Origin: an uncultured Gemmiger sp.
GTDB taxonomy: Bacteria > Bacillota > Clostridia > Oscillospirales > Ruminococcaceae
NCBI GenBank assembly: GCA_944382835.1
Contig: CALWNP010000014.1
Coordinates: 1 to 60,375, forward strand
Direction of reading: 5' to 3'
DNA length: 60,375 bases
In this document: one piece after another, positions 1 through 60,375 of the stretch
How positions within the stretch are numbered: position 1 is the stretch's first letter
Layout of the letters: each line of letters starts with the position of its first letter
Position numbers and translations under genes: made by a program
Notes under the pieces: model-generated
The model's database searches: none
Told to the model about the DNA's origin: nothing
What the model saw: the letters and a program-made list of their open reading frames with translations, nothing else

Positions 1-564
1 ACCCTGGCCTACATGAACGCCGAAACGCTGGCGCTGACCATCGCCGAGGGCCGCACCGTCTTTTACAGCCGCAGCCGGCAGGAAATCTGGCGCAAGGGCG
101 AGACCAGCGGCAACATCCAGCGGGTGGTCTCCATCACCGCCGACTGCGACAAGGACGCCCTGGTGGTGGATGTGGTCAAGGCAGGCCCGGCCTGCCACAC
201 CGGCGCCGAAAGCTGCTTCTTCAACCCGGTCTATGTCAGTGACGAACTCAAGCAGTTCACCTGGCAGGGGCTCTATGAGCTGATCAAGGGCCGCAAGACC
301 AACCCCAAGGAGGGCAGCTACACCAGCTACCTCTTTGACAAGGGGCTGGAAAAGATCCTGAAGAAGGTGGGCGAGGAGTGCACCGAGGTGATCATCGCCG
401 GCGGCAAACGGGACAAGGAAGAGACCATCTTTGAGATCAGCGATCTGGCCTACCATGTGATGGTGCTGATGATTGAGCTGGGCATCTCGGTGGAGGACAT
501 CACCCGTGAACTGGAAAAGCGGCATGTGATCGATCACAAAGTAAAGCAGGAGAGGATGCAATAA
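1..564 (+). CDS. hisIE: Bifunctional phosphoribosyl-AMP cyclohydrolase / phosphoribosyl-ATP pyrophosphatase (5' end cut by window)
   Basis: This enzyme carries out steps two and three of histidine synthesis in the cytoplasm: hydrolysis of PR-ATP to PR-AMP and opening of the PR-AMP ring. The reading frame is open from base 1, so the N-terminus lies outside the window and the first ATG at 13 is internal. The HisI half shows [25 protein letters not shown] and ESCFF, which hold the three zinc cysteines. The HisE half starts near residue 95 and shows the acidic helix [12 protein letters not shown]. The stop overlaps the next ATG by one base (TAATG), so translation is probably coupled to the histidinol-phosphatase, and the window opens inside a his operon. 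Confidence 0.96.
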
Positions 565-1391
565 TGGCAGGCGAATATATGCGCAGTTCCGTCCACGTTC
601 ATTCCAAGCTGTGTGACGGCAAAAACTCGTTGGAGGAGATGGCGGTGCTGGCCTGGCGCGCGGGGCTGCAGACCCTGGGCTTTTCGGGCCACAGCCATAC
701 CCCCTGCGACCTGGAATACTGCATGAGCCCGGCGCGCACCGCCCAGTACAAGGGCGAGATCGCCAAGCTGAAAAAGCAGTATGAAGGCAAGATGGACATT
801 CTCTACGGGCTGGAGTGGGATCTGTTCAGCGACGACGATCCCACCGCCTACGATTACTTCATCGGCAGTGTCCACTATGTCCGCGGCCCCAAGACCGGCC
901 GGTATTATGAGATCGACTGGCGGGAAGCGGACCTGGCGGCCTGCATCCGGGATGATTTTGACGGCGACGGCCTGGCGGTGGTGGAAGCCTACTTTGCCAA
1001 CGTGGCCAAGGTGGCGGAAAAGCACCCCACCATCCTGGGGCATTTTGATCTGATCAAAAAGATCAACGCCGGCAACAAGTTCTTTGACGAGAGCGACCCG
1101 CGGTATGCAGCGGCGGCTTCCTCCGCCCTGATGGTGGCGGCCCGCAACCGCTGCGTGCTGGAGGTGAACACCTCCTCGGTCTACCGTGGGTTCCGGGAGG
1201 ATTTCTACCCCTCCGAGGCCATCCTGAAGGAGTGGCTGGCCCTGTCGGGCAACGTGGTCATCACCGCCGATGTCCACGACGCCAAGGCGCTGACCTTCGG
1301 CTACGAGGAGGCTGCCGCCCAGCTGAAGGCCCTTGGGTATTCCAAGGTCCTTGTCCTGGGGAAGGGCGGGTTTAGTTCTTGCCCCCTGTGA
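564..1391 (+). CDS. hisJ: Histidinol-phosphatase, PHP family (HisJ/HisK type)
   Basis: It dephosphorylates histidinol phosphate, the penultimate step of histidine synthesis. The 275-residue protein has the PHP metal-binding series in order: HVHSKLCDG near residue 11, SGHSHTP, GLEWD, GSVHYV, GHFDLIKK, EVNTSS and ADVHDA. Length fits the family. ATG 564 overlaps the hisIE stop; ATG 579 (MRSSVHVH) is an alternative start. The C-terminus is odd: after the expected YSKVLVLGKGGF it runs on as SSCPL, and the stop codon lies in the loop of a CCCCC/GGGGG hairpin at the edge of the downstream repeat. The final residues may therefore come from the repeat. PHP family is certain; the substrate is inferred from the operon. 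Confidence 0.93.
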   Translation: MAGEYMRSSVHVHSKLCDGKNSLEEMAVLAWRAGLQTLGFSGHSHTPCDLEYCMSPARTAQYKGEIAKLKKQYEGKMDILYGLEWDLFSDDDPTAYDYFIGSVHYVRGPKTGRYYEIDWREADLAACIRDDFDGDGLAVVEAYFANVAKVAEKHPTILGHFDLIKKINAGNKFFDESDPRYAAAASSALMVAARNRCVLEVNTSSVYRGFREDFYPSEAILKEWLALSGNVVITADVHDAKALTFGYEEAAAQLKALGYSKVLVLGKGGFSSCPL

Positions 1392-1511
1392 GGGGGTGGG
1401 TGACGGCTGCTTGCCGTTAGGCCCGACGGGGACCGTAGGCTTCTCGCTGTCGTTGTCGGGGTGGACCACTCCGAGGACGGCATTCTTCCGAAAGCGTTCC
1501 TTTTTTGTAAC

Positions 1512-1640
1512 CGTGGTAAGGTAGTGTTTGTGCTTACCATACAGTTCCGCGCGAGACGCGGAACACCCATTTCGGAACCAACGCTGCGCGTTGGTTTGTG
1601 CATCGCGCTATGCGCGATTGCGCAGCATAGCTGCGCAGGC
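1512..1640. repeat. Insertion of packed small hairpins inside copy A
   Basis: This stretch interrupts H1 of the left unit and is absent from the matching place in copy B. It is almost entirely short inverted repeats: 1514-1539 (TGGTAAG/CTTACCA), 1544-1564 (GTTCCGCG/CGCGGAAC), 1576-1596 (AACCAACGC/GCGTTGGTT), 1602-1618 (ATCGCGC/GCGCGAT) and 1620-1636 (GCGCAG/CTGCGC). It carries no open frame of note. It looks like a nested hairpin array inserted into, or grown within, the larger element. Confidence 0.75.
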
Positions 1641-1875
1641 ACAAAAGGTTCCACCGTTTCGAGGCGGTGGACGCCCGACCAGGGTTTTCAACCCTGGACC
1701 CCTCAAAGGGTCCACCGCGGACGGACCCTTTGAGCAAGGAATGGATTAGAGAAAGGGCTTCGCCCTTTTCAAACCTTCTCTATTACTCACCACCTACGGA
1801 GGCTCCTCCGGGTACGGAATCCAAACCTAAAGGAAGGGTTTTAGAAAACACTTCCATTGTCTTCATCACAAATCA

Positions 1876-1928
1876 AAAAGCCAGAAACAACCGAGAGGCA
1901 ACACGCCTATCCATTGTTTCTGGCTTTT
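1876..1928. repeat. Conserved central hairpin of copy A
   Basis: A 15-bp perfect stem (1876-1890 with 1914-1928) encloses a 23-nt loop. The loop carries a smaller AGGC/GCCT stem around AACAC. Stem core and loop are identical to the centre of copy B at 13893-13943, while flanking sequence differs, so this is the most conserved part of the element. Confidence 0.82.
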
Positions 1929-2205
1929 GTTTTATAGAGAAGGATTATCAAGGGCGGATGCCCTTGATTTTTAAAAAGGTTTTCCTTGCTTTTTGGGTCT
2001 GTCTTTAGGCAGGCCCAAAAAGGAGTCCAGGGCGTTAGCCCTGGTCGTGCGTCCACCGCCTCGAAACCGGTGGGACTTTTTCGGTTCCTTTTTGGTCACA
2101 AAAAGGAACGCTTTCCGGCAGCAGCCGGTTTCGTGGAGGTCATCGACCTCCAAAAGGCACAGGGCCAACGGTCCCCGCCGGGCCCCGCGGCAGCCCGCCG
2201 CCCCC

Positions 2206-3276
2206 TCAGAGGTAGCTGGGCTCCTCCCTGCGATGCCCCACCAACTCGGGGTGATCCAGCACCGCTCCGGCCCCCAGGGCCACACAGTCCAGCGGCGCTT
2301 CGGCGATGTGCACCTCGATGCCGGTCTCGTTCTGGATCAGGGTGTCCAGCCCCCGCAGCAGGGCGCCGCCGCCCGACAGCATGATCCCCCGGTCGATGAT
2401 GTCGCTGGACAGCTCCGGCGGGGTACGCTCCAGGGTGTCCTTGATGGCCTCCACAATCCGCAGCAGGCTCTCGCTCATCGCCTCCCGGACCTCCTCCGAC
2501 CTGATCAGAATGTCCTTGGGCAGGCCGTCCACCAGGTTGCGGCCCTTGATCTCCATGGTGGTCTCGGGGTCCTGGGGACAGGCCGAGCCAATCTCAATCT
2601 TGATCTGCTCGGCGGTGCGCTCCCCCACCAGCAGATTATACTTGCGCTTGATGAAGCTGATGATGCTCTGGTCCAGGGTGTCGCCGGCGCAGCGGACGCT
2701 GTGGCTGGCCACAATCCCCGACAGGCTGATCACCGCCACCTCCGCGGTGCCGCCGCCGATGTCCACAATCATGCTGCCCACCGGCTCGGTGGTGGGCAGG
2801 CCCGCCCCGATGGCCGCCGCCATGGGCTCCTCAATCACCGTCACCTGGCGGGCCCCCGCCTTGGCGGCCGCCTGGCGTACCGCCCGGCGTTCCACCTCGG
2901 TCACCCCCGACGGCACACAGATCACCACCCGGGGCCGGGCAAAGGGACTGTTGCCGCAGGCCTGCCGGATGAAACTCTGCAGCATCGCCGCCGTGATGTC
3001 AAAGTCCGCGATGACCCCGTCCTTCAGCGGCCGCACCGCTACAATGGAACCCGGCGCCCGGCCGATCACCGCCTTGGCTTCATGCCCCACACTGCGCACC
3101 CGCAGCTCGTCGGTCTTGGTGTCCACCGCGACAACGCTGGGCTCCCGCATGATGATGCCGCGCCCCTTCATGTAGACCAGGGTGTTGGCGGTGCCCAGGT
3201 CGATGCCGATGTCCTTTGTAAACATATTGCGTAGTCCCTCACTGATCCGTGAAAACAGTCTTGCAAACCAATTCAT
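2206..3276 (-). CDS. mreB: Rod shape-determining protein MreB (actin homologue)
   Basis: MreB forms membrane-bound filaments that direct lateral cell-wall synthesis. The actin-fold nucleotide motifs are present: GIDLGTANTLVY near residue 25, VDIGGGTAEVAVI, and SGGGALLRGLDTL near the C-terminus. I chose the ATG at 3276, which has AAAGGAG about 12 bases upstream. It gives 356 residues with the N-terminal extension MNWFARLFSRISEGLRN, an amphipathic helix that would anchor the filament to the membrane; starting at 3225 (MFTKDIG) would lose it. The gene is last in a minus-strand run zapA, U32, dut, maf, mreB. mreC and mreD are not adjacent. The stop abuts repeat copy A. Confidence 0.96.
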   Translation of the reverse strand: MNWFARLFSRISEGLRNMFTKDIGIDLGTANTLVYMKGRGIIMREPSVVAVDTKTDELRVRSVGHEAKAVIGRAPGSIVAVRPLKDGVIADFDITAAMLQSFIRQACGNSPFARPRVVICVPSGVTEVERRAVRQAAAKAGARQVTVIEEPMAAAIGAGLPTTEPVGSMIVDIGGGTAEVAVISLSGIVASHSVRCAGDTLDQSIISFIKRKYNLLVGERTAEQIKIEIGSACPQDPETTMEIKGRNLVDGLPKDILIRSEEVREAMSESLLRIVEAIKDTLERTPPELSSDIIDRGIMLSGGGALLRGLDTLIQNETGIEVHIAEAPLDCVALGAGAVLDHPELVGHRREEPSYL

Positions 3277-3326
3277 GTTCTTCTTTCGCTCCTTTGCACC
3301 GGAACCCTGCCCGGCGCAAAAGGCCG

Positions 3327-3887
3327 TTACAGCGCGCCGAACTGCCGCAGCAGCTGCGCGGCCCGGTGGACGGGCAGCCCCATAATGTTGTAATAACACC
3401 CCACAATGCCGCAGCACCACAGGGCGGCCCGGCCCTGGATCGCATAGCCGCCCGCCTTGTCGTAGGGCTCGGGGGTGCGCACATAGGCCAAAAGCTCCTC
3501 CTCCGGGATGGGGGCAAACTGCACCTGGGTGGTCTCCACCGTGGCGGCACGCCGCCCGTTCCCGCAGACGCACACCCCCGTGTGCACCTTGTGGGTCCGC
3601 CCCGACAGCGCCCGCAGCATCCGCAGCGCGTCCGCTTCGTCCGCCGGTTTGCCAAACACCATCCCGTCACAGTCCACCACCGTGTCACAGCCCATCACGA
3701 TGTCCCCGGGGCAGAGCTCTGCCACCGCGCTGGCCTTGAGCAGGGCCAGGCTCTGGGCCAGATGGGCCGGGGTGTCCGCGACGATGCTGTGCTCATCCAC
3801 GTTGCTGGTGCGCACGGTATAGTCCGGGGTAATCAGATTCATCAGTTCCCGGCGGCGGGGGCTGCCGGATGCAAGGATCAATGCCAT
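3327..3887 (-). CDS. maf: Maf family nucleoside triphosphate pyrophosphatase
   Basis: Maf proteins hydrolyse non-canonical or modified nucleoside triphosphates and have been linked to arrest of septum formation. The 186-residue protein begins with the diagnostic ASGSPRRRELM phosphate loop. It has DTVVDCDGMVFGKP with the catalytic aspartates and KAGGYAIQG near the C-terminus. Length is normal. It lies 50 bp upstream of mreB and downstream of dut, so two house-cleaning nucleotide hydrolases are adjacent. The subfamily (dTTP/UTP versus m7GTP) was not resolved. Confidence 0.94.
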   Translation of the reverse strand: MALILASGSPRRRELMNLITPDYTVRTSNVDEHSIVADTPAHLAQSLALLKASAVAELCPGDIVMGCDTVVDCDGMVFGKPADEADALRMLRALSGRTHKVHTGVCVCGNGRRAATVETTQVQFAPIPEEELLAYVRTPEPYDKAGGYAIQGRAALWCCGIVGCYYNIMGLPVHRAAQLLRQFGAL

Positions 3888-3974
3888 GGCTCTGTCCTTT
3901 CGTCTGCAATTATAGCGGGGGAGGGGGTCGAAGGCTGGCGAACTCTTGTGGAAATGGAAAATTTTACCAATTGC

Positions 3975-4424
3975 TCAGAGCTTGCCGGTGGAGCCGAAGC
4001 CCCCGGCACCGCGATCGGTGTCCGAGAGGGTCTCGGCCTGGACAAAGGCGGCCTGATAGACCGGCGCGATGCACAGCTGGGCAATCCGCTCCCCCGGCTG
4101 GATGGTGTAGGGGGTGTCGCTGAGGTTGACGGTGGGCACCCGCAGTTCGCCGCGGTAGTCGCTGTCAATGACCCCCACCCCGTTGGCCATGCAGAGGCCG
4201 TGCTTGATGGAAAGCCCGCTGCGGGCATAGACCAGCGCCACACAGTCGGGGCCGGGCAGCTCGATGGCCAGCCCGGTGGGCACCAGCACCCGCTGCATCG
4301 GCTGCACCGTCAGGGGTTCGTCCAGCAGGGCGCAGAGATCGGCGGCCGCCGCACCAGGGGTGGCGTAGGCCGGGGCCTTGGCCCGGGGGTCCAGAAGGGT
4401 GAATTTAACCGTGAGTTGTTGCAT
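3975..4424 (-). CDS. dut: dUTP diphosphatase (trimeric dUTPase)
   Basis: It hydrolyses dUTP to dUMP, keeping uracil out of DNA and supplying dTMP synthesis. All five trimeric dUTPase motifs are visible: PGAAAADL, ARSGLSIKHGL, GVIDSDYRGELRV, GERIAQLCI and the C-terminal RGAGGFGSTG arm. The start at 4424 (MQQLTVKF) gives 149 residues, a typical length, with AAGGCAGG about seven bases upstream. It begins 25 bp after the U32 gene stop and is probably in the same transcript. Confidence 0.95.
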   Translation of the reverse strand: MQQLTVKFTLLDPRAKAPAYATPGAAAADLCALLDEPLTVQPMQRVLVPTGLAIELPGPDCVALVYARSGLSIKHGLCMANGVGVIDSDYRGELRVPTVNLSDTPYTIQPGERIAQLCIAPVYQAAFVQAETLSDTDRGAGGFGSTGKL

Positions 4425-4449
4425 GAGATACCTGCCTTGTCCTGGGCGT

Positions 4450-6558
4450 TCAATGAATGCCCATATAGTATAATCCGCGGGTAAAGTCGCTGTCAAACCC
4501 GCGACCAGCCAGAATGGCTTCCAAAATCTGGCGCACCTGCGCCGGTTCTTCGATGGTGAAGGCCGCCACCGCCAGGTCGGCGGGCAGCTCGGCCATCCGG
4601 TCCCCCATGTAAAGGGGCACCGGGTTGTAGACGGTGCGCATGCCGGCGCCGCCCGGCGCCGAACACCGCACCGGGAAATCCCGGCCCTTGCGGTCCCGCA
4701 GGGCGCCTTGGCGGTTGCAGCCGCCGCAGTCCCGCACATTGCGCAGCGGGCAGGCCCGGGTCAGCATCAGCGGGATATGCCCGTAGCAGAGGGCGGCGGT
4801 GGGGATGCCGGGGGCGATGGCCCGCATGGCGGGCAGCGGGGTCTCGGGATGGATCAGCAGCCCCTGCAGCCCCAGCGCCTTGCACCGGGCCGTCGCCATG
4901 GGGTTGGTGATGTTGAGCCCCAGCCCGCCGTAGATCGGCCAGCCCTCGGCCAGCAGCAGGTGGGCGATGTTGTTGGCTACCACCCCGCCAAAGCCCAGGT
5001 CCCTGTACCGGGCCAGCCGGTCGGCGGTGTGGGCCTCGGCGGCGCCGAAGCTGGCCCGGGGCAGTTCCAGCAGGGTTTTGGCCCGCAGCCCGGCGGGCAG
5101 CTGCTCCGCCGCGGCCAGCGGCAGAATCAGCCATTGCAGCCGGTCGGTCATCCCGGCGGGGATCTGTTCCACCGTCTCAAACCGGGCACAGAGCGCCGGG
5201 GCTTTGCTCCCGCTGCGGGCGGGGAAGCCGGGCATCACCCAGGGGCGCACCGGCAGGGGATGGAGGACGCTGCGCTTTTGCAGCAGGGTGTCCAGGGCCT
5301 GGCGGCGCAGCTCGTTGGCGGCGCTGCCGGGCAAAAACCAGGGCCCGCCCTCGCTCTCGATGCGGCAGGAGGCCGCAAAGAAGGGGGTGCCGCCGGTCTT
5401 GGAGAGGCTCTTTTCCAGGCTGGCGGTGGGATCGGTGCGGGCCGGGGCCAGGGATTCCTCCCCCTCGGGGGTGAAGTAGGCGGTGGCCTTGTTGCCGTCG
5501 GGGTCGGCGGCGGTGAGCTTGGCCCCCTCGGCGCTGAGCTCCAGCCGGAAGTCCACCGGAATCCGGGACAGTTCCCGGCGGAAGAGCTCCCGGGCCTTGG
5601 GGGTGGCAGCCCGGGTGGCGGCGGCATCGGCCTCGGTACGGACGCCGAACATCCGCCCGTCGTTGTGGCCGGTGAGATAGCCGTCGGAGAAGCCGGAGCG
5701 GGAGAAGATGTCCCGCACCAGCGCCTCGTCATAGGGCTTGCCCTCCCGGGCGGCCCGGCAGGCCGCCACGGCGGCCGCCGCGTACTCGGGGGTACGCAGC
5801 CGGCCTTCGATCTTGACGCTGGCCACCCCGGCCTCCATGAGCTGGGGCAGATGGGGGATCAGGTCCATGTCCTTCAGGCTCAGATGGCAGCTGCGGCCGG
5901 GCTGACCGGGCCGCAGACCGGGGGTGGCGTCAAAGGGCAGCCGGCAGGGACCGGCGCATCCGCCCCGGTTGCCGCTGCGGCCCCCCAGAAAGGCGCTCAT
6001 CATGCACTGGCCGCTCATGGACATGCACATCGCCCCATGGACAAAGACCTCGCACTCGATGGGGCTGGCCGCCGTGATGGCCCGGATCTCCTCCAGGCTC
6101 AGCTCCCGGGCCAGGATCACCCGGTCGTAGCCCAGTTTGGCCATCATCCGGGCCCCGGCGGGGGTGTGAATGCTCATCTGGGTGCTGCCGTGGAGGGCCA
6201 GATCGGGGGCGATCTCCTTGACCAGCTGGCCGGTGGCCAGATCATCGGCAATGATGGCATCGGCGCCGGCCTCGGCCACTGCCCGCACCGCCTGGGCCAG
6301 CCCCTCCAGCTCGGGGGCATAGACCAGGGTGTTGAGGGTGACATGCACCCGCACGCCGCGGGCGTGGCAGAAGGACACCGCCTCCCGCAGTTGATCCGGG
6401 GTGAAATTGCCCGCGCTGCGACGGGCGTTGAAACCGGTCAGGCCCAGATAAACAGCATCAGCGCCGCTTAAAACAGCGGCGCCGAGCATCTGCGCGTTGC
6501 CGGCCGGGGCCAGGATCTCCACTGCGGCGCGCGTTGTCATGGTGTGATTGTGCGGCAT
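4450..6558 (-). CDS. U32 family (peptidase-like) protein, long form
   Basis: U32 proteins were named as collagenase-like peptidases, but characterised relatives (TrhP, RlhA) act in RNA hydroxylation; an RNA-modification role is inferred here. The 702-residue protein opens with the TIM-barrel segment ILAPAGNAQMLGAAVLSGAD. It carries the complete U32 signature EVFVHGAMCMSMSGQCMMS near residue 170, followed by GGCAGPCR, giving the cysteines expected for an iron-sulfur site. The rest resembles the long form with an extra C-terminal domain (DUF3656-like). Its ATG overlaps the zapA stop by one base. ATG 6540 (MTTRAAVE) is an alternative start. Confidence 0.9.
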   Translation of the reverse strand: MPHNHTMTTRAAVEILAPAGNAQMLGAAVLSGADAVYLGLTGFNARRSAGNFTPDQLREAVSFCHARGVRVHVTLNTLVYAPELEGLAQAVRAVAEAGADAIIADDLATGQLVKEIAPDLALHGSTQMSIHTPAGARMMAKLGYDRVILARELSLEEIRAITAASPIECEVFVHGAMCMSMSGQCMMSAFLGGRSGNRGGCAGPCRLPFDATPGLRPGQPGRSCHLSLKDMDLIPHLPQLMEAGVASVKIEGRLRTPEYAAAAVAACRAAREGKPYDEALVRDIFSRSGFSDGYLTGHNDGRMFGVRTEADAAATRAATPKARELFRRELSRIPVDFRLELSAEGAKLTAADPDGNKATAYFTPEGEESLAPARTDPTASLEKSLSKTGGTPFFAASCRIESEGGPWFLPGSAANELRRQALDTLLQKRSVLHPLPVRPWVMPGFPARSGSKAPALCARFETVEQIPAGMTDRLQWLILPLAAAEQLPAGLRAKTLLELPRASFGAAEAHTADRLARYRDLGFGGVVANNIAHLLLAEGWPIYGGLGLNITNPMATARCKALGLQGLLIHPETPLPAMRAIAPGIPTAALCYGHIPLMLTRACPLRNVRDCGGCNRQGALRDRKGRDFPVRCSAPGGAGMRTVYNPVPLYMGDRMAELPADLAVAAFTIEEPAQVRQILEAILAGRGFDSDFTRGLYYMGIH

Positions 6559-6929
6559 CAGTCCGGAATGTCCTGCCGTGCGTTCAGGCGGCGGCGCAGC
6601 TCGTCCACCTGTTTGCGCAGGGCGTTGTTCTCCCGCCGGAGTTCCTCGGCGGCCATCTTGGCGCTGGCGGCGTCCTCCAGATAATCCTTGATCTGGCGGC
6701 GCATGTTGTCGGCGCTGCCGCTGGCTTTTTCCAGCTCGTCGCGGTAGTTCAATGCCGTCATGACGGCGGCGGTGGTGATGGAAACCGAGTTGGAGGAGGC
6801 CATCAGCTCGTTCATGTCAAGATTGAGGCGATCTGCCAGATTCTGCATATAGTCCTCGCTCTCGGTGGTGGCCACCACATAGCTGGAACCGCAGATGTTC
6901 AACCGTACTTTGGATGTTGACATACCCAT
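6558..6929 (-). CDS. zapA: Cell division protein ZapA-like
   Basis: ZapA bundles FtsZ protofilaments at the division ring. The 123-residue protein has the N-terminal ZapA fold (KVRLNICGSSYVVATTE, then YMQNLADRLN) and a C-terminal coiled coil from about residue 75 (EELRRENNALRKQVDELRRR). Length and layout fit the family. ATG 6929 is used; MSTSK two codons later is possible. It is first in the minus-strand run ending with mreB, linking division and elongation genes in one probable operon. Confidence 0.85.
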   Translation of the reverse strand: MGMSTSKVRLNICGSSYVVATTESEDYMQNLADRLNLDMNELMASSNSVSITTAAVMTALNYRDELEKASGSADNMRRQIKDYLEDAASAKMAAEELRRENNALRKQVDELRRRLNARQDIPD

Positions 6930-7018
6930 AAATCGGACTCCTTTGCCTGTATTTGACGGCCCGACGCGGCCGAAAAAGGCGGCGGCAGGCGGAAAGTTTC
7001 TTGAATGTGTGCACCTCT

Positions 7019-7047
7019 ATTATATAATAAAACACCAAGAAGAAAAA
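7019..7047 (-). promoter_or_regulatory. Probable sigma-A promoter for the zapA operon
   Basis: On the minus strand a perfect TATAAT (7019-7024) lies 17 bp from a weak -35 TTTTTC (7042-7047), 90 bp upstream of the zapA ATG, in a local AT-rich patch. Confidence 0.5.
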
Positions 7048-7096
7048 GACCCTTTTGTGGAAAAACGCAAAATTCTGGATGGGTGACCAAAATCTC

Positions 7097-7125
7097 TTGC
7101 GTTGTGCGATGGAATTTACTATAAT
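7097..7125 (+). promoter_or_regulatory. Probable sigma-A promoter for glgP
   Basis: TTGCGT (7097-7102), a 17-bp spacer and a perfect TATAAT (7120-7125) lie about 90 bp before the chosen glgP start. With the zapA promoter it makes a divergent promoter region. Confidence 0.5.
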
Positions 7126-7214
7126 TACTATTGTGACTCATTGTGATGCGAAATAAACCTGTTCCGGTGGGTCGGAACCTGCCGGGCGGTTCTGATAAAA
7201 AGGAGAGATTTGTT

Positions 7215-9620
7215 TTGTTGAAATACACCAAAAAAGAATTCGACAAGCTGCTCAAAGACAAACTCAAGAGTGAGTATGCCGTCACCCTCGACGTGGCCTC
7301 CGACGGGCAGATCTATCGCTGCCTCGCCCTTATCACCCGCCAGATCATGTCCGACCGCCAGAAGGAGTTCCAGGCCAAGACCCTGGGCCAGGGCAAAAAG
7401 CAGGTGTACTACCTCTGCATGGAATTCCTGATGGGCCGCAGCCTGCGCACCAGCCTCTTCAACCTGGGCCTTAACGAGGTGGCCGAGGCGGTGCTGGCCG
7501 ACGCCGACATCAAGATCGACAACGTCTATGACCAGGAGCCGGACGCCGGCCTGGGCAACGGCGGTCTGGGCCGCCTGGCCGCCTGCTATCTGGACGGCAT
7601 GGCCACCGACTGCATCCCCGGCACCGGCTACTCCATCCTCTACGAATACGGCATCTTCAAGCAGAAGATCATCGACGGCTGGCAGCAGGAGACCGCTGAC
7701 GACTGGCTGCCCGGCGGCCAGGTCTGGATCAAGAGCCATCCCGACCAGGCCCAGGAAATCCGCTTTGACGGCCAGGCCACCGAGACCTGGGAGGGCGGTT
7801 TCCACCATGTCCGGTACGAAAACTACAACAGCGTCATCGCGGTGCCCAACGACATGTATGTGGCCGGCTACGGCACGAACGGGGTGAGCAAGCTGCGTCT
7901 GTGGCAGGCCAAGGCCCCCAGCTTTGACATGAACAGCTTCAACGCCGGCAACTACAACACCGCCATCGCCCAGTCCGCTTCGGCCGAGCTGATCTCCAAG
8001 ATCCTCTACCCCAACGACAACCACACCGAGGGCAAGATCCTCCGTCTGCGCCAGCAGTACTTCTTCTCGGCGGCATCCATCGCCGACATCCTGGGCAACC
8101 ACCTGAGCCAGTACGGCACCCTGGACAATCTGCCCGACAAGGTGGCCATCCAGCTCAACGATACCCATCCCACCCTGGCCATCCCCGAGATGATGCGCAT
8201 TCTGCTGGATGAGTGCAGCTACGATTGGGAGCCGGCCTTCGACATCTGCCGCAAGGTCTTTGCCTACACCAACCACACCGTCATGAGCGAGGCGCTGGAG
8301 AAGTGGAACGCCGACATCTTCCGTTCCACCCTGCCCCGCATCTGGCAGATCGTCTGCGAGATGGACCGCCGCTGCCGCATCGACCTGGAGAAGGCCTTCC
8401 CCGGCGACCAGGGCAAGATCAACTATATGGCCATTCTGGGCGACAACCAGGTCCGCATGGCCAACATCTGCGCCTACACCTGCCACTCCATCAACGGCGT
8501 GTCCAAGCTGCACAGCGAGATCATCAAGGACAGCGTCTTCCACGATTACTACCTCTTCAAGCCCAAGGCCTTCAAGAATGTGACCAACGGCATCGCCTAC
8601 CGCCGCTGGCTGCTGGCCGGCAACCCCAACCTGACCAACCTTCTCAGCGAGACCATCGGGGACGGCTTCAAGCAGGATGCCTCCCAGCTGAAAAAGCTGG
8701 AGAAGTTCGCCGACGACCCCGTCCTGCTGGAAAAGCTGGGCCAGGTCAAGCGGGAAAACAAGGTTGCCTTTGCCAACTATCTGCAGAAGGCCACCGGCGA
8801 GGTCATCGACCCCGATTCCATCTTTGACTGCCAGGTCAAGCGGATGCACGAGTACAAGCGCCAGCATCTGAATGCGCTGAACATCGCCGCCGAGTACCTC
8901 TACCTCAAGGCCAACCCCAACGCCGACTTCATCCCCAAGACCTATATCTTCGGCGCCAAGGCGGCCCCCGGCTACTATATGGCCAAGCAGATGATCCGGA
9001 TGATCTGCAAACTGGGCAAGATGATCGACGAGGACCCCGATGTCCGCGGCAAGCTGCGGATCATCTACCTGGAGGACTACTGCGTCACCCTGTCTGAACG
9101 GCTGATGCCCGCCTCCGAGGTTTCGGAGCAGATCTCTCTGGCCGGCACCGAGGCTTCCGGCACCGGCAACATGAAGTTCATGCTCAACGGCGCCATCACC
9201 CTGGGCACCCTGGACGGCGCCAACGTGGAGATCGCCGATGCCGCCGGTCAGGACAACGAGATCATCTTCGGCATGCTGACCCCCGAGGTCAACGCCCTGA
9301 AGGGGATGGGCTATCATCCCCATGCCTTCATCGCCGACGACAATGTGGCCATGGCGGTGCTGGATCTGCTGGAGAAGGGCTGGGATGGCGAGAACTTCAG
9401 CGAAGTGACCTCCAACCTGCGCAACTACGACCCCTATATGGTCATGGCGGACTTCAAGGATTACCGCCGCGCCCAGCACACCGTGCAGGAGCTCTACCGT
9501 CAGCGCCAGGTCTGGAACCGCATGAGCCTGATGAACATTGCCAACTCGGGCATCTTCTCGGCCGACCGCTCGGTCATGGATTACGCCCGCGATATCTGGG
9601 GCGCCACCCCGGTCAAATAA
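7215..9620 (+). CDS. glgP: Glycogen/maltodextrin phosphorylase (GT35)
   Basis: It phosphorolyses alpha-1,4-glucans to glucose 1-phosphate using pyridoxal phosphate. The protein is colinear with bacterial phosphorylases: YYLCMEFLMGRSL, GLGNGGLGRLAAC, QLNDTHPTLAIPE, and the PLP-lysine segment EASGTGNMKFMLNG near residue 650. I placed the start at TTG 7215, eight bases after AGGAGAG, giving 801 residues, the normal length. The in-frame ATG at 7143 would add 24 unlikely residues and has no ribosome site. The GH13 hydrolase follows 172 bp later, so the two probably act together on glycogen or dietary maltodextrins. Confidence 0.96.
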   Translation: MLKYTKKEFDKLLKDKLKSEYAVTLDVASDGQIYRCLALITRQIMSDRQKEFQAKTLGQGKKQVYYLCMEFLMGRSLRTSLFNLGLNEVAEAVLADADIKIDNVYDQEPDAGLGNGGLGRLAACYLDGMATDCIPGTGYSILYEYGIFKQKIIDGWQQETADDWLPGGQVWIKSHPDQAQEIRFDGQATETWEGGFHHVRYENYNSVIAVPNDMYVAGYGTNGVSKLRLWQAKAPSFDMNSFNAGNYNTAIAQSASAELISKILYPNDNHTEGKILRLRQQYFFSAASIADILGNHLSQYGTLDNLPDKVAIQLNDTHPTLAIPEMMRILLDECSYDWEPAFDICRKVFAYTNHTVMSEALEKWNADIFRSTLPRIWQIVCEMDRRCRIDLEKAFPGDQGKINYMAILGDNQVRMANICAYTCHSINGVSKLHSEIIKDSVFHDYYLFKPKAFKNVTNGIAYRRWLLAGNPNLTNLLSETIGDGFKQDASQLKKLEKFADDPVLLEKLGQVKRENKVAFANYLQKATGEVIDPDSIFDCQVKRMHEYKRQHLNALNIAAEYLYLKANPNADFIPKTYIFGAKAAPGYYMAKQMIRMICKLGKMIDEDPDVRGKLRIIYLEDYCVTLSERLMPASEVSEQISLAGTEASGTGNMKFMLNGAITLGTLDGANVEIADAAGQDNEIIFGMLTPEVNALKGMGYHPHAFIADDNVAMAVLDLLEKGWDGENFSEVTSNLRNYDPYMVMADFKDYRRAQHTVQELYRQRQVWNRMSLMNIANSGIFSADRSVMDYARDIWGATPVK

Positions 9621-9711
9621 GACCGTCCCGCCCCGCGGAACGACGAACCGGCAAGGATTCCGGCAACGCCTGTTTCGGAACTTTTTGAGCGTCTGAATGT
9701 TCAATTCTCCG

Positions 9712-9754
9712 CCGCCTTGCCCACTGCTGCGCCTTGCGGCACCGGGCAGGGCGG
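9712..9754 (+). other. Stem-loop between glgP and the GH13 gene
   Basis: CCGCCTTGCCC (9712-9722) pairs with GGGCAGGGCGG (9744-9754) with one G-T wobble. A smaller GC hairpin lies in the loop. No U-tract follows, so it looks more like an RNA processing or stability structure than a terminator. Confidence 0.4.
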
Positions 9755-9792
9755 CGGTCTGCTTTGTCATCTTTACAAAAGGGATGAGTGTC

Positions 9793-11643
9793 ATGACCCA
9801 CACCTACTTCAACAGTGCCCTGCCCCAGTTCAAGACCCCCTTCGGGGCGGTCACGGCGGGCACCCAGGTTACCTGGAACCTTGATGTGCCGGAAAATCTG
9901 GGCTATGTGGACCCCCATCTGGTTCTGACCAAGGACCGGGAACAGCCGGTCCACTACCGGATGGACTTCAAGGGCCAGACCCCTGGCGTCAACCATTTTA
10001 CCATCTCGGTCGCCCCCACCACCACCGGGCTCTACTTCTACCATTTTGACCTCTACACCGACTTCCGCAAGATTGTCCGCGGCAAAAACGGGGAAGGGGT
10101 GCTCAGCTGGGTGGACGGGGCAGACTGGCAGCTCACCGTCTACGAGCCGGACTTCCGGACCCCCGACTGGATCAAGGACGGCACCATGTACCAGATCTTC
10201 CCCGATCGCTTCTGCGAAGGCGTAGCCCGCAAGCCCATGCCCTTTGCCGACCGGATCTACCGGGCCGACAAGACCGGTGAGCCCTACTTCTGGCCCACCG
10301 AGCAGGAGGATGGCTACCTGAACATGGACTACTTCGGCGGCGACTTTGCCGGCATCCGGCAAAAGCTGCCCTATCTGCGGGGGCTGGGGGTCACCTGTAT
10401 CTATCTCAACCCCATCTTCGAGGCCCACGCCAACCACCGGTACAACACCGCCAACTACCTCAAGGCCGACCCGCTGCTGGGCACCAACGAGGAGTTTGCA
10501 GCCCTCTGCGCCGACGCGGCCTCCCAGGGCATCCGGATCATCCTGGACGGGGTGTTCAGCCACACCGGATCGGACTCCCTCTACTTCAACCGGGAGGGCC
10601 GCTACGGCCCCGGCGGCGCCTACCGCGACCGCAACTCCCCCTACCGCACCTGGTACGACTTCGACTCGGGCTATGCCTGCGGCTACGGCAGCTGGTGGGG
10701 CTTCGACACCCTGCCCGAGGTGCAGGAAAACTCGCCCTCCTATGTGGAATTTGTCTGCGGCAAGGGCGGGGTCATCGATACCTGGCTGGGGTTGGGTGCC
10801 TCCGGCTTCCGGCTGGATGTGGCGGACGAACTGCCCGACGATTTCATCGAGAAGATCCGGGCGGCGGTCAAGGCCCACGGGGAGGACAAACTCCTCATCG
10901 GGGAGGTCTGGGAGGACGCCACCACCAAGGAGGGCTTCGGCCAGCGCCGCACCTATCTGCGGGGCAAGGGGCTGGACACCACCATGAACTACCCCTTCCG
11001 CAACGCCGCGGTGGACTTTGTGCGGGGGGCGGACGCCGCCGAGATTGCCGAGCGGATCCTCTCCATCTGCGAGAACTACCCGGCGCCGGCGCTGGACTGC
11101 GCCATGAACTTCCTCTCCACCCACGACACCGAGCGGGCCATCACCGCCATCGCCGGGGAACCCTGCAACGGCCGGGACCGCTACTGGCAGAGCGGCCGCC
11201 GCATCCCGCTCTCCCGGATGGACGACGCGGTGCGCAAGGTGCTGCTGGCCTATGCCATGATCTTTACCCTGCCCGGGGTGCCCTGCATTTATTATGGGGA
11301 TGAGATCGCCATGCAGGGCTACCGCGACCCCTTCAACCGTGCTTTCTTTGACTGGAACAGCACCGAGGAGCGGCTGCGGGGCCCGCTGCGCAACCTGGCG
11401 GCCCTGCGCAAGAGCTGCGACGCCTTCCGGGGCGGCCGGTTCGAGGTGGTGGAGGCCGCCGACGACCTGCTCCATTACCGCCGGGTGGGCCAGCGCCAGA
11501 CCGCCGAGATCGTGCTCAACCGCGGTCCCCATCTGCGCTGCGTCACCGCCTTCGGCCAGCAGGCCGAGGTCAACCCCGGTGGCTTCACCATTCTGGTGGA
11601 GGACAACGTCCGGGAACACCCGGGACATTTTTCCATCTATTAA
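9793..11643 (+). CDS. GH13 alpha-glucan hydrolase, neopullulanase/cyclomaltodextrinase-like
   Basis: It is predicted to hydrolyse alpha-1,4 and possibly alpha-1,6 bonds of maltodextrin or pullulan fragments. No signal peptide is seen, so it is cytoplasmic. The N-terminal 110 residues form a beta-rich accessory domain. The barrel starts at WIKDGTMYQIFPDRFCEG and contains region I ILDGVFSHTG, region II FRLDVADE (nucleophile D342), region III LIGEVWED (acid E371) and region IV STHDTER (D445). GVPCIYYGDE is typical of the neopullulanase-like subfamilies. ATG 9793 follows AAAAGGG; ATG 9784 is too close to that site. Exact specificity cannot be read from sequence. Confidence 0.93.
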   Translation: MTHTYFNSALPQFKTPFGAVTAGTQVTWNLDVPENLGYVDPHLVLTKDREQPVHYRMDFKGQTPGVNHFTISVAPTTTGLYFYHFDLYTDFRKIVRGKNGEGVLSWVDGADWQLTVYEPDFRTPDWIKDGTMYQIFPDRFCEGVARKPMPFADRIYRADKTGEPYFWPTEQEDGYLNMDYFGGDFAGIRQKLPYLRGLGVTCIYLNPIFEAHANHRYNTANYLKADPLLGTNEEFAALCADAASQGIRIILDGVFSHTGSDSLYFNREGRYGPGGAYRDRNSPYRTWYDFDSGYACGYGSWWGFDTLPEVQENSPSYVEFVCGKGGVIDTWLGLGASGFRLDVADELPDDFIEKIRAAVKAHGEDKLLIGEVWEDATTKEGFGQRRTYLRGKGLDTTMNYPFRNAAVDFVRGADAAEIAERILSICENYPAPALDCAMNFLSTHDTERAITAIAGEPCNGRDRYWQSGRRIPLSRMDDAVRKVLLAYAMIFTLPGVPCIYYGDEIAMQGYRDPFNRAFFDWNSTEERLRGPLRNLAALRKSCDAFRGGRFEVVEAADDLLHYRRVGQRQTAEIVLNRGPHLRCVTAFGQQAEVNPGGFTILVEDNVREHPGHFSIY

Positions 11644-11661
11644 GCCAAGGAGGCGAGGATC

Positions 11662-12237
11662 GTGCAGCATTGCGGCACAAAAACCATCAAGACGGGACGG
11701 CTGGTGCTTCGCCCGCTGAGCTTTGAGGACACCGAGATGATGTTCGCCAACTGGGCCAGCGATCCCGCCATCACCCGGTATCTGCGATGGGACACCCACC
11801 GCAACTGGACCGCCACGGCGGAATATCTCAACGAGGTTGCCAAACAATATGCCCGGCCGGATTTTTACGACTGGGGCATCTGCACCCACACCGGGGTGCT
11901 CATCGGCAACATCAGCATCGCCCCGGCGGAGAAGGACGCCGCCGGCGGCTGGAAAAAGGGCCTCAAGGTGGAGCTGCTGGGCCCGGCCTGGGAGGTCGGC
12001 TATGTGATCGGCCGCAAATGGTGGAGCCAGGGCTATGCCACCGAGGCCCTCTGCGCGGTGCGGGACTTCTGGTTCGGCAAGGTGGACGCCCCCTGGCTGG
12101 TGGCCTTTCACGCCAACCCCAACATCGCCAGCGCGGCGGTGCTCCAAAAGGCAGGCTTTGTCTATGACCACGATGTCACCTGCCACCGCTTTGACGGCAC
12201 CCCGGTGCCCTGCCGTGCCTATTTTCACACCCGGTAA
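11662..12237 (+). CDS. GNAT family N-acetyltransferase (RimJ/RimL-like)
   Basis: Members transfer an acetyl group from acetyl-CoA to amines, including protein N-termini. The 191-residue protein begins TGRLVLRPLSFED, the usual opening of the RimJ/RimL group. It has the acetyl-CoA region EVGYVIGRKWWSQGYATEAL and the late NIASAAVLQKAGF motif. Translation starts with GTG 11662, eight bases after AAGGAGG. It lies 18 bp after the GH13 gene and 11 bp before hflX, so it is probably cotranscribed. The substrate is unknown. Confidence 0.9.
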   Translation: MQHCGTKTIKTGRLVLRPLSFEDTEMMFANWASDPAITRYLRWDTHRNWTATAEYLNEVAKQYARPDFYDWGICTHTGVLIGNISIAPAEKDAAGGWKKGLKVELLGPAWEVGYVIGRKWWSQGYATEALCAVRDFWFGKVDAPWLVAFHANPNIASAAVLQKAGFVYDHDVTCHRFDGTPVPCRAYFHTR

Positions 12238-12248
12238 AGGAGTTGTTC

Positions 12249-13529
12249 ATGGAGGAAATCACACTGGATTTTGGCCGCACCGCCCAGCCTGAGGAGGCTG
12301 GCCCCTGCAAGGTGGTGCTGCTCTCGCTGGACCTGGGCAAGTTTGACGCCGAGCGCAGCCTCCAGGAGCTGGCCGCCCTGGCCGAGGCCAACGGCATGGA
12401 GGCGGTGGCCTCGGTGAGCCAGAAGCGCAGCGCCCCCGAAGCCGCCACCATGCTGGGAGAAGGCAAGGTGGATGAGGCGCGGATGGTCTGCCAGAACACC
12501 GGCGCCGAGGCCGCCATCTTTGACGGGGAGCTCACCGGCAGCCAGATCCGCAACCTGAGCGCGGCGCTGCAGGTGGAGGTGCTGGACCGGACCATGCTGA
12601 TTCTGGAGATCTTCCGGGCCCGGGCCACCACCAACGAGGGCAAGCTCCAGACCGAGCTGGCCCTGCTGCGGTATCAGCTGCCCCGGCTCCAGGGCCTGGG
12701 CGAGAGCCTGAGCCGCCAGGGCGGCGGCGGTGGAGGCGGCGGCGGTGCCCGCCGCGGCGCCGGCGAGACCAAGCTGGAACTGGACCGGCGGCATCTCCAC
12801 CACCGGATCGAGCATCTGGAGGGCAAGCTGAAGGAGCTGGAAAAGCGCCGTGGCGAGACCCGCCGTGCCCGCCAGAAAAACGGCGCCCCGGTGGTGGCGC
12901 TGGTGGGCTACACCAACGTGGGCAAGAGCAGCCTGATGAACGCCCTGTGCGGCGCCCAGATCTTTGAGGCGGACATGCTCTTTGCCACTCTGGACCCTAC
13001 CGCCCGCAAGCTGGTGCTGCCCAGTGGCCTGCAGGTGATCCTGGTGGACACCGTCGGCTTTGTGAGCCGGCTGCCCCATCATCTGGTGGAGGCCTTCAAG
13101 AGCACCCTGGAGGAAGCGGCCTTTGCCGATGTGATCCTCAAGGTGGCGGACGCCAGCGACCCCCAGGCCGCCGAGCAGCTGGCGGTCACCGACGAGGTGC
13201 TGGATTCGCTGCAGTGCGGCGAGATTCCCCAGGTGGTGGTCTACAACAAATGCGACAAGGGCCCCCTGACGGCCTTTGATCCCGCGGTGCTGCTGACCAG
13301 CGCCAAGACCGGCCGGGGTCTGCCGCAGCTGCTGGCCCGGCTGGATGAGATCCTGGCCCATCGCATCCGGGCCATCGAGGTGCTGCTGCCCTACGACAAG
13401 CTGGCGCTGGCGGACATTCTGCGCACCCGGGGGAATGTGGAAACCGAAGAGTATCGGGAGGACGGGGTCTATTACAAGGCTACTGTCAAGATTGACGATC
13501 TGCACCGGTTTGAAGCGTTTTTGATTTGA
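12249..13529 (+). CDS. hflX: GTPase HflX
   Basis: HflX binds stalled or hibernating 70S ribosomes and splits them, notably after heat stress. The 426-residue protein has the HflX N-terminal domain, a coiled-coil segment (ELDRRHLHHRIEHLEGKLKELE) and a GTPase domain with GYTNVGKSSLM near residue 219, DTVGFVSRLPH and NKCD. A run of nine glycines sits near residue 158 in the loop that is glycine-rich throughout the family but usually shorter. ATG 12249 has AAAGGAG six bases upstream; TTG 12243 is less likely. The stop abuts repeat copy B. Confidence 0.96.
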   Translation: MEEITLDFGRTAQPEEAGPCKVVLLSLDLGKFDAERSLQELAALAEANGMEAVASVSQKRSAPEAATMLGEGKVDEARMVCQNTGAEAAIFDGELTGSQIRNLSAALQVEVLDRTMLILEIFRARATTNEGKLQTELALLRYQLPRLQGLGESLSRQGGGGGGGGGARRGAGETKLELDRRHLHHRIEHLEGKLKELEKRRGETRRARQKNGAPVVALVGYTNVGKSSLMNALCGAQIFEADMLFATLDPTARKLVLPSGLQVILVDTVGFVSRLPHHLVEAFKSTLEEAAFADVILKVADASDPQAAEQLAVTDEVLDSLQCGEIPQVVVYNKCDKGPLTAFDPAVLLTSAKTGRGLPQLLARLDEILAHRIRAIEVLLPYDKLALADILRTRGNVETEEYREDGVYYKATVKIDDLHRFEAFLI

Positions 13530-14242
13530 CGGTAAGCGGCTGCTTTCCGCTAGGCCCGTCGGGGGATGGATGTTTCTCGCTGGGGTTGTCGAGGTGGACC
13601 ACCCCGAGGGCGGCATCCTTCCGAAAGCGTTCCTTTTTTGTAACCAAAAAAGGAACCGAAAAAAGTTCCACCGTTTCGAGGCGGTGGACGCCCGACCAGG
13701 GTCTTTGACCCTGGACCCCTTTTGGCCCCCACCGCGGACGGGGGCCAAAAGCAAGGAACGGATTAGAGAAAGGGCTTCGCCCTTTTCAAACCTTCTCTAT
13801 GACTCACCACCTACGGAGGCTCCTCCGTCACCGGAATCCAAACCTAGAGGAAGGGTTTTAGAAAAACTTCCGAAAACGCTAACACAAAAAGATAAGCCAG
13901 AAACAACCGAGAGGCAACACGCCTATCCATTGTTTCTGGCTTATTTGTTTTTTATAGAGAAGGATTATCAAGGGCGAAGCCCTTGATTTTCAATCCATAC
14001 CTTGCTCAAGGCCCCCGTCAGGGGTGGGGGCCTTGAGGAGTCCAGGGCTTACAGCCCTGGCCGTGCGTCCACCGCATCGGAACGGTGGGACTTTTTCGGT
14101 TCCTTTTTGGTCACAAAAAGGAACGCCTTCGGGGGAGGACCGTCTTCGGGGTGGTCCACCCCGAACCCGGAAGAGAGAAACATCCGTCCCCCGCCGGGCC
14201 TCCCGGCCAGCACCCGTCTCCCGGGAACCCCGGAAGAAAGAA
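13530..14242. repeat. Tandem-hairpin palindromic intergenic element, copy B (convergent hflX/SPFH)
   Basis: The 713-bp gap holds no gene and is a near-complete palindrome. Left unit: H0 13535-13551, H1 13629-13656, H2 13668-13687, H3 13696-13714, H4 13720-13750 and H5 13769-13786. Mirrored right unit: H5 13967-13987, H4 14005-14037, H3 14042-14060, H2 14069-14088 and H1 14099-14124. The right tip up to about 14205 still matches the inverted left tip. Stems differ between units with both sides changed: H4 is TTTTGG/CCAAAA on the left but CTCAAGG/CCTTGAG on the right. The central hairpin is 13893-13943. This is the cleanest copy in the window. Confidence 0.9.
13893..13943. repeat. Conserved central hairpin of copy B
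   Basis: A 14-bp perfect stem (13893-13906 with 13930-13943) encloses a 23-nt loop with an inner AGGC/GCCT stem. Stem core and loop are identical to copy A at 1876-1928. Such identity inside otherwise drifting sequence suggests selection or recent copying. Confidence 0.82.
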
Positions 14243-15136
14243 TTACTTCCCGGCCCCTCCGGCGATCTCCTGGATCGCCGTCACCGTAGACGCAAGATTC
14301 TGCATCTCAGAAGGAACAATGATCTTGGTGGCCTTGCCGTCCGCCACCTTCTCCATCGCCTCCATGCTCCGCAGGGCCAGCATGGCCTGGCTGGGGGCAG
14401 CTTCGTTGATCAGTCGGATGGCGTCGGCATGGGCCTTCTGCACCATCAGCAGGGCCTGGGCTTCGCCCTCGGCCTCCCGGATCCGCTGCTGCTTCACCGC
14501 TTCGGCCCGCAGGATGGCACTTTCCTTCTCGCCCTCGGCCCGGGTGATGGCGGCCTGCTTTTCGCCCTCCGCCAACAGGATGTTGGCGCGCTTCTCCCGG
14601 TCGGCCTTCATCTGCTTTTCCATGGCGGCCCGGATCTCCTCCGGCGGCTCAATGTTCTTCAGCTCGATCCGGTTCACCTTGATGCCCCAGCGGTCGGTGG
14701 CCTCGTCCAGGGTGGCGGTGATCTTGGTGTTGATCAGATCCCGGCTGGTCAGGGTCTCGTCCAGGCTCATACTGCCGATGATGTCCCGCAGGGTGGTGGC
14801 GCTGAGATTCTCGATGGCCTGGATGGGACGGTTCACGCCGTAGGCATAGGCCTTGGCGTCAAACACCTGGAAAAAGACCACCGTGTCGATCATCATGGTG
14901 ACGTTGTCGCGGGTGATGACCGGCTGGGGCGGGAAGTCCGCGACCTCCTCCTTGAGGGAGACCCGGCGGGCCACCCGCTCCACAAAGGGGGTGCGCAGAT
15001 GCAGCCCGGCGCCCCAGGTGTCCTTGTAGACCCCCAGCCACTCGGTGACATAGGCGTTGGACTGGGGCACGATGACAATGCACCGCACCAGGATGATCAG
15101 GATGACCAGAAGCAGGATGCCAATGACAATCAACAT
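14243..15136 (-). CDS. SPFH/band 7 (stomatin-like) membrane protein
   Basis: SPFH proteins form ring-shaped assemblies in membrane microdomains and influence membrane protein quality control. One N-terminal membrane segment (MLIVIGILLLVILIILVRCI) is followed by the band 7 domain (VPQSNAYVTEWLGVYKDT, then NVTMMIDTVVFFQVFDA) and an alanine/glutamate-rich coiled coil (residues 190-260). ATG 15136 has GGAG eight bases upstream and gives 297 residues; the longer frame to 15232 has no ribosome site. The NfeD-like gene lies 61 bp upstream, the usual pairing for this family. The gene ends at repeat copy B. Confidence 0.93.
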   Translation of the reverse strand: MLIVIGILLLVILIILVRCIVIVPQSNAYVTEWLGVYKDTWGAGLHLRTPFVERVARRVSLKEEVADFPPQPVITRDNVTMMIDTVVFFQVFDAKAYAYGVNRPIQAIENLSATTLRDIIGSMSLDETLTSRDLINTKITATLDEATDRWGIKVNRIELKNIEPPEEIRAAMEKQMKADREKRANILLAEGEKQAAITRAEGEKESAILRAEAVKQQRIREAEGEAQALLMVQKAHADAIRLINEAAPSQAMLALRSMEAMEKVADGKATKIIVPSEMQNLASTVTAIQEIAGGAGK

Positions 15137-15197
15137 AACATTCACTCCAATCTCATATCCGGTTTTTACATCGTTGCCCCACAGGAAGGGGGCAATC

Positions 15198-15644
15198 TTA
15201 CACCTTTGCGGGATCGGGCAGCGCTTCCACAATCAGCACCGCGCCGTCCACGTCGGCCACCCGGCACTTGCTGCCCTCGGGCAGGGCGGCGTCGGACCGG
15301 GCCTGCCAGTCCAGCCCATCCACCCGCACCCGGCCGATCTCACCGGGCAGGATGGCGCGCAGCACCACCCCGTGCTTGCCGATGGTCAGCGGGGAACCGT
15401 TGGTCACCGGGGCGGCACGGCCCTTGCGGCGCTTGGCCAGCAGCGGCACCATGATGGCCAGGGCCACCGCCGAGACAACCGCAAACACCAGGAATTGAAT
15501 CCCCAGCGAGGCAGTGAAGAGGCTGACCACCATGGCCACGGCCGCACCGGCCGCAAACCAGATGGAAATTAAGGCGGTGGTGGCAGCTTCGGCGACCACA
15601 AACACCACGATGGCAACCAGCCAGAAGACGGTATCCATTCCCAT
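15198..15644 (-). CDS. nfeD: NfeD-like membrane protein
   Basis: Short NfeD proteins accompany SPFH proteins and are thought to support their membrane assemblies. The 148-residue protein has an N-terminal block of hydrophobic segments (FWLVAIVVFVVAEAATTALI; LGIQFLVFAVVSAVALAIMV) and a C-terminal OB-fold (GKHGVVLRAILPGEIGRVRVDG). ATG 15644 follows AAAGGAGGG at a six-base spacing. It is first in a two-gene minus-strand operon with the SPFH gene. Confidence 0.9.
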   Translation of the reverse strand: MGMDTVFWLVAIVVFVVAEAATTALISIWFAAGAAVAMVVSLFTASLGIQFLVFAVVSAVALAIMVPLLAKRRKGRAAPVTNGSPLTIGKHGVVLRAILPGEIGRVRVDGLDWQARSDAALPEGSKCRVADVDGAVLIVEALPDPAKV

Positions 15645-15672
15645 AGGGGACCCTCCTTTTGAAATTGACAAT

Positions 15673-15701
15673 ATTTTAACAGGTTGCAATCCCTTTGTCA
15701 A
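15673..15701 (-). promoter_or_regulatory. Sigma-A promoter for the NfeD/SPFH operon
   Basis: On the minus strand TTGACA (15696-15701), a 17-bp spacer and TAAAAT (15673-15678) lie 29 bp before the NfeD start. It is one of the clearest promoters in the window. Confidence 0.75.
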
Positions 15702-15718
15702 TCTTTTGCGAAAAAATC

Positions 15719-17179
15719 TCAGCTCCGGCGCAAAAACTTGCGGGCGATGCCCAGTGCCAGCTGAATCAGCTTGTTCAGCTGGTTGCGGTAGATGGTGCAG
15801 TAGACAAAGAGAATGCAGGCGATCAGCACCAGCTTGAGCAGGAAGTGCTGGTAGCAGACAACCCCTACGGCGGTGGCCGCCAGCGCCAGCAGAAAGCCCG
15901 AGATGGTCCGGGGGATGTTGGGGATGGTGCGGTAGTAATACTGGCCGGTCAGGGTGCGGTAGAGGAACATCGACCCGTTGGCGGCGGCCAGGGCCAGGGC
16001 GGCGCCGGCAATGCCGTGGTCGGGGACCAGGGCGGCGCACAGGGCGATGTTGACCACCACCCCCAGGCCCACCCCGATGGTGTCATGGTGGGGGCGCCGG
16101 GCGATGGCGTTGCCGTAGACGGTGCCCTCGATGAGGATGGAAAAGACCGAGGAGAGCATCATGATGGGGAAGAAGGGCATGCAGTCGGCCTTGGCCGGGA
16201 AGATCAGGAAGATGATGTCCTCAAAGGCGATGAGGCAGCAGAAAAAGCCGAAGATCAGAAAGTTTAAAAGGTCGTGAATCCGGCCGATCCGGGCCTGTTC
16301 GGTGCGATAGTGGGCATAGACGTAGGGCCCCCAGTAGGTGGAAAAGCCGGCCTGAACCGTGGTTACCAGCAGGGCCAGAGTGTAGGCAAACTCGAACTGG
16401 CCCTGGGCCGCGGCGTCGGAGGCCAGCGAGGTCAGGCAGACCGATCGGTAGAGGGGGCTGAGGATGGCAGCGGGAGCCAGCAGCAGGCCGTAGGGCAGCA
16501 CGGTGCGGTAGATCTGCCCGTACTGGGCCAGGTCCGGCTTGCCCTCCCGGGGCTGACCCCGCATTCCCTTGAACCAGAAGGCGATGGCCACCCCGCCGAA
16601 CCCGGCGATGCCCGCCGCGATGAACCAGTAGGTGTTGGTGGTGAAAAAGCCGGGCAGCAGATAGATCAGGTTGAGGCAGGCATTCATCCAGAGGGTCTGG
16701 GCGGTGTAGGCCCGGACATCGTTTTCCAGCCGCAGCAGCACATTGACATACCGCACCAGCATATACAAAGCGGCGTTGAGGAAGAGGAAGGGCACCAGCA
16801 CGGCGCCGCCGCTGCCCAGGCCGAAGGCCACCCCCAGCGGCCGGGCAAAGAAGAGGCTGCCCACCGCCCCCACCACCAGCATCACCAGCAGGGAAAGCCG
16901 GGTGCAGGCGTGGAACATCCGCCGGCCGGTCACCCCGGCGGGCGGATCCCGGTAAAAGCGCAGCAGGCTCTGGTCCAGGCCCAGCATCCCCACATTCATC
17001 AGCGAGACGGTGTAGGACATGAAGGCGGCGGGCACGCCGTAGCTCTCGGCGGGCAGAACCCCCTTGATGACCAGGGCGGCGCCGCTGATCACAAAGCCCA
17101 GATAGGTGGCGATGGAATACTTCATCACGCTGCCGGCAAAGCTCTCGGCCTTGGTCGGCTTTTCGGGCGGTTGCGCCAT
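15719..17179 (-). CDS. Polysaccharide flippase, Wzx/MVF-type membrane protein
   Basis: It is predicted to move lipid-linked oligosaccharide across the membrane. The 486-residue protein has about 12-14 hydrophobic segments and the typical opening SVMKYSIATYLGFVISGAAL with FGVP-like LPAESYGVPAAF. Its start has AAAGGAGG six bases upstream. It is the last gene of a minus-strand operon after an MBOAT acyltransferase, an SGNH protein and a surface-carbohydrate protein, which points to an exported, acylated glycan. Substrate is unknown. Confidence 0.85.
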   Translation of the reverse strand: MAQPPEKPTKAESFAGSVMKYSIATYLGFVISGAALVIKGVLPAESYGVPAAFMSYTVSLMNVGMLGLDQSLLRFYRDPPAGVTGRRMFHACTRLSLLVMLVVGAVGSLFFARPLGVAFGLGSGGAVLVPFLFLNAALYMLVRYVNVLLRLENDVRAYTAQTLWMNACLNLIYLLPGFFTTNTYWFIAAGIAGFGGVAIAFWFKGMRGQPREGKPDLAQYGQIYRTVLPYGLLLAPAAILSPLYRSVCLTSLASDAAAQGQFEFAYTLALLVTTVQAGFSTYWGPYVYAHYRTEQARIGRIHDLLNFLIFGFFCCLIAFEDIIFLIFPAKADCMPFFPIMMLSSVFSILIEGTVYGNAIARRPHHDTIGVGLGVVVNIALCAALVPDHGIAGAALALAAANGSMFLYRTLTGQYYYRTIPNIPRTISGFLLALAATAVGVVCYQHFLLKLVLIACILFVYCTIYRNQLNKLIQLALGIARKFLRRS

Positions 17180-17192
17180 GGGGTTGCCTCCT

Positions 17193-18500
17193 TTAGTTCA
17201 GATAGGGACGGATGCGCCGGGTCATGGCCTCGATCTCCTCGGGCGGGATGTAGGCCTTGTCCACATAGCCGTAGATCCGCTGGGCAAAGTCCGCCAGCGG
17301 CGGGCAGAAGCCAAAGACCTTGGCGGGTTGCCACTTGTGGCGATAGAGCAGATGCACCCCCCACAGGGCGCAGAATTTCAGCAGATTGAAATGGGGGGTA
17401 AAGCCTTCCCCCATGGGATGGTCCCGGGGCGGTTCCCGGTAGACCTGCTCCAGCAGATCGGCCATCCGCTTGTAGGCCGGTACCGGGGAGGGATCGAAGT
17501 ACCCCTCGATGACCTCCCGCCGGATGGGAAATGTGGGATTGGGATCGGCCATGGCCGCCACAAAGTCCTGGTAGTTGGTCACATAGCGGGCGTCCTTGTA
17601 GATCACCGGGTCGTACTCGTGCTCGATGGGCACCGGCCGCAGGATGTGGCAGCTCTTGCCCGCCATAAAGACCTCTGCGATGGCGGTGCTCATCCAGATG
17701 GAGATGGAATCCGCCGCCACAATCCACTGCTTGACGCTGTCGGCAAAGATCACATGGAAGTTGGGCCGGCGGGCGGCCAGCTGTTCCAGGGCCGGGCTGT
17801 TCCACTCGCTGGGGTGGCGGCGGTAGACCAGCTCCACCTCGGGGTGGTCGGCCAGATACCGGTCAAACCAGTCCAACGTCTGCTGCATCGAGACCCGGTT
17901 GGTCTTGGCAAAGCCGGAGAAATCCGTCCCCGCCATTTTGGACAGCTCCGCCACCTCGGCGTCGGACATGCTGGCGTAGCCGAAGCTGGAAATGTACAGA
18001 TGCAGATGCTTGTCGGGGTCCAGGCCGAACTCCCGGCACAGGGTCTCCTTGTCCCGGAAATAGCCCTTGAACTCGGGGCGCAGAAAATCCATCATCACCG
18101 CCCCGGTCACCGGGGTGTTTTTGGGGTCCATGCCGTGGGCCTGCAGCCGGGCGGCGGTGCGCTTGCCCCAGCAGGTCTGGATGCAGTGCTTGGCGTTGCC
18201 GTTCATGTTGAACCAGTCGCCCTCCTCCTGGGTGTCCGAGAGCATCTGTTCCCAGTGCAGGTTGACGATCTTGTCGCAGCGGCCGATGTTGTTGTAGACA
18301 TGGCTGTTGATGGCCTCGTTGTCGTACATGCAGCTGGCCACCAGCACCTCGGGTTTGTCCCGGCCGAAGAGGCGCAGCTGCTTTTCGTCCAGCAGCTGCC
18401 GGATTTCCACCGTGTAGCCCCGCCGCTCCAGCTCCAGCTTGAGCAGAAGGTCGCTTTCATATTCCCGTACCGTGTGTTCGTATAAAATCAGAAAATCCAA
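17193..18500 (-). CDS. Surface carbohydrate biosynthesis protein, glycosyltransferase-like
   Basis: It resembles proteins called surface carbohydrate biosynthesis protein, thought to act as GT-B-type transferases for capsule or teichoic-like polymers. Seen directly: an early Rossmann segment FLILYEHTVREYESDLLLKL, a central LYISSFGYASM, and a late EVFMAGKSCHILRPVPIEHE that resembles a nucleotide-sugar binding half. It has no membrane segment, so it is cytoplasmic. The start is uncertain: TTG 18500 has GGGGGTG just upstream, while TTG 18515 would add MWGCP. It lies between the SGNH gene and the flippase gene. Catalytic activity is inferred. Confidence 0.7.
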   Translation of the reverse strand: MDFLILYEHTVREYESDLLLKLELERRGYTVEIRQLLDEKQLRLFGRDKPEVLVASCMYDNEAINSHVYNNIGRCDKIVNLHWEQMLSDTQEEGDWFNMNGNAKHCIQTCWGKRTAARLQAHGMDPKNTPVTGAVMMDFLRPEFKGYFRDKETLCREFGLDPDKHLHLYISSFGYASMSDAEVAELSKMAGTDFSGFAKTNRVSMQQTLDWFDRYLADHPEVELVYRRHPSEWNSPALEQLAARRPNFHVIFADSVKQWIVAADSISIWMSTAIAEVFMAGKSCHILRPVPIEHEYDPVIYKDARYVTNYQDFVAAMADPNPTFPIRREVIEGYFDPSPVPAYKRMADLLEQVYREPPRDHPMGEGFTPHFNLLKFCALWGVHLLYRHKWQPAKVFGFCPPLADFAQRIYGYVDKAYIPPEEIEAMTRRIRPYLN

Positions 18501-18515
18501 GGGGCACCCCCACAA

Positions 18516-19469
18516 TCAGCTGGCCGCACCGGCTGCCAGATCGGAAAAAAGCATCCGGGTCCAGTCGGGCAGGCCGTATTTTTCATCCAGATGGAACCCG
18601 TCGTAAAACTGGGTGTCATCGTCAAAATCCGGACGGTTGGTCCATTCGTAATCCAGCACGGTAAAACCGTATTCCGCCGCCCAGTCCTCCAGAACCGGCA
18701 GCACCTGGTCCTCCATCGCCCGGTCAATGCCGAAGGGCTGGCAGACCTCGGTCAGGACGATGTCCGCCATGGGGGGCAGTACCACCGTCAGCCGGACCCC
18801 CCGGTCGGCGCAGCGCCGGGCCAGGGCTTCCAGGCCGTCGAAATCCTCGCTCAGGGTCCAGTTTTCGCATTTCGGGGTTATGGTGGCGGGGTAGTCGTAG
18901 AGCTTGCGGTGGACCGGGATGGGGTTGCCGTCGGCGTCAAAATAATCTGCCGCCACCCAGTCCCCCGACTCGATGGTGTCGGGGGTGCCCCGCACCGTGT
19001 CCAGAAAGACGGTCAGGGCGTTGACGTTGTATTCCAGGTTGAAGCAGTAGGCCAGGGGATTGTCCAGCGTCTCCTCCAGCGCCGCAAACCGGTCGGTGTT
19101 GTAGTGGGCGTTGAGGGTGTAGAAGGAGACCTCCACCAGCAGGGAATCCACCTCATGGCCGGAATCCAGCACAAAGTTGGCCAGGTCCAGGGTCTCCTTC
19201 AGCGAGGCGCCGCCGAAGGCCAGGTTCTGCCATTGGGCGCCCGAGAGGGAGGAGATCAGCTCCATGTCAAAGTGGGCCAGCCGGCTGTCCCCCAAAATCA
19301 GGTTGCGGCCGGGGTCCTGCTGGTAGGCCCGCACCCGGGCCACCGGCTGGCTGGACCCGGCCTCGGCCTTGAGGCCGAAATAGTTGTTGGGTTCAAACGC
19401 CACAAAGAAGGCCAGCCACAGCAGGACCGGCACCGCCAGCAGCGCCAAACGCTTGAGGATTTCTTTCAT
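18516..19469 (-). CDS. SGNH-like membrane-anchored protein (DltD/AlgX-type partner of MBOAT)
   Basis: It is predicted to be an extracytoplasmic acyltransferase or esterase-fold protein that finishes acyl transfer to a surface glycan. The 317-residue protein has one N-terminal membrane anchor (LLAVPVLLWLAFFVAF). It carries the SGNH nucleophile motif ILGDSRLAHFD (S62) and a C-terminal D-x-x-H pair, D290 and H293 in DGFHLD. Block I and the Asp-His pair are both present, so it is probably active. The MBOAT gene lies 44 bp upstream, the standard partner arrangement. Confidence 0.78.
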   Translation of the reverse strand: MKEILKRLALLAVPVLLWLAFFVAFEPNNYFGLKAEAGSSQPVARVRAYQQDPGRNLILGDSRLAHFDMELISSLSGAQWQNLAFGGASLKETLDLANFVLDSGHEVDSLLVEVSFYTLNAHYNTDRFAALEETLDNPLAYCFNLEYNVNALTVFLDTVRGTPDTIESGDWVAADYFDADGNPIPVHRKLYDYPATITPKCENWTLSEDFDGLEALARRCADRGVRLTVVLPPMADIVLTEVCQPFGIDRAMEDQVLPVLEDWAAEYGFTVLDYEWTNRPDFDDDTQFYDGFHLDEKYGLPDWTRMLFSDLAAGAAS

Positions 19470-19513
19470 ATGCCGGTTCTCACCGCCCTTTCCCGGTCAG
19501 GCCCGCCAGGGGC

Positions 19514-21004
19514 TCAGAAGTTTGCATACATGCCAAAGCCGCTCACCCCGCCAAAGCCGCCGCTCTCCAGGATAAAGCCAATGAGGATCAGCACCACCAG
19601 CAGGTAGTAGACCACCCAGCGGTGGCCCTCGGCGGCCAGGGCGATTTCGGCGGGCCGGTTCTTGCAGCCGAAGGCCCGGCGGTAGTCCAGGTAGAGGCCC
19701 ACCGCCAGCACCACCGCCACAAAGGCGTAGTAGCCCCCCACCATGAGGGGGTTGGCATAAAAGCCGGTGTAGGCCGCCTGGTAGAGCTCCTGGCCGAACC
19801 GGGCCGGGGAAAATCCCCGCAGGCAGCCGGCCAGATAGCCCAGGCAATCCCCGACGGTGCCGGCCTGGGGCCCCGAGCCCACCCGGAAAAAGACCATGCT
19901 GAAGGTCCACAGCACAAAGACCACCGCCCGCTTGGCCCACAGCACCCGGGCCGGGGCCTTTTTGCGGGGTTTGCCCAGTTTCCGGTGGAGCAGTTCCTCC
20001 CCCACCCGGTAGACCGCCTGCAGCAGCCCCCACAGCACAAAGGGCAGGGTGTTGCCGTGCCAGAAGCCCGAGACAAAGAAGACCACAAAGACGCAGACCT
20101 CGGCGGGCAGCCGGCGCAGCCGGCCCCGGGTCAGCCCCTCGGTGTCGGCCCAGGCCAGCGGCATGAAGAGATAGTCCTGCAGCCAGGAGGAAAAGCTGAT
20201 GTGCCACCGGCTCCAGAAACCGGAAAAGTTGGTGGCAAAGAAGGGGGTCTTGAAGTTCTCGGGCAGTTCCAGCCCCAGAAAGAGGCCGGTGGCCCGGGCC
20301 AGCTCGGAATAGCCGGAAAAGTTGAAGTAGAGCTGGAAGGTGTAGAGCACCGCGGCCAGCAGCAGCATCGGCCCGCAGTAGCTGCGGTAGTTGGGAAAGA
20401 CCTGGTCCACCACCAGCCCCAGCACATCGGAGATGGCCACCATCTTGAACAGCCCCAGGGCAAAGAGCTGCAGCCCCCGCACCGTGCGCCCGGCGTCAAA
20501 CCGGTGTTCTTCCCTGAACTGGGGGATCAGCGCCCCGGCCCGGCAGATGGGGCCCTGGGTGATGGTGGCAAAAAAGGTCACAAAGAGGGCATACCGGATG
20601 AAGTTGTGCTCCACCGGGCAGTCCCCCCGCCCCGCGTCGATGAGGTAGGACAGGGAGGCGAAGGTATAAAAGCTGATGCCCAGCGGCATGACGATGGCGG
20701 GCAGCGGCAGGCCCCAGGCGTTTTCCAGAAAGCCGAAGTACTTGAAAAAGGCCAGGATGACAAGGCTGCCGATGACGCCGGTGCGCAGCCAGGCGGTTTT
20801 GTGGGGCCCTTCCAGCCCCCGGCCGCAGAGGTAGCTGAACAGGGTCAGCGCCAGGGTGACCGGCAGCATGGCGGGCATGGCCATGGCGTAGAAGAACCAG
20901 CTGGCCGCCAGCAGGAAGGCCGACTGGAACCGCTGGGGCAGATGCAGGTAGACTGCCACCACCACCGCCAGAAAGGCGAAGTACCCAAAACTTTGCAGGC
21001 TCAA
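19514..21004 (-). CDS. MBOAT family O-acyltransferase
   Basis: MBOAT proteins pass acyl groups through the membrane, for example in alginate acetylation or D-alanylation of teichoic acid. The protein has about 11 hydrophobic segments, the family motif NFSGFWSRWHISFSSWLQDY and the catalytic-histidine segment FWHGNTLPFVLWG. The start at TTG 21004 follows GGAGGTG and gives 496 residues; the longer frame to 21046 adds 14 residues without support. It is first in the four-gene polysaccharide operon. The PatA/AlgI-like lineage makes acetylation of an exopolysaccharide the best guess. Confidence 0.93.
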   Translation of the reverse strand: MSLQSFGYFAFLAVVVAVYLHLPQRFQSAFLLAASWFFYAMAMPAMLPVTLALTLFSYLCGRGLEGPHKTAWLRTGVIGSLVILAFFKYFGFLENAWGLPLPAIVMPLGISFYTFASLSYLIDAGRGDCPVEHNFIRYALFVTFFATITQGPICRAGALIPQFREEHRFDAGRTVRGLQLFALGLFKMVAISDVLGLVVDQVFPNYRSYCGPMLLLAAVLYTFQLYFNFSGYSELARATGLFLGLELPENFKTPFFATNFSGFWSRWHISFSSWLQDYLFMPLAWADTEGLTRGRLRRLPAEVCVFVVFFVSGFWHGNTLPFVLWGLLQAVYRVGEELLHRKLGKPRKKAPARVLWAKRAVVFVLWTFSMVFFRVGSGPQAGTVGDCLGYLAGCLRGFSPARFGQELYQAAYTGFYANPLMVGGYYAFVAVVLAVGLYLDYRRAFGCKNRPAEIALAAEGHRWVVYYLLVVLILIGFILESGGFGGVSGFGMYANF

Positions 21005-21065
21005 TGCGGCACCTCCAAGCGCCCGCACTGGGCGCAACAATGTCAAAAAATCTATGAATCAATCT

Positions 21066-21094
21066 ATTATACCTTTTTTTAAAGCGGGTGTAAA
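21066..21094 (-). promoter_or_regulatory. Sigma-A promoter for the MBOAT polysaccharide operon
   Basis: On the minus strand TTTACA (21089-21094), a 17-bp spacer and TATAAT (21066-21071) lie about 60 bp before the MBOAT start, in an AT-rich patch. Confidence 0.7.
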
Positions 21095-21140
21095 GGCGGG
21101 CGGGCCACCCCGGCGGGAACGGCTTTGGTGATTTTATGCG

Positions 21141-21169
21141 TTGAAAAAAGGAGGAAAATGGAATAAAAT
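21141..21169 (+). promoter_or_regulatory. Possible promoter for the sugar kinase
   Basis: TTGAAA (21141-21146), a 17-bp spacer and TAAAAT (21164-21169) lie 60 bp before the kinase ATG. The spacer contains AAAGGAGG, so this stretch could instead be a ribosome site for a short leader frame. Confidence 0.4.
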
Positions 21170-21228
21170 GAAGCTGACTGAGAATATCGCCGCGGCCCGC
21201 TGCCCGGCGCACAGAGAGGATGAATCTC

Positions 21229-22317
21229 ATGGAACATTTCAACCCCCTGCTGGTTCACAACGACAGCCCCGCCAAGTTTATCACCATCGGCGAGATCATG
21301 CTGCGGCTGACCCCACCCAACTACGAGAAAATCCGGATGGCCTCCAGCTTTGAGGCCAGCTATGGCGGCAGCGAGGCCAACATCGCGCTGGCGCTGGCCA
21401 ACCTGGGCATCGACAGCACCTTCTTCAGCGTGGTGCCCAACAACTCGCTGGGCAAAAGTGCAGTGCGGTGGCTGCGCTCCAACGATGTCCACTGCACCCC
21501 CATGATCCTGACCACCCCCGAGGAAACCCCCACCCACCGGCTGGGCAGCTACTATCTGGAAACCGGCTACGGCATCCGGCCCAGCAAGGTGACCTACGAC
21601 CGCAAACACAGCGCCTTTGTGGAATATGATTACTCCAACGTGGACCTGGAAGCCCTGCTGGAAAACTTTGACTGGCTGCATCTGTCCGGCATCACCCCGG
21701 CCCTGGGGCCCAACTGTGCCAAGCTGGTGCTGGACTCCCTCAAGGTGGCCAAGGAGAAGGGGCTGACCGTCAGCTTTGACGGCAACTTCCGCTCCGCCCT
21801 CTGGACCTGGGAGGAGGCCCGGGACTTCTGCACCCAGTGCCTGCCCTATGTGGATGTCCTCTTCGGCATCGAACCCTACCACCTGTGGAAGGACGAGGCA
21901 GACCACAGCAAGGGGGACTGGAAGGACGGGGTGCCGCTGCAGCCCAGCTATGAGCAGGAGGACGAGGTCTTCCAGCACTTCATCGAGCGCTACCCCAACC
22001 TGACCTGCATTGCCCGGCATGTGCGCTATGCCCACTCCGGCAGCGAGAACAGCCTCAAGGCCTTCATGTGGTACGAGGGGCACACCTTCGAGAGCAAGCT
22101 CTTCACCTTCAACATTCTGGACCGGGTGGGCGGCGGCGACGCCTTCGCCAGCGGCTTGATCTATGCCATGATGCACAAATACAAGCCGATGGATATGGTC
22201 AACTTTGCGGTGGCCAGCTCGGCCATCAAGCACACCATCCACGGCGATGCCAACATCACCGACGATGCCGACACCATCAAGAACCTGATGAACATGAACT
22301 ACGACATCAAGCGCTGA
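21229..22317 (+). CDS. PfkB family carbohydrate kinase (2-keto-3-deoxygluconate kinase-like)
   Basis: Ribokinase-fold enzymes phosphorylate sugars or sugar acids with ATP. The 362-residue protein has the N-terminal GEIMLRLTPP, the substrate-lid region YGGSEANIALALANLG and the PfkB signature DRVGGGDAFASG with the catalytic aspartate. The GEIMLRL opening and overall layout resemble KDG kinases, but insertions around DEADHSKGDWKDGV make it longer than the usual 310-330. ATG 21229 is nine bases after AGAGAGG; ATG 21220 is too close. It stands alone, with no aldolase or uronate genes nearby, so the substrate is unsettled. Confidence 0.85.
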   Translation: MEHFNPLLVHNDSPAKFITIGEIMLRLTPPNYEKIRMASSFEASYGGSEANIALALANLGIDSTFFSVVPNNSLGKSAVRWLRSNDVHCTPMILTTPEETPTHRLGSYYLETGYGIRPSKVTYDRKHSAFVEYDYSNVDLEALLENFDWLHLSGITPALGPNCAKLVLDSLKVAKEKGLTVSFDGNFRSALWTWEEARDFCTQCLPYVDVLFGIEPYHLWKDEADHSKGDWKDGVPLQPSYEQEDEVFQHFIERYPNLTCIARHVRYAHSGSENSLKAFMWYEGHTFESKLFTFNILDRVGGGDAFASGLIYAMMHKYKPMDMVNFAVASSAIKHTIHGDANITDDADTIKNLMNMNYDIKR

Positions 22318-22328
22318 ACAAAAAACAA

Positions 22329-22360
22329 CAGGCGGGACCCCGCGGGGTCCCGCCTGTTTG
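22329..22360. terminator. Bidirectional intrinsic terminator (kinase / DUF3592)
   Basis: CAGGCGGGACCCC pairs with GGGGTCCCGCCTG, followed by TTTGTT and preceded by AAAAACAA. It serves both convergent genes. Confidence 0.85.
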
Positions 22361-22365
22361 TTGTC

Positions 22366-22755
22366 TCAGAAGGCCAGAAAAACAATGGCCGCGATCCCCA
22401 GCAGGACGCTGAAGACGGCCATCAGCTCGGTGCCGAGGGACCGGCGCTCCACCAGATGGGGCCGGGCGGGGTTGTACCAGATCTCGATGACCTGCCCCAC
22501 CTGCTTTTTGTGGTTGACCCAGAAGGCGTCGTTGGTGGCGGCGGTGTGGCGGATGCCGTCCCGGTCGTTGAACTCCACCGTGTAGCGGTAGCCCCCCGAG
22601 CCCTTTCGGGGAGAGCCCTCCTTCTGGCAGGAGAGGATGCGGGCGGGCAGCTGCTGGCCGCCCCGCACCACCCGGTACTTTTCCGCCAGGGCCGCAATGC
22701 CCAGAACGATGAGCCCCAGCCCCAGGATCAGATAAAAGATGTTCAGTGCCGTCAT
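22366..22755 (-). CDS. DUF3592-like small membrane protein
   Basis: The 129-residue protein has one hydrophobic segment at each end (IFYLILGLGLIVLGIAALA and LMAVFSVLLGIAAIVFLAF) and a soluble middle domain of about 65 residues with YTVEFNDRDGIRHTAATND. That layout matches DUF3592 proteins of unknown function. Its ATG overlaps the upstream stop by four bases, making it the last gene of the peptide-catabolism operon. Confidence 0.7.
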   Translation of the reverse strand: MTALNIFYLILGLGLIVLGIAALAEKYRVVRGGQQLPARILSCQKEGSPRKGSGGYRYTVEFNDRDGIRHTAATNDAFWVNHKKQVGQVIEIWYNPARPHLVERRSLGTELMAVFSVLLGIAAIVFLAF

Positions 22756-23621
22756 GCCTCTTCCTCCTTCACAAACCGGCCTTCCAGGGCCAGGTACTGG
22801 TCAAACAGCATCCGGCTCACCCGGCCGCCGTAGACAAAGGCCGGGTGGTCGTTGACCTCCAGCTTGTTGGCAAAATCCTTGCACATCAGCACCAGCACAT
22901 AGTCCCCGTAGGGGGTGTGCACCAGCCCGCCGTCGTTGCGGCAGGCGTCCATGCTGCCGCTCTTGGTGGCGGTGTAGATCAGGTCGGGATCGGCGCCGGA
23001 CTCCTCGGCGTCGGTGTAGTAGGGGGGCAGCTGGCCGGCCAGCATGGTGTTGTAGTGCTGCCCCCGCAGGATCTGCCGCATGGCGGCGCTGGCCGCCGGG
23101 CTGACCAGCTCTCCCCGGGCCAGCAGCACAAAGAACCGCCCCATCTCCCGGGGGGTGATGGTCCCCAGGGGCAGGCTCCAGTTGTCCGACGCCAGCGACC
23201 GGTGAAGGGTGGTGGTGGGGCAGCCGATGGACCGGATGAAGGCATTGATCCGGTCCAGCCCCAGATAGTCGATGAGCATGTTGGTGGCGATGTTGTCGCT
23301 GCAGATGATCATGAGGGTGGCGGCGTCCCGGGCCCGCAGCACCGCCCCGGTGCCCAGCGACCGGATCATCCCCGAGCCGTCCACAAAATGCCGCTCCTCA
23401 TAGGTCAGGGGGGCGTACAGGTCGGCCCGGCCGGCCTCGGCCTCGGCGTACAGGCAGCCCAGAATGTAGATCTTGATGGTGGAGGCGGACTCAAAGGGTT
23501 CGTCGGCGCCGCGGCAGAGGGTGTTGCCCCGCAGGTCGTCGGCGTACAGACAAAAGGTGGCGTCCAGGCCGCAGAGCTCGGCCTCGATCCGCTTTTCCAG
23601 CGTCAGTTGGGGGTGGGTCAT
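22752..23621 (-). CDS. Class A beta-lactamase-fold serine hydrolase without the general-base glutamate
   Basis: The 289-residue protein has the SxxK motif STIK (S47-K50), the SDN loop (S108-N110), the ITPREM segment and the KSG triad (K220-G222), all in class A order and spacing. The omega-loop glutamate expected about 36 residues after SDN is missing: the site reads RSLASDNW with alanine. No signal peptide is seen. Together these argue against a resistance beta-lactamase and for a cytoplasmic peptidase or esterase. ATG 23621 follows AAGGAGAG. It lies 17 bp after the M19 dipeptidase, so a peptide substrate is likely but inferred. Confidence 0.82.
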   Translation of the reverse strand: MTHPQLTLEKRIEAELCGLDATFCLYADDLRGNTLCRGADEPFESASTIKIYILGCLYAEAEAGRADLYAPLTYEERHFVDGSGMIRSLGTGAVLRARDAATLMIICSDNIATNMLIDYLGLDRINAFIRSIGCPTTTLHRSLASDNWSLPLGTITPREMGRFFVLLARGELVSPAASAAMRQILRGQHYNTMLAGQLPPYYTDAEESGADPDLIYTATKSGSMDACRNDGGLVHTPYGDYVLVLMCKDFANKLEVNDHPAFVYGGRVSRMLFDQYLALEGRFVKEEEA

Positions 23622-23637
23622 ACAGCTCTCCTTTTGG

Positions 23638-24630
23638 TCACAGGTTGTCGGCAAAGAACCGCATGGCGTTGCGGTAGAAGATCTTTTCCACCTGCCGCTC
23701 GGTAAAGCCGCCGCGGCAGAGTGCCTCGGCCAGCCGGGGCATGTCCTGGGCGCCGCCCAGCTCCAGCTCCCCGCCGATGCCGTCAAAGTCGCTGCCCAGG
23801 GCCAGGATGTCCTCGCCGCCCTTGTCGATGATGTGGTGGGCGTGGCGGACCATGTCCTCCACCCGGCTGGGGGTGTGGCGGCGGTCGGGGGTGTCATTGA
23901 GGAAGGCACCGCAGTAGTTCAGCCCGATCAGGCAGCCCTTCTCGCCCATGCCGGCGATCATCTCGTCGGTGAGGTTGCGCAGATGGGGGCAGCAGGCCCG
24001 GGCGTTGGAGTGGCTGGCCGCAAAGGGCCGTTTGGCGTAGTGGAGCATGTCCAGGATGCCGGCGTCGGAGAGGTGGGAGACATCCACGATCATCCGCATC
24101 CCCTCCATCTCCCGCACAAATTCCAGCCCCAGCGGGGTCAGGCCGCCGCCCCGGGTGGGGGCCACCGGCCAGCAGTCCTCGCTGTAATCGGGGGGAATGG
24201 CCGGCCCGGCCAGGTTGTTGGGATGGTTCCAGGTCAGGGTCATCATCCGCACCCCCAGCCGGTAGAGGTTCCGCAGCACCCCCACACTGCCCAGGCAGAC
24301 GCCACCCTCCTCCACCGTCAGCATGGCGCCCACCCGGCCGTCGCCGGGCAGCTTGGCGATGTCCTCGGGGGTGCGCACCGGCATCAGACGGTCGGGATAG
24401 CGGGCGATCAGCCGATGGTAGATATCAATTTCCTCCATCACCGCCAGCAGCGGGTCCTCGGTGCGGTCCAGATCCACAAAACAGGCAAAACACTGGAGCA
24501 GATAGTCGGCCTTTTCCAGCCGCTCCAGATCAATCATCAGATCATTGCGGACAAAATCCTTGGGATGCCCTTCCTGTTCAGCGTAGCGCAGCGCCGCAAG
24601 GGTATCGCAGTGCAGGTCCCAGACATTCAT
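23638..24630 (-). CDS. Membrane dipeptidase-type peptidase, M19 family
   Basis: M19 enzymes are zinc dipeptidases that accept peptides with a C-terminal D-amino acid. The 330-residue protein shows the metal ligands in DLHCDTL (H7, D9), the bridging glutamate in MLTVEEGG, then VDVSHLSD, ASHSNARA and GSDFDGIGG. No signal peptide is present, so it is cytoplasmic. Its ATG overlaps the epimerase stop by four bases. Next to an Ala-Glu-type epimerase it fits recycling of murein peptides: epimerise, then hydrolyse. Confidence 0.94.
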   Translation of the reverse strand: MNVWDLHCDTLAALRYAEQEGHPKDFVRNDLMIDLERLEKADYLLQCFACFVDLDRTEDPLLAVMEEIDIYHRLIARYPDRLMPVRTPEDIAKLPGDGRVGAMLTVEEGGVCLGSVGVLRNLYRLGVRMMTLTWNHPNNLAGPAIPPDYSEDCWPVAPTRGGGLTPLGLEFVREMEGMRMIVDVSHLSDAGILDMLHYAKRPFAASHSNARACCPHLRNLTDEMIAGMGEKGCLIGLNYCGAFLNDTPDRRHTPSRVEDMVRHAHHIIDKGGEDILALGSDFDGIGGELELGGAQDMPRLAEALCRGGFTERQVEKIFYRNAMRFFADNL

Positions 24631-25721
24631 TGCTCTTCCTCCTCAAATCCCGGCACCCCGGTAATGCCCAGGCCGGGGGTCTCGTTCATCCGGATCACGG
24701 CGCCCCGGTAGTCCGGCCCGCCGGTGTAGGGGTCGGTCTTGCAAAGGCTGGGCCCGTCCAGGTCCACCTTGGTGACCACGCTGCGGGCCGCCGCCAGATG
24801 GGCCGCCGCCGACACCGCAATCTTGCTCTCCAGCATGCAGCCCACCATGCACTCCACCCCGTAGACCTCGGCGGCGGCACAGATCTTCAGCGCCTGCCAG
24901 ATGCCGCCGGTCTTCATCAGCTTGATGTTGATGAGGTCGGCCGCGTGGCGCTGCAGCAGGGCAAAGGCGTCGGCGGGGGAGAAGACGCTCTCATCGGCCA
25001 GGATGGGGGTCAGCACCCGGCCGGTGACAAAGGCCAGCCCCTCCAGGTCGGCGGCGTGCACCGGCTGCTCCACCAGCTCGGGGTTCACCCCGGCGTCCTC
25101 CAGGGCGGTGATGATCCGCACCGCTTCCTTGGCGGTCCAGCCCTGGTTGGCATCCACCCGCAGGGTCACGTCGGGGCCCACGGCCTCCCGGATGGCCCGC
25201 AGCCGAGCCACGTCGGCCATCCCCTCCTTGCCCACCTTGACCTTGAGGATGGAGAAGCCCCGCGCCACCGCCTCCCGGGCATCCCGCACCATCTCGGGGA
25301 CGGGGTTCACCGAGATGGTCAGGTCGGTGGTGATCTGCTGCCGGGCGCCGCCCAGCACCCGGTAGAGGGGCTTGCCGCAGCTCTGGGCATAGAGGTCGTA
25401 GAGGGCCATGTCCACCGCCGCCTTGGCGCTGGTGTTCTTGACCAGGCAGCGGGCCAGGGCGTTCATGGTGCCGTCCAGGTCCTCCACCTCCCGGCCCACC
25501 AGGGCCGGGGCGATGAACTCCTCCACCGCGGCCCGCACCGAGCCCAGGGTGTCCCCGGTGATGACGGCGGTGGGGGGCGCCTCGCCGTAGCCCACGGCCC
25601 CGGTGTCGGTTTCGACCCGGACCAGCAGATCATGGACGCTGTCCACGGTGCGCAGCGCCGTCTTGAAGGGGGTGCGCAGCGGGATGCGGATTTCGGCGGT
25701 GGAAATGCGGACGATTTTCAT
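24627..25721 (-). CDS. Dipeptide epimerase (L-Ala-D/L-Glu epimerase type), enolase superfamily
   Basis: Such enzymes convert L-Ala-D-Glu from murein to L-Ala-L-Glu so that it can be degraded. The 364-residue protein has the muconate-lactonizing fold with the catalytic lysine motif KVKVGK near residue 165, metal ligands in VDANQGW, VEQPV and ILADESVF, and the second lysine in INIKLMKTGG. The last motif is typical of dipeptide epimerases. The start follows AAAAGGAGG. The genes around it (P1 peptidase, M19 dipeptidase) support a dipeptide substrate. Exact specificity needs assay. Confidence 0.9.
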   Translation of the reverse strand: MKIVRISTAEIRIPLRTPFKTALRTVDSVHDLLVRVETDTGAVGYGEAPPTAVITGDTLGSVRAAVEEFIAPALVGREVEDLDGTMNALARCLVKNTSAKAAVDMALYDLYAQSCGKPLYRVLGGARQQITTDLTISVNPVPEMVRDAREAVARGFSILKVKVGKEGMADVARLRAIREAVGPDVTLRVDANQGWTAKEAVRIITALEDAGVNPELVEQPVHAADLEGLAFVTGRVLTPILADESVFSPADAFALLQRHAADLINIKLMKTGGIWQALKICAAAEVYGVECMVGCMLESKIAVSAAAHLAAARSVVTKVDLDGPSLCKTDPYTGGPDYRGAVIRMNETPGLGITGVPGFEEEEQ

Positions 25722-25739
25722 GGAGATTCCTCCTTTTCC

Positions 25740-26789
25740 TTAACAGGAAGCCGACAGCAGGTCGGCAAATTCGCAGAGAGCGTGGCAGTGGGTGCCGTCG
25801 TAGCCGGTCATGGGCCGGGCGGCGGCCAGGGCGTTGAGGACCGATTCCTCGGCAGCCTCGGCGGCGGCCGCAAAGACCGGGTCCAGGCTGTCCTCCCGCC
25901 AGACTGTCTGGGTCAGCAGCGGGCCGGGGTCCTCGGGGTCGATGTCCCGGGCGGTGGAAAAGCCGATGGCAATGTCCCCGCTGCCGTGGCCCCAGTAGCT
26001 GCCGCAGCGGGCCAGCCCCACGGCACAGCGGCGGGTCACCCGGCCCAGCTGCCGGCTGGACAGGGGCAGGTCGGTGGCCAGCACCAGGATGCAGCTGCCC
26101 TTGTCGGCGGGACGGGGCGGGGTGTTCAGCCGCTGGCGGATGGCGGGGCCGATGCGCTTGCCCACCACCGTCAGCTCCTCCAGCTGGCCGTGGTTGCACA
26201 GGGCCAGCACCCCCAGGGTCCAGCTGCGCCCGCCGGCCCGGATCACCCGGCTGGCCGACCCGATGCCCCCCTTGAGCTCGTGGCAGATCATCCCGGTGCC
26301 GGCGCCCACACAGCCCTGGGCAAAGTCTGGCCGGGCATCGGCCAGCGCCCGGCGGACCTCCGCCTCCCCGATCACCCGCTGGGCGATCCGGTTCAGGGTG
26401 CCGTCGTTGCACTCGGCCACCACCGGGTTGACGCTGCGCAGCACCTTGCCCCGGGCCTCGCACTGGTCGGCGGTGAGCTGGACCAGTGCGTCCCACACCC
26501 GGCCCACCCCCAGGGTGTTGGTCAGGGCAATGGGGGTTTCCAACTGGCCCAGCTCCCCGATCTGCACCAGCCCGGCGGTCTTGCCGTAGCCGTTGATGAC
26601 GCTGGCCGCGGCGGTGCATTTGTGGAAGTAGACCTCCGGCCGGGGCAGGATCAGGGTCACCCCGGTGTTGTGGTCGGGGGGTTGTACGGTGCAGTGCCCC
26701 ACCAGCACCCCCGGCACGTCGGTGATGCTGTTGCGGGGGCCGGGGGGCAAAAACCCGGGAATCAGGCCGTATTCGCGGATGGTGGTCAT
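25740..26789 (-). CDS. P1 family (DmpA-like) aminopeptidase
   Basis: DmpA-type enzymes are Ntn-fold aminopeptidases that self-cleave into two subunits and can release D-amino or beta-amino residues. The 349-residue protein begins with the family opening ITDVPGVLVGH. It has the predicted self-cleavage and nucleophile site GSCILVLATDLP (G231/S232) and the later GHGSGDIAIGFST. ATG 26789 follows AAAGGAAG at a seven-base spacing. It is the first gene of the minus-strand operon with the epimerase, dipeptidase and serine hydrolase. Confidence 0.92.
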   Translation of the reverse strand: MTTIREYGLIPGFLPPGPRNSITDVPGVLVGHCTVQPPDHNTGVTLILPRPEVYFHKCTAAASVINGYGKTAGLVQIGELGQLETPIALTNTLGVGRVWDALVQLTADQCEARGKVLRSVNPVVAECNDGTLNRIAQRVIGEAEVRRALADARPDFAQGCVGAGTGMICHELKGGIGSASRVIRAGGRSWTLGVLALCNHGQLEELTVVGKRIGPAIRQRLNTPPRPADKGSCILVLATDLPLSSRQLGRVTRRCAVGLARCGSYWGHGSGDIAIGFSTARDIDPEDPGPLLTQTVWREDSLDPVFAAAAEAAEESVLNALAAARPMTGYDGTHCHALCEFADLLSASC

Positions 26790-26821
26790 ACAAAGGCTTC
26801 CTTTCGGGGGGAATGTTCTGG

Positions 26822-26827
26822 TATAAT
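26822..26827 (+). promoter_or_regulatory. Possible -10 element for the C39-like gene
   Basis: A perfect TATAAT lies 47 bp before the ATG, but no clear -35 is seen at 17 bp. It sits in the gap between divergent genes. Confidence 0.35.
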
Positions 26828-26873
26828 CAGGGCAGAGCGGCCGGCGAAGGGCCGCGCCAAAGGAGAAGACAAG

Positions 26874-27491
26874 ATGAAGATAGAGCTGAAGGTCCCCCAG
26901 ATTCTGCAAAACCCCGAGCTGCCCAACGGCTGCGAGATCACCAGCTGCTGCGAGGTGCTGCGGTATCTGGGCTTTGACGCCGACAAATGCGAGCTGGCCG
27001 ACCACTACCTGCCCCGCAGCCAGCGGTGGTACGGGGCGGACCCCGACCTGGTCTACATGGGCAACCCCCATCTGGACGATGCCAGCCCCGAGACCGGCTA
27101 CTACTGCTTTGCGGGGCCCATCGTGGCGGCGGCCAACGGGTATCTGGCCGACCACGGCGGCGGCTACACCGCCCGGGACCTCACCGGCAGCGAGCTGCCG
27201 GTCCTGCTGGACCAGCTGCAGAAGGGGCGGCCGGTGATCTTCTGGGCCTCGCTCCACTTCGAGGACATCCTCTACGACCCCTGCGGCAGCTATCCGCTGC
27301 CCGACGGGCGCAGCCACCGGGTCTTCCACCACCTGCACTGCATGGTGCTCTGCGGGGTGGAGGGGCAGACGCTGCTGGTGGCCGATCCGCTGGACTTCAA
27401 CCGCCGGGTGCCCCGGGACCGGTTCGAGGAAGTCTACCGCCAGCTGGGCCGGCGGGCGGTGGTGCTGGTGCCCGACACAGAGGATCTGTGA
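26874..27491 (+). CDS. C39-like cysteine peptidase family protein
   Basis: The papain-like C39 fold is predicted, without a transporter domain. The 205-residue protein has the cysteine segment PNGCEITSCCEVLRYLG (C20), a histidine segment HHLHCMVLCG and VADPLD, matching the Cys-His-Asp order. There is no signal peptide. ATG 26874 follows AAAGGAGAAGAC. It is transcribed away from the P1 peptidase operon. The substrate is unknown; related proteins are often annotated only as C39-like. Confidence 0.78.
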   Translation: MKIELKVPQILQNPELPNGCEITSCCEVLRYLGFDADKCELADHYLPRSQRWYGADPDLVYMGNPHLDDASPETGYYCFAGPIVAAANGYLADHGGGYTARDLTGSELPVLLDQLQKGRPVIFWASLHFEDILYDPCGSYPLPDGRSHRVFHHLHCMVLCGVEGQTLLVADPLDFNRRVPRDRFEEVYRQLGRRAVVLVPDTEDL

Positions 27492-27535
27492 GACTATCAT
27501 AGGACAAATTTCCCCAAACGGCAAGGGCGGCGGCC

Positions 27536-27585
27536 AGCGCGTCCCGACCCCGGCGCCGGCGGAGGAACAGGACCGGGGCGCTTTT
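27536..27585 (+). terminator. Possible terminator after the C39-like gene
   Basis: AGCGC and CCCCGG (27536-27553) pair with CCGGGG and CGC (27573-27581) followed by TTTT. The stem has an internal bulge, so this is a weak call. Confidence 0.4.
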
Positions 27586-27607
27586 CCGCTTTATGCCGCA
27601 AAAGTCT

Positions 27608-27636
27608 TGACTTGGTTTGTGGGGATTGCTACAATA
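27608..27636 (+). promoter_or_regulatory. Sigma-A promoter for the YerC-type regulator
   Basis: TTGACT (27608-27613), a 17-bp spacer and TACAAT (27631-27636) lie 85 bp before the ATG. Downstream, GCTCAC/GTGAGC (27650-27671) forms a dyad that could be an operator or leader hairpin, and ACCGGC/GCCGGT follows. Confidence 0.7.
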
Positions 27637-27720
27637 GATCTAAACAGTGCTCACGTTTTTTGTTGTGAGCGTAGAAAATAACCGGCCCTTTGCCGGTGTT
27701 ACGACAAAAGGAGGCGCCGA

Positions 27721-28050
27721 ATGCGCGCTGATACCGCAAACAAATCCAACCAACCCCGCAGCACCGCCCTCTACGAGGCCATTCTGCGGCTGGACAACCT
27801 GGAAGACTGTGTCCGGTTTTTCAACGACCTGTGCGCCGTCACCGAACTGCGGACGCTGGAGCAGCGCTATGACGTGGCCAGCTGTTTGCTGCAGGGCAAG
27901 GTTTACAGTGAGATCCGCAAGGAAACCGGGGCGTCCAGCGCCACCGTCAGCCGGGTCAACCGGATGCTGAATTACGGCACCGGGATGGTGGCCGCCAGCG
28001 TCCGCCGGGACCTGGGGCAGACCGAAGACAAATCCGACGGCAGCCACTGA
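27721..28050 (+). CDS. YerC/YecD family TrpR-related regulator
   Basis: This is a small DNA-binding protein of the TrpR superfamily, common in Firmicutes and not tied to tryptophan genes. The 109-residue protein is mostly helical (LYEAILRLDNLEDCVRFFND) with the helix-turn-helix TGASSATVSRVNRMLNYG near residue 70. The start has AAAAGGAGG upstream. No trp gene is near. The dyad at 27650-27671 makes autoregulation plausible. Targets are unknown. Confidence 0.88.
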   Translation: MRADTANKSNQPRSTALYEAILRLDNLEDCVRFFNDLCAVTELRTLEQRYDVASCLLQGKVYSEIRKETGASSATVSRVNRMLNYGTGMVAASVRRDLGQTEDKSDGSH

Positions 28051-28101
28051 GCTGCGGCCACGAACCCCGGAAATTCACCAATCCTGAAGGAGGACATTGG
28101 G

Positions 28102-29142
28102 ATGTCTGTTCAAATTGTTGATTTTGGAAAAACCACCGACAACACCCCGGTCAAGCTGGGCATCTTGAAGAATGACCAGATCGAGGTACATATCCTCAGT
28201 TATGGCGCCACCATCCAGAAGCTGCTGGTCAAGGACCGCAAGGGCGAGATGGTGGACGTGGTCCTGGGCTACGACACAGTGCGGGACTATGAGATCAACG
28301 GCGGCTACCTCGGCGCGGTGGTGGGCCGGTTTGCCAACCGCATCGGCGGGGCCAAGATGGTCCTGTACGAGGAAACCTACCACCTGACCCCCAACGAGAA
28401 GGGCAACTGCCTGCACAGCGGGCTGCACGGCTTCAACAGCAGCGTTTTCCGGATGGAGCTGGCCCCCAACGGGGACGGGTTGCTGCTCACCTCGGTCAGC
28501 CCCGACGGCACCGACGGCTTCCCCGGCACGGTGGAGCTGGAAGTTCTCTATTCCCTGGCCGGTTCCGGCCTGGTCATCCAGTACAGCGCCACCACCGATG
28601 CCCCCACCGTCATCAACATCACCAACCACAGCTACTTCAACCTCAACGGCCATGGCACCGTGTTGGGGCACCGCCTCTCGCTGGACGCCGAAGCCTATCT
28701 GGAAACCGACGACGACAGCATCCCCACCGGGCGCCGGATTCCGGTGGCCGGTACCCCCATGGACTTCAACGAGGAAAAGACCATCGGCCGGGACATCGAG
28801 GCGGACTATCCCGCCTTGCACCAGGCCGGCGGCTACGACCACTGCTACATCGTGCCCGACACCGGGCTGCGCCATGTGGCCTGGCTCACCGGTCCCGAGA
28901 CCGGCATCCGGATGGAGACCCTCTCCACCCTGCCCGGGGTGCAGCTCTACACCGCCAACGGCCTGTCGGTCCAGAGCCCGGGCAAGGGCGGGGCGAGCTA
29001 CGGGGTGCGGGACGCCGTCTGCCTGGAAACCCAGGACTTCCCCGACAGCCCCAACCACCCCGATTTCCCCGACACCACCCTGCTGCCCAAGGACACATAC
29101 AGCGCCACCACCGTCTACCGGTTTGACCTGGCGCCCCAGTAA
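28102..29142 (+). CDS. galM: Aldose 1-epimerase (galactose mutarotase)
   Basis: It interconverts the alpha and beta anomers of hexoses such as galactose and glucose. The 346-residue protein has NRIGGAKM, NCLHSGLHGF, the catalytic histidine region NITNHSYFNLNGHG, DHCYIV, and the catalytic glutamate segment CLETQDFPDSPNHPDFP. Length is normal. The start follows AAGGAGGACATTGGG. It lies 51 bp after the YerC gene and may share its transcript. Confidence 0.95.
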   Translation: MSVQIVDFGKTTDNTPVKLGILKNDQIEVHILSYGATIQKLLVKDRKGEMVDVVLGYDTVRDYEINGGYLGAVVGRFANRIGGAKMVLYEETYHLTPNEKGNCLHSGLHGFNSSVFRMELAPNGDGLLLTSVSPDGTDGFPGTVELEVLYSLAGSGLVIQYSATTDAPTVINITNHSYFNLNGHGTVLGHRLSLDAEAYLETDDDSIPTGRRIPVAGTPMDFNEEKTIGRDIEADYPALHQAGGYDHCYIVPDTGLRHVAWLTGPETGIRMETLSTLPGVQLYTANGLSVQSPGKGGASYGVRDAVCLETQDFPDSPNHPDFPDTTLLPKDTYSATTVYRFDLAPQ

Positions 29143-29167
29143 GCAGGGCAGACCATCCGCATCAACA

Positions 29168-29217
29168 AAACGGGAACCGCTTGCTGCCGTTTGGCACAGG
29201 CGGTTCCCGTTTGTTTC
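29168..29217. terminator. Bidirectional intrinsic terminator (galM / glycosyltransferase)
   Basis: AAACGGGAACCGC pairs with GCGGTTCCCGTTT followed by GTTTC. The hairpin ends directly before the stop of the convergent glycosyltransferase gene. Confidence 0.82.
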
Positions 29218-30207
29218 TCAGGTGATGTGCAGTGCCCGCTGCATCCGGTAGACGAGGTACTGGAACAGCCCGGCAATCAGGCTGAACTCCACCCAGACGT
29301 AGTTGGGCAGGTTGCGCCACAGGAAGGGGGGCTTGTTCAGCTTGGGCAGGGTGGTGAAGGCCTCGGAAAACCCCTTGGCGTAGTCCACGCCAAAGCCCCG
29401 CAGCCGGAAGATCAGCACCTTGAGCAGATACCCCAGCACCAGCGGTATGGCGTTCAGCAGCAGCATCAGGGCGGGCATGTTCTTGTAGGGCAGCAGAATG
29501 CTGTTGCGGCCGCTCTGGATGCTCTTGAAGGGGTTGTACCGCACCGCCCCGGTGGTGGCGCCGCAGATGTGGCGGCAGCGGGCGGTGGGGCAGTAACAGT
29601 TTTTGTAGCCGAAGTTGTTGGCCCGCCAGCTCAGGTCCACATCCTCGTAGTAGGCAAAGAAGAGCTCGTCAAAGACCCCGATCTCCTCCAGGATGGATTT
29701 GCGGTAGAGCGCCGCGCCGCCGCAGGCCGAAAACACCCGGCAGGGTTTGGTGTACCGGGCGGCCCGCAGCCCGTCCCCCCGCTTGCAGGCAAAGCCCAGC
29801 AGGGTCACATAGTCGCCGGCGTCATCGGCCAGCTCCGGCTCATAGTAGCGCAGCATCAGGCTGGACACCGCAAAGATTTTGGGGTCCTGCTCGGCGGTGC
29901 GGATCAGCTCGGCCAACCACTGGGGCTCGGCAAAGGCGTCGTTGTTGAACAGCACCACATACTCCCCCCGGGCGATGGCAATGCCCTGGTTCACCGCATG
30001 GGAAAAGCCGGTGTTCCTGTCGTTGCAGATCAGGGTGTAGTTGGGCCGGCCCTCGTAGCTCTTGGCGATGTCCAGGCTCTCGTCGGTGGAGCCGTTGTCG
30101 ATGACGATGAGCTCAAAATCCCGCTCGGTCTGGTTCCAGATGGACTCGATGGAATCCCGCAGCCAGCCCGCCCCGTTCAGGTTGGGGATGATGACGGATG
30201 CTTTCAC
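29218..30207 (-). CDS. Glycosyltransferase family 2, rhamnosyltransferase-like
   Basis: It is predicted to add a sugar to a growing surface glycan from a nucleotide sugar. The 329-residue protein starts with SVIIPNLNGAGWLRDSIESI and has DNGSTDES, VLFNNDAFAEP (the DxD-like NND) and the late EDVDLSWRANNFGY. The C-terminal 90 residues contain a hydrophobic stretch (MLLLNAIPLVLGYLLKVLIF) that probably holds it at the membrane. No other polysaccharide gene lies beside it. Confidence 0.9.
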   Translation of the reverse strand: MKASVIIPNLNGAGWLRDSIESIWNQTERDFELIVIDNGSTDESLDIAKSYEGRPNYTLICNDRNTGFSHAVNQGIAIARGEYVVLFNNDAFAEPQWLAELIRTAEQDPKIFAVSSLMLRYYEPELADDAGDYVTLLGFACKRGDGLRAARYTKPCRVFSACGGAALYRKSILEEIGVFDELFFAYYEDVDLSWRANNFGYKNCYCPTARCRHICGATTGAVRYNPFKSIQSGRNSILLPYKNMPALMLLLNAIPLVLGYLLKVLIFRLRGFGVDYAKGFSEAFTTLPKLNKPPFLWRNLPNYVWVEFSLIAGLFQYLVYRMQRALHIT

Positions 30208-30222
30208 GATGGCGCAGCCTCC

Positions 30223-30612
30223 TCAATAATAGTAGGGGTAGTAGACGGGATAGGATACCGAGACCGACGCCACCAGAAGCAGCAGCGAGACCACCACAAA
30301 GAAGAGCGCGGCCAGGATCAGGGTGCGGATCAGATAGGCCCGGGCCAGGTTGCGCCGGGCGGGATGGCGGCCGCTGTCCAGCGACCAGACCAGCATGAAG
30401 ATCAGCCCCACCACCGGGATCACAAAGAGCACCAGACAGCCCAGATACCCGGCGGTGGACATACCGGCCCGGGGCGGTTCCTGCTCCATATAAAAGGGAT
30501 GTTCGGCGGCCCCTTGAGGCGGCTGGGGGGTGGAGAATACCGGCGCCCCGCACTGGGGACAATGGTCTGCGCCCTCGGGCAGCAGCAGACCGCAGTTTTT
30601 ACAAAATTCCAT
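30223..30612 (-). CDS. Zinc-ribbon membrane protein
   Basis: The 129-residue protein starts with a zinc ribbon made of two Cys-x2-Cys knuckles (CKNC at residue 4 and CPQC near residue 18). A proline-rich linker and two hydrophobic segments follow (GCLVLFVIPVVGLIFMLVWS and ILAALFFVVVSLLLLVASV). It ends in a tyrosine-rich tail, YPVYYPYYY. The fold type is common in Firmicutes; no function is known. Confidence 0.75.
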   Translation of the reverse strand: MEFCKNCGLLLPEGADHCPQCGAPVFSTPQPPQGAAEHPFYMEQEPPRAGMSTAGYLGCLVLFVIPVVGLIFMLVWSLDSGRHPARRNLARAYLIRTLILAALFFVVVSLLLLVASVSVSYPVYYPYYY

Positions 30613-30636
30613 GGTTTGACATCCTTTCCGCCGGGA

Positions 30637-31065
30637 TCACAGCCCCAGCTGACGGTCCACCTGGGTGGCCAGGATGATCTGGGTGTTGGTGGTGCCCAGT
30701 TTCTGCATCCGGGTCAGCAGATGCTCCAGCTCGTCAATGTTGGCACAGCTGACCTTGACGATGAAGTTGTAGCTGCCGGTCACCCGGTAGCATTGCAGCA
30801 CCTGAGGGTCGTCCTGGATCATGGCCAGAAAATCATCCCGGGTGGCGGTGCCGGCGGAAATGGAGATCAGCGCCTGGACCCGGGTCTGCTCGTCGGGATG
30901 GTGCAGCTTGACGGTGTAGCCGCCGATGATGCCCTCCTGCTCCAGCCGGTGGATGCGGCTGGACACCGCCGGGCTGGTCAGGTTCACCTGCTGGGCGATC
31001 TCCTTGACCGGCATCCGGGCGTTTTCCATCATGAGCCGTATGATCTTGTTATCGAGCTCATCCAT
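30637..31065 (-). CDS. Lrp/AsnC family transcriptional regulator
   Basis: Lrp proteins sense amino acids and form octamers that wrap DNA. The 142-residue protein has the N-terminal helix-turn-helix (LTSPAVSSRIHRLEQEGII) and a RAM domain (TRVQALISISAG, GSYNFIVKVSCANIDELEHL). ATG 31065 follows AAGGAGAGG; the longer frame to 31230 runs through the promoter. It may lead into the zinc-ribbon and glycosyltransferase genes, since gaps are only 15-24 bp. Confidence 0.93.
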   Translation of the reverse strand: MDELDNKIIRLMMENARMPVKEIAQQVNLTSPAVSSRIHRLEQEGIIGGYTVKLHHPDEQTRVQALISISAGTATRDDFLAMIQDDPQVLQCYRVTGSYNFIVKVSCANIDELEHLLTRMQKLGTTNTQIILATQVDRQLGL

Positions 31066-31201
31066 CTGAGGAATCCTCTCCTTTTTGTTCATTGCGCACA
31101 AAATAATAAAATAAAGAAAATAAACCTTGTATGGTTTTACAAAAAACCAGAGAACTGGATTTCTTCGCACTAAATGAATAAAGTAAAGTCTTGACGGGCT
31201 A

Positions 31202-31230
31202 ATTATAATAAAAAGAAAAATAAAATACAA
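31202..31230 (-). promoter_or_regulatory. Sigma-A promoter for the Lrp gene
   Basis: On the minus strand TTGTAT (31225-31230), a 17-bp spacer and TATAAT (31202-31207) lie in a very AT-rich stretch. The 5' leader to the ATG would be about 130 nt. AT-rich DNA at an lrp promoter is compatible with autoregulation. Confidence 0.6.
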
Positions 31231-31239
31231 GAGGAAGAT

Positions 31240-31267
31240 TTGACAAATTAAGAGAACCCGCTATAAT
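31240..31267 (+). promoter_or_regulatory. Strong sigma-A promoter upstream of a short untranslated transcript
   Basis: Perfect TTGACA (31240-31245), a 16-bp spacer and perfect TATAAT (31262-31267). It is the best consensus promoter in the window, but a hairpin about 80 bp downstream precedes the next gene's own promoter. Confidence 0.78.
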
Positions 31268-31273
31268 AGAGGC

Positions 31274-31355
31274 ACAACAAAGACATTCCCTGACCTTTAT
31301 ATACTTTCCCACCCCTCTATGTACCAAAGCCCGCTGCAAAGCGGGCTTTGGTGCG
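31274..31355 (+). ncRNA. Candidate small RNA (about 80 nt)
   Basis: The transcript expected from the strong promoter at 31240 would run through a C/T-rich unstructured stretch (CCCACCCCTC near 31310). It would end at CCAAAGCCCGC/GCGGGCTTTGG (31324-31346) followed by TGCGTTTT. No open frame with a ribosome site is present. It could be a trans-acting RNA or an attenuating leader of the UPF0340 gene. The U-tract is imperfect. Confidence 0.45.
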
Positions 31356-31380
31356 TTTTGGGGTCTTTTTGCCTCCGGCG

Positions 31381-31410
31381 TTGCGCCGCGGGGCGGCGGG
31401 GGTGTATAAT
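31381..31410 (+). promoter_or_regulatory. Possible promoter for the UPF0340/YggS genes
   Basis: TTGCGC (31381-31386), an 18-bp spacer and perfect TATAAT (31405-31410) lie about 50 bp before the UPF0340 start. Confidence 0.5.
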
Positions 31411-31458
31411 GGCCCCGAACAAAGCACACTAGATGGATCAGAAAGGTCGTGTCATTCG

Positions 31459-32019
31459 ATGCAACAAAACGTTTCTACCCAGGAGATCACCGCCCAGGCA
31501 CGCCAGGCGGTGGAGGAACTTCTCGCCGTGGCCAAGCTGAACCCCGGCGACATCTTTGTCATCGGCTGCTCCAGCAGCGAGATTGTGGGCGGCCACATCG
31601 GCAAGGACAGCAGCATGGAGGCCGCGGCCGCGGTGCTCCAGGGGGTGCTGCCGGTGCTGCAGGAGCGGGGCATCTACCTGGCTGCCCAGTGCTGCGAGCA
31701 CCTCAACCGCGCCATCGTGCTGGAGGAAGAGGCCGCCCGCCGCTATGGCTACGAGCAGGTCTGCGCCGTGCCCCAGCCCCACGCCGGGGGCAGCTGGGCC
31801 ACCAACTGCTGGCGGGCCTTCCAGCACCCGGTGCTGGTGGAGGAGATCCGGGCCGCCGCCGGCATGGACATCGGCGGCACCCTGATCGGGATGCACCTGC
31901 GCCGGGTGGCGGTGCCGGTGCGGCTCAGCCTGGACCACATCGGCCAGGCCATCCTGCTCTGCGCCCGCACCCGGCCCAAATACATCGGCGGCGCCCGGGC
32001 CGTCTACGAGGAGGTCTGA
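31459..32019 (+). CDS. UPF0340 (YwlG/TIGR01440) family protein
   Basis: This is a conserved Firmicutes family without a settled function. The 186-residue protein has the family landmarks GDIFVIGCSSSEIVGGHIGK, QCCEHLNRAIVLEEE, PQPHAGGSWATN and AGMDIGGTLIGMHL. ATG 31459 is chosen; AAAGG lies about 13 bases upstream, which is long, but no better in-frame start exists. It is followed after 3 bp by the YggS-type gene, so the pair is cotranscribed. Confidence 0.88.
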   Translation: MQQNVSTQEITAQARQAVEELLAVAKLNPGDIFVIGCSSSEIVGGHIGKDSSMEAAAAVLQGVLPVLQERGIYLAAQCCEHLNRAIVLEEEAARRYGYEQVCAVPQPHAGGSWATNCWRAFQHPVLVEEIRAAAGMDIGGTLIGMHLRRVAVPVRLSLDHIGQAILLCARTRPKYIGGARAVYEEV

Positions 32020-32022
32020 CCC

Positions 32023-32745
32023 ATGCTCACCCAGGAACAAATCCAGCGGATGACCCAGGCGGTGGCCGAAATTCGTCAGCGGATGGCTGAGGCCGCCCGC
32101 TGTGCCGGCCGTGACCCGTCCGAGATCCGGCTCTGCGCCGCCTGCAAGACCCGCACCGTGGAGGAGGTGCGGGCCAGCGCTGCCCTGGACATCGACCTCT
32201 TTGGGGAGAACCATGTCCAGGAACTGGTGGAAAAGACCGATGCCGGGGCCTACTGCGGCAAGGAGGGGCACTTCATCGGCCACCTCCAGACCAACAAGGT
32301 CAACAAGGTGGTGGGCCGGGCTGCCCTGATCCAGAGCGTGGACAGCCTGCGGCTGCTGGACAAGATCGAGGCAGCCGCCGCTCGGCTGGACCTGACCCAG
32401 GAAATCCTCATCGAGGTGAACATCGGGGAGGAAGCCGCCAAGAGCGGGGTGGATGTGGACGGGCTGTGGGCCCTGCTGGACCAGGCCGCCGCCCGGCCCC
32501 ATCTGCGGCTGCGGGGGCTGATGGCCATTCCGCCCGCCACCGCCACCCCCGACCAGACCCGGGCCTTCTTTGCCCGGATGCGGGAGCTGCTGACCCAGGC
32601 CGGCGAGCGCCACTATGACAACGCCCGGATGGACATTCTCTCCATGGGGATGAGCGGCGACTACGAGGCTGCCATCGAGGAGGGCGCCACCATCGTCCGG
32701 ATCGGCACCGCCATCTATGGCGCCCGGGACTACTCCAAACATTGA
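32023..32745 (+). CDS. YggS family pyridoxal phosphate homeostasis protein
   Basis: It binds PLP and keeps vitamin B6 and amino-acid pools balanced; it is not a classical enzyme. The 240-residue alanine-racemase-like barrel has the PLP lysine K42 in CAACKTRT. It also has FGENHVQEL, the HFIGHLQTNKVNKV signature and the phosphate-binding end SMGMSGDYEAAIEEGATIVRIG. Length and order are typical. Confidence 0.94.
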   Translation: MLTQEQIQRMTQAVAEIRQRMAEAARCAGRDPSEIRLCAACKTRTVEEVRASAALDIDLFGENHVQELVEKTDAGAYCGKEGHFIGHLQTNKVNKVVGRAALIQSVDSLRLLDKIEAAAARLDLTQEILIEVNIGEEAAKSGVDVDGLWALLDQAAARPHLRLRGLMAIPPATATPDQTRAFFARMRELLTQAGERHYDNARMDILSMGMSGDYEAAIEEGATIVRIGTAIYGARDYSKH

Positions 32746-32773
32746 GGCCGCAGCCTTCGGAAACAACAAAAGG

Positions 32774-32802
32774 TTGTAATCCCCGGTGGGCTATGGTATA
32801 CT
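32774..32802 (+). promoter_or_regulatory. Sigma-A promoter for rmuC
   Basis: TTGTAA (32774-32779), a 17-bp spacer and TATACT (32797-32802) lie 30 bp before the rmuC start. Confidence 0.65.
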
Positions 32803-32832
32803 GAACCCAGCAACACAAAAGGGGAAGCATCT

Positions 32833-34254
32833 ATGGAACCGTTACTGTATATCATCCTGGCCCTCGCCCTGGTGGGGGATGTTCTGCTGGCCGTCCTGCT
32901 GCTGCGCCGGGACCGCGGCGAGGAGGGCGACCTGGAGGAGACCGTCCGCGCCCTGCGGGCGGTGATGGAGGAGGAGACCGAGGTCCTCTCGGACCAGATG
33001 CGCACCCTGCAGGGGGAGGTGGGCCGCACCACCGTCTCCACCGTGCGGGACCTGGGCACCGTGCTGGCCGAAAGCCAGCGCCAGAGCGCCAACGCCTCCA
33101 CCGCCCGGCTGGACGCCATCGACCGGGCCGGTGCCGCCCGCCAGAAGGCCTCCAACGATGCCATGGTCTCCCATCTGTCCATGCTGGAAACCCGGATCAA
33201 GAACCTGGAGGACTCCAACGCCGCCCGGCTGGACGGGGTGCGGGGGGCCCTGGTCCAGGGGCTGAACACCATCCGGGCCGACAACAACCGCAAGCTGGAT
33301 GAAATCCGGGGCACGGTGGAGGAGAAGCTCCAGGACACCCTGCAAAAGCGGATTTCCGATTCCTTCCGGTCGGTCAGCGCCCAGCTGGAACAGGTCTACA
33401 AGGGGCTGGGTGAGATGCAGACCCTGGCCGCCGACGTGGGCAGTCTGAAACAGGTGCTGGCGGGGGTCAAGACCCGGGGCATCCTGGGCGAGGTCCAGCT
33501 GGGGGCCATCCTCAAGGAGATGCTGGCCCCCGGCCAGTATGCCGAGAATGTGGCCACGGTGCCGGGCAGCAGCAACCGGGTGGAGTATGCCATCAAGCTG
33601 CCCGGCCAGGGAGGCACCGTCTGGATGCCGGTGGACGCCAAGTTCCCCGGGGATACCTACACCCACCTGCTGGACGCCCAGCAGGCCGGGGATGCGGCGG
33701 CGGTGGCGGCGGCCCGCAAGCAGCTGGCCGTGGTGCTGCGCCAGGAGGCCAAGGACATCCATGACAAGTACATCGAGGTGCCCTACACCACCGCCTTCGG
33801 GGTGCTCTTCCTGCCGGTGGAGGGGCTGTATGCCGAGGTGGTCTCCAGCGGCATCACCGAGACCCTCCAGCGGGAGTTCCAGATCAGCGTGGCCGGACCC
33901 TCCACCATGGCGGCGCTGCTCAACGCCCTGCAGATGGGCTTCCGCACTCTGGCCATCCAGAAGCGCTCCGGCGAAGTCTGGACGGTGCTGGGGGCGGTGA
34001 AGACGGAATTTGAAAAGTTCGGCGCCGGGCTGCAGGCGATGCAGCGGCATCTGAACCAGACCGGCAGCGACCTGGAGGAGCTGATCGGCACCCGCAGCCG
34101 GGCCATCACCCGCAAGCTGGAGGAGGTCCAGCAGCTGGACCCCGGCCAGGCCGCCGACCTGCTGGGGCTGGAGGAGCCCCCTGCCCGCCCCGAAATGCCG
34201 GCCCGCACCGAGGCCCCGGCCCGGCTGCGCCGCCGGGAGGACCCCAACCCGTGA
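32833..34254 (+). CDS. rmuC: DNA recombination protein RmuC homologue
   Basis: RmuC is a predicted nuclease-fold protein that limits inversion between short repeats. The 473-residue protein has one N-terminal membrane segment (LLYIILALALVGDVLLAVLL), a long coiled coil to about residue 190, and the RmuC core with GILGEVQLGAILKEML and MPVDAKFPGDTY. The C-terminal tail is proline/arginine-rich and variable. It may matter here because the window carries several large inverted repeats, but that link is only a thought. Confidence 0.92.
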   Translation: MEPLLYIILALALVGDVLLAVLLLRRDRGEEGDLEETVRALRAVMEEETEVLSDQMRTLQGEVGRTTVSTVRDLGTVLAESQRQSANASTARLDAIDRAGAARQKASNDAMVSHLSMLETRIKNLEDSNAARLDGVRGALVQGLNTIRADNNRKLDEIRGTVEEKLQDTLQKRISDSFRSVSAQLEQVYKGLGEMQTLAADVGSLKQVLAGVKTRGILGEVQLGAILKEMLAPGQYAENVATVPGSSNRVEYAIKLPGQGGTVWMPVDAKFPGDTYTHLLDAQQAGDAAAVAAARKQLAVVLRQEAKDIHDKYIEVPYTTAFGVLFLPVEGLYAEVVSSGITETLQREFQISVAGPSTMAALLNALQMGFRTLAIQKRSGEVWTVLGAVKTEFEKFGAGLQAMQRHLNQTGSDLEELIGTRSRAITRKLEEVQQLDPGQAADLLGLEEPPARPEMPARTEAPARLRRREDPNP

Positions 34255-34324
34255 TAGACCGGCCGCTGCCGGCACATCCTAAAGCTGAATTGCCCGACAG
34301 GGCAAAACAAAGGAGGAGAGATCC

Positions 34325-34846
34325 ATGGGAGAATCCCGTTGGGACCGTCTTGTGCTGCCCCTCATCAGCCTGGTGCTGGGGCTCTATCTGGTGCTGCGGC
34401 CCTGGTCTGCCACCGAGGCCATCTGCGCCTTCATCGGCTGGCTGATCCTGCTGGCCGGGGCGGTGGGGGCCTTCAATGCGGTGCTGTTCCAGCGCGCCAC
34501 CCTCATCAGCACCCCGCTTTTGCCCGTCAGCGTGGCCGGTCTGGTGGTGGGGGTCTTTTTCATCACCCGGCCCTACACCCTCATCGAGATGGTGGGGCTG
34601 GTCATCTGTGTGCTGCTCATGCTGGAAGGGATGACCAACATCCAGAACGCCGTCCAGCGTTCCCGCTGGGGGGACCGGCTGTGGTGGATGCCGCTGGCGG
34701 TGGGGGTGCTCTGCCTGGTGCTGGGGCTGCTGGCCCTCTTTGCACCCTGGGCGTCCACCGCCATGATGATGCGGCTGATCGGGGTTATGCTGATCTGCAG
34801 CAGCGCGGTCAGCCTGCTGAACCTGATCCTGGGCCCCCGGGAATAA
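34325..34846 (+). CDS. HdeD-like (DUF308) membrane protein
   Basis: The 173-residue protein has six hydrophobic segments in three pairs, for example LPLISLVLGLYLVLRP, AFIGWLILLAGAVGAFNAV and LAVGVLCLVLGLLALF. This is the internal repeat layout of HdeD/DUF308 proteins. Some relatives aid acid resistance; most have no known role. The start has AGGAGAG upstream. It follows rmuC by 70 bp. Confidence 0.82.
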   Translation: MGESRWDRLVLPLISLVLGLYLVLRPWSATEAICAFIGWLILLAGAVGAFNAVLFQRATLISTPLLPVSVAGLVVGVFFITRPYTLIEMVGLVICVLLMLEGMTNIQNAVQRSRWGDRLWWMPLAVGVLCLVLGLLALFAPWASTAMMMRLIGVMLICSSAVSLLNLILGPRE

Positions 34847-34871
34847 AACCCCGCGCCGCCACGCCAAAAAA

Positions 34872-34890
34872 CCTGGGGGATACCCCCAGG
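34872..34890 (+). terminator. Stem-loop after the HdeD-like gene (weak terminator)
   Basis: CCTGGGGG pairs with CCCCCAGG around ATA. No U-tract follows, so termination here is uncertain. Confidence 0.35.
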
Positions 34891-34924
34891 ATGCTGAACA
34901 AATTGTAAATTACCGGGCATTCTT

Positions 34925-34952
34925 TTGACAACCACCCAAACTGTGCTACAAT
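34925..34952 (+). promoter_or_regulatory. Sigma-A promoter for the DegV gene
   Basis: Perfect TTGACA (34925-34930), a 16-bp spacer and TACAAT (34947-34952) lie 54 bp before the ATG. Confidence 0.75.
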
Positions 34953-35006
34953 GGGGAAAACGACACCCGCAACCCCACCCTGTACAAGAGAGAAAAGAGG
35001 ACGCCC

Positions 35007-35852
35007 ATGATTCGTATTCTGACCGATTCCGCCGCCGACCTCACCCCTGTGGACGCCGGCCAGCCCGGCGTGATGGTGGTACCCCTCCACGTCACCTTTG
35101 AAAACGGCGAGAGCGTCCGGGACGGGGTGGACATCACCGGCGAGGAGTTCTACACCCGGTTGCTCAGCGCCGAAAAGCTGCCCCGCACCAGCCAGCCCTC
35201 CCCCGAAGACTTCATCGAAGCCTTCGAGGAGGCCAAGGCGGCGGGGGATACCGTCATCGGCATCTTCATCGCCTCCACCCTCTCGGGCACCTACCAATGC
35301 GCCCGGCTGGCCGCCGAGGCCGCCGATTTTGAGGATGTCTACTTTGTGGACTCCCGCACCGGCTCCCAGGGCGAGGCGGTGCTGGTCCGGGAAGCGCTGC
35401 GGCTGCGGGACCAGGGGCTGGATGCCGACCAGATCGTCACCCTGCTGGAGGAGCTCAAGGGCCGCATCCGGATTCTCGCGGTGGTGGACAGCCTCAAGCA
35501 CCTGCACAAGGGCGGCCGGCTGCCGGCGGCGGTGGCCCTGGTGGGCGGCGCCCTGGGCATCCGCCCGGTGCTGCTGGTCAACGACGGCGAGATCAAGCTG
35601 GCCGACACCGCCCGGGGCCGCCCCGGCGCCTTGGTGGCCATGTTCAAGCAGATCGACAAGCTGGGCGGGGTGGACCCCCGCTACGGCTTCACCCTGCTCT
35701 ATTCCAACGACAAGACGGTGGTTCAGCCGGTCTACCACTACCTGCACCACAACCTGCACCTCAGCGGCGGGCGGGTGGTCCAGCTGGGGGCGACCATCGG
35801 CACCCATGTGGGCCCCGGCTGTGCCGCGGTGGTCTTTGTGGCCAAAAACTGA
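35007..35852 (+). CDS. DegV family fatty-acid-binding protein (FakB-like)
   Basis: DegV/FakB proteins hold a fatty acid so that the kinase FakA can phosphorylate it for phospholipid synthesis. The 281-residue protein begins IRILTDSAADL and has IASTLSGTYQ, the fatty-acid carboxylate site, then VDSRTGSQG and GGRLPAAVALVGGALGIRPVL. No fakA gene lies in this window. Its own promoter and terminator make it a single-gene unit. Confidence 0.94.
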   Translation: MIRILTDSAADLTPVDAGQPGVMVVPLHVTFENGESVRDGVDITGEEFYTRLLSAEKLPRTSQPSPEDFIEAFEEAKAAGDTVIGIFIASTLSGTYQCARLAAEAADFEDVYFVDSRTGSQGEAVLVREALRLRDQGLDADQIVTLLEELKGRIRILAVVDSLKHLHKGGRLPAAVALVGGALGIRPVLLVNDGEIKLADTARGRPGALVAMFKQIDKLGGVDPRYGFTLLYSNDKTVVQPVYHYLHHNLHLSGGRVVQLGATIGTHVGPGCAAVVFVAKN

Positions 35853-35865
35853 ATTCCGAATTTCC

Positions 35866-35899
35866 GGCGCCTTCCGCACTTCTGCGGAGGGCGCCTTTT
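35866..35899 (+). terminator. Intrinsic terminator after the DegV gene
   Basis: GGCGCC plus TCCGCA pair with TGCGGA plus GGCGCC, with one bulged base on each side, followed by TTTT. Confidence 0.85.
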
Positions 35900-35961
35900 C
35901 TCTGCCCGGGGCGGGAAAAAAACGGCCCACAGCGTTAAAAAAATAACGACCTGGGGGTGGG

Positions 35962-35990
35962 TTGACTTGCCGGGGCGCAGATGGTACAGT
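35962..35990 (+). promoter_or_regulatory. Sigma-A promoter for mgtE
   Basis: TTGACT (35962-35967), a 17-bp spacer and TACAGT (35985-35990). Transcription would start near 35997, giving a leader of about 245 nt before the mgtE ATG. Confidence 0.7.
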
Positions 35991-35996
35991 AAACCC

Positions 35997-36243
35997 GTAC
36001 GGCCATTCACCAACCCAAAAATCCAACAACGAAAGGCAGGTGGTCAGGGTGGAGTACCCCAGTAGTCCGGTGAACCGATGTACAATTCAATACGGCAACC
36101 GCTGTTCCGGCGCAGATGCAGGATGGCGGCGGGATGGGGCTGTGGCTCCGTCCGGCCGTTGTCTGCCTTTGCGCACGCCGGGGCGCGCCTGAGTTATTCT
36201 GGCATCCGGGCCGGACCAGCGGCTGCATAAGGAGGTAACCCTT
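35997..36243 (+). promoter_or_regulatory. Long structured 5' leader of mgtE (candidate metal-sensing riboswitch)
   Basis: The leader folds by eye into several helices. GTAC and TTCACC near its 5' end pair with GGTGAA and GTAC around 36070-36084. CCGCTG and CCGG pair with CCGG and CAGCGG next to the ribosome site. Inside lies a long hairpin: GCAGA, GGCGGC, GGAT, GGGGC, loop TGTG, then GCTCC, GTCC, GGCCGTT, TCTGC. Other Firmicutes control mgtE with an M-box, but I do not find the conserved M-box sequence AGGUGAGGCUCC. AAGGAGG lies seven bases before the ATG. The class is unassigned. Confidence 0.5.
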
Positions 36244-37608
36244 ATGTCTGATACCGCAATCCAGACCCTCAAGAACATGCTGGCCCACCTGGACGATGCC
36301 AAAAAGTACCAGAGCCTGCGCGATGTGATGGAAACCCTTCCCGCCCCCGACCTGGCGGCGGTGTTTGAGGACCTTCCCCCCGAAAAGATGCCGGTGCTCT
36401 TCCGGCTTTGCCCCAAGGACCTGGCGGCGGAGGTCTTTGCCGAGCTGCCCCCCGACACCCAGAGCGCCCTGATCCAGGGCCTGACCGATAAAGAGCTGAA
36501 GGTGGTCATCGAGGCCCTCTTTGTGGACGACGCCACCGACCTGGTGGAGGAGATGCCGGCCGGTGTGGTCAAGCGGATCCTTTCCCAGGCCGAGCCGGAC
36601 ACCCGCCAGATGATCAACGAGCTGCTCAAATACCCCGAGGACTCGGCCGGCGGCGTCATGACCACCGAGCTCATGGAGCTCTCCCCCGAGATGACGGTGC
36701 GCCAGGCCATGGACGCCATCCGGCAGAACGGCTTTGACAAGGAAACCATCAACAACTGCTACGTCACCCGCAAGGACCGCACCCTGGTGGGGGTGGTCTC
36801 GCTGCGGACCCTGGTGCTGGAAAAGAACGAGGACCGGCGCATTGACGATCTGATGGACACCAATGTGATCAGTGTCACCACCGCCACCGACCGGGAGGAC
36901 ACCTCCCAGCTCTTTGAGAAGTACGGCTTTCTGGCCATCCCGGTGGTGGACACCGAGAACCGGCTGGTGGGCATTGTGACCATCGACGACGCCATCTCCA
37001 TCCTGCAGGACGAGGCCAGCGAGGACATCGCCAAGATGAACGCCATGGCCCCCACCGACAAGCCCTACTTCCGGCGCAACCTGTGGGATCTCTACCGCAG
37101 CCGGGCCCCCTGGCTGCTCTTCCTGATGGTGTCCTCCTCCTTCTCCAGCATGGTCATCCGGGGGTATGAGGACGCCCTGGCCGCGGTCACGGTGCTCACC
37201 GCCTACATCCCCATGCTCACCGACACCGGCGGCAACGCCGGCAGCCAGAGCACCTCCACCATCATCCGCGGCCTGGCGGTGGGGGAACTGAAACCCGGCG
37301 ACATCCTGCGGATTCTCTGGCGGGAGATGCGGGTGGCCCTGCTCTGCGGCCTGACCCTGGCCGGCTGCAACTTCCTCAAGCTGCTGGCCATCGACCACAT
37401 CGCCGCCCCCATCGCGGTGGTGGTCTGCCTGACCCTCATCGTCACGGTGGTGGTCTCTCAGCTGTTGGGCGCGGCATTGCCGGTGGCCGCCGAAAAAATC
37501 GGCATCGACCCGGCGGTCATGGCCTCCCCCCTGATCACCACCATCGTGGATACCACCACCCTGCTGGTCTACTTCAACATTGCCCGGGCGGTGCTGCATC
37601 TGGCCTGA
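36244..37608 (+). CDS. mgtE: Magnesium transporter MgtE
   Basis: MgtE is a homodimeric Mg2+ channel gated by its own cytosolic Mg2+-binding domains. The 454-residue protein has the N domain of helical repeats (LPAPDLAAVFEDLPPEK), two CBS domains (VMTTELMELSPEMTVRQAM and DTNVISVTTATDRED), and five membrane helices with the pore signature MLTDTGGNAGSQSTS. All parts are intact. It is downstream of a long leader and convergent with a CorC-type gene, so two genes tied to divalent metals face each other. Confidence 0.97.
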   Translation: MSDTAIQTLKNMLAHLDDAKKYQSLRDVMETLPAPDLAAVFEDLPPEKMPVLFRLCPKDLAAEVFAELPPDTQSALIQGLTDKELKVVIEALFVDDATDLVEEMPAGVVKRILSQAEPDTRQMINELLKYPEDSAGGVMTTELMELSPEMTVRQAMDAIRQNGFDKETINNCYVTRKDRTLVGVVSLRTLVLEKNEDRRIDDLMDTNVISVTTATDREDTSQLFEKYGFLAIPVVDTENRLVGIVTIDDAISILQDEASEDIAKMNAMAPTDKPYFRRNLWDLYRSRAPWLLFLMVSSSFSSMVIRGYEDALAAVTVLTAYIPMLTDTGGNAGSQSTSTIIRGLAVGELKPGDILRILWREMRVALLCGLTLAGCNFLKLLAIDHIAAPIAVVVCLTLIVTVVVSQLLGAALPVAAEKIGIDPAVMASPLITTIVDTTTLLVYFNIARAVLHLA

Positions 37609-37621
37609 ATCACAAAACATT

Positions 37622-37659
37622 ACGGGCGTTCCCCCGCCATTGGGGAACGCCCGTTTTTT
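37622..37659. terminator. Bidirectional intrinsic terminator (mgtE / CorC-type)
   Basis: ACGGGCGTTCCCC pairs with GGGGAACGCCCGT followed by TTTTTT. It ends just before the stop of the convergent gene. Confidence 0.88.
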
Positions 37660-37662
37660 GGG

Positions 37663-39006
37663 TTATTCCGGTTCCTCCGGGGAGGCCGGCGGTTCGGGAG
37701 AGGGCTTTCGGACGATGGCCCAGAGAATCTTGCGGTCCGAGATGGTCTGCACCTCAAACCGCAGCCCGGCCACCTCCACCTGGGGGGTCTCGCCGTCGGC
37801 GGGGATGCGGGGCAGCTGGCTCAGGATCATGCCGGCCACCGTGTCGTAGTCCCGGTCCTCCGGCAGCCGGACGCCCAGCTCCTCGGCAAAATCCTCCACC
37901 CGCATGCTGCCCGCCACCTGCCAGATGCCCTCCCCCATGGGGGTCAGGTCCTGGGGCTCGGCGGGGTCGAACTCGTCGTAGATCTCTCCCACAATCTGTT
38001 CCAGAAGGTCCTCGATGGTCACGATGCCGGCGGTGCCGCCGTACTCGTCCACCACCACCGCCAGGTGCTGCTTGGCCGCCTGCATGTCCTTGAAGAGCTG
38101 GTCGGCGTGGACGGTTTCGGGCACAAAGTAGGCGGGGCGCAGCAGCTCCCGCAGCGGCCGGGGCGCCGGGCTTTGGAGATTGAGCAGGAAGTCCCGGGCG
38201 TTGAGCAGCCCGCAGATGTCGTTGATGTCCCCCTCATAGACGGGGTAGCGGCTGCGGCCGATGTTGCGGATCAGTTCCAGGATCTTCTCGTTGCTGTCAT
38301 CCACCGAGATGGCGTTGACCTCCGGCTCGGGGGTCATGGCCTCGCTGGCGGTCATATCGCCAAAGTCAAAGACATTCTCAATCCATTCCTGTTCTCCCTG
38401 GTCGATGGTGCCCTGTTCGCCGCTGCTCTCCACCATCATCCGCAGATCCTCCTCGGTGGCCACCCCGTCCTCGGCCTCCAGCTTCATCCCCAACAGCCGC
38501 AGAGTGCCGTTGGTGCAGAGGTTGAGCAGGAAGAACATGGGGGCAAACACCCGTTTGACCACCCGCAGCACCCCCAGGGCGGGCCGGGCAAAGAGCATGG
38601 GTTTCTGCATGGCCACCCGCTTGGGCACCATCTCGCCGAAGGCGATGGAGAAGAAGGAGATCACCAGGGTGATGAAGATGGTGGAAAAGGCGGTGGCCAC
38701 CCCGTAGGGCAGGGGAAGGCCCAGGGTGTTCAGCAGGAAATGGTCCAGATACCCCGAGAAGTTCTCGGTGCCGAAGGCGGCGCTGAGGAAGCCCGACAGG
38801 GTGATGGCCACCTGGATGCCGGACAAAAAGGAATTGGGGTTTTCCACCACCCGGAGCAGGGCCGCGGCGGTCTTGTCGCCCTCCTCGGCCTGTTTGTGCA
38901 GCTTCACCGGGCTCAGGGAGAGGAAGGCGATTTCCGACCCGGCGAAAAAGGCGTTGAGCAGGATGAACACCACCTGCAGCAGGATCTGTGCGGGAAGATT
39001 GGTCAA
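37663..39006 (-). CDS. HlyC/CorC (CNNM-like) family membrane protein with CBS domains
   Basis: These proteins export or regulate Mg2+ or other cations. The 447-residue protein has a DUF21 membrane domain of about four segments (residues 1-180; LNAFFAGSEIAFLSLSPVKL is its signature), a CBS pair (MTPEPEVNAISVDD, then LAVVVDEYGGTAGIVTIEDL) and a C-terminal CorC domain. TTG 39006 follows AAGGAG at an eight-base spacing; GTG 39015 overlaps that site and is rejected. Confidence 0.93.
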   Translation of the reverse strand: MTNLPAQILLQVVFILLNAFFAGSEIAFLSLSPVKLHKQAEEGDKTAAALLRVVENPNSFLSGIQVAITLSGFLSAAFGTENFSGYLDHFLLNTLGLPLPYGVATAFSTIFITLVISFFSIAFGEMVPKRVAMQKPMLFARPALGVLRVVKRVFAPMFFLLNLCTNGTLRLLGMKLEAEDGVATEEDLRMMVESSGEQGTIDQGEQEWIENVFDFGDMTASEAMTPEPEVNAISVDDSNEKILELIRNIGRSRYPVYEGDINDICGLLNARDFLLNLQSPAPRPLRELLRPAYFVPETVHADQLFKDMQAAKQHLAVVVDEYGGTAGIVTIEDLLEQIVGEIYDEFDPAEPQDLTPMGEGIWQVAGSMRVEDFAEELGVRLPEDRDYDTVAGMILSQLPRIPADGETPQVEVAGLRFEVQTISDRKILWAIVRKPSPEPPASPEEPE

Positions 39007-39183
39007 GAGAAACACTCCTTATCAGAATCGGGGCCCGAAACGCAAAACCGACACAGCCCGGCGCCCAGAGGGGCGCAGGCCATGCCGGTGTTATGATACA
39101 TGCTGGATTTGTCGGGGGACTGTGTCGCCGTCGGCGTTCATAAAAGCAAAAATTCCTTTCGGGCAAAAAATCAGATTGGATGT

Positions 39184-39213
39184 AGTATACCCCAACGCCC
39201 GGGGCCTTGTCAA
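39184..39213 (-). promoter_or_regulatory. Sigma-A promoter for the CorC-type gene
   Basis: On the minus strand perfect TTGACA (39208-39213), an 18-bp spacer and TATACT (39184-39189). The leader to the start is about 170 nt and holds no recognised motif. Confidence 0.68.
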
Positions 39214-39246
39214 GGGAGGCGGAGCAGGGGAGAGGCCCCCCAACGG

Positions 39247-39275
39247 TTGAAATCCGGGCCAAAATCGGGTATACT
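39247..39275 (+). promoter_or_regulatory. Sigma-A promoter for the LegB glycan operon
   Basis: TTGAAA (39247-39252), a 17-bp spacer and TATACT (39270-39275) lie 59 bp before the LegB start. With the opposing promoter it accounts for the 328-bp gap at 39007-39334; nothing else was recognised there. Confidence 0.7.
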
Positions 39276-39334
39276 GTTTTGTAACCATTTTCCGTTGTTT
39301 TGCAACGTCAAGATCATGCAAAAGGAGCCTTGTC

Positions 39335-40318
39335 ATGTCACATACAGTTCTGGTCACCGGCGCCGACGGCTTTATCGGCAGCCATCTTGCGGAAGAGCTT
39401 GTCAAGAGCGGCGAAAAGGTCCGCGCCTTCTGCCTGTACAATTCCTTCGGCTCTCTGGGCTGGATCGACACCCTGCCCCCCGAGATCAAAAACGAAATGG
39501 ACATCTTCATGGGAGATGTGCGGGACCCCAACGGGGTGCGCACCGCCATGCGGGGGCAGGAGCGGGTCTTCCATCTGGCGGCCCTCATCGCCATCCCCTT
39601 CTCCTACCACAGCCCCGACAGCTATGTGGACACCAACATCAAGGGCACCCTCAACGTGCTGAACGCCGCCCGGGAGCTGGGCACCCAGAGGGTCATGGTC
39701 ACCTCCACCAGCGAGGTCTACGGCACCGCCCGCTATGTCCCCATTGATGAGAACCATCCCTTCCAGGGCCAGAGCCCCTACTCCGCCACCAAGATCGGCG
39801 CCGACCGGCTGGCCGAGAGCTTCTACCGCAGTTTTGATCTGCCGGTGAGCATCGTGCGCCCCTTCAACACCTATGGCCCGCGGCAGTCCGGCCGCGCCAT
39901 CATCCCCACCATCATCACCCAGCTGCTGGCCGGCCAGACCGAGCTCAAGTTGGGCAACCTGACCCCCACCCGGGACTTCAACTATGTCAAGGACACCGCC
40001 CACGGCTTTATGGCCATCGCCGACTGCGACGCCGCCATCGGCCAGGAGCTGAACATCGCCACCGGGGTGGAGCACTCCATCGGGGATCTGGCCAACGAGC
40101 TCATCGCCCAGATCAACCCCAACGCCCACATCGTCTGTGAGGCCGAGCGGCTGCGCCCCGAAAAGAGCGAGGTCAACCGTCTGCTGGGGGATTCCACCAA
40201 GCTGCGTCAGATGACCGGCTGGGCGCCCCAGTACACCTTTGCCCAGGGCCTGGCCGAGACCATCGAGTTTCTGCGCGGGCATCTGGACAACTACAAGATC
40301 GGGCAGTACATCCTGTGA
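39335..40318 (+). CDS. LegB-like UDP-sugar 4,6-dehydratase (SDR family)
   Basis: LegB converts a UDP-GlcNAc-type substrate to its 4-keto-6-deoxy form in legionaminic and related sugar synthesis. The 327-residue protein has the NAD site GADGFIGSHL, the catalytic STSEVYG and YSATKIGAD, and strongly family-like segments such as LIAIPFSYHSPDSYVDTNIK and RPFNTYGPRQSGRAIIPTII. None of the other leg genes is adjacent; the following genes are membrane glycan proteins. Its product could therefore be another 6-deoxy sugar. It is first in a seven-gene run with overlaps or short gaps. Confidence 0.87.
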   Translation: MSHTVLVTGADGFIGSHLAEELVKSGEKVRAFCLYNSFGSLGWIDTLPPEIKNEMDIFMGDVRDPNGVRTAMRGQERVFHLAALIAIPFSYHSPDSYVDTNIKGTLNVLNAARELGTQRVMVTSTSEVYGTARYVPIDENHPFQGQSPYSATKIGADRLAESFYRSFDLPVSIVRPFNTYGPRQSGRAIIPTIITQLLAGQTELKLGNLTPTRDFNYVKDTAHGFMAIADCDAAIGQELNIATGVEHSIGDLANELIAQINPNAHIVCEAERLRPEKSEVNRLLGDSTKLRQMTGWAPQYTFAQGLAETIEFLRGHLDNYKIGQYIL

Positions 40319-41967
40319 TGGGGCGTCTTTCCGGTCTGCTGGGCCGTCCCGGGCTGCGCTGGGGGCTGGCCGCGCTGGGCGCGGCGGTTCTCGGGGTGGT
40401 CTGGGCCTACTGCTGGCGGGTCTTCTATTATCTGGACGGGCGGTTCTCCCCCTGGGCGATCACCCTCTTCTGTGTGGCTGTGCTGGAGCTGGTGCTGGGC
40501 GCGGTAGCTTTACTGCGCTTCGGGGTACGGGGCTTCGCGGCCCGGGGGGCGGTCTGCGTCTTTCTCTGCGGGCTGCTCTTCGTCTTTGCCAACCCGCCGC
40601 TGCAAACCCCCGACGAGGCCGACCACTATCTGCGCACCTACGCCATCTCGCTGGGACGGCTGGACTTTGACGCCGACCGGGGCTACCCCGAGGACGTGGC
40701 GGCGCTGCTCCACGCCTTTCCGGGGGCCTGGGTCAATGCCCACACCTCGGTGGGCATCGGTACCGACCCCGACACCGGGGAGGACAAGCCCTACGACACC
40801 GCCGGCTACGCCCTGAAACAGTACGGGGACGACGGCCGGATCCAGAGCATTGCCGACAGCTTTGCCGACTTCTTTGACCGGGCGGACACCACCCCGGTCA
40901 CCGAGCCGGTGAGCTTTCTGATCCTGCCCTTCCTGCCCGGCGCGGCGGGGATGGCCCTGGCTCGGCTGCTGGGGCTGGCCGCCCTGGGCTGCCTTTACGG
41001 CGGGCGGCTGGGCAATCTGCTGGCCTACACCCTGCTCTGCTACGCCGCCCTGCGGGCGGCCCGGCGGATGCAGCCCCTCTTGCTCTGCTTTGCCCTGCTG
41101 CCTCTCTCGCTGTTTCTGGGGGGCAGCCTGAGCTACGACGCCACCCTGCTGGGCTGCTACTACCTGATGCTGGCCCTGATGACCCGGCCTGCCTGGACCA
41201 CCCGCACCGCACTGGTCTACGGGGTGGCCTGTGTCTATGTCAATATGGCCAAACCCTACCTGAATCTTTTGTGGGTTCTGCTCCCGCTGCTGGTGCTGCG
41301 GGGGGATTGGCGGGCCAAGGGCCGCCGGTGGCTCTGGTCGCTGGGGATGGCGGTTGCCTCCCTGGCCGCCACCCTGCTGGTGGAATGGTACGGCACCGCC
41401 CTGCGCTACAACTACCCCACCATCGCCCGCCAGGGGGGCGAGGCGGTGAACGGCGGGGCACAGCTGGCCTTTGTCTTGTCCAATCCGCTGCGCACCGTCG
41501 CGGCATTTTTGGGCACCCTGTATGAGAATGACTTCTTCATCGGGCAGCTGGGGGTCTTCGGGTGGAAGGATCTGCCCATCCCGCTGCTCAACCTCACCGG
41601 CCCGCTGCTCTTGCTGGCGGTGGCGCTGCTGGCATCCCCCGGCCCGGGGCTGGGCCGGCGGCGGGCCCTGGGGCTGGGGGGCTTTGCCCTGGTCTATGCG
41701 GCGGGGGCCATCACCGCCATGTATATCACCTACACCCCGGTGGGGATGGTCCGGGTGGTGGGGCTGCAGGCGCGGTACTTCCTCTGCGTCTGGCTGGCGC
41801 TGCTTCCCGGCGCCGCGGCACTGCTGCGCCGGGGGCTGTGCCCGGCCCTGCCGGCGGACCGGGCCCGGGGGCTGGCGCTGCCGCTCTGCGGCGGCTATGC
41901 CGCCCTGGCCGCAGTGCTGCTCTTCCAACACTATCTGATCGGACCCTTCTACACCATCCCGGTCTGA
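40318..41967 (+). CDS. DUF2142 family polytopic membrane protein
   Basis: DUF2142 proteins occur in surface-polysaccharide loci and are probably GT-C-like transferases; no activity is proven. The 549-residue protein has about 12 hydrophobic segments. The first large extracytoplasmic loop starts with the family motif PPLQTPDEADHYLRTYAI near residue 97. Its ATG overlaps the LegB stop (TGATG), so translation is coupled. The acidic DEADH motif resembles the metal/phosphate site of GT-C enzymes. Confidence 0.78.
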   Translation: MGRLSGLLGRPGLRWGLAALGAAVLGVVWAYCWRVFYYLDGRFSPWAITLFCVAVLELVLGAVALLRFGVRGFAARGAVCVFLCGLLFVFANPPLQTPDEADHYLRTYAISLGRLDFDADRGYPEDVAALLHAFPGAWVNAHTSVGIGTDPDTGEDKPYDTAGYALKQYGDDGRIQSIADSFADFFDRADTTPVTEPVSFLILPFLPGAAGMALARLLGLAALGCLYGGRLGNLLAYTLLCYAALRAARRMQPLLLCFALLPLSLFLGGSLSYDATLLGCYYLMLALMTRPAWTTRTALVYGVACVYVNMAKPYLNLLWVLLPLLVLRGDWRAKGRRWLWSLGMAVASLAATLLVEWYGTALRYNYPTIARQGGEAVNGGAQLAFVLSNPLRTVAAFLGTLYENDFFIGQLGVFGWKDLPIPLLNLTGPLLLLAVALLASPGPGLGRRRALGLGGFALVYAAGAITAMYITYTPVGMVRVVGLQARYFLCVWLALLPGAAALLRRGLCPALPADRARGLALPLCGGYAALAAVLLFQHYLIGPFYTIPV

Positions 41968-42013
41968 TCCGCCCCGCCGCGGGGCGCAACGAAACCGAAA
42001 AGGGGGCGGCGGA

Positions 42014-44029
42014 ATGTTTGAACTGGTGCGCGGTCTGCTGACACTGGCGCTGCTGGGGGCTTTCTGCCTCAACGTGGCGGCCTGTACCCGGTACAGCGCC
42101 GCCGTTCTGCCGCTGCCGACCCTGGCCGGGTCGGCGGTGGTGCTCTATCTTGCTGGCTGCCTGGATCTGTTGCCGGGCGGCCTCTTTGTGGTGTACGGCA
42201 TCCTGCTGGCGGGGGCGGTCTACTTCGGCGTCCGCGCCGGGCTGCTGGCCATCCGGGAGGCGCTGTGCAACCCCGGGTTCCTGCTCTTTCTGGGGGGCGC
42301 GGCCTTCCTCTGGGTGCTGTTCTGGGTGCAGCAACCCCTCTTTACCCAGTGGGACGAGTTCACCGCCTGGGGTTTGGCCCCCAAGATGGTGCAGGAGCGG
42401 GGAGCCTTCTATGTGGCCGACCCCATCAACCTGACCGCCAGCTTCACCTACCCCGGCACCAGCCTGATCTCCTACTTCTTCCAGACCACTCCTCACCAGT
42501 TCTCCGAATGGCAGTGCATGGCGGCGCTGGATATTCTCTTCCTGGCCTGCGTCGCCCCGGTGGCGGCGCTGCCCCGCAGCCGCTGGCCCCAGGGCACCCT
42601 GCTCTTCGGGGCGGGGGTGCTGCTGCCCTTTGCCTTCAGCGTGGTGCCGGTGGGCACCGCCAGCACCGTCTACGCCAACGCCATGGCGGATACCCCGCTG
42701 GCGCTGCTCTTCGGCGGTTCCCTCTGCTTCTATTTTGCGGCGGGCGGGCGCAAGACCGGCTTCTGCGCCACCGCCCTGCCCCTGGCCCTGCTGGCCATGA
42801 CCAAGGACATCGGGCTGGCCTACGGCATGATGGCGGTCTTCCTCATTGGGCTGGACCAGCTCTTCGGCACCCCGCACCCGGTGGGACGGGGACGGCTGAA
42901 AATCTTCGGCATCGCCTTCGGCAAGGCGCTGGGCCTGGCCGCAGCGGTGGCGGCGGTCTTTGTGAGCTGGAACCGCTACACCGCCCTGGTCAGCCCCGGC
43001 ACCGGGGCCGCCTCGGTGGGCAGCAGCCAGCTCAGCTATGGCGCGGTGCTGCTGGGCGGGCTGAAACAGCTGGTGGGCATCGGCCGGGATGACCGGTTTG
43101 CCCAGATCATGTCCCTGATGTTCCGCGCCCTCTGGCAGCGGCAGGTCTGCCTGCTGGGGGCGCCGCTGGTGGCGGTGCTCTGCATTCTGGCGGTGAGCGC
43201 CGCGGCCTTCGCCACCGCACCCCGGGGCGCCGACCGCCGCCGGGTGCTGGTCTTCACTCTGGGGGCCGCCTTCTGCTTTGCCGCCCTCTACCTCTTCCAC
43301 ACCATCCTCTACTACTACAACTTTTCCGAGCTGGAGGGCCTGGCCCTCAAGGATTACGAGCGGTACATCGGCCCCTATCTGGTGGGCTGGCTGCTGGCCG
43401 CCCTCTGCCTGCTGGGCCGCAGCACCGCCCTGGCCCAGGGTATCCCCGGCCGGGCGGCCAGCGGGATCACCGCCCTGTCCGCCGCCGCGGTGCTGGCGGT
43501 CTTCTGCTGGCGGGGCATCCCCACGGCGGGCTTCTGGTCGGATGCCAGCAGCCTGTACACCGTCCGGCAGGACATCAAGGACCGGGCCGCCGTCATGAAC
43601 CAGGTGCTGGACTGGGATGACCGGGTGCTGGTCATCAGCCAGGGGGACGACGCCACCCGCTGGTACTACTACAAATACGAGCTCACCGCCAAGGTGGTCA
43701 ACGGCTACGGCGGCATCTGGTGGGGGGACGACGACTACTCCAACCGCTGGGATTCCGACTTCATGAATCTGGTGGAGAGCCTGAACTGGGACCTCTACGA
43801 CTACAAGGCGGTGGGATCGGTGGATTCCCTGGTGGCCTATATGGCCGAAAAGGACTGCGACTATCTGCTCATTGACCGGGCCGACGACTACCTGGAACGG
43901 GATTTCAGCGACCGGTTTGAGGGCGGCCTCACCGCCGAGATGCCGGCCACCCTCTACCGCTTTGTGGGGCCGGACCAGCAGATCGCCTTTGTCCCGGCAG
44001 CGGTGGCGGAAAGCGGGGTGGGAGAATGA
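42014..44029 (+). CDS. GT-C-like polytopic membrane protein, first copy
   Basis: I do not recognise a named family. The 671-residue protein has about 12 hydrophobic segments. It has an early acidic loop motif QWDEFTAWGLAPKM near residue 115, as in GT-C transferases that use lipid-linked sugars, and a soluble C-terminal domain of about 150 residues. It is clearly paralogous to the protein at 44692-46740: both share WDE/FDE in the first loop, DY.RYI..Y..GW before the last helices, DRV..ISQGD or DRV..VSQGD, and CDY..I.R.D near the C-terminus. It overlaps the small gene behind it by four bases. Transfer of a sugar onto a surface glycan is the inferred role. Confidence 0.7.
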   Translation: MFELVRGLLTLALLGAFCLNVAACTRYSAAVLPLPTLAGSAVVLYLAGCLDLLPGGLFVVYGILLAGAVYFGVRAGLLAIREALCNPGFLLFLGGAAFLWVLFWVQQPLFTQWDEFTAWGLAPKMVQERGAFYVADPINLTASFTYPGTSLISYFFQTTPHQFSEWQCMAALDILFLACVAPVAALPRSRWPQGTLLFGAGVLLPFAFSVVPVGTASTVYANAMADTPLALLFGGSLCFYFAAGGRKTGFCATALPLALLAMTKDIGLAYGMMAVFLIGLDQLFGTPHPVGRGRLKIFGIAFGKALGLAAAVAAVFVSWNRYTALVSPGTGAASVGSSQLSYGAVLLGGLKQLVGIGRDDRFAQIMSLMFRALWQRQVCLLGAPLVAVLCILAVSAAAFATAPRGADRRRVLVFTLGAAFCFAALYLFHTILYYYNFSELEGLALKDYERYIGPYLVGWLLAALCLLGRSTALAQGIPGRAASGITALSAAAVLAVFCWRGIPTAGFWSDASSLYTVRQDIKDRAAVMNQVLDWDDRVLVISQGDDATRWYYYKYELTAKVVNGYGGIWWGDDDYSNRWDSDFMNLVESLNWDLYDYKAVGSVDSLVAYMAEKDCDYLLIDRADDYLERDFSDRFEGGLTAEMPATLYRFVGPDQQIAFVPAAVAESGVGE

Positions 44030-44667
44030 AAGGATTTCGCCGCAGCAGCGGCTCCGGCCGGCTGCTGGTGCTCTGCTATGCCCTGGCCGTGGTGCTCTGG
44101 CTGGTCCTCTGCTTTGTCCACTGCGCCGTGGTCCTCAACGAGAAGGCCAACGGCCGGATGCGCAGCCTGAGCCTCTCTCCCGCCGACTTCACCCGGGAGA
44201 GCTTTGTGAGCTATGACGAGTCGGAGTGGGACAACCCGCCCGAGGAAGGGGAGAACTGGTATCTCTCCACCGACAACGACCCCCACCTGATCTGGACGGG
44301 GGAGATCTACCTGGAGAGCGTCCGGCTGGATGCCCGGCACTATCTGCCGCCGGGCAGCGTGGCGCTGTACTACCTCAAGCCCGGCCAGACCGATTACAGC
44401 GAGACCCAGAAGGTCTTTGCCAAGGTTTCCGGCGACGGGCAGTATACCTTTGACCTGGGCGGCATCCTGGTCAGTGGGCTGCGCATCGACCCCGACAGCG
44501 TGGGCGGGGTGCCCACCCAGTTCACCGGGGTCCAGCTCAACCCGCCCACCTTCTGGGTGGATGCCTTCCTGCCCGACGGCGGCCAGTGGCTGGTGCTGCT
44601 CTTTGCCCCCGCCCTGGCGGCGGCCTTCCTCCGGCTGGGCCGCCAGCTGATCCGGGGCGACCTGTAA
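44026..44667 (+). CDS. Two-TM accessory protein with extracytoplasmic beta domain, first copy
   Basis: No known family was recognised. The 213-residue protein has a membrane segment near each end (LLVLCYALAVVLWLVLCFVH and WLVLLFAPALAAAFL) and a beta-rich domain of about 140 residues between them. It is paralogous to the protein at 46737-47366: shared points are GRM followed by LSPADF or LTPADF, a DPH/DPQ step, LYY...GQ..YS, VF, G.Y.F.L and LRIDP or LRLDP. The pairing with a large membrane protein is repeated, so the two probably form a complex. Confidence 0.65.
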   Translation: MKGFRRSSGSGRLLVLCYALAVVLWLVLCFVHCAVVLNEKANGRMRSLSLSPADFTRESFVSYDESEWDNPPEEGENWYLSTDNDPHLIWTGEIYLESVRLDARHYLPPGSVALYYLKPGQTDYSETQKVFAKVSGDGQYTFDLGGILVSGLRIDPDSVGGVPTQFTGVQLNPPTFWVDAFLPDGGQWLVLLFAPALAAAFLRLGRQLIRGDL

Positions 44668-44691
44668 CCAACCCGAAAGGAGCCTTCCTCC

Positions 44692-46740
44692 ATGCAGCTT
44701 CTCTGCGTGTTTGCCGCCCTGGCGGTGCTGTTTCTCTTCTGCGGCTTCCTCACCCTGCGGGGCGGGGTGCCGGCGGCCTTTGCCCCCCTCACCGCCCTGG
44801 CCTGTGTCGTGGCCTGGCTTACCGCCGCCGGCATCCTGGACCTGCTGCTGCCCGGCGTGATCCTGTGCTATCTGGCCTGCGCGGGGCTGGGACTGTGGGC
44901 GTTGCTGCCGATATTCCATAAAGGACAAAAAATACAATATTCTACACTTTGTACACCGGGCGCCCTGCTCTTCTGGGCCATGGCCCTCTGCTTTGCGGTC
45001 TACTTCTTTGTCCGCCAGCCCATGGCGTCGGACTTTGACGAGATGAGCTTCTGGGCCACCGCGGTCAAGCTGACCAAGACCGACAACCGGCTCTACACCA
45101 CCGCCACCCTGGGCACCCCCTGGGCCGCCACCCAGAACCCCGGCCTGGCGCTGCTGAGCTATTTTGTCATGTTTCTGGGCCGCTACGCCGACTGGAAGAT
45201 CTACCTGGCCTACGACCTGCTCACCTTTGCGGTGTACGCCTCGGTGATCGGGGTGCTGCCCTTCCGGCGCTACCGGCTGGCGGTGCCGCTGGCGGCCATC
45301 CTCTGGTGTACCCCCTTCTTCCTCACCGTCTACAACCACACCATCTATCTGGACACCACCTACATGACCGCCTACGGCGATGTGCCGGCGGGTATGGTGC
45401 TGGGAGGTGCGGTGGCCCTCTGGCTGGGGCTGCGCCGCAGCGGCGGGGCCCGGTGGGCGGTGCTGCCGGTGCTGGCCCTGGCCGCCAACATCAAGGCCAA
45501 CTGCTTTGTGCTGGCGCTGGTGGCGGCGGGCCTGGTGGCGGTGGACAGCTGGCTTTTCCCCGACGGGAAACCTTTTCAAAAAGGACTGGCCAGACGCACC
45601 GGCTTTGCGGCGGCTTGCTTTGCCGCCCCGCTGCTGATCTACTACTTCTGGAACATCCGGTATGTGGGGGCCATTGTGGCCAAAAACGCCCAGGAGGGCG
45701 GCACCGGCGAGACCAGTCTGCCCCTGTCGGGGGTGGTGGTCAACGGCATCAAGGTGCTGCTGGGCCAGCCGGTGCCGGCGGAATACGCCGCCCGCACCGA
45801 CCAGTTCCTGCAGGCCATGCAGGATATGGGCCACCAGTATTTCACCTCAGACGGCCGGCTGAGCATGATCGGCCAGGGGGTCATTGTCACCGCCTTCATC
45901 CTCTTCCTCTTTGCGGCGGCGGTGGTGCTGGCGCCGGATGGCCGGCTGCGGCTGCGCATCGGGCTCACCGGGTTGCTCTCGCTGGTCTGCTTCGGGGGCT
46001 ACAACCTGATGCTGGTGCTCAGCTACGGGTTCATCTTCAAGGCCTTCCAGGCCGAGAACCTGGCGGACTACAACCGGTACATCAACAGCTACTACATCGG
46101 CTGGTTCCTCATGGCGCTGGCCAGCCTGGCCCTGGCATTGCAGGAGGCCCCCCGGCGGGCCCCCCGGCGCAAGCTGGCCGGGGAGGGGCTGGTGCTGCTG
46201 CTGGCGGCGGGGATGCTCTTCCGCCAGGGGCAGATGGTGCTGCCCCAGCTCTCGGTGCTGGGCTTCTCGGATTCGGAATTTGCCGACCGCCGCGCCCAGG
46301 CCGAGGAGGCCGCCCTGGTCTGCCAATACCTGAGCCCCGAAGACCGGGTCTTCTTTGTCTCCCAGGGGGACAACGGCCTGGCCTGGTTCTCGGCGGTGTT
46401 TGACTTTTACCCCATCATTGTGGACTACTCCGGCATCAGCGACGCCGCGACCAACACCTATCTGGGCGGCGGCGGCACCTTCGGCCTGCCCGGGATGCAG
46501 CCGGAGGAGGAAGGGGACAGCCGCTATTACTTCCACCCCTACACCGCCGAGGACTTTGACGCGGTGGTGCGGGACAACGGCTGTGATTACATCTATATCC
46601 AGCGTCTGGACGAGATCTTTGTCCAGAGCTATGCCGGCCTGTTCACCGACGGGCTGGCCCAGGCCCAGGCGGGGCAGACCCTGCTCTACCAGGTGACCGA
46701 CAGCGGCTTTGTGCCGGTGGAGATGGAGGTGGCCCAATGA
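44692..46740 (+). CDS. GT-C-like polytopic membrane protein, second copy
   Basis: The 682-residue paralogue of the protein at 42014-44029 has the loop motif DFDEMSFWATAVKL near residue 117, DYNRYINSYYIGW, DRVFFVSQGD and CDYIYIQRLDEIF. It has about a dozen hydrophobic segments and a soluble C-terminal domain. An AT-rich patch at 44911-44955, encoding IFHKGQKIQYSTLC, stands out from the GC-rich gene and is absent from the first copy. It overlaps the next gene by four bases. The function is inferred as for the first copy, perhaps with a different sugar or acceptor. Confidence 0.7.
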   Translation: MQLLCVFAALAVLFLFCGFLTLRGGVPAAFAPLTALACVVAWLTAAGILDLLLPGVILCYLACAGLGLWALLPIFHKGQKIQYSTLCTPGALLFWAMALCFAVYFFVRQPMASDFDEMSFWATAVKLTKTDNRLYTTATLGTPWAATQNPGLALLSYFVMFLGRYADWKIYLAYDLLTFAVYASVIGVLPFRRYRLAVPLAAILWCTPFFLTVYNHTIYLDTTYMTAYGDVPAGMVLGGAVALWLGLRRSGGARWAVLPVLALAANIKANCFVLALVAAGLVAVDSWLFPDGKPFQKGLARRTGFAAACFAAPLLIYYFWNIRYVGAIVAKNAQEGGTGETSLPLSGVVVNGIKVLLGQPVPAEYAARTDQFLQAMQDMGHQYFTSDGRLSMIGQGVIVTAFILFLFAAAVVLAPDGRLRLRIGLTGLLSLVCFGGYNLMLVLSYGFIFKAFQAENLADYNRYINSYYIGWFLMALASLALALQEAPRRAPRRKLAGEGLVLLLAAGMLFRQGQMVLPQLSVLGFSDSEFADRRAQAEEAALVCQYLSPEDRVFFVSQGDNGLAWFSAVFDFYPIIVDYSGISDAATNTYLGGGGTFGLPGMQPEEEGDSRYYFHPYTAEDFDAVVRDNGCDYIYIQRLDEIFVQSYAGLFTDGLAQAQAGQTLLYQVTDSGFVPVEMEVAQ

Positions 46741-47366
46741 AAACACCGATCAAATTCCGCCGGTGGATGCTGCCGGTGCTCTGTTACCTGGTGGCTCTGG
46801 CGGGCTGGCTGGCCTGGGGGCTGTGGGGGATGGCCGCCGACGGGCTGGACCGTGCCTCCGGCCGGATGACCCAGCAGGAGCTGACCCCCGCCGACTTTGC
46901 CCTGGTGGACCTGGACCAGACAAGGGAGGATACCCTGGTGACCACCAGCGGCGACCCCCAGATGATCCTGGAGGATGTGAGCGACCGGACGGTGCGCACC
47001 CTGCAGATCTGGGCCGACTATGACGGGGCGGCCCGGGAGATGTGCCTTTACTACACCACCCAGGCGGGCCAGCCTTACAGCCAGGACCGCCGGGTCTTCC
47101 CCCAGCAGCAGGCGGACGGCAGCTATCTCTACCGTCTGCCCCGGGGGCGGATTGTCTCGCTGCGGCTGGACCCCTGCAGCCCCGACCAGGACAAGACGGT
47201 GACCATCACGGTGCACCGGATTGCCCTCAACACCAGTGCCTCGGCCAAGCTGCTGCCCAACTGGTACCAGGCATTCTGTCTGATCCTCTACCCCGGGCTG
47301 GCGGCGGCCGCCCTGGACTGGCTGGCGGGTCTGGTGCAGGGGCTGCGCAGGAGGAAAACAGTATGA
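46737..47366 (+). CDS. Two-TM accessory protein with extracytoplasmic beta domain, second copy
   Basis: The 209-residue paralogue of the protein at 44026-44667 has an N-terminal membrane segment (WMLPVLCYLVALAGWLAWGL) and a C-terminal one (FCLILYPGLAAAALDWLAGL). Between them lies a beta domain with ASGRM, LTPADF, LYYTTQAGQPYS and LRLDPC. It overlaps both neighbours by four bases, so the large protein, this protein and the MATE transporter are translationally coupled. Confidence 0.65.
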   Translation: MKTPIKFRRWMLPVLCYLVALAGWLAWGLWGMAADGLDRASGRMTQQELTPADFALVDLDQTREDTLVTTSGDPQMILEDVSDRTVRTLQIWADYDGAAREMCLYYTTQAGQPYSQDRRVFPQQQADGSYLYRLPRGRIVSLRLDPCSPDQDKTVTITVHRIALNTSASAKLLPNWYQAFCLILYPGLAAAALDWLAGLVQGLRRRKTV

Positions 47367-48700
47367 CAGTCAGCCTGACCCGGGGGCCCATCACCCCCAC
47401 TTTGCTGCGGTTTGCCCTGCCCATGATGCTGGGGGACATGCTCCAGCAGCTCTACAACATCGCCGACACCCTGGTGGTGGGGCGGTTCATCGGGGCGGAC
47501 GCTCTGGCGGCGGTGGGGTCCTCCTACACCCTCATGACCTTTCTCACCTCCATCCTGCTGGGCCTGTCCATGGGCAGCGGGGTGGCGGTGTCCATCTCCT
47601 TTGGCAGGGGGGAGGGGGAACAAATGCGCCAGGAGGTCTTTCTCTCGATGGTGCTGGTGGGGGTCACCGCCTTGGTGCTCAACATCGGGGTCTTTGTGGG
47701 CATCGACCCCATCCTCTTTCTGCTCCAGGTACCTGGAACAGTCCGCCCGCTGATGCGGCAGTATCTGCTCATCGTCTTCTGCGGTATCGGGGGCAGCTTC
47801 CTCTACAACTACTACGCCTCGGTGCTGCGGGCGGTGGGGGACTCGGTCCGGCCGCTGGTCTTTCTGGGGGTCAGCGCCCTGCTCAATGTGGGGCTGGACC
47901 TCTGGTTTGTGCTGGGGCTGGGCTGGGGTGTGGCCGGCGCCGCCGCTGCCACCGCCCTGGCCCAGTGGGTGTCGGGGCTGGGGCTCTGCCTCTACGCCCT
48001 CCTCACCCGGCCCGACCTGCGGATCAACCGCCGTGCCGCCCGGTGGGACCGGAAGCGGGCGGGGCATATCTTCCGTCTGGCCTTCATCACCGGGGCCCAG
48101 CAGTCCATCATGAACTTCGGCATCCTCATGGTGCAGGGCCGGGTCAACAGCTTCGGCCCGGCGGTGATGGCGGCCTTTGCGGCGGCGGTGAAGATCGACT
48201 CCTTCGCCTACATGCCGGTACAGGATTTCGGCAACGCCTTCTCCACCTTCATCGCCCAGAACTACGGCGCGGGGCAGGGGGGACGAATCCGCCGGGGCAC
48301 CCGCAGCGCCGTGGCGGTCAGCATGCTCTTTGGCCTGGCGGTGAGCGCGGTGGTCTTTGTGCTGGCCCGGCCGCTGATGCTGATCTTCATCCAGCCCGGG
48401 GAGACCGAGATCCTGGCCATCGGGGTGCAGTATCTGCGCACCGAGGGGGCCTTCTACTGCCTCATCGGGCTGCTTTTTCTGCTCTACGGCTTTTTCCGGG
48501 CCATCGAGCGCCCCGGCATGTCGGTGGTGCTCACCGTCATCTCGCTGGGGCTGCGGGTGTTGCTGGCCTACACCCTCTCGGCCATCCCCGCCCTGGGGGC
48601 CATGGGCATCTGGGTGTCCATCCCCATCGGATGGCTGCTGGCCGACCTGACCGGATGCATCCCCATGGTCCGCTTTCTGGCGGCACAGCCCAGGGACTGA
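47363..48700 (+). CDS. MATE family efflux transporter
   Basis: MATE transporters export drugs, metabolites or lipid-linked precursors in exchange for Na+ or H+. The 445-residue protein has 12 hydrophobic segments and the family opening ITPTLLRFALPMMLGDMLQQ, then NIADTLVVGRFIGADALAAV, and the second-half repeat GAQQSIMNFGILMVQGRVN. ATG 47363 follows AGGAGGAAAACAGT. Coupling to the glycan cassette hints at export of a glycan precursor, but a general drug exporter is equally possible. Confidence 0.92.
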   Translation: MTVSLTRGPITPTLLRFALPMMLGDMLQQLYNIADTLVVGRFIGADALAAVGSSYTLMTFLTSILLGLSMGSGVAVSISFGRGEGEQMRQEVFLSMVLVGVTALVLNIGVFVGIDPILFLLQVPGTVRPLMRQYLLIVFCGIGGSFLYNYYASVLRAVGDSVRPLVFLGVSALLNVGLDLWFVLGLGWGVAGAAAATALAQWVSGLGLCLYALLTRPDLRINRRAARWDRKRAGHIFRLAFITGAQQSIMNFGILMVQGRVNSFGPAVMAAFAAAVKIDSFAYMPVQDFGNAFSTFIAQNYGAGQGGRIRRGTRSAVAVSMLFGLAVSAVVFVLARPLMLIFIQPGETEILAIGVQYLRTEGAFYCLIGLLFLLYGFFRAIERPGMSVVLTVISLGLRVLLAYTLSAIPALGAMGIWVSIPIGWLLADLTGCIPMVRFLAAQPRD

Positions 48701-48706
48701 ACAAAA

Positions 48707-48752
48707 ATACAAAACAGCGGCCGCCCCCGCAGGGACGGCCGCCATTTTGTAT
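48707..48752. terminator. Bidirectional intrinsic terminator (MATE / rubrerythrin)
   Basis: ATACAAAA and GCGGCCG pair with CGGCCGC and TTTTGTAT around a CCCCGCAGGG-type loop. A- and T-rich flanks allow use from both sides. Confidence 0.82.
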
Positions 48753-48778
48753 GGGATAAGGATTTGATAGAAAATAGC

Positions 48779-49321
48779 TCAGTAGTTCTTGGACTTCAGC
48801 TCGAAGTAGGCCTGGGGATGGGCACAGACCGGGCACTTGACCGGTGCATGGGTGCCGATGTAGACATATCCGCAGTTGCGGCACTGCCAGACCTGCTCGG
48901 TCTCCCGGGCAAAGACCTTGCCGGCCTCGATGTTGGCGGCCAGGGCCTTGTAGCGCTCCTCGTGCTCCTTCTCGATCTCGGCCACCATGCTGAACAGCCG
49001 GGCGATGTCGTCAAAGCCCTCTTCCTTGGCCTCGGCAGCCATCCGGGGATACATCGAGGTGTGCTCCTCGTTCTCACCGGCCGCGGCCATCTTGAGGCAG
49101 GTCAGGGTGTCGGGGATTTCGCCGCCCTCCATCAGGAGCTTGAACCAGATCTTGGCGTGCTCCTTCTCGTTGTCGGCGGTGGAGGTGAAGATGGAAGAAA
49201 TCTGCTCATAGCCTTCCTTCTTGGCCTTGGATGCGAAGTAGGTGTACTTGTTGCGGGCCTGGCTCTCGCCGGCAAACGCTTCCCACAGGTTCTTTTCGGT
49301 CTTGCTGCCCTTGAATTCCAT
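48779..49321 (-). CDS. Rubrerythrin
   Basis: Rubrerythrin reduces hydrogen peroxide in anaerobes with electrons from rubredoxin or NAD(P)H. The 180-residue protein has the di-iron four-helix bundle (NLWEAFAGESQARNKY, DNEKEHAKIWF, ENEEHTSMYPRMAAEAKEEG, AEIEKEHEERY). A C-terminal rubredoxin domain carries CRNCGYVYIG and CPVCAHPQAYFE. ATG 49321 follows AGGAGG. It is divergent from a PerR-type gene, the expected regulator. Confidence 0.96.
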   Translation of the reverse strand: MEFKGSKTEKNLWEAFAGESQARNKYTYFASKAKKEGYEQISSIFTSTADNEKEHAKIWFKLLMEGGEIPDTLTCLKMAAAGENEEHTSMYPRMAAEAKEEGFDDIARLFSMVAEIEKEHEERYKALAANIEAGKVFARETEQVWQCRNCGYVYIGTHAPVKCPVCAHPQAYFELKSKNY

Positions 49322-49354
49322 AATCTTATGCCTCCTTATGGTTGTGTGATGTGT

Positions 49355-49384
49355 TTTGTATCGAGAAATTTCAGAATTGTTTAA
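49355..49384 (-). promoter_or_regulatory. Possible promoter for rubrerythrin
   Basis: On the minus strand TTAAAC (49379-49384), an 18-bp spacer and TACAAA (49355-49360). The spacer holds the palindrome GAAATTTC, a possible regulator site. Confidence 0.35.
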
Positions 49385-49492
49385 GATTTTGTCTAAAAAA
49401 AGAATACAGGATTTTTCCCCCTTTGTCAAGGGGAATCCTGGAAAAAGTCCCCGCCGAATTTTGTCGTATCTACCGGAAAATAAAAATTTCCA

Positions 49493-49521
49493 TTGACAGC
49501 AGCGGCCGGATCGTGTATTTT
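49493..49521 (+). promoter_or_regulatory. Sigma-A promoter for the PerR-type gene
   Basis: Perfect TTGACA (49493-49498), a 17-bp spacer and TATTTT (49516-49521) lie about 70 bp before the ATG. Confidence 0.6.
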
Positions 49522-49542
49522 ACAAATAGGATATTGTCTGAA

Positions 49543-49552
49543 AATTATAATT
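49543..49552. promoter_or_regulatory. AATTATAATT palindrome, possible PerR/Fur box
   Basis: A perfect 10-bp palindrome lies just downstream of the PerR promoter. It shares the TTATAAT core of PerR boxes, and its position would suit autorepression. Only half of the usual 15-bp box is matched. Confidence 0.4.
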
Positions 49553-49591
49553 CTGGCATATCCAATCCGAAAGAAAGGACAAAATCACGCC

Positions 49592-49963
49592 ATGACACGT
49601 CAACGCGCTTTGATCTTTGAGATTATGCAAAACCATCCCGGACATCTCACCGCAGACGAGATTTTTGCCCTTGCCAAGCAGCGGATGCCCAACATCGCGC
49701 GGGGAACGGTCTACCGCAACCTCAAGCTGATGGAACAGGCCAACGAGATCGCCCGTCTGGAGATGCCGGCCGGGCCCGACCGGTTTGACAAGACCTCGGT
49801 TCCCCATGGTCATCTCTACTGCGATGGCTGCGGCGAACTGCAGGACATTCCGGTGGTGGGGCTGATGCGGGAACTGGAAACCGCCATCGGCACCCAGGTG
49901 CGCAGCTACCAGCTGACCATCCACTATCTCTGCCCCGCCTGCCGCAGGAAACAGGCCCAGTAA
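49592..49963 (+). CDS. Fur family peroxide regulator (PerR-like)
   Basis: PerR represses peroxide-defence genes until its iron-bound histidines are oxidised. The 123-residue protein has the winged helix (LTADEIFALAKQRMPNIARGTVYRNL), the metal segment PHGHLYCDGCGELQDI, and the zinc site completed by CPACRRK at the end. ATG 49592 is chosen. AAAGGA is about 13 bases upstream, so initiation may be weak. Its divergent rubrerythrin neighbour supports PerR over Fur or Zur. Confidence 0.88.
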   Translation: MTRQRALIFEIMQNHPGHLTADEIFALAKQRMPNIARGTVYRNLKLMEQANEIARLEMPAGPDRFDKTSVPHGHLYCDGCGELQDIPVVGLMRELETAIGTQVRSYQLTIHYLCPACRRKQAQ

Positions 49964-49978
49964 TCAGGATGTTTTTGC

Positions 49979-50010
49979 CGCCTCTGCCCTTTGGGCAGGG
50001 GCGTTTTTTA
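49979..50010 (+). terminator. Intrinsic terminator after the PerR-type gene
   Basis: CGCC and CTGCCC pair with GGGCAG and GGCG around TTT, followed by TTTTTT. Confidence 0.88.
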
Positions 50011-50075
50011 TGACGCAGCAAGGCTGAGAGTTGCATAAAAGAAATGCCCTAGATGTGATTTTTTTATCAAATCTG

Positions 50076-50104
50076 TTGAAATCCCCCGGCCAATCCGTTA
50101 CAAT
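50076..50104 (+). promoter_or_regulatory. Sigma-A promoter for the hydrogenase operon
   Basis: TTGAAA (50076-50081), a 17-bp spacer and TACAAT (50099-50104) lie 88 bp before the first hydrogenase-operon start. Confidence 0.7.
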
Positions 50105-50191
50105 AGTATCAATATGCCGCAGCCCGGGCGCAAGCCGGCGGCGCTGGCGGCAGCCTGTTTTCCCCATCAATTACGGAGGATTTTGCAAACC

Positions 50192-52027
50192 ATGCGTAGA
50201 CTTTCCATTGACACCCCCGACCGCGCCCAGCAGGTGGTCCAGGACCTGTGCCGGGACATGGGGCATCGGGTGGCCGCCAACCCGCCGGGGCTCTGCCCGG
50301 TGGACCTGGCGCTGAACTTTCTGCGGCTCTGCCATGCCCAGACCTGCGGCAAATGTGTGCCCTGCCGCATCGGGCTTTCCCAGCTGGAAACCCTCATTGA
50401 GAGCGTTCTGGACCAGACCGCCGACGAGGGGACCATTGATCTCATCGAATCCACCGCCGCCGCCATCGCCGATTCTGCCGACTGCGCCATCGGCTACGAG
50501 GCGGCGGCCATGGTGCTGGAAGGAGTGCGGGGCTTCCGGGAGGATTACGAGCTCCACGCCAGGGAGGGGCGGTGCATCTGCTCCCTCAAACAGCCGGTGC
50601 CCTGCGTCACCGTCTGCCCCGCCCATGTGGACATCCCCGGCTACATTGCCCTGATCCGGGAAGGCCGGTTCCAGGATGCGGTGGACCTGATCCGCAAGGA
50701 CAACCCCTTCCCGTACTCCTGCGCCTATGTCTGCGAGCACCCCTGCGAGAAGCAGTGCCGCCGCCGTCTGGTGGACGACGCCATCAACATCTGCGGCCTC
50801 AAACGGTACGCGGTGGATCACTGCGGCGAGGAACCGGCCCCCCCGGCGGCCCCGGCCACCGGCAAGCGGGTGGCAGTGGTGGGCGGCGGGCCCAGCGGCC
50901 TGACCGCGGCCTACTACCTCTGCCGGATGGGCCATAGCGTCACCCTCTTTGAGCAGCGGGACCGTCTGGGCGGCATGCTGCGCTACGGCATCCCCGACTA
51001 CCGCCTGCCCCCCGAGGTGCTGGACCGGGACATCGACTACATCCTCAAGACCGGGGTGGAGGTCAAGACCGGGGTCTGCATCGGGTCGGACATCCAGGTG
51101 GCTGACCTGCAGCGGGACTATGACGCCCTCTATGTGGCCATCGGCGCCCACGCCGACAAAAAGCTGGGCCTTCCCGGGGAGGACAGCGCCAACGTCCTCT
51201 CGGCGGTGGAGTTTCTGCGCAACTGCGGCGAGGGCCACGCCCCCGACTTCACCGGCAAGCGGGTGGTGGTCATCGGCGGCGGCAACGTGAGCATGGACGC
51301 CACCCGCACCTCCATCCGTCTGGGGGCCGAGAGTGTGACCTGTGTCTACCGCCGCCGCATCGACGACATGACCGCCCTGCCCGAGGAGATCGAGGACGCC
51401 TTGGCCGAGGGCTGCCAGATCCTGCCTCTGGAGGCCCCCGACCACATCGAGGCCGACAGCGAGGGTAAGGTGGCGGCCCTCTGGACCCGGCCCCAGATCA
51501 TCGGCGGCTACGGCCGGGACGGCCGGCCCGGTCCCCGGGACGCCGCCCAGCGCAAATTCCGCATCCCCTGCGATTATCTCATCATCGCCATCGGCCAGCG
51601 CATCGAGAGCGACAACTTTGAAAAGGGTGGCATCGAGACCAGCCGCGGCGCCCTCAAGGCCGATCTCAGCGGCTATGTACCCGGCACCCCCAACGTCTTT
51701 GCCGGGGGCGACGCGGTCACCGGCCCCGCCACCGTCATCCGGGCGGTGGCCGCCGGTAAGGTGGGCGCTGCCAACATCGACAGCTTTCTGGGCTTTGACC
51801 ATGTGATCACCTGCGATGTGCAGATTCCCCCGGCCAAGCTCTCCAACATCCCGCCCTGCGGTCGGATTCAGCTCAAGAGCCGCAACCCGTTGGAAGCCCG
51901 GCGGGACTTCAAGCTGGCCAGCTGCGGCATGTCGGAGGAGGAGGCCATGCAGGAGGCCAGCCGCTGCCTGCGCTGTGACCACTTCGGCTACGGCATCTTC
52001 AAGGGAGGGAGAACGACACAATGGTAA
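50192..52027 (+). CDS. GltD/NfnB-like FAD oxidoreductase with N-terminal NuoF-type iron-sulfur domain (hydrogenase partner)
   Basis: It is predicted to pass electrons between NAD(P)H and the hydrogenase encoded next. The 611-residue protein has an N-terminal NuoF-like cluster domain (CGKCVPCRIGL, C52/C55/C58, with a later cysteine in SADCAIGYEAA). A GltD-type iron-sulfur region follows (CEHPCEKQCRR), then FAD and NAD(P) Rossmann motifs (GGGPSGLTAAYYLCRMG; GGGNVSMDATRTSIRLG). It ends with SRCLRCDHFGYG. ATG 50192 follows CGGAGGA. It overlaps the hydrogenase gene by seven bases. The domain order differs from canonical HydB. Confidence 0.86.
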   Translation: MRRLSIDTPDRAQQVVQDLCRDMGHRVAANPPGLCPVDLALNFLRLCHAQTCGKCVPCRIGLSQLETLIESVLDQTADEGTIDLIESTAAAIADSADCAIGYEAAAMVLEGVRGFREDYELHAREGRCICSLKQPVPCVTVCPAHVDIPGYIALIREGRFQDAVDLIRKDNPFPYSCAYVCEHPCEKQCRRRLVDDAINICGLKRYAVDHCGEEPAPPAAPATGKRVAVVGGGPSGLTAAYYLCRMGHSVTLFEQRDRLGGMLRYGIPDYRLPPEVLDRDIDYILKTGVEVKTGVCIGSDIQVADLQRDYDALYVAIGAHADKKLGLPGEDSANVLSAVEFLRNCGEGHAPDFTGKRVVVIGGGNVSMDATRTSIRLGAESVTCVYRRRIDDMTALPEEIEDALAEGCQILPLEAPDHIEADSEGKVAALWTRPQIIGGYGRDGRPGPRDAAQRKFRIPCDYLIIAIGQRIESDNFEKGGIETSRGALKADLSGYVPGTPNVFAGGDAVTGPATVIRAVAAGKVGAANIDSFLGFDHVITCDVQIPPAKLSNIPPCGRIQLKSRNPLEARRDFKLASCGMSEEEAMQEASRCLRCDHFGYGIFKGGRTTQW

Positions 52028-53775
52028 ACGTCACCGTCAACGGCAAGGCCGTCCAGGTCCCCGAGCAGACCACTATCCTGGAGGCGGCGCGTCTGGCCGG
52101 GGTGGAGATCCCCCACCTGTGCTATCTGAAACATCTCAACGAGATCGGCGCCTGCCGGGTCTGCTGCGTCGAGATCGAGGGGGAGCGCAACCTGGTCCCC
52201 AGCTGCAACAACCCGGTGTTTGAGGGCATGGTCATCCGCACCAACTCCGACCGGGTCCGCCGCACCCGGCGGATCAATGTGGAGCTGATCCTCTCCCAGC
52301 ACGACTGCCACTGTGCCACCTGTCTGCGCAGCGGCAACTGCCATCTGCAAAGCATCGCCAACGACCTGGGCATCCTGGAAAACCCCTATCCCCGGGACCT
52401 GGTCACCGGGGTGCGGGCTCTCTGGCCCAGGGACTTCCCCCTCTACCGGGATACCAACAAGTGCATCAAGTGCATGCGCTGCATCCAAGTCTGCGACAAG
52501 GTCCAGGGGGTCAACGTCTGGGACCTGTCGGGCACCGGCAGCCGCACCCGGGTGGATGTGAGCCACAACCGCCGGATCAAGGAGTCCGACTGTGTCCTCT
52601 GCGGCCAGTGCATCACCCACTGCCCGGTGGGCGCCCTGCGGGAGCGCAGCGACACCGAAAAGGCCTTTGACGCCATCGCCGATCCCCACCGCATCACGGT
52701 GGTGCAGATCGCCCCGGCGGTGCGGGCGGCCTGGGGGGAAAGCCTGGGCCTGGGTCCCGAAAAGGCCACCGTCAACCGGATGGCGGCCACTCTGCGGGCG
52801 CTGGGCTTTGACTACATCTTTGACACCTCCTTCTCTGCCGACCTGACCATCATGGAGGAGGGCACCGAGTTCCTCCACCGTTTCCGCGCCGGGGAAACCC
52901 GGGAGCTGCCCATGTTCACCAGCTGCTGCCCCGGCTGGGTGCGGTATCTCAAGGGGCACTATCCCCGGCTGGTGGACCGGCTCTCCACAGCCAAAAGCCC
53001 CCAGCAGATGTTCGGCGCCGTGACCAAGAACCACTTTGCCAAGGTGCTGGGGGTGGAGCCGGAGCGGCTCTACTGCGTCTCCATCATGCCCTGTGTGGCC
53101 AAAAAGGCCGAGTGTGACCTGCCCACCATGCGCACCGACGCGGGCCAGGATGTGGACCTCTGTCTGACCACCCGGGAATTGGTGCGAATGATCCGCTCCG
53201 AGCGGCTCCACCCCGAGACCCTGCCCGAGGAAGCCTTCGACGCCCCCATGGGCCCCTACAGCGGGGCGGGGGTGCTCTTCGGCACCACCGGCGGGGTGAT
53301 GGAGGCGGCGCTGCGCAGCGCCTACTATCTCACCGAGGGGCACAACCCCCCGGCGGACGCCTTCCGGGCGGTGCAGGGGGATGCCACCGGGGCCGAGGGC
53401 TGGACCGAAGCCGAGTTCACCCTGGAGAGCCAGCCGGTGCGCACCGCGGTGGTCAGCGGACTGGCCAACACCCGCAAACTCATCGAGGCGATCCTGACCC
53501 ACAAGGTCCATTACGATTTCGTGGAGGTCATGGCCTGTCCCGGCGGCTGTGCCGGCGGCGGGGGACAGCCCCAGAGCCGGGACGACGAGGAGCTGGCCGA
53601 CAGCCGCGGCGCGGTGCTGCGCGCCCTGGACAAGGGCAGCGCCCTGCGGTTCAGCCACGAAAACCCGGCGGTGCAGGCTCTCTACCGGGAGGAGCTGGGC
53701 GAGCCGGGCAGCGAGGCGGCCGAGGCCTGGCTGCATACTGACCATGCGGGGTGGAAGATGCCGGGGGAGGCGTGA
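52021..53775 (+). CDS. [FeFe] hydrogenase catalytic subunit (HydA-type)
   Basis: It evolves or oxidises H2 at the H-cluster. The 584-residue protein has, in order, a plant-type [2Fe-2S] domain (GACRVCCVEIEG), a His-Cys cluster domain (HDCHCATCLRSGNC), two [4Fe-4S] motifs (CIKCMRCIQVC; CVLCGQCITHCPVG) and the H-cluster motifs TSCCPGW, MPCVAKKAE and MACPGGCAGGGGQP. The C-terminal small-subunit-like region follows. This modular form accepts electrons from a flavoprotein partner, here the overlapping upstream gene. The maturases HydE, HydF and HydG are not in the window. Repeat copy C begins right after the stop. Confidence 0.96.
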   Translation: MVNVTVNGKAVQVPEQTTILEAARLAGVEIPHLCYLKHLNEIGACRVCCVEIEGERNLVPSCNNPVFEGMVIRTNSDRVRRTRRINVELILSQHDCHCATCLRSGNCHLQSIANDLGILENPYPRDLVTGVRALWPRDFPLYRDTNKCIKCMRCIQVCDKVQGVNVWDLSGTGSRTRVDVSHNRRIKESDCVLCGQCITHCPVGALRERSDTEKAFDAIADPHRITVVQIAPAVRAAWGESLGLGPEKATVNRMAATLRALGFDYIFDTSFSADLTIMEEGTEFLHRFRAGETRELPMFTSCCPGWVRYLKGHYPRLVDRLSTAKSPQQMFGAVTKNHFAKVLGVEPERLYCVSIMPCVAKKAECDLPTMRTDAGQDVDLCLTTRELVRMIRSERLHPETLPEEAFDAPMGPYSGAGVLFGTTGGVMEAALRSAYYLTEGHNPPADAFRAVQGDATGAEGWTEAEFTLESQPVRTAVVSGLANTRKLIEAILTHKVHYDFVEVMACPGGCAGGGGQPQSRDDEELADSRGAVLRALDKGSALRFSHENPAVQALYREELGEPGSEAAEAWLHTDHAGWKMPGEA

Positions 53776-53996
53776 GGGTTTGTTTCGGGCTTGCCCGAAA
53801 ACGGGCTGCCCCCGAAGGGTTGTTCCTTTTTGTGACCAAAAAGGAACCGAAAAAGTCCCACCGTTTCGAGGCGGTGGACGCTCGACCAGGGTCTTTGACC
53901 CTGGACCCCTCAAGGCCCCCACCCTTGACGGGGGCCTTGAGCAAGGTACATTGTTTTAGAGCAAAGGGCATCCGCCCTTTGCAAACCTTCTCTACG
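53776..53996 (+). repeat. Tandem-hairpin element, copy C (single unit after the hydrogenase)
   Basis: One unit in the same direction as the upstream gene: H0 53783-53800 (TTTCGGGC/GCCCGAAA), H1 53822-53847 (GTTCCTTTTTG/CAAAAAGGAAC, loop TGAC), H2 53858-53877 (CCACCG/CGGTGG), H3 53886-53904 (CCAGGGTC/GACCCTGG), H4 53910-53940 (TCAAGGCCCCC/GGGGGCCTTGA) and H5 53961-53982 (GCAAAGGGC/GCCCTTTGC). The unit ends at CCTTCTCTA. Neither the central hairpin nor the mirrored unit is present. The following gene points the same way, unlike at copies A and B. Confidence 0.88.
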
Positions 53997-54058
53997 GGGG
54001 GATGGGGGATGTTTCCGCTTTTATCCTTCCATTTTGAAGCAGGAGAGGAGGGCGGCGG

Positions 54059-54643
54059 TTGGCTGCCAAGGAATATTATCAGGGGGAGACCTTTGAGGGA
54101 TTCGACCCCGGCGAAACTCTGAACTCGGTGGAGTACAGCGACTGTGTCTTCCGCAACTGCCGCTGGACCGGCACCCGGGTCCAGAACTGCAGCTTCATCG
54201 GCTGCACCTTTGTTCACTGCAATTTCAGCGCGGTTGTCTTCAGCTTCTGTCTCATGCGGGACGCCTGGCTGCAGAACTCCGCCTTCCGGATGATGGCCTG
54301 GGGCGGGCTTACCGGCCGCAGCAAGCTGGCCCAGCCCTTCGGCAAGATCGAGGGCTGTGCCTTCCAGTACAACGATTTCTCCGGCATGTCCCTCAACGGT
54401 TTCGACTTCTCCGGCTCCACCTTTGCCGAGTGCCGGTTTGACGACTGTCACCTGGCCGGGGCCTGCTTCCACGGGGTTCCCCTGGGTCGCAGCAGCTTTA
54501 CCCGCTGCGATCTGGAGCGGGCGGATTTCCGGGACGCCCGGGCCTACGCCATCGACCCGTCCGACAACAAACTCAAGGACGCCCGGTTCAGTTTCCCCGA
54601 TGTGGTGGCCCTGCTGGACAGCATCGGCATCCGCATCGAGTGA
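54059..54643 (+). CDS. Pentapeptide-repeat protein
   Basis: The 194-residue protein is built of A/C(D/N)(L/F)xx-type pentapeptides (for example CVFRNCRW, CSFIGCTF, CDLERADFRDA), which fold into a right-handed quadrilateral helix. Some such proteins shield DNA gyrase from quinolones, but no specific gyrase-protection feature is visible here. It starts with TTG 54059, seven bases after GGAGG. Unusually many cysteines occupy the repeat positions, suggesting a cytoplasmic protein. Confidence 0.85.
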   Translation: MAAKEYYQGETFEGFDPGETLNSVEYSDCVFRNCRWTGTRVQNCSFIGCTFVHCNFSAVVFSFCLMRDAWLQNSAFRMMAWGGLTGRSKLAQPFGKIEGCAFQYNDFSGMSLNGFDFSGSTFAECRFDDCHLAGACFHGVPLGRSSFTRCDLERADFRDARAYAIDPSDNKLKDARFSFPDVVALLDSIGIRIE

Positions 54644-54654
54644 GAGAAAAATGT

Positions 54655-54695
54655 AGCCCCGGCAGGGCGCACGGTGCGCCTTGCCGGGGCTGTTC
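54655..54695 (+). terminator. Intrinsic terminator after the pentapeptide gene
   Basis: AGCCCCGGCA and GGCGCAC pair with GTGCGCC and TGCCGGGGCT, followed by GTTCTT. Confidence 0.8.
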
Positions 54696-54797
54696 TTCTG
54701 CCAGAGGGGGCCTTGCATCCGGCGCGGCTTCGCGGTATGCTGGTAGAGGCAACCCCTATTTTAGTGTGGCCGGCGTACCGGCCTGTGAGGTGTTTTG

Positions 54798-55958
54798 ATG
54801 TTTCAGCTTCTTCTGATAATTTATCTGGCTTTCATCAGCCTGGGCCTGCCCGATTCCCTGCTGGGATCGGCCTGGCCCTCCATGTACCCCCAGTTCGGGG
54901 TCCCGGTCTCCTACGCCGGCCTGCTCTCGATGATTATTGCGGCGGGGACCATCGTCTCCAGCCTCCAAAGTGACCGGATGACCCGCCGGTTTGGAGCTGG
55001 CAAGATCACTGCGGTCAGCGTCTTCATGACGGCGGCGGCCCTTTTCGGCTTCTCGGTCAGCCATTCCTTCTGGGCCCTCTGCCTCTGGGCCATTCCCTAC
55101 GGGCTGGGGGCCGGCAGCGTGGATGTGGCGCTGAACAACTATGTGGCCCTCCACTTTGCCAGCCGTCACATGAGCTGGCTCCACTGCATGTGGGGCATCG
55201 GCGCCACCCTGGGCCCGGTGATCATGGGGGCGGCCCTCAGCGGCGGCCAGCCCTGGAACACCGGTTACCGGATCATCGCGGGGCTGCAGATCCTGCTCAG
55301 CATCGCCCTCTTCCTCAGCCTGCCCCTCTGGAAGAAGGAGCAGAGTCCGGCCGGGGCCGGGAGCAGTGCGCCGCCCCTGACCCTGCTTCAGATCATCCGC
55401 ATCCCTGGTGCCAAGGAAATCTTCATCGCCTTTTTCTGCTACTGCGCCCTGGAATCCACCGCCGGCCTGTGGGCCAGCAGCTATCTGGTGCTGCACAAAG
55501 GGCTGCCCACCCAGACTGCCGCCGGCTTTGCCGGGCTGTTCTACATCGGCATCACGGCGGGGCGGGCCCTCAGCGGTTTCCTCACCTTCCGGTTCACCGA
55601 TACCCAGATGATCCGGATGGGGCAGGGGGGCATTTTGCTGGGCATCCTCTGCCTGCTGCTCCCCCTGGGGGCCGCCTCGGCCCTGGTGGGGCTGGTGCTG
55701 GTGGGGCTGGGCTGCGCCCCGGTCTACCCCTCCATCATCCACTCCACCCCGGCCCATTTCGGGGCCGACCGCTCCCAGGCCATGATCGGGGTCCAGATGG
55801 CCTCGGCCTATCTGGGCACCTGCCTGATGCCGCCGGCCTTCGGCCTCATCGCCAACCACATCAGCATTGCCCTCTTCCCGGTTTTTCTGTTGGCGGTGCT
55901 GGTGCTGATGGTGGTCATGCACGAGCGGATGCTGCCCAAAACCGCCCACGCCGCCTGA
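54798..55958 (+). CDS. MFS transporter
   Basis: The 386-residue protein has 12 hydrophobic segments and begins LIIYLAFISLGLPDSLLGSA. It has a loop motif SDRMTRRFGAGK between helices 2 and 3, and the GIGATLGPVIMG segment, as in fucose/sugar-type MFS permeases. ATG 54798 follows GAGGTG. The substrate is unknown. Its stop is only two bases from the stop of the convergent HD gene, with no terminator between them. Confidence 0.88.
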   Translation: MFQLLLIIYLAFISLGLPDSLLGSAWPSMYPQFGVPVSYAGLLSMIIAAGTIVSSLQSDRMTRRFGAGKITAVSVFMTAAALFGFSVSHSFWALCLWAIPYGLGAGSVDVALNNYVALHFASRHMSWLHCMWGIGATLGPVIMGAALSGGQPWNTGYRIIAGLQILLSIALFLSLPLWKKEQSPAGAGSSAPPLTLLQIIRIPGAKEIFIAFFCYCALESTAGLWASSYLVLHKGLPTQTAAGFAGLFYIGITAGRALSGFLTFRFTDTQMIRMGQGGILLGILCLLLPLGAASALVGLVLVGLGCAPVYPSIIHSTPAHFGADRSQAMIGVQMASAYLGTCLMPPAFGLIANHISIALFPVFLLAVLVLMVVMHERMLPKTAHAA

Positions 55959-55960
55959 AC

Positions 55961-56731
55961 TCAGGTGTGGGCCTTGAGCCAGCTCTCCATGTGGGTGCGC
56001 ATCTCGGCAAAGGTCTGCCGGGTTTCGGGGTTTTCGGTGCGGAAATCCAGCAGCTTCCACAGATATCCCTGCTGGGCCACAATGCGCAGGCTTTCGGGAT
56101 AGACCAGCTCATAGACCAGCGAGGCATGCCCCACCGCGTTGTCGGCGGGGTATTGTTTCAGGCTGCGCAGCACCGCGTGGTGCTCGTAGAAGGCGTCCCG
56201 CACCGCCGGGGTCACCGGCGAGGCCAGCAGCGCCTGGGTGGTGCAGTTGTAGATCTCCTCAAAAGGGACCTCCACATTCACCCGCAGAATGTCGATCTTG
56301 TCGGCGTCCCGCAGGATGTCGCAGAACTGCCGGGTGCGGGGGTCCAGGTCCGCGGGCAGCCGGTAGGCGCTGTGGTTGGCCACCGCGGTGCGCAGCAGGG
56401 CGTCCTCGGCGTCGTCCTCCAGATAGTCCCGGATGCCGCCCCGGTCAAACAGCACCTCGGCGCTGGCCGCCGCATGGTCGATGGAGCGGCTGTCGTCAAA
56501 GGTGCCGAACCGGCGCAGCTGTTCAAACCGGCCCACGTCGTGGAGAATGCCGCACAGCCAGGCCAGGTCCACCTCCTCGGGCGGCAGGTTCAGGCTGCGG
56601 GCGATCCGGCCGCACAGCCCGGCCACCCGGTAGGTGTGGTCGATCTTGAGCTTGACCTTGGGGTCCTGGGCATTGTAGGGGCGGATGTATCGGGCAAAAG
56701 CGTCCAGCGCTTGCTGACGGTTGATCTTCAT
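55961..56731 (-). CDS. HD domain-containing metal-dependent phosphohydrolase
   Basis: HD proteins hydrolyse phosphoesters of nucleotides or second messengers. The 256-residue protein has the H...HD...D metal set: H32 in DHTYRV, H64-D65 in GILHDVGRFE, and D in DILRDADKIDILR near residue 145. AVANHSAYRLP gives another conserved histidine. ATG 56731 (MKINRQQAL) is used; the longer frame to 56896 reads through the promoter. The substrate is unknown. Confidence 0.88.
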   Translation of the reverse strand: MKINRQQALDAFARYIRPYNAQDPKVKLKIDHTYRVAGLCGRIARSLNLPPEEVDLAWLCGILHDVGRFEQLRRFGTFDDSRSIDHAAASAEVLFDRGGIRDYLEDDAEDALLRTAVANHSAYRLPADLDPRTRQFCDILRDADKIDILRVNVEVPFEEIYNCTTQALLASPVTPAVRDAFYEHHAVLRSLKQYPADNAVGHASLVYELVYPESLRIVAQQGYLWKLLDFRTENPETRQTFAEMRTHMESWLKAHT

Positions 56732-56773
56732 GGTGTTCCCTCCCGGGGTGAATGGTGGATGGCGGACAGTTTG

Positions 56774-56801
56774 ATTATAGCACGTTTTTTCCCCTTGTGA
56801 C
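56774..56801 (-). promoter_or_regulatory. Possible promoter for the HD gene
   Basis: On the minus strand a perfect TATAAT (56774-56779) lies 16 bp from a weak GTCACA (56796-56801), about 43 bp before the ATG. Confidence 0.4.
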
Positions 56802-56873
56802 GCCCCCGCCGGCGGGAAAATGGCCCAAACCCTGAAGAAATCCAAAACTTTTCCCCTCACCTGCAAACCCTGC

Positions 56874-56902
56874 TTGACAAGAGGGGAAAAGCCCACTACT
56901 AT
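56874..56902 (+). promoter_or_regulatory. Sigma-A promoter and possible operator for the TetR gene
   Basis: Perfect TTGACA (56874-56879), a 17-bp spacer and TACTAT (56897-56902). The -10 lies within the dyad CTAC(TATGAA)GTAG, a possible autorepression site. Confidence 0.68.
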
Positions 56903-56945
56903 GAAAGTAGAATTTACATCTTTAGGCCCGAAAGGCAGGTCTGAA

Positions 56946-57548
56946 ATGCGACAAAAGGAAGAATGTCACCGGGGGGTACGGATGACCAAACAGCGGCTGT
57001 ACGGCGCGCTGATCGCCCTGCTGCAGGAGAAACCGGTGCGGGAGGTGACGGTCCAGGAGCTGACCGGCCGTGCCAGGGTCAGCCGGGGGACCTTCTATTT
57101 CCATTATGCCGACATCCGGGAGCTGATGATGGAGATGGAGGAGGAGCAGCAGCGGCAGCTGGAGCAGATGCTGGACACCCTGCTGCCCCGCCTGAACGAG
57201 GACACCGCACCCCAGGCCCTGTGCAGTCTGTTTGAGTATCTGGCCGAGAACGACAAGCTCTGCAGCGCCCTGCTGGGCCCCAACGGGGACCCGGGGTTCC
57301 TGCGCCGGCTGGAGCGCACCCTGGGCGGGCGCTGCCTGGAACATCTGATCGCCGGCGGCCAGGACACCCCCGCCCACCGCTATGCCACCGCCTTTGCGGT
57401 GCGGGGCTGCCTGGGCTGCGTGGCGGCCTGGCTGCGCCGGGGCAGACCCGAACCCCCCGATCAGATAGCAGCTCTCACCTGGCAGGCCATCCGTGCCGTC
57501 AACGAGGTGGCCAAACAATCGGATTCCCTACTGGCAGAAAATCGTTGA
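56946..57548 (+). CDS. TetR/AcrR family regulator
   Basis: The 200-residue protein has an N-terminal helix-turn-helix (VTVQELTGRARVSRGTFYFHYADI) with the typical FYFHY recognition end, and a helical ligand domain similar to the DhaS-like TetR subgroup (LFEYLAENDKLCSALLG). ATG 56946 follows AAAGGCAGG. Its target is not obvious; the next gene has its own promoter. Confidence 0.9.
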   Translation: MRQKEECHRGVRMTKQRLYGALIALLQEKPVREVTVQELTGRARVSRGTFYFHYADIRELMMEMEEEQQRQLEQMLDTLLPRLNEDTAPQALCSLFEYLAENDKLCSALLGPNGDPGFLRRLERTLGGRCLEHLIAGGQDTPAHRYATAFAVRGCLGCVAAWLRRGRPEPPDQIAALTWQAIRAVNEVAKQSDSLLAENR

Positions 57549-57574
57549 TTTTTTGCCCCCATCCAAGGTATAAT
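57545..57574 (+). promoter_or_regulatory. Sigma-A promoter for the PTS IIA gene
   Basis: TTGATT (57545-57550), an 18-bp spacer and perfect TATAAT (57569-57574) lie about 58 bp before the ATG and overlap the TetR stop. Confidence 0.65.
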
Positions 57575-57632
57575 GAGGATAACAAACTCCCGCCTGTTTT
57601 AGGGACGGGATGCAGAAAAGGAGAGTACGACG

Positions 57633-58142
57633 ATGGGCTTTTTTGATATCTTCAAAAAGAAGGAAGCACCGGCGGCCGCGCCGGCCGGCCCGATGATGGT
57701 GGCTGCGGATGCCAAGGGCACCGTGGTTCCCATGGAGCAGATTCCCGATGAGGTCTTTGCCCAGGGGATTCTGGGCAAGTGCTGCGGCATCGACCCCTCC
57801 GAGGGCAAGGTCTACGCCCCGGTGGACGGCGAAATCACCCAGGTCCCCGACACCCTCCATGCGCTGGGCATCCAGGGCAACGGCGGCGTCGAAATCCTGA
57901 TCCACGTGGGTGTGGATACCGTCGAGATGAAGGGGGACGGCTTTGCCAGCAAGGTCAAGCTGGGGGACAAGGTCACCAAGGGCCAGTTGCTGCTGACCAT
58001 GGATCTGGACAAGATCAAGGCCGCCGGCCATCCCGCGGTGGTCATCACTGTGGTCACCAACACCGATGACTTTGCCGGCGTCGAGCTGGTGGCTTCCGGC
58101 GATGTGGAGCCGGGCGCCGATCTGCTCAAGGTCACCAAGTAA
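57633..58142 (+). CDS. PTS glucose-type IIA component (single domain)
   Basis: It takes phosphate from HPr and passes it to an IIB domain, and may also signal carbon status. The 169-residue protein has H76 (DTLHALG) and the phospho-histidine H91 (EILIHVGVDTVEM), matching the two active-site histidines of E. coli IIA-Glc. KGQLLLTMDLDKIK follows. An alanine/proline linker sits at residues 11-20. No IIB or IIC gene is in the window, so it must serve permeases encoded elsewhere. Confidence 0.95.
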   Translation: MGFFDIFKKKEAPAAAPAGPMMVAADAKGTVVPMEQIPDEVFAQGILGKCCGIDPSEGKVYAPVDGEITQVPDTLHALGIQGNGGVEILIHVGVDTVEMKGDGFASKVKLGDKVTKGQLLLTMDLDKIKAAGHPAVVITVVTNTDDFAGVELVASGDVEPGADLLKVTK

Positions 58143-58158
58143 CTTCTCTGCCTCATGC

Positions 58159-58190
58159 GGCCCTTCCCCTGTTGGGGGAAGGGCCTTTTG
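58159..58190 (+). terminator. Intrinsic terminator after the PTS IIA gene
   Basis: GGCCCTTCCCC pairs with GGGGAAGGGCC around TGTTG, followed by TTTTG. Confidence 0.87.
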
Positions 58191-58291
58191 TATGCCGGCG
58201 GCGGGCCTTTCGTCCCGGGGGAAAATGTGATACAATAGGACAAAACCCGGCAGCCCCCTGGCGCCGGACCATAGAGAGGGGAATTTATCTT

Positions 58292-58873
58292 ATGAGTGCA
58301 ATTCTGGCCGTCTGCGGCGAGGCATTCTGCGCCATGGTCAGCGATGGACGGATGGTGGAGGAGCCGGTGGAAAACGGCAAGCCCAAGATTCTGTCCGATA
58401 CCCTGCCCAAGGTGCGCAAGGTCAACCGCAACATCCTGGTGGGCTTTGCCGGGGATACCCTGGCCGCGGTGCAGATCATCAACGCCCTGGACGACTACAA
58501 TACCCAGTATCTGACCCTGGAAAAGGCGGTGAAGATTCTGGCCGCCCAGGCGGCCCAGGTGAGCTGCCAGCCGGTGGGGGTGCGGATTCTGGTGGGCGGC
58601 CGGGGCCGCAAGGGGAGCTTTGAGCTGGTCACTCTGGGCAGCGCCGACGGCTGGCAGCCCCAGGTCCAGCCCGCCCGGGACGGCGCCTACCTCATCGAGG
58701 GGGCCTGCTCCCACACCGAGATCGCTCCCTTCCTGGAGCGGGAGGTCAAGCCCCAGGCCGCCTCCTGGAAGAGCCTGGACGATGTGGCCCATACCCTGGA
58801 TGGCTGCATCACCGCCCTGGCGGCCCAGGACGAGACGGTGAACACCCAGTTCTACCGGGAACTGGTGATCTGA
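58292..58873 (+). CDS. Ntn-hydrolase-like (proteasome/HslV-fold) protein
   Basis: I do not recognise a named family. The 193-residue protein resembles the proteasome beta fold: a short N-terminal strand SAILAVCGEAFCAMVSDGR, then VRKVNRNILVGFAGDTLAAV, which parallels the GFAG segment of HslV, and a late region with repeated acidic residues. The N-terminal catalytic threonine or cysteine expected for an active enzyme is not obvious; serine follows the initiator. It is 14 bp before the transglutaminase gene, so the two are probably cotranscribed. Confidence 0.55.
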   Translation: MSAILAVCGEAFCAMVSDGRMVEEPVENGKPKILSDTLPKVRKVNRNILVGFAGDTLAAVQIINALDDYNTQYLTLEKAVKILAAQAAQVSCQPVGVRILVGGRGRKGSFELVTLGSADGWQPQVQPARDGAYLIEGACSHTEIAPFLEREVKPQAASWKSLDDVAHTLDGCITALAAQDETVNTQFYRELVI

Positions 58874-58887
58874 GGGGAGGGTTTGCC

Positions 58888-60252
58888 ATGGACTGCAACG
58901 CAGCCTTTGCCGATTTTGCCGCCGGCCTGCCCGAGGACCTGGAGCGGATGTACCGCGCCGGGGATTTCGAGGCCGCCCGCCGCACCATCCGGCGCTACCG
59001 GGACCGGGGCAATCTGCCGCCGGCGGGCCTGGGGGCTTTGCGGGCGCTGGAGGAGATGATGCGCCGTCTGCCGGACAACTATACCCTGACCCGGGACCAG
59101 GCCATCGCCCAGCTGCGGGAGGAAATCCCCGATTTTGCCGGAACAGAGTTTGATGCCCTGGTGGAGGCCGGCCGGATCGACTGGCGGTATCTGGAGGGGA
59201 CACCCCGGTATCTGGACCGCTTTGCGGAGGCCCTGCGCCTCTATCCCGATATGAACGCCCGGGGCCTGCGCCCCGAATCCCAGGGCCCCAGCCTGCGGGA
59301 CCGGGTCATTGCCGCCATGGAGGAGAACGGCGGCCTGGGGGCCCGGATCACCGTCCGGGCCTCGGTGGCAGCTTCCCCGGCCATGGCGGAAGCCCATCCC
59401 GGGGGCGTTCTCCGGGCCTGGCTGCCCATCCCGGCCCCCTGCGAGATGCAGAGCGAGATCGAGATTCTGGACGTCACCCCCGGCGCCCGGCTGGCCCCCG
59501 AAGACGTTCCCCAGCGGACCATCCACTGGGAGGGCATGCCTTGCGGCGAGCCCTGCACCGTGACCTACCGCTACCGCACCCATCTGCTCTATACCCGGAT
59601 GGACCAGCTCCGCCCGGCGGCGGAACAGCCCCGGTTTGACCTGGAGGAAGAGGCCCCCCACATCCTCTTCACTCCCTGGCTGCGCTCCCTCTGCGCCCTG
59701 ATCACCCAGGGCTGCGGGGACCCGCTGGAAAAGGCCCGAGCCATCTACGACTATGTGACCTGCCACACCAGTTACCGCTACCAGCCCGCCTATGTCTGCC
59801 TGGAGTCCATCGCCGACAGCTGCGCCAAGACCGGCTGGGGGGACTGCGGCGTCATGGCGCTGCTCTTCATCACCCTCTGCCGCATCGCTGGCATCCCAGC
59901 CCGGTGGCAGAGCGGGCTTTATGTCACCCCCAACAGCGCCGGCGCCCACGACTGGGCCCAGTTTTACATCGCTCCCCATGGCTGGCTGTGGGCGGACTGC
60001 TCCTTCGGGTCGGGGGCCCACCGGATGGGCAACGAGGCCCGCCGACTGCACTACTTCGGTAACCTGGACCCCATGCGGATGGCGGCCAACCGCCGCTTTT
60101 ATGCCCAGCTGACCCCGCCCGACGAGGCCTGGCGCAACGACCCCTACGACAACCAGACCGGCGAGGCCACCCTGGATGGGGTGGGCCTCACCGGGGTTGA
60201 CCTGATCCGCAGCCAGCAGGTGGTGGAATTCACCTTTGACCCCGCCCTCTGA
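58888..60252 (+). CDS. Transglutaminase-fold protein
   Basis: The 454-residue protein has a helical N-terminal region (residues 1-150), a beta region, and a transglutaminase core with C320 (GWGDCGVMALLF), H354 (GAHDWAQFYI) and D370 (LWADCSFG) in catalytic order. There is no signal peptide. It could be a cytoplasmic peptidase or cross-linking enzyme; the family is broad. AGGGGAGGG lies upstream of ATG 58888. The region after the stop to 60298 shows nothing else. Confidence 0.87.
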   Translation: MDCNAAFADFAAGLPEDLERMYRAGDFEAARRTIRRYRDRGNLPPAGLGALRALEEMMRRLPDNYTLTRDQAIAQLREEIPDFAGTEFDALVEAGRIDWRYLEGTPRYLDRFAEALRLYPDMNARGLRPESQGPSLRDRVIAAMEENGGLGARITVRASVAASPAMAEAHPGGVLRAWLPIPAPCEMQSEIEILDVTPGARLAPEDVPQRTIHWEGMPCGEPCTVTYRYRTHLLYTRMDQLRPAAEQPRFDLEEEAPHILFTPWLRSLCALITQGCGDPLEKARAIYDYVTCHTSYRYQPAYVCLESIADSCAKTGWGDCGVMALLFITLCRIAGIPARWQSGLYVTPNSAGAHDWAQFYIAPHGWLWADCSFGSGAHRMGNEARRLHYFGNLDPMRMAANRRFYAQLTPPDEAWRNDPYDNQTGEATLDGVGLTGVDLIRSQQVVEFTFDPAL

Positions 60253-60298
60253 GTGGTCGTTCCGGCGTCTGATTCCTGGTCATGATTCCAACAAAAAT

Positions 60299-60375
60299 GG
60301 GGCTGTTGCAAAATAGCCTAAAAAAATGAGATAGACATTCCCGAAAGGGTTTGCCTATCTCATTTTTTGTTGTAA
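60299..60375. mobile_element. Probable terminal region of an insertion sequence, cut by the window edge
   Basis: GGGGCTGTTGCAAAATAG resembles the terminal inverted repeats of several IS families. It is followed by a strong hairpin, AAAAAATGAGATAG (60321-60334) with CTATCTCATTTTTT (60355-60368). No transposase is in view. The hairpin could also terminate the transglutaminase transcript. Confidence 0.5.

Follow-up and report, generated by a model that had tools for sequence, protein, structure and literature searches.

The stretch of DNA that we analysed (the window, 60,375 nt) is contig 14 of an uncultured Gemmiger genome of 2.52 Mb in 83 contigs that is 91% complete (G000 below). Near its start, a PHP-domain (HisJ-like) gene (564-1391, plus strand, PF02811) converges on mreB (2206-3225, minus strand, PF06723), and between the two lies a double repeat, copy A (1404-2205, found by BLAST and HMM), that begins 12 nt past the hisJ stop and whose beta arm lies 5 nt from the mreB stop. 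A second double, copy B (13537-14221, found in the same way), lies between hflX (12249-13529, plus strand, PF13167/PF16360), which stops 7 nt before it, and a convergent Band_7/SPFH gene (14243-15136, minus strand, PF01145). Copy C (53770-53995, plus strand, HMM) stands behind an [FeFe] hydrogenase gene (52021-53775, plus strand, PF02906) that overlaps its outer end by 6 nt. The relatives of the hisJ-like gene that carry names, from 25 loci, are mostly Gemmiger.

A preliminary description of this DNA had reported five structured units here. All five were recovered by our arm HMM (269 positions), and they are copies of one arm of about 268 nt. The five stems are present in the order claimed, and the region folds far better than chance: copy A as DNA gave a fold z of -31.5 and copy B as RNA one of -22.2, with 0 of 20 shuffles equally good in either case. 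The outermost part of the arm is variable; inward of it come the GTTCC hairpin (S1), the purine linker L3, the CCACCG hairpin (H2) and then H3, H4 and H5. The term 'tandem' is not fully supported, since arms occur singly, as in copy C, or in inverted pairs, copies A and B each being two inverted arms around a shared terminator-like centre. The start that had been given, 1392, lies 12 nt outside the repeat, which itself begins at 1404.

In copy A the alpha arm (1404-1790, plus strand, sense to hisJ) is interrupted, with HMM pieces at 1404-1512 and 1641-1787, because its GTTCC stem is split by a second palindromic repeat of about 130 nt (~1513-1640, edges approximate); this nested repeat is absent from doubles of ~680 nt and present in those of ~800 nt. 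The central hairpin (1876-1928) has 24-nt arms that are 88% complementary and T-rich flanks on both strands. The beta arm follows (1930-2200, minus strand, HMM, sense to mreB), with S1 at 2084-2109, the linker at 2077-2083 mirroring the S1 purine strand, and a GTC at 2074-2076 whose partner GAC lies in the S1 loop (2095-2097); we call this short pairing S2. Copy B has an uninterrupted alpha arm (13537-13804, plus strand, sense to hflX, HMM positions 1-267 of 269), in which a 12-bp S1 (13629-13656, with the S2 5' strand AAC at 13642-13644) is followed by the linker CGAAAAAA (13657-13664), the S2 3' strand GTT (13665-13667), H2 with its CCACCG stem and T(TTCG)A cap (13668-13687), which on the opposite strand reads as a GC hairpin and then a T-run, and H3 with its CCAGGG stem (13696-13714). 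Its centre (13805-13949) holds a terminator-like hairpin, and its beta arm (13950-14216, minus strand, HMM, sense to the Band_7 gene) has S1 at 14099-14124, the linker at 14092-14098 and S2 pairing 14110-14112 with 14089-14091. The corresponding parts of copy C are S1 at 53822-53847, the linker at 53848-53854 and S2 pairing 53834-53836 with 53855-53857.

Copy A as a DNA query found 145 matches within the genome. Across the window and the stretches fetched around further copies, the HMM found 68 arm pieces in 40 clusters, fragments included, the clusters being inverted doubles of ~680 nt or, with an insertion, ~800 nt, solo arms of about 210-260 nt, short palindromes of the outer ends and fragments at contig ends. 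Seven contigs of this genome (C2, C60, C62, C66, C71, C72 and C73) end inside the element, so these counts probably understate the number of copies, and some junctions are uncertain. The doubles enclose a centre between two unlike arms, one of alpha and one of beta type. Among regions with exactly two pieces, 24 of 27 were inward-facing inverted pairs, none faced outward and 3 had both pieces on one strand. The central hairpin was retained in 15 of 17 aligned centres, and aligned ends start with CGG(C/G)(T/A)G in most copies, REP palindromes having a GTAG or CGTC tag at one end. Three fully read relatives (L009, L010 and L014) carry a similar inward-facing double with another centre, which holds a further repeat of CCTCCCCTTGCACAGGGGAGGC-like palindromes. 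The nested repeat (~80-130 nt, with hairpins TTTCGGAACCAACGC and GCGCGATTGCGCAGC) was also seen in S1 of alpha arms at L011, L013 and L017, and a block resembling it sits inside H3 of an arm in G010 (L126, near 2225); it may thus be mobile on its own.

The preliminary description had taken paired changes in the stems as a sign that the fold is kept. Those changes are real, but within this genome most of them come from a small set of hairpin alleles in new combinations from copy to copy. An H3 or H4 state could be recognised in 51 arms, of which 47 carry all three inner stems, and one of the four incomplete arms is cut by a contig end and shows half an H4 state. With states listed by hand from the arm alignment, the 47 complete arms have 4 states of H3 (CCAGGG), 5 of H4 (variable) and 6 of H5 (AGGGC) in 17 combinations, so that much of the paired change is allele reshuffling and independent events are far fewer than copies. 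The support from comparison across species is stronger. We aligned 20 distinct arms, picked so that S1 and the loop have the same length in all. Of their 400 pair cells, 98.5% were paired; 54 had changed at both partners and none at just one, whereas a sliding-partner control reached at most 55.5% paired and 5 two-sided cells. In a wider model alignment (90 distinct rows, H3 counts left out), G-U cells were almost absent from S1 and H2, and a purely RNA fold is therefore not fully supported. The H2 loop is T(TNCG)A, varying mainly at N.

The strongest covariation across species lies in a pairing that had been overlooked, between the final bases of the S1 loop and the bases just past the linker. 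Through it, the GTTCC stem and the linker that follows form a predicted H-type pseudoknot. In alignment A4, S2 was 95% paired with 18 two-sided cells, and 0 of 500 shuffles reached either value; taken alone, its count of pairs with two-sided change and its count of pair types were not above shuffles. Of 45 distinct units, drawn from 27 genomes and including some found by a script demanding a 4-nt mirror match, 41 had at least three contiguous S2 pairs; 2000 shuffles gave 8.5 such units on average and never more than 18. Among 44 units drawn from the model hits, four of them poor, 37 also followed the rule (null maximum 15). Misfits were the L125/L126 type, L127 (two of three S2 pairs in A4), L119 and weak model hits in G258, G044, G142 and G101.

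Furthermore, the purine linker is a mirror image of the S1 purine strand. The mirror run averaged 5.9 nt in the 45 distinct units (shuffled mean 4.4, maximum 4.96) and 5.75 in the 44 model-hit units (null maximum 4.86). In 34 of 45 units the parallel register gave a longer run than the antiparallel one; the difference was two bases in 10 of these units (from G005, G008, G012, G016, G045 and G219) and one base in 24. The two registers were equal in another 10; antiparallel pairing of linker and stem was rejected, as it gave the longer run in only 1 of 45 units, a mis-anchored one. Longer stems go with longer linkers (rho 0.69, among related rows for which a p-value is not meaningful). Runs were 6-8 nt in most units and 4-5 in some, a triplex motif being defined by at least six triads and loops of 1-6 nt. 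Below the triads S1 usually goes on for another 4-5 bp, which the linker would have to span with few bases; since the linker is usually ~4 nt shorter than S1, a complete triplex next to a complete S1 would be strained. On the opposite strand, we infer, a pyrimidine-motif pseudoknot is conceivable. At L017, L081, L084, L087 and L090 we saw another type of hairpin, palindromic through TGCA (CCTACTTTCTT...AAGAAAGTAGG), followed by a purine linker that also mirrors its stem.

A third purine strand in mirror register is the mark of the class II purine-motif intrastrand triplex, described for E. coli BoxC/TMECO in the accessible part of PMC4666352, which cites Hoyne 2000 as the original paper on PIT elements. 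Like the motifs of that class (PIT elements, BoxC and TMECO; same source), the arm runs from a pyrimidine strand through a loop and a purine strand to a third purine strand, and both are intergenic, occur in many copies and in two sequence types as inverted repeats, and swing widely in copy number between relatives. The arm is not a TMECO, since its tracts are A/T-rich and the TMECO consensus is G/C-rich (PMC4666352, as above). It also has a covarying S2 helix that clamps the third strand, whereas the word 'pseudoknot' is absent from the main text of that paper; unlike those motifs, its S1-L3-S2 module is embedded in a 268-nt arm with H2-H5. In addition, arms are enriched at convergent 3' ends, whereas TMECO is described there as lacking strand bias and lying more often upstream of ORFs. 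By its sequence, then, the stem-linker module is of class II triplex order, A/T-rich and with an added pairing clasp, the triplex itself being predicted. Such motifs are reported in the same part of PMC4666352 to be abundant in bacteria, with their function unsettled.

The preliminary description had called the element undescribed. This stands in that no named family matched, and is qualified by the class II order of the stem and linker noted above. Rfam gave no match at gathering cut-offs in the 60-kb window. Known RNA families were rejected, as copy B had 7 sub-threshold Rfam hits, the one of lowest E-value scoring 19.2 bits against a cut-off of 37.8, and 14 relative loci gave 7 hits at permissive thresholds, all under the cut-off. 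Among the matches listed from the open-licence literature, none was a prior description of these Gemmiger repeats. Of 35 Gemmiger genomes, G000 included, 30 matched a model of the arm core; matches per genome ran from 0 to 74, some of them on the opposite strand, and were weak in G044, G047 and G048 (E 1e-5 to 1e-4). The core occurs in species-specific variants. At the family level 14 of 247 genomes matched, 4 of them Gemmiger, and at the order level 11 of 295, G000 counted; many matches outside the genus were weak, and low-scoring matches in fetched loci were often the opposite strand of S1. The repeat is a genus-wide, multi-copy, modular palindromic repeat of Gemmiger.

Arms are enriched at the 3' ends of genes and are not confined to them. 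In stretches selected for holding arms, with genes called by a small codon-usage finder, regions between convergent genes made up 14 of 29 arm-bearing regions and 12 of 83 without arms in this genome (p = 5.6e-4), and 13 of 50 and 1 of 24, respectively, in other genomes. Divergent regions accounted for 2 of 29 arm-bearing regions here and 6 of 50 elsewhere. Tandem regions held sense arms only in 20 cases, antisense arms only in 8 and both in 16; arm by arm, 65 of 102 were sense, in a count that missed alpha arms and took one arm twice. Many arms sit outer end first, shortly past a stop codon. The claim of a structured repeat with covarying stems at gene 3' ends is backed by more copies, by relatives and by its absence from Rfam. 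Both covariation and further copies, either of which might have been lacking, were found, and the earlier interpretation as a whole is partly supported.

Individual loci differed in whether they carry the element. The region 3' of gyrB held an arm in 6 of 28 loci (in one, on the opposite strand only), and that of the Band_7 gene in 2 of 30, two of the 30 being anchored on the wrong gene. In six relatives (L177, L182, L184, L185, L186 and L188), where the hflX/Band_7 pair was identified through a C-terminal motif, a spacer of 56-100 nt holds one terminator-like hairpin and no double; the remaining relatives have different neighbours at that place. The double of G000 occupies the place of the relatives' ordinary terminator-like hairpin. 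At hisJ, 0 of 25 other loci had mreB adjacent; mreB was present in 1 of 25, 2 kb off, and some loci end soon past hisJ. A conserved location of the arm was rejected, as the own-species HMM, which may miss diverged arms, found none in these 25 loci. The hisJ-mreB junction in the flanks of copy A is a possible rearrangement joint.

From its shape and place, the arm is most likely a spreading 3'-end boundary module, a reading that leads the others and that we hold tentatively. A polymerase leaving one gene would halt at the shared central hairpin; one that escapes would meet H2 and the linker of the opposite arm as a second terminator, and the neighbouring gene would be spared polymerase entry from behind. 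The folded arm might add a structural barrier, with the pseudoknot as a lock, and new copies would come from recombination, or from copying, into intergenic regions at gene 3' ends. Several features are consistent with such a module. Among solo arms in sense orientation, 5 of the 10 with downstream sequence have a terminator-like hairpin past the inner end, judged by eye. H2 was found in 71 of 86 distinct cores, and its opposite strand has the shape of a GC hairpin and T-run, averaging 4.5 T within at most 10 nt, where the sense strand averages 0.3. Other observations count against the module, among them the arms in divergent regions and the arm-by-arm share of sense arms given above. The T-run is short, 37 of the 71 reaching 5 T in 10, and a terminator scan of copy B flagged the opposite-strand H2 in both arms and left the central hairpin unflagged, with 7 sites against a shuffled mean of 2.2. 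Bidirectional intrinsic terminators of 50-100 nt occur between convergent genes. The doubles resemble them in location and in their central hairpin, and occupy the place of such a hairpin at hflX/Band_7; they differ in measuring 680-800 nt and having two conserved arms. An earlier study, cited in the accessible part of PMC4666352, found no terminator activity in E. coli triplex-motif repeats. Nor does the boundary model account for the linker mirroring its stem.

Nearly as likely is a selfish, non-autonomous palindromic DNA element, whose hairpins and class II triplex or pseudoknot on single-stranded DNA would be recognised by a mobilising enzyme or replication fork, gene 3' ends being tolerated targets. 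The swing from 0 to 74 matches among the 35 genus genomes, the species-specific variants, the patchy gyrB and Band_7 loci and the hisJ/mreB pairing found in none of the other hisJ loci fit such an element, and the lack of one-sided changes in the 400 pair cells points to DNA. So does the statement in the accessible part of PMC4666352 that this linker order does not form a triplex in RNA. REP sequences mobilised by RAYTs (PMC3733652, as far as accessible) are likewise extragenic palindromes, single or in inverted pairs, with species-specific expansion; the arm is several times longer than the REP palindrome of 20-40 nt. For the enzyme, the Y1 transposase profile PF01797 was positive in 19 of 35 genus genomes, and the RAYT of G006 in 17 of 35, with no match to either in G000 at its 91% completeness. 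For G000, and likewise for the arm-bearing G012, G042 and G046, where none was found either, mobilisation by RAYT/Y1 was set aside on this ground. Several arm-rich relatives (G005, G009, G010, G015 and G050) do have Y1 genes, so such mobilisation may still act in the genus. MITEs share with the doubles their terminal inverted repeats, here in the 24 of 27 two-piece regions that are inverted pairs, their shortness and their intergenic place, but solo arms are common and no parent transposon was identified. Moreover, 22 flank pairs, several of them incomplete, showed no consistent or common target duplication by eye, the doubles have only 680-800 nt, and a selfish element does not predict the convergent bias.

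RNA stability, one of three roles first proposed, is possible and less favoured, while the other two, a barrier to transcription where genes converge and a mobile palindromic element, remain live. It is unlikely that the arm is a 3'-UTR RNA element in which a pseudoknot, with an A-rich linker in the S1 minor groove like that of CptI RNA, and hairpins block 3'-to-5' exonucleases and stabilise mRNA. Most solos are sense and lie behind stop codons, and the H2 cap varies mainly at N, which we take to be the pattern of RNA UNCG loops. A one-base first loop and a long A-rich loop are also shared with CptI RNA (accessible part of PMC4627078). Against this, G-U pairs are nearly absent, 8 of 28 tandem regions with one orientation are antisense, and an A-minor contact, by our inference, is not expected to demand G opposite C-G pairs.

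Highly improbable is that the arms have no function, the palindromes being kept perfect by gene conversion and by template switching at hairpins, which would mimic compensatory change; whole-hairpin alleles reassorted in 17 combinations and the lack of one-sided changes would suit this, but template switching yields inverted repeats and not a linker mirroring its stem, with a longer parallel run in 34 of 45 units, and would not yield the same module order across genera. That the arms are orphan relatives of type III antitoxin pseudoknots titrating a toxin RNase is hardly credible: they resemble CptI/ToxI RNA (PMC4627078, in the part accessible) in the H-type pseudoknot, a very short first loop of one base and a long A-rich loop against S1, but they form no tandem processing array, their linker mirrors S1, and the toxin PF13958 was found in 0 of 35 genus genomes, the control genomes being silent too.

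A wider proposal goes beyond the boundary module, namely that the arms represent an unnamed class of 3'-end elements, in Gemmiger and some related genera, that is defined by a pseudoknot with a purine linker selected for its mirror match (a clamped triplex), spreads by displacing ordinary terminators and insulates convergent genes; this we consider doubtful. Stem, linker and loop that change together across many species are a natural data set for testing selection on a fold. In this common gut genus, loci with and without the element, such as hflX/Band_7 and gyrB, also allow a test of what it does to the limits of transcription and to change in the genome.

Two minor observations concern the region of gyrB. 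In several Gemmiger genomes, including G006, G014, G020, G021, G044, G048 and G050, a RAYT-like gene lies directly downstream of gyrB; the G006 protein scored 62 bits against NF047646, under the cut-off of 80, and gyrA comes next after the RAYT-like gene in the three loci read (L135, L138 and L144). In G000 itself, six clusters lie within 17 kb (contig C33, L026, 311-17391) around dnaA, a recF-like gene, gyrB and gyrA; TMECO in E. coli K-12 is described in the accessible part of PMC4666352 as denser on the origin side.
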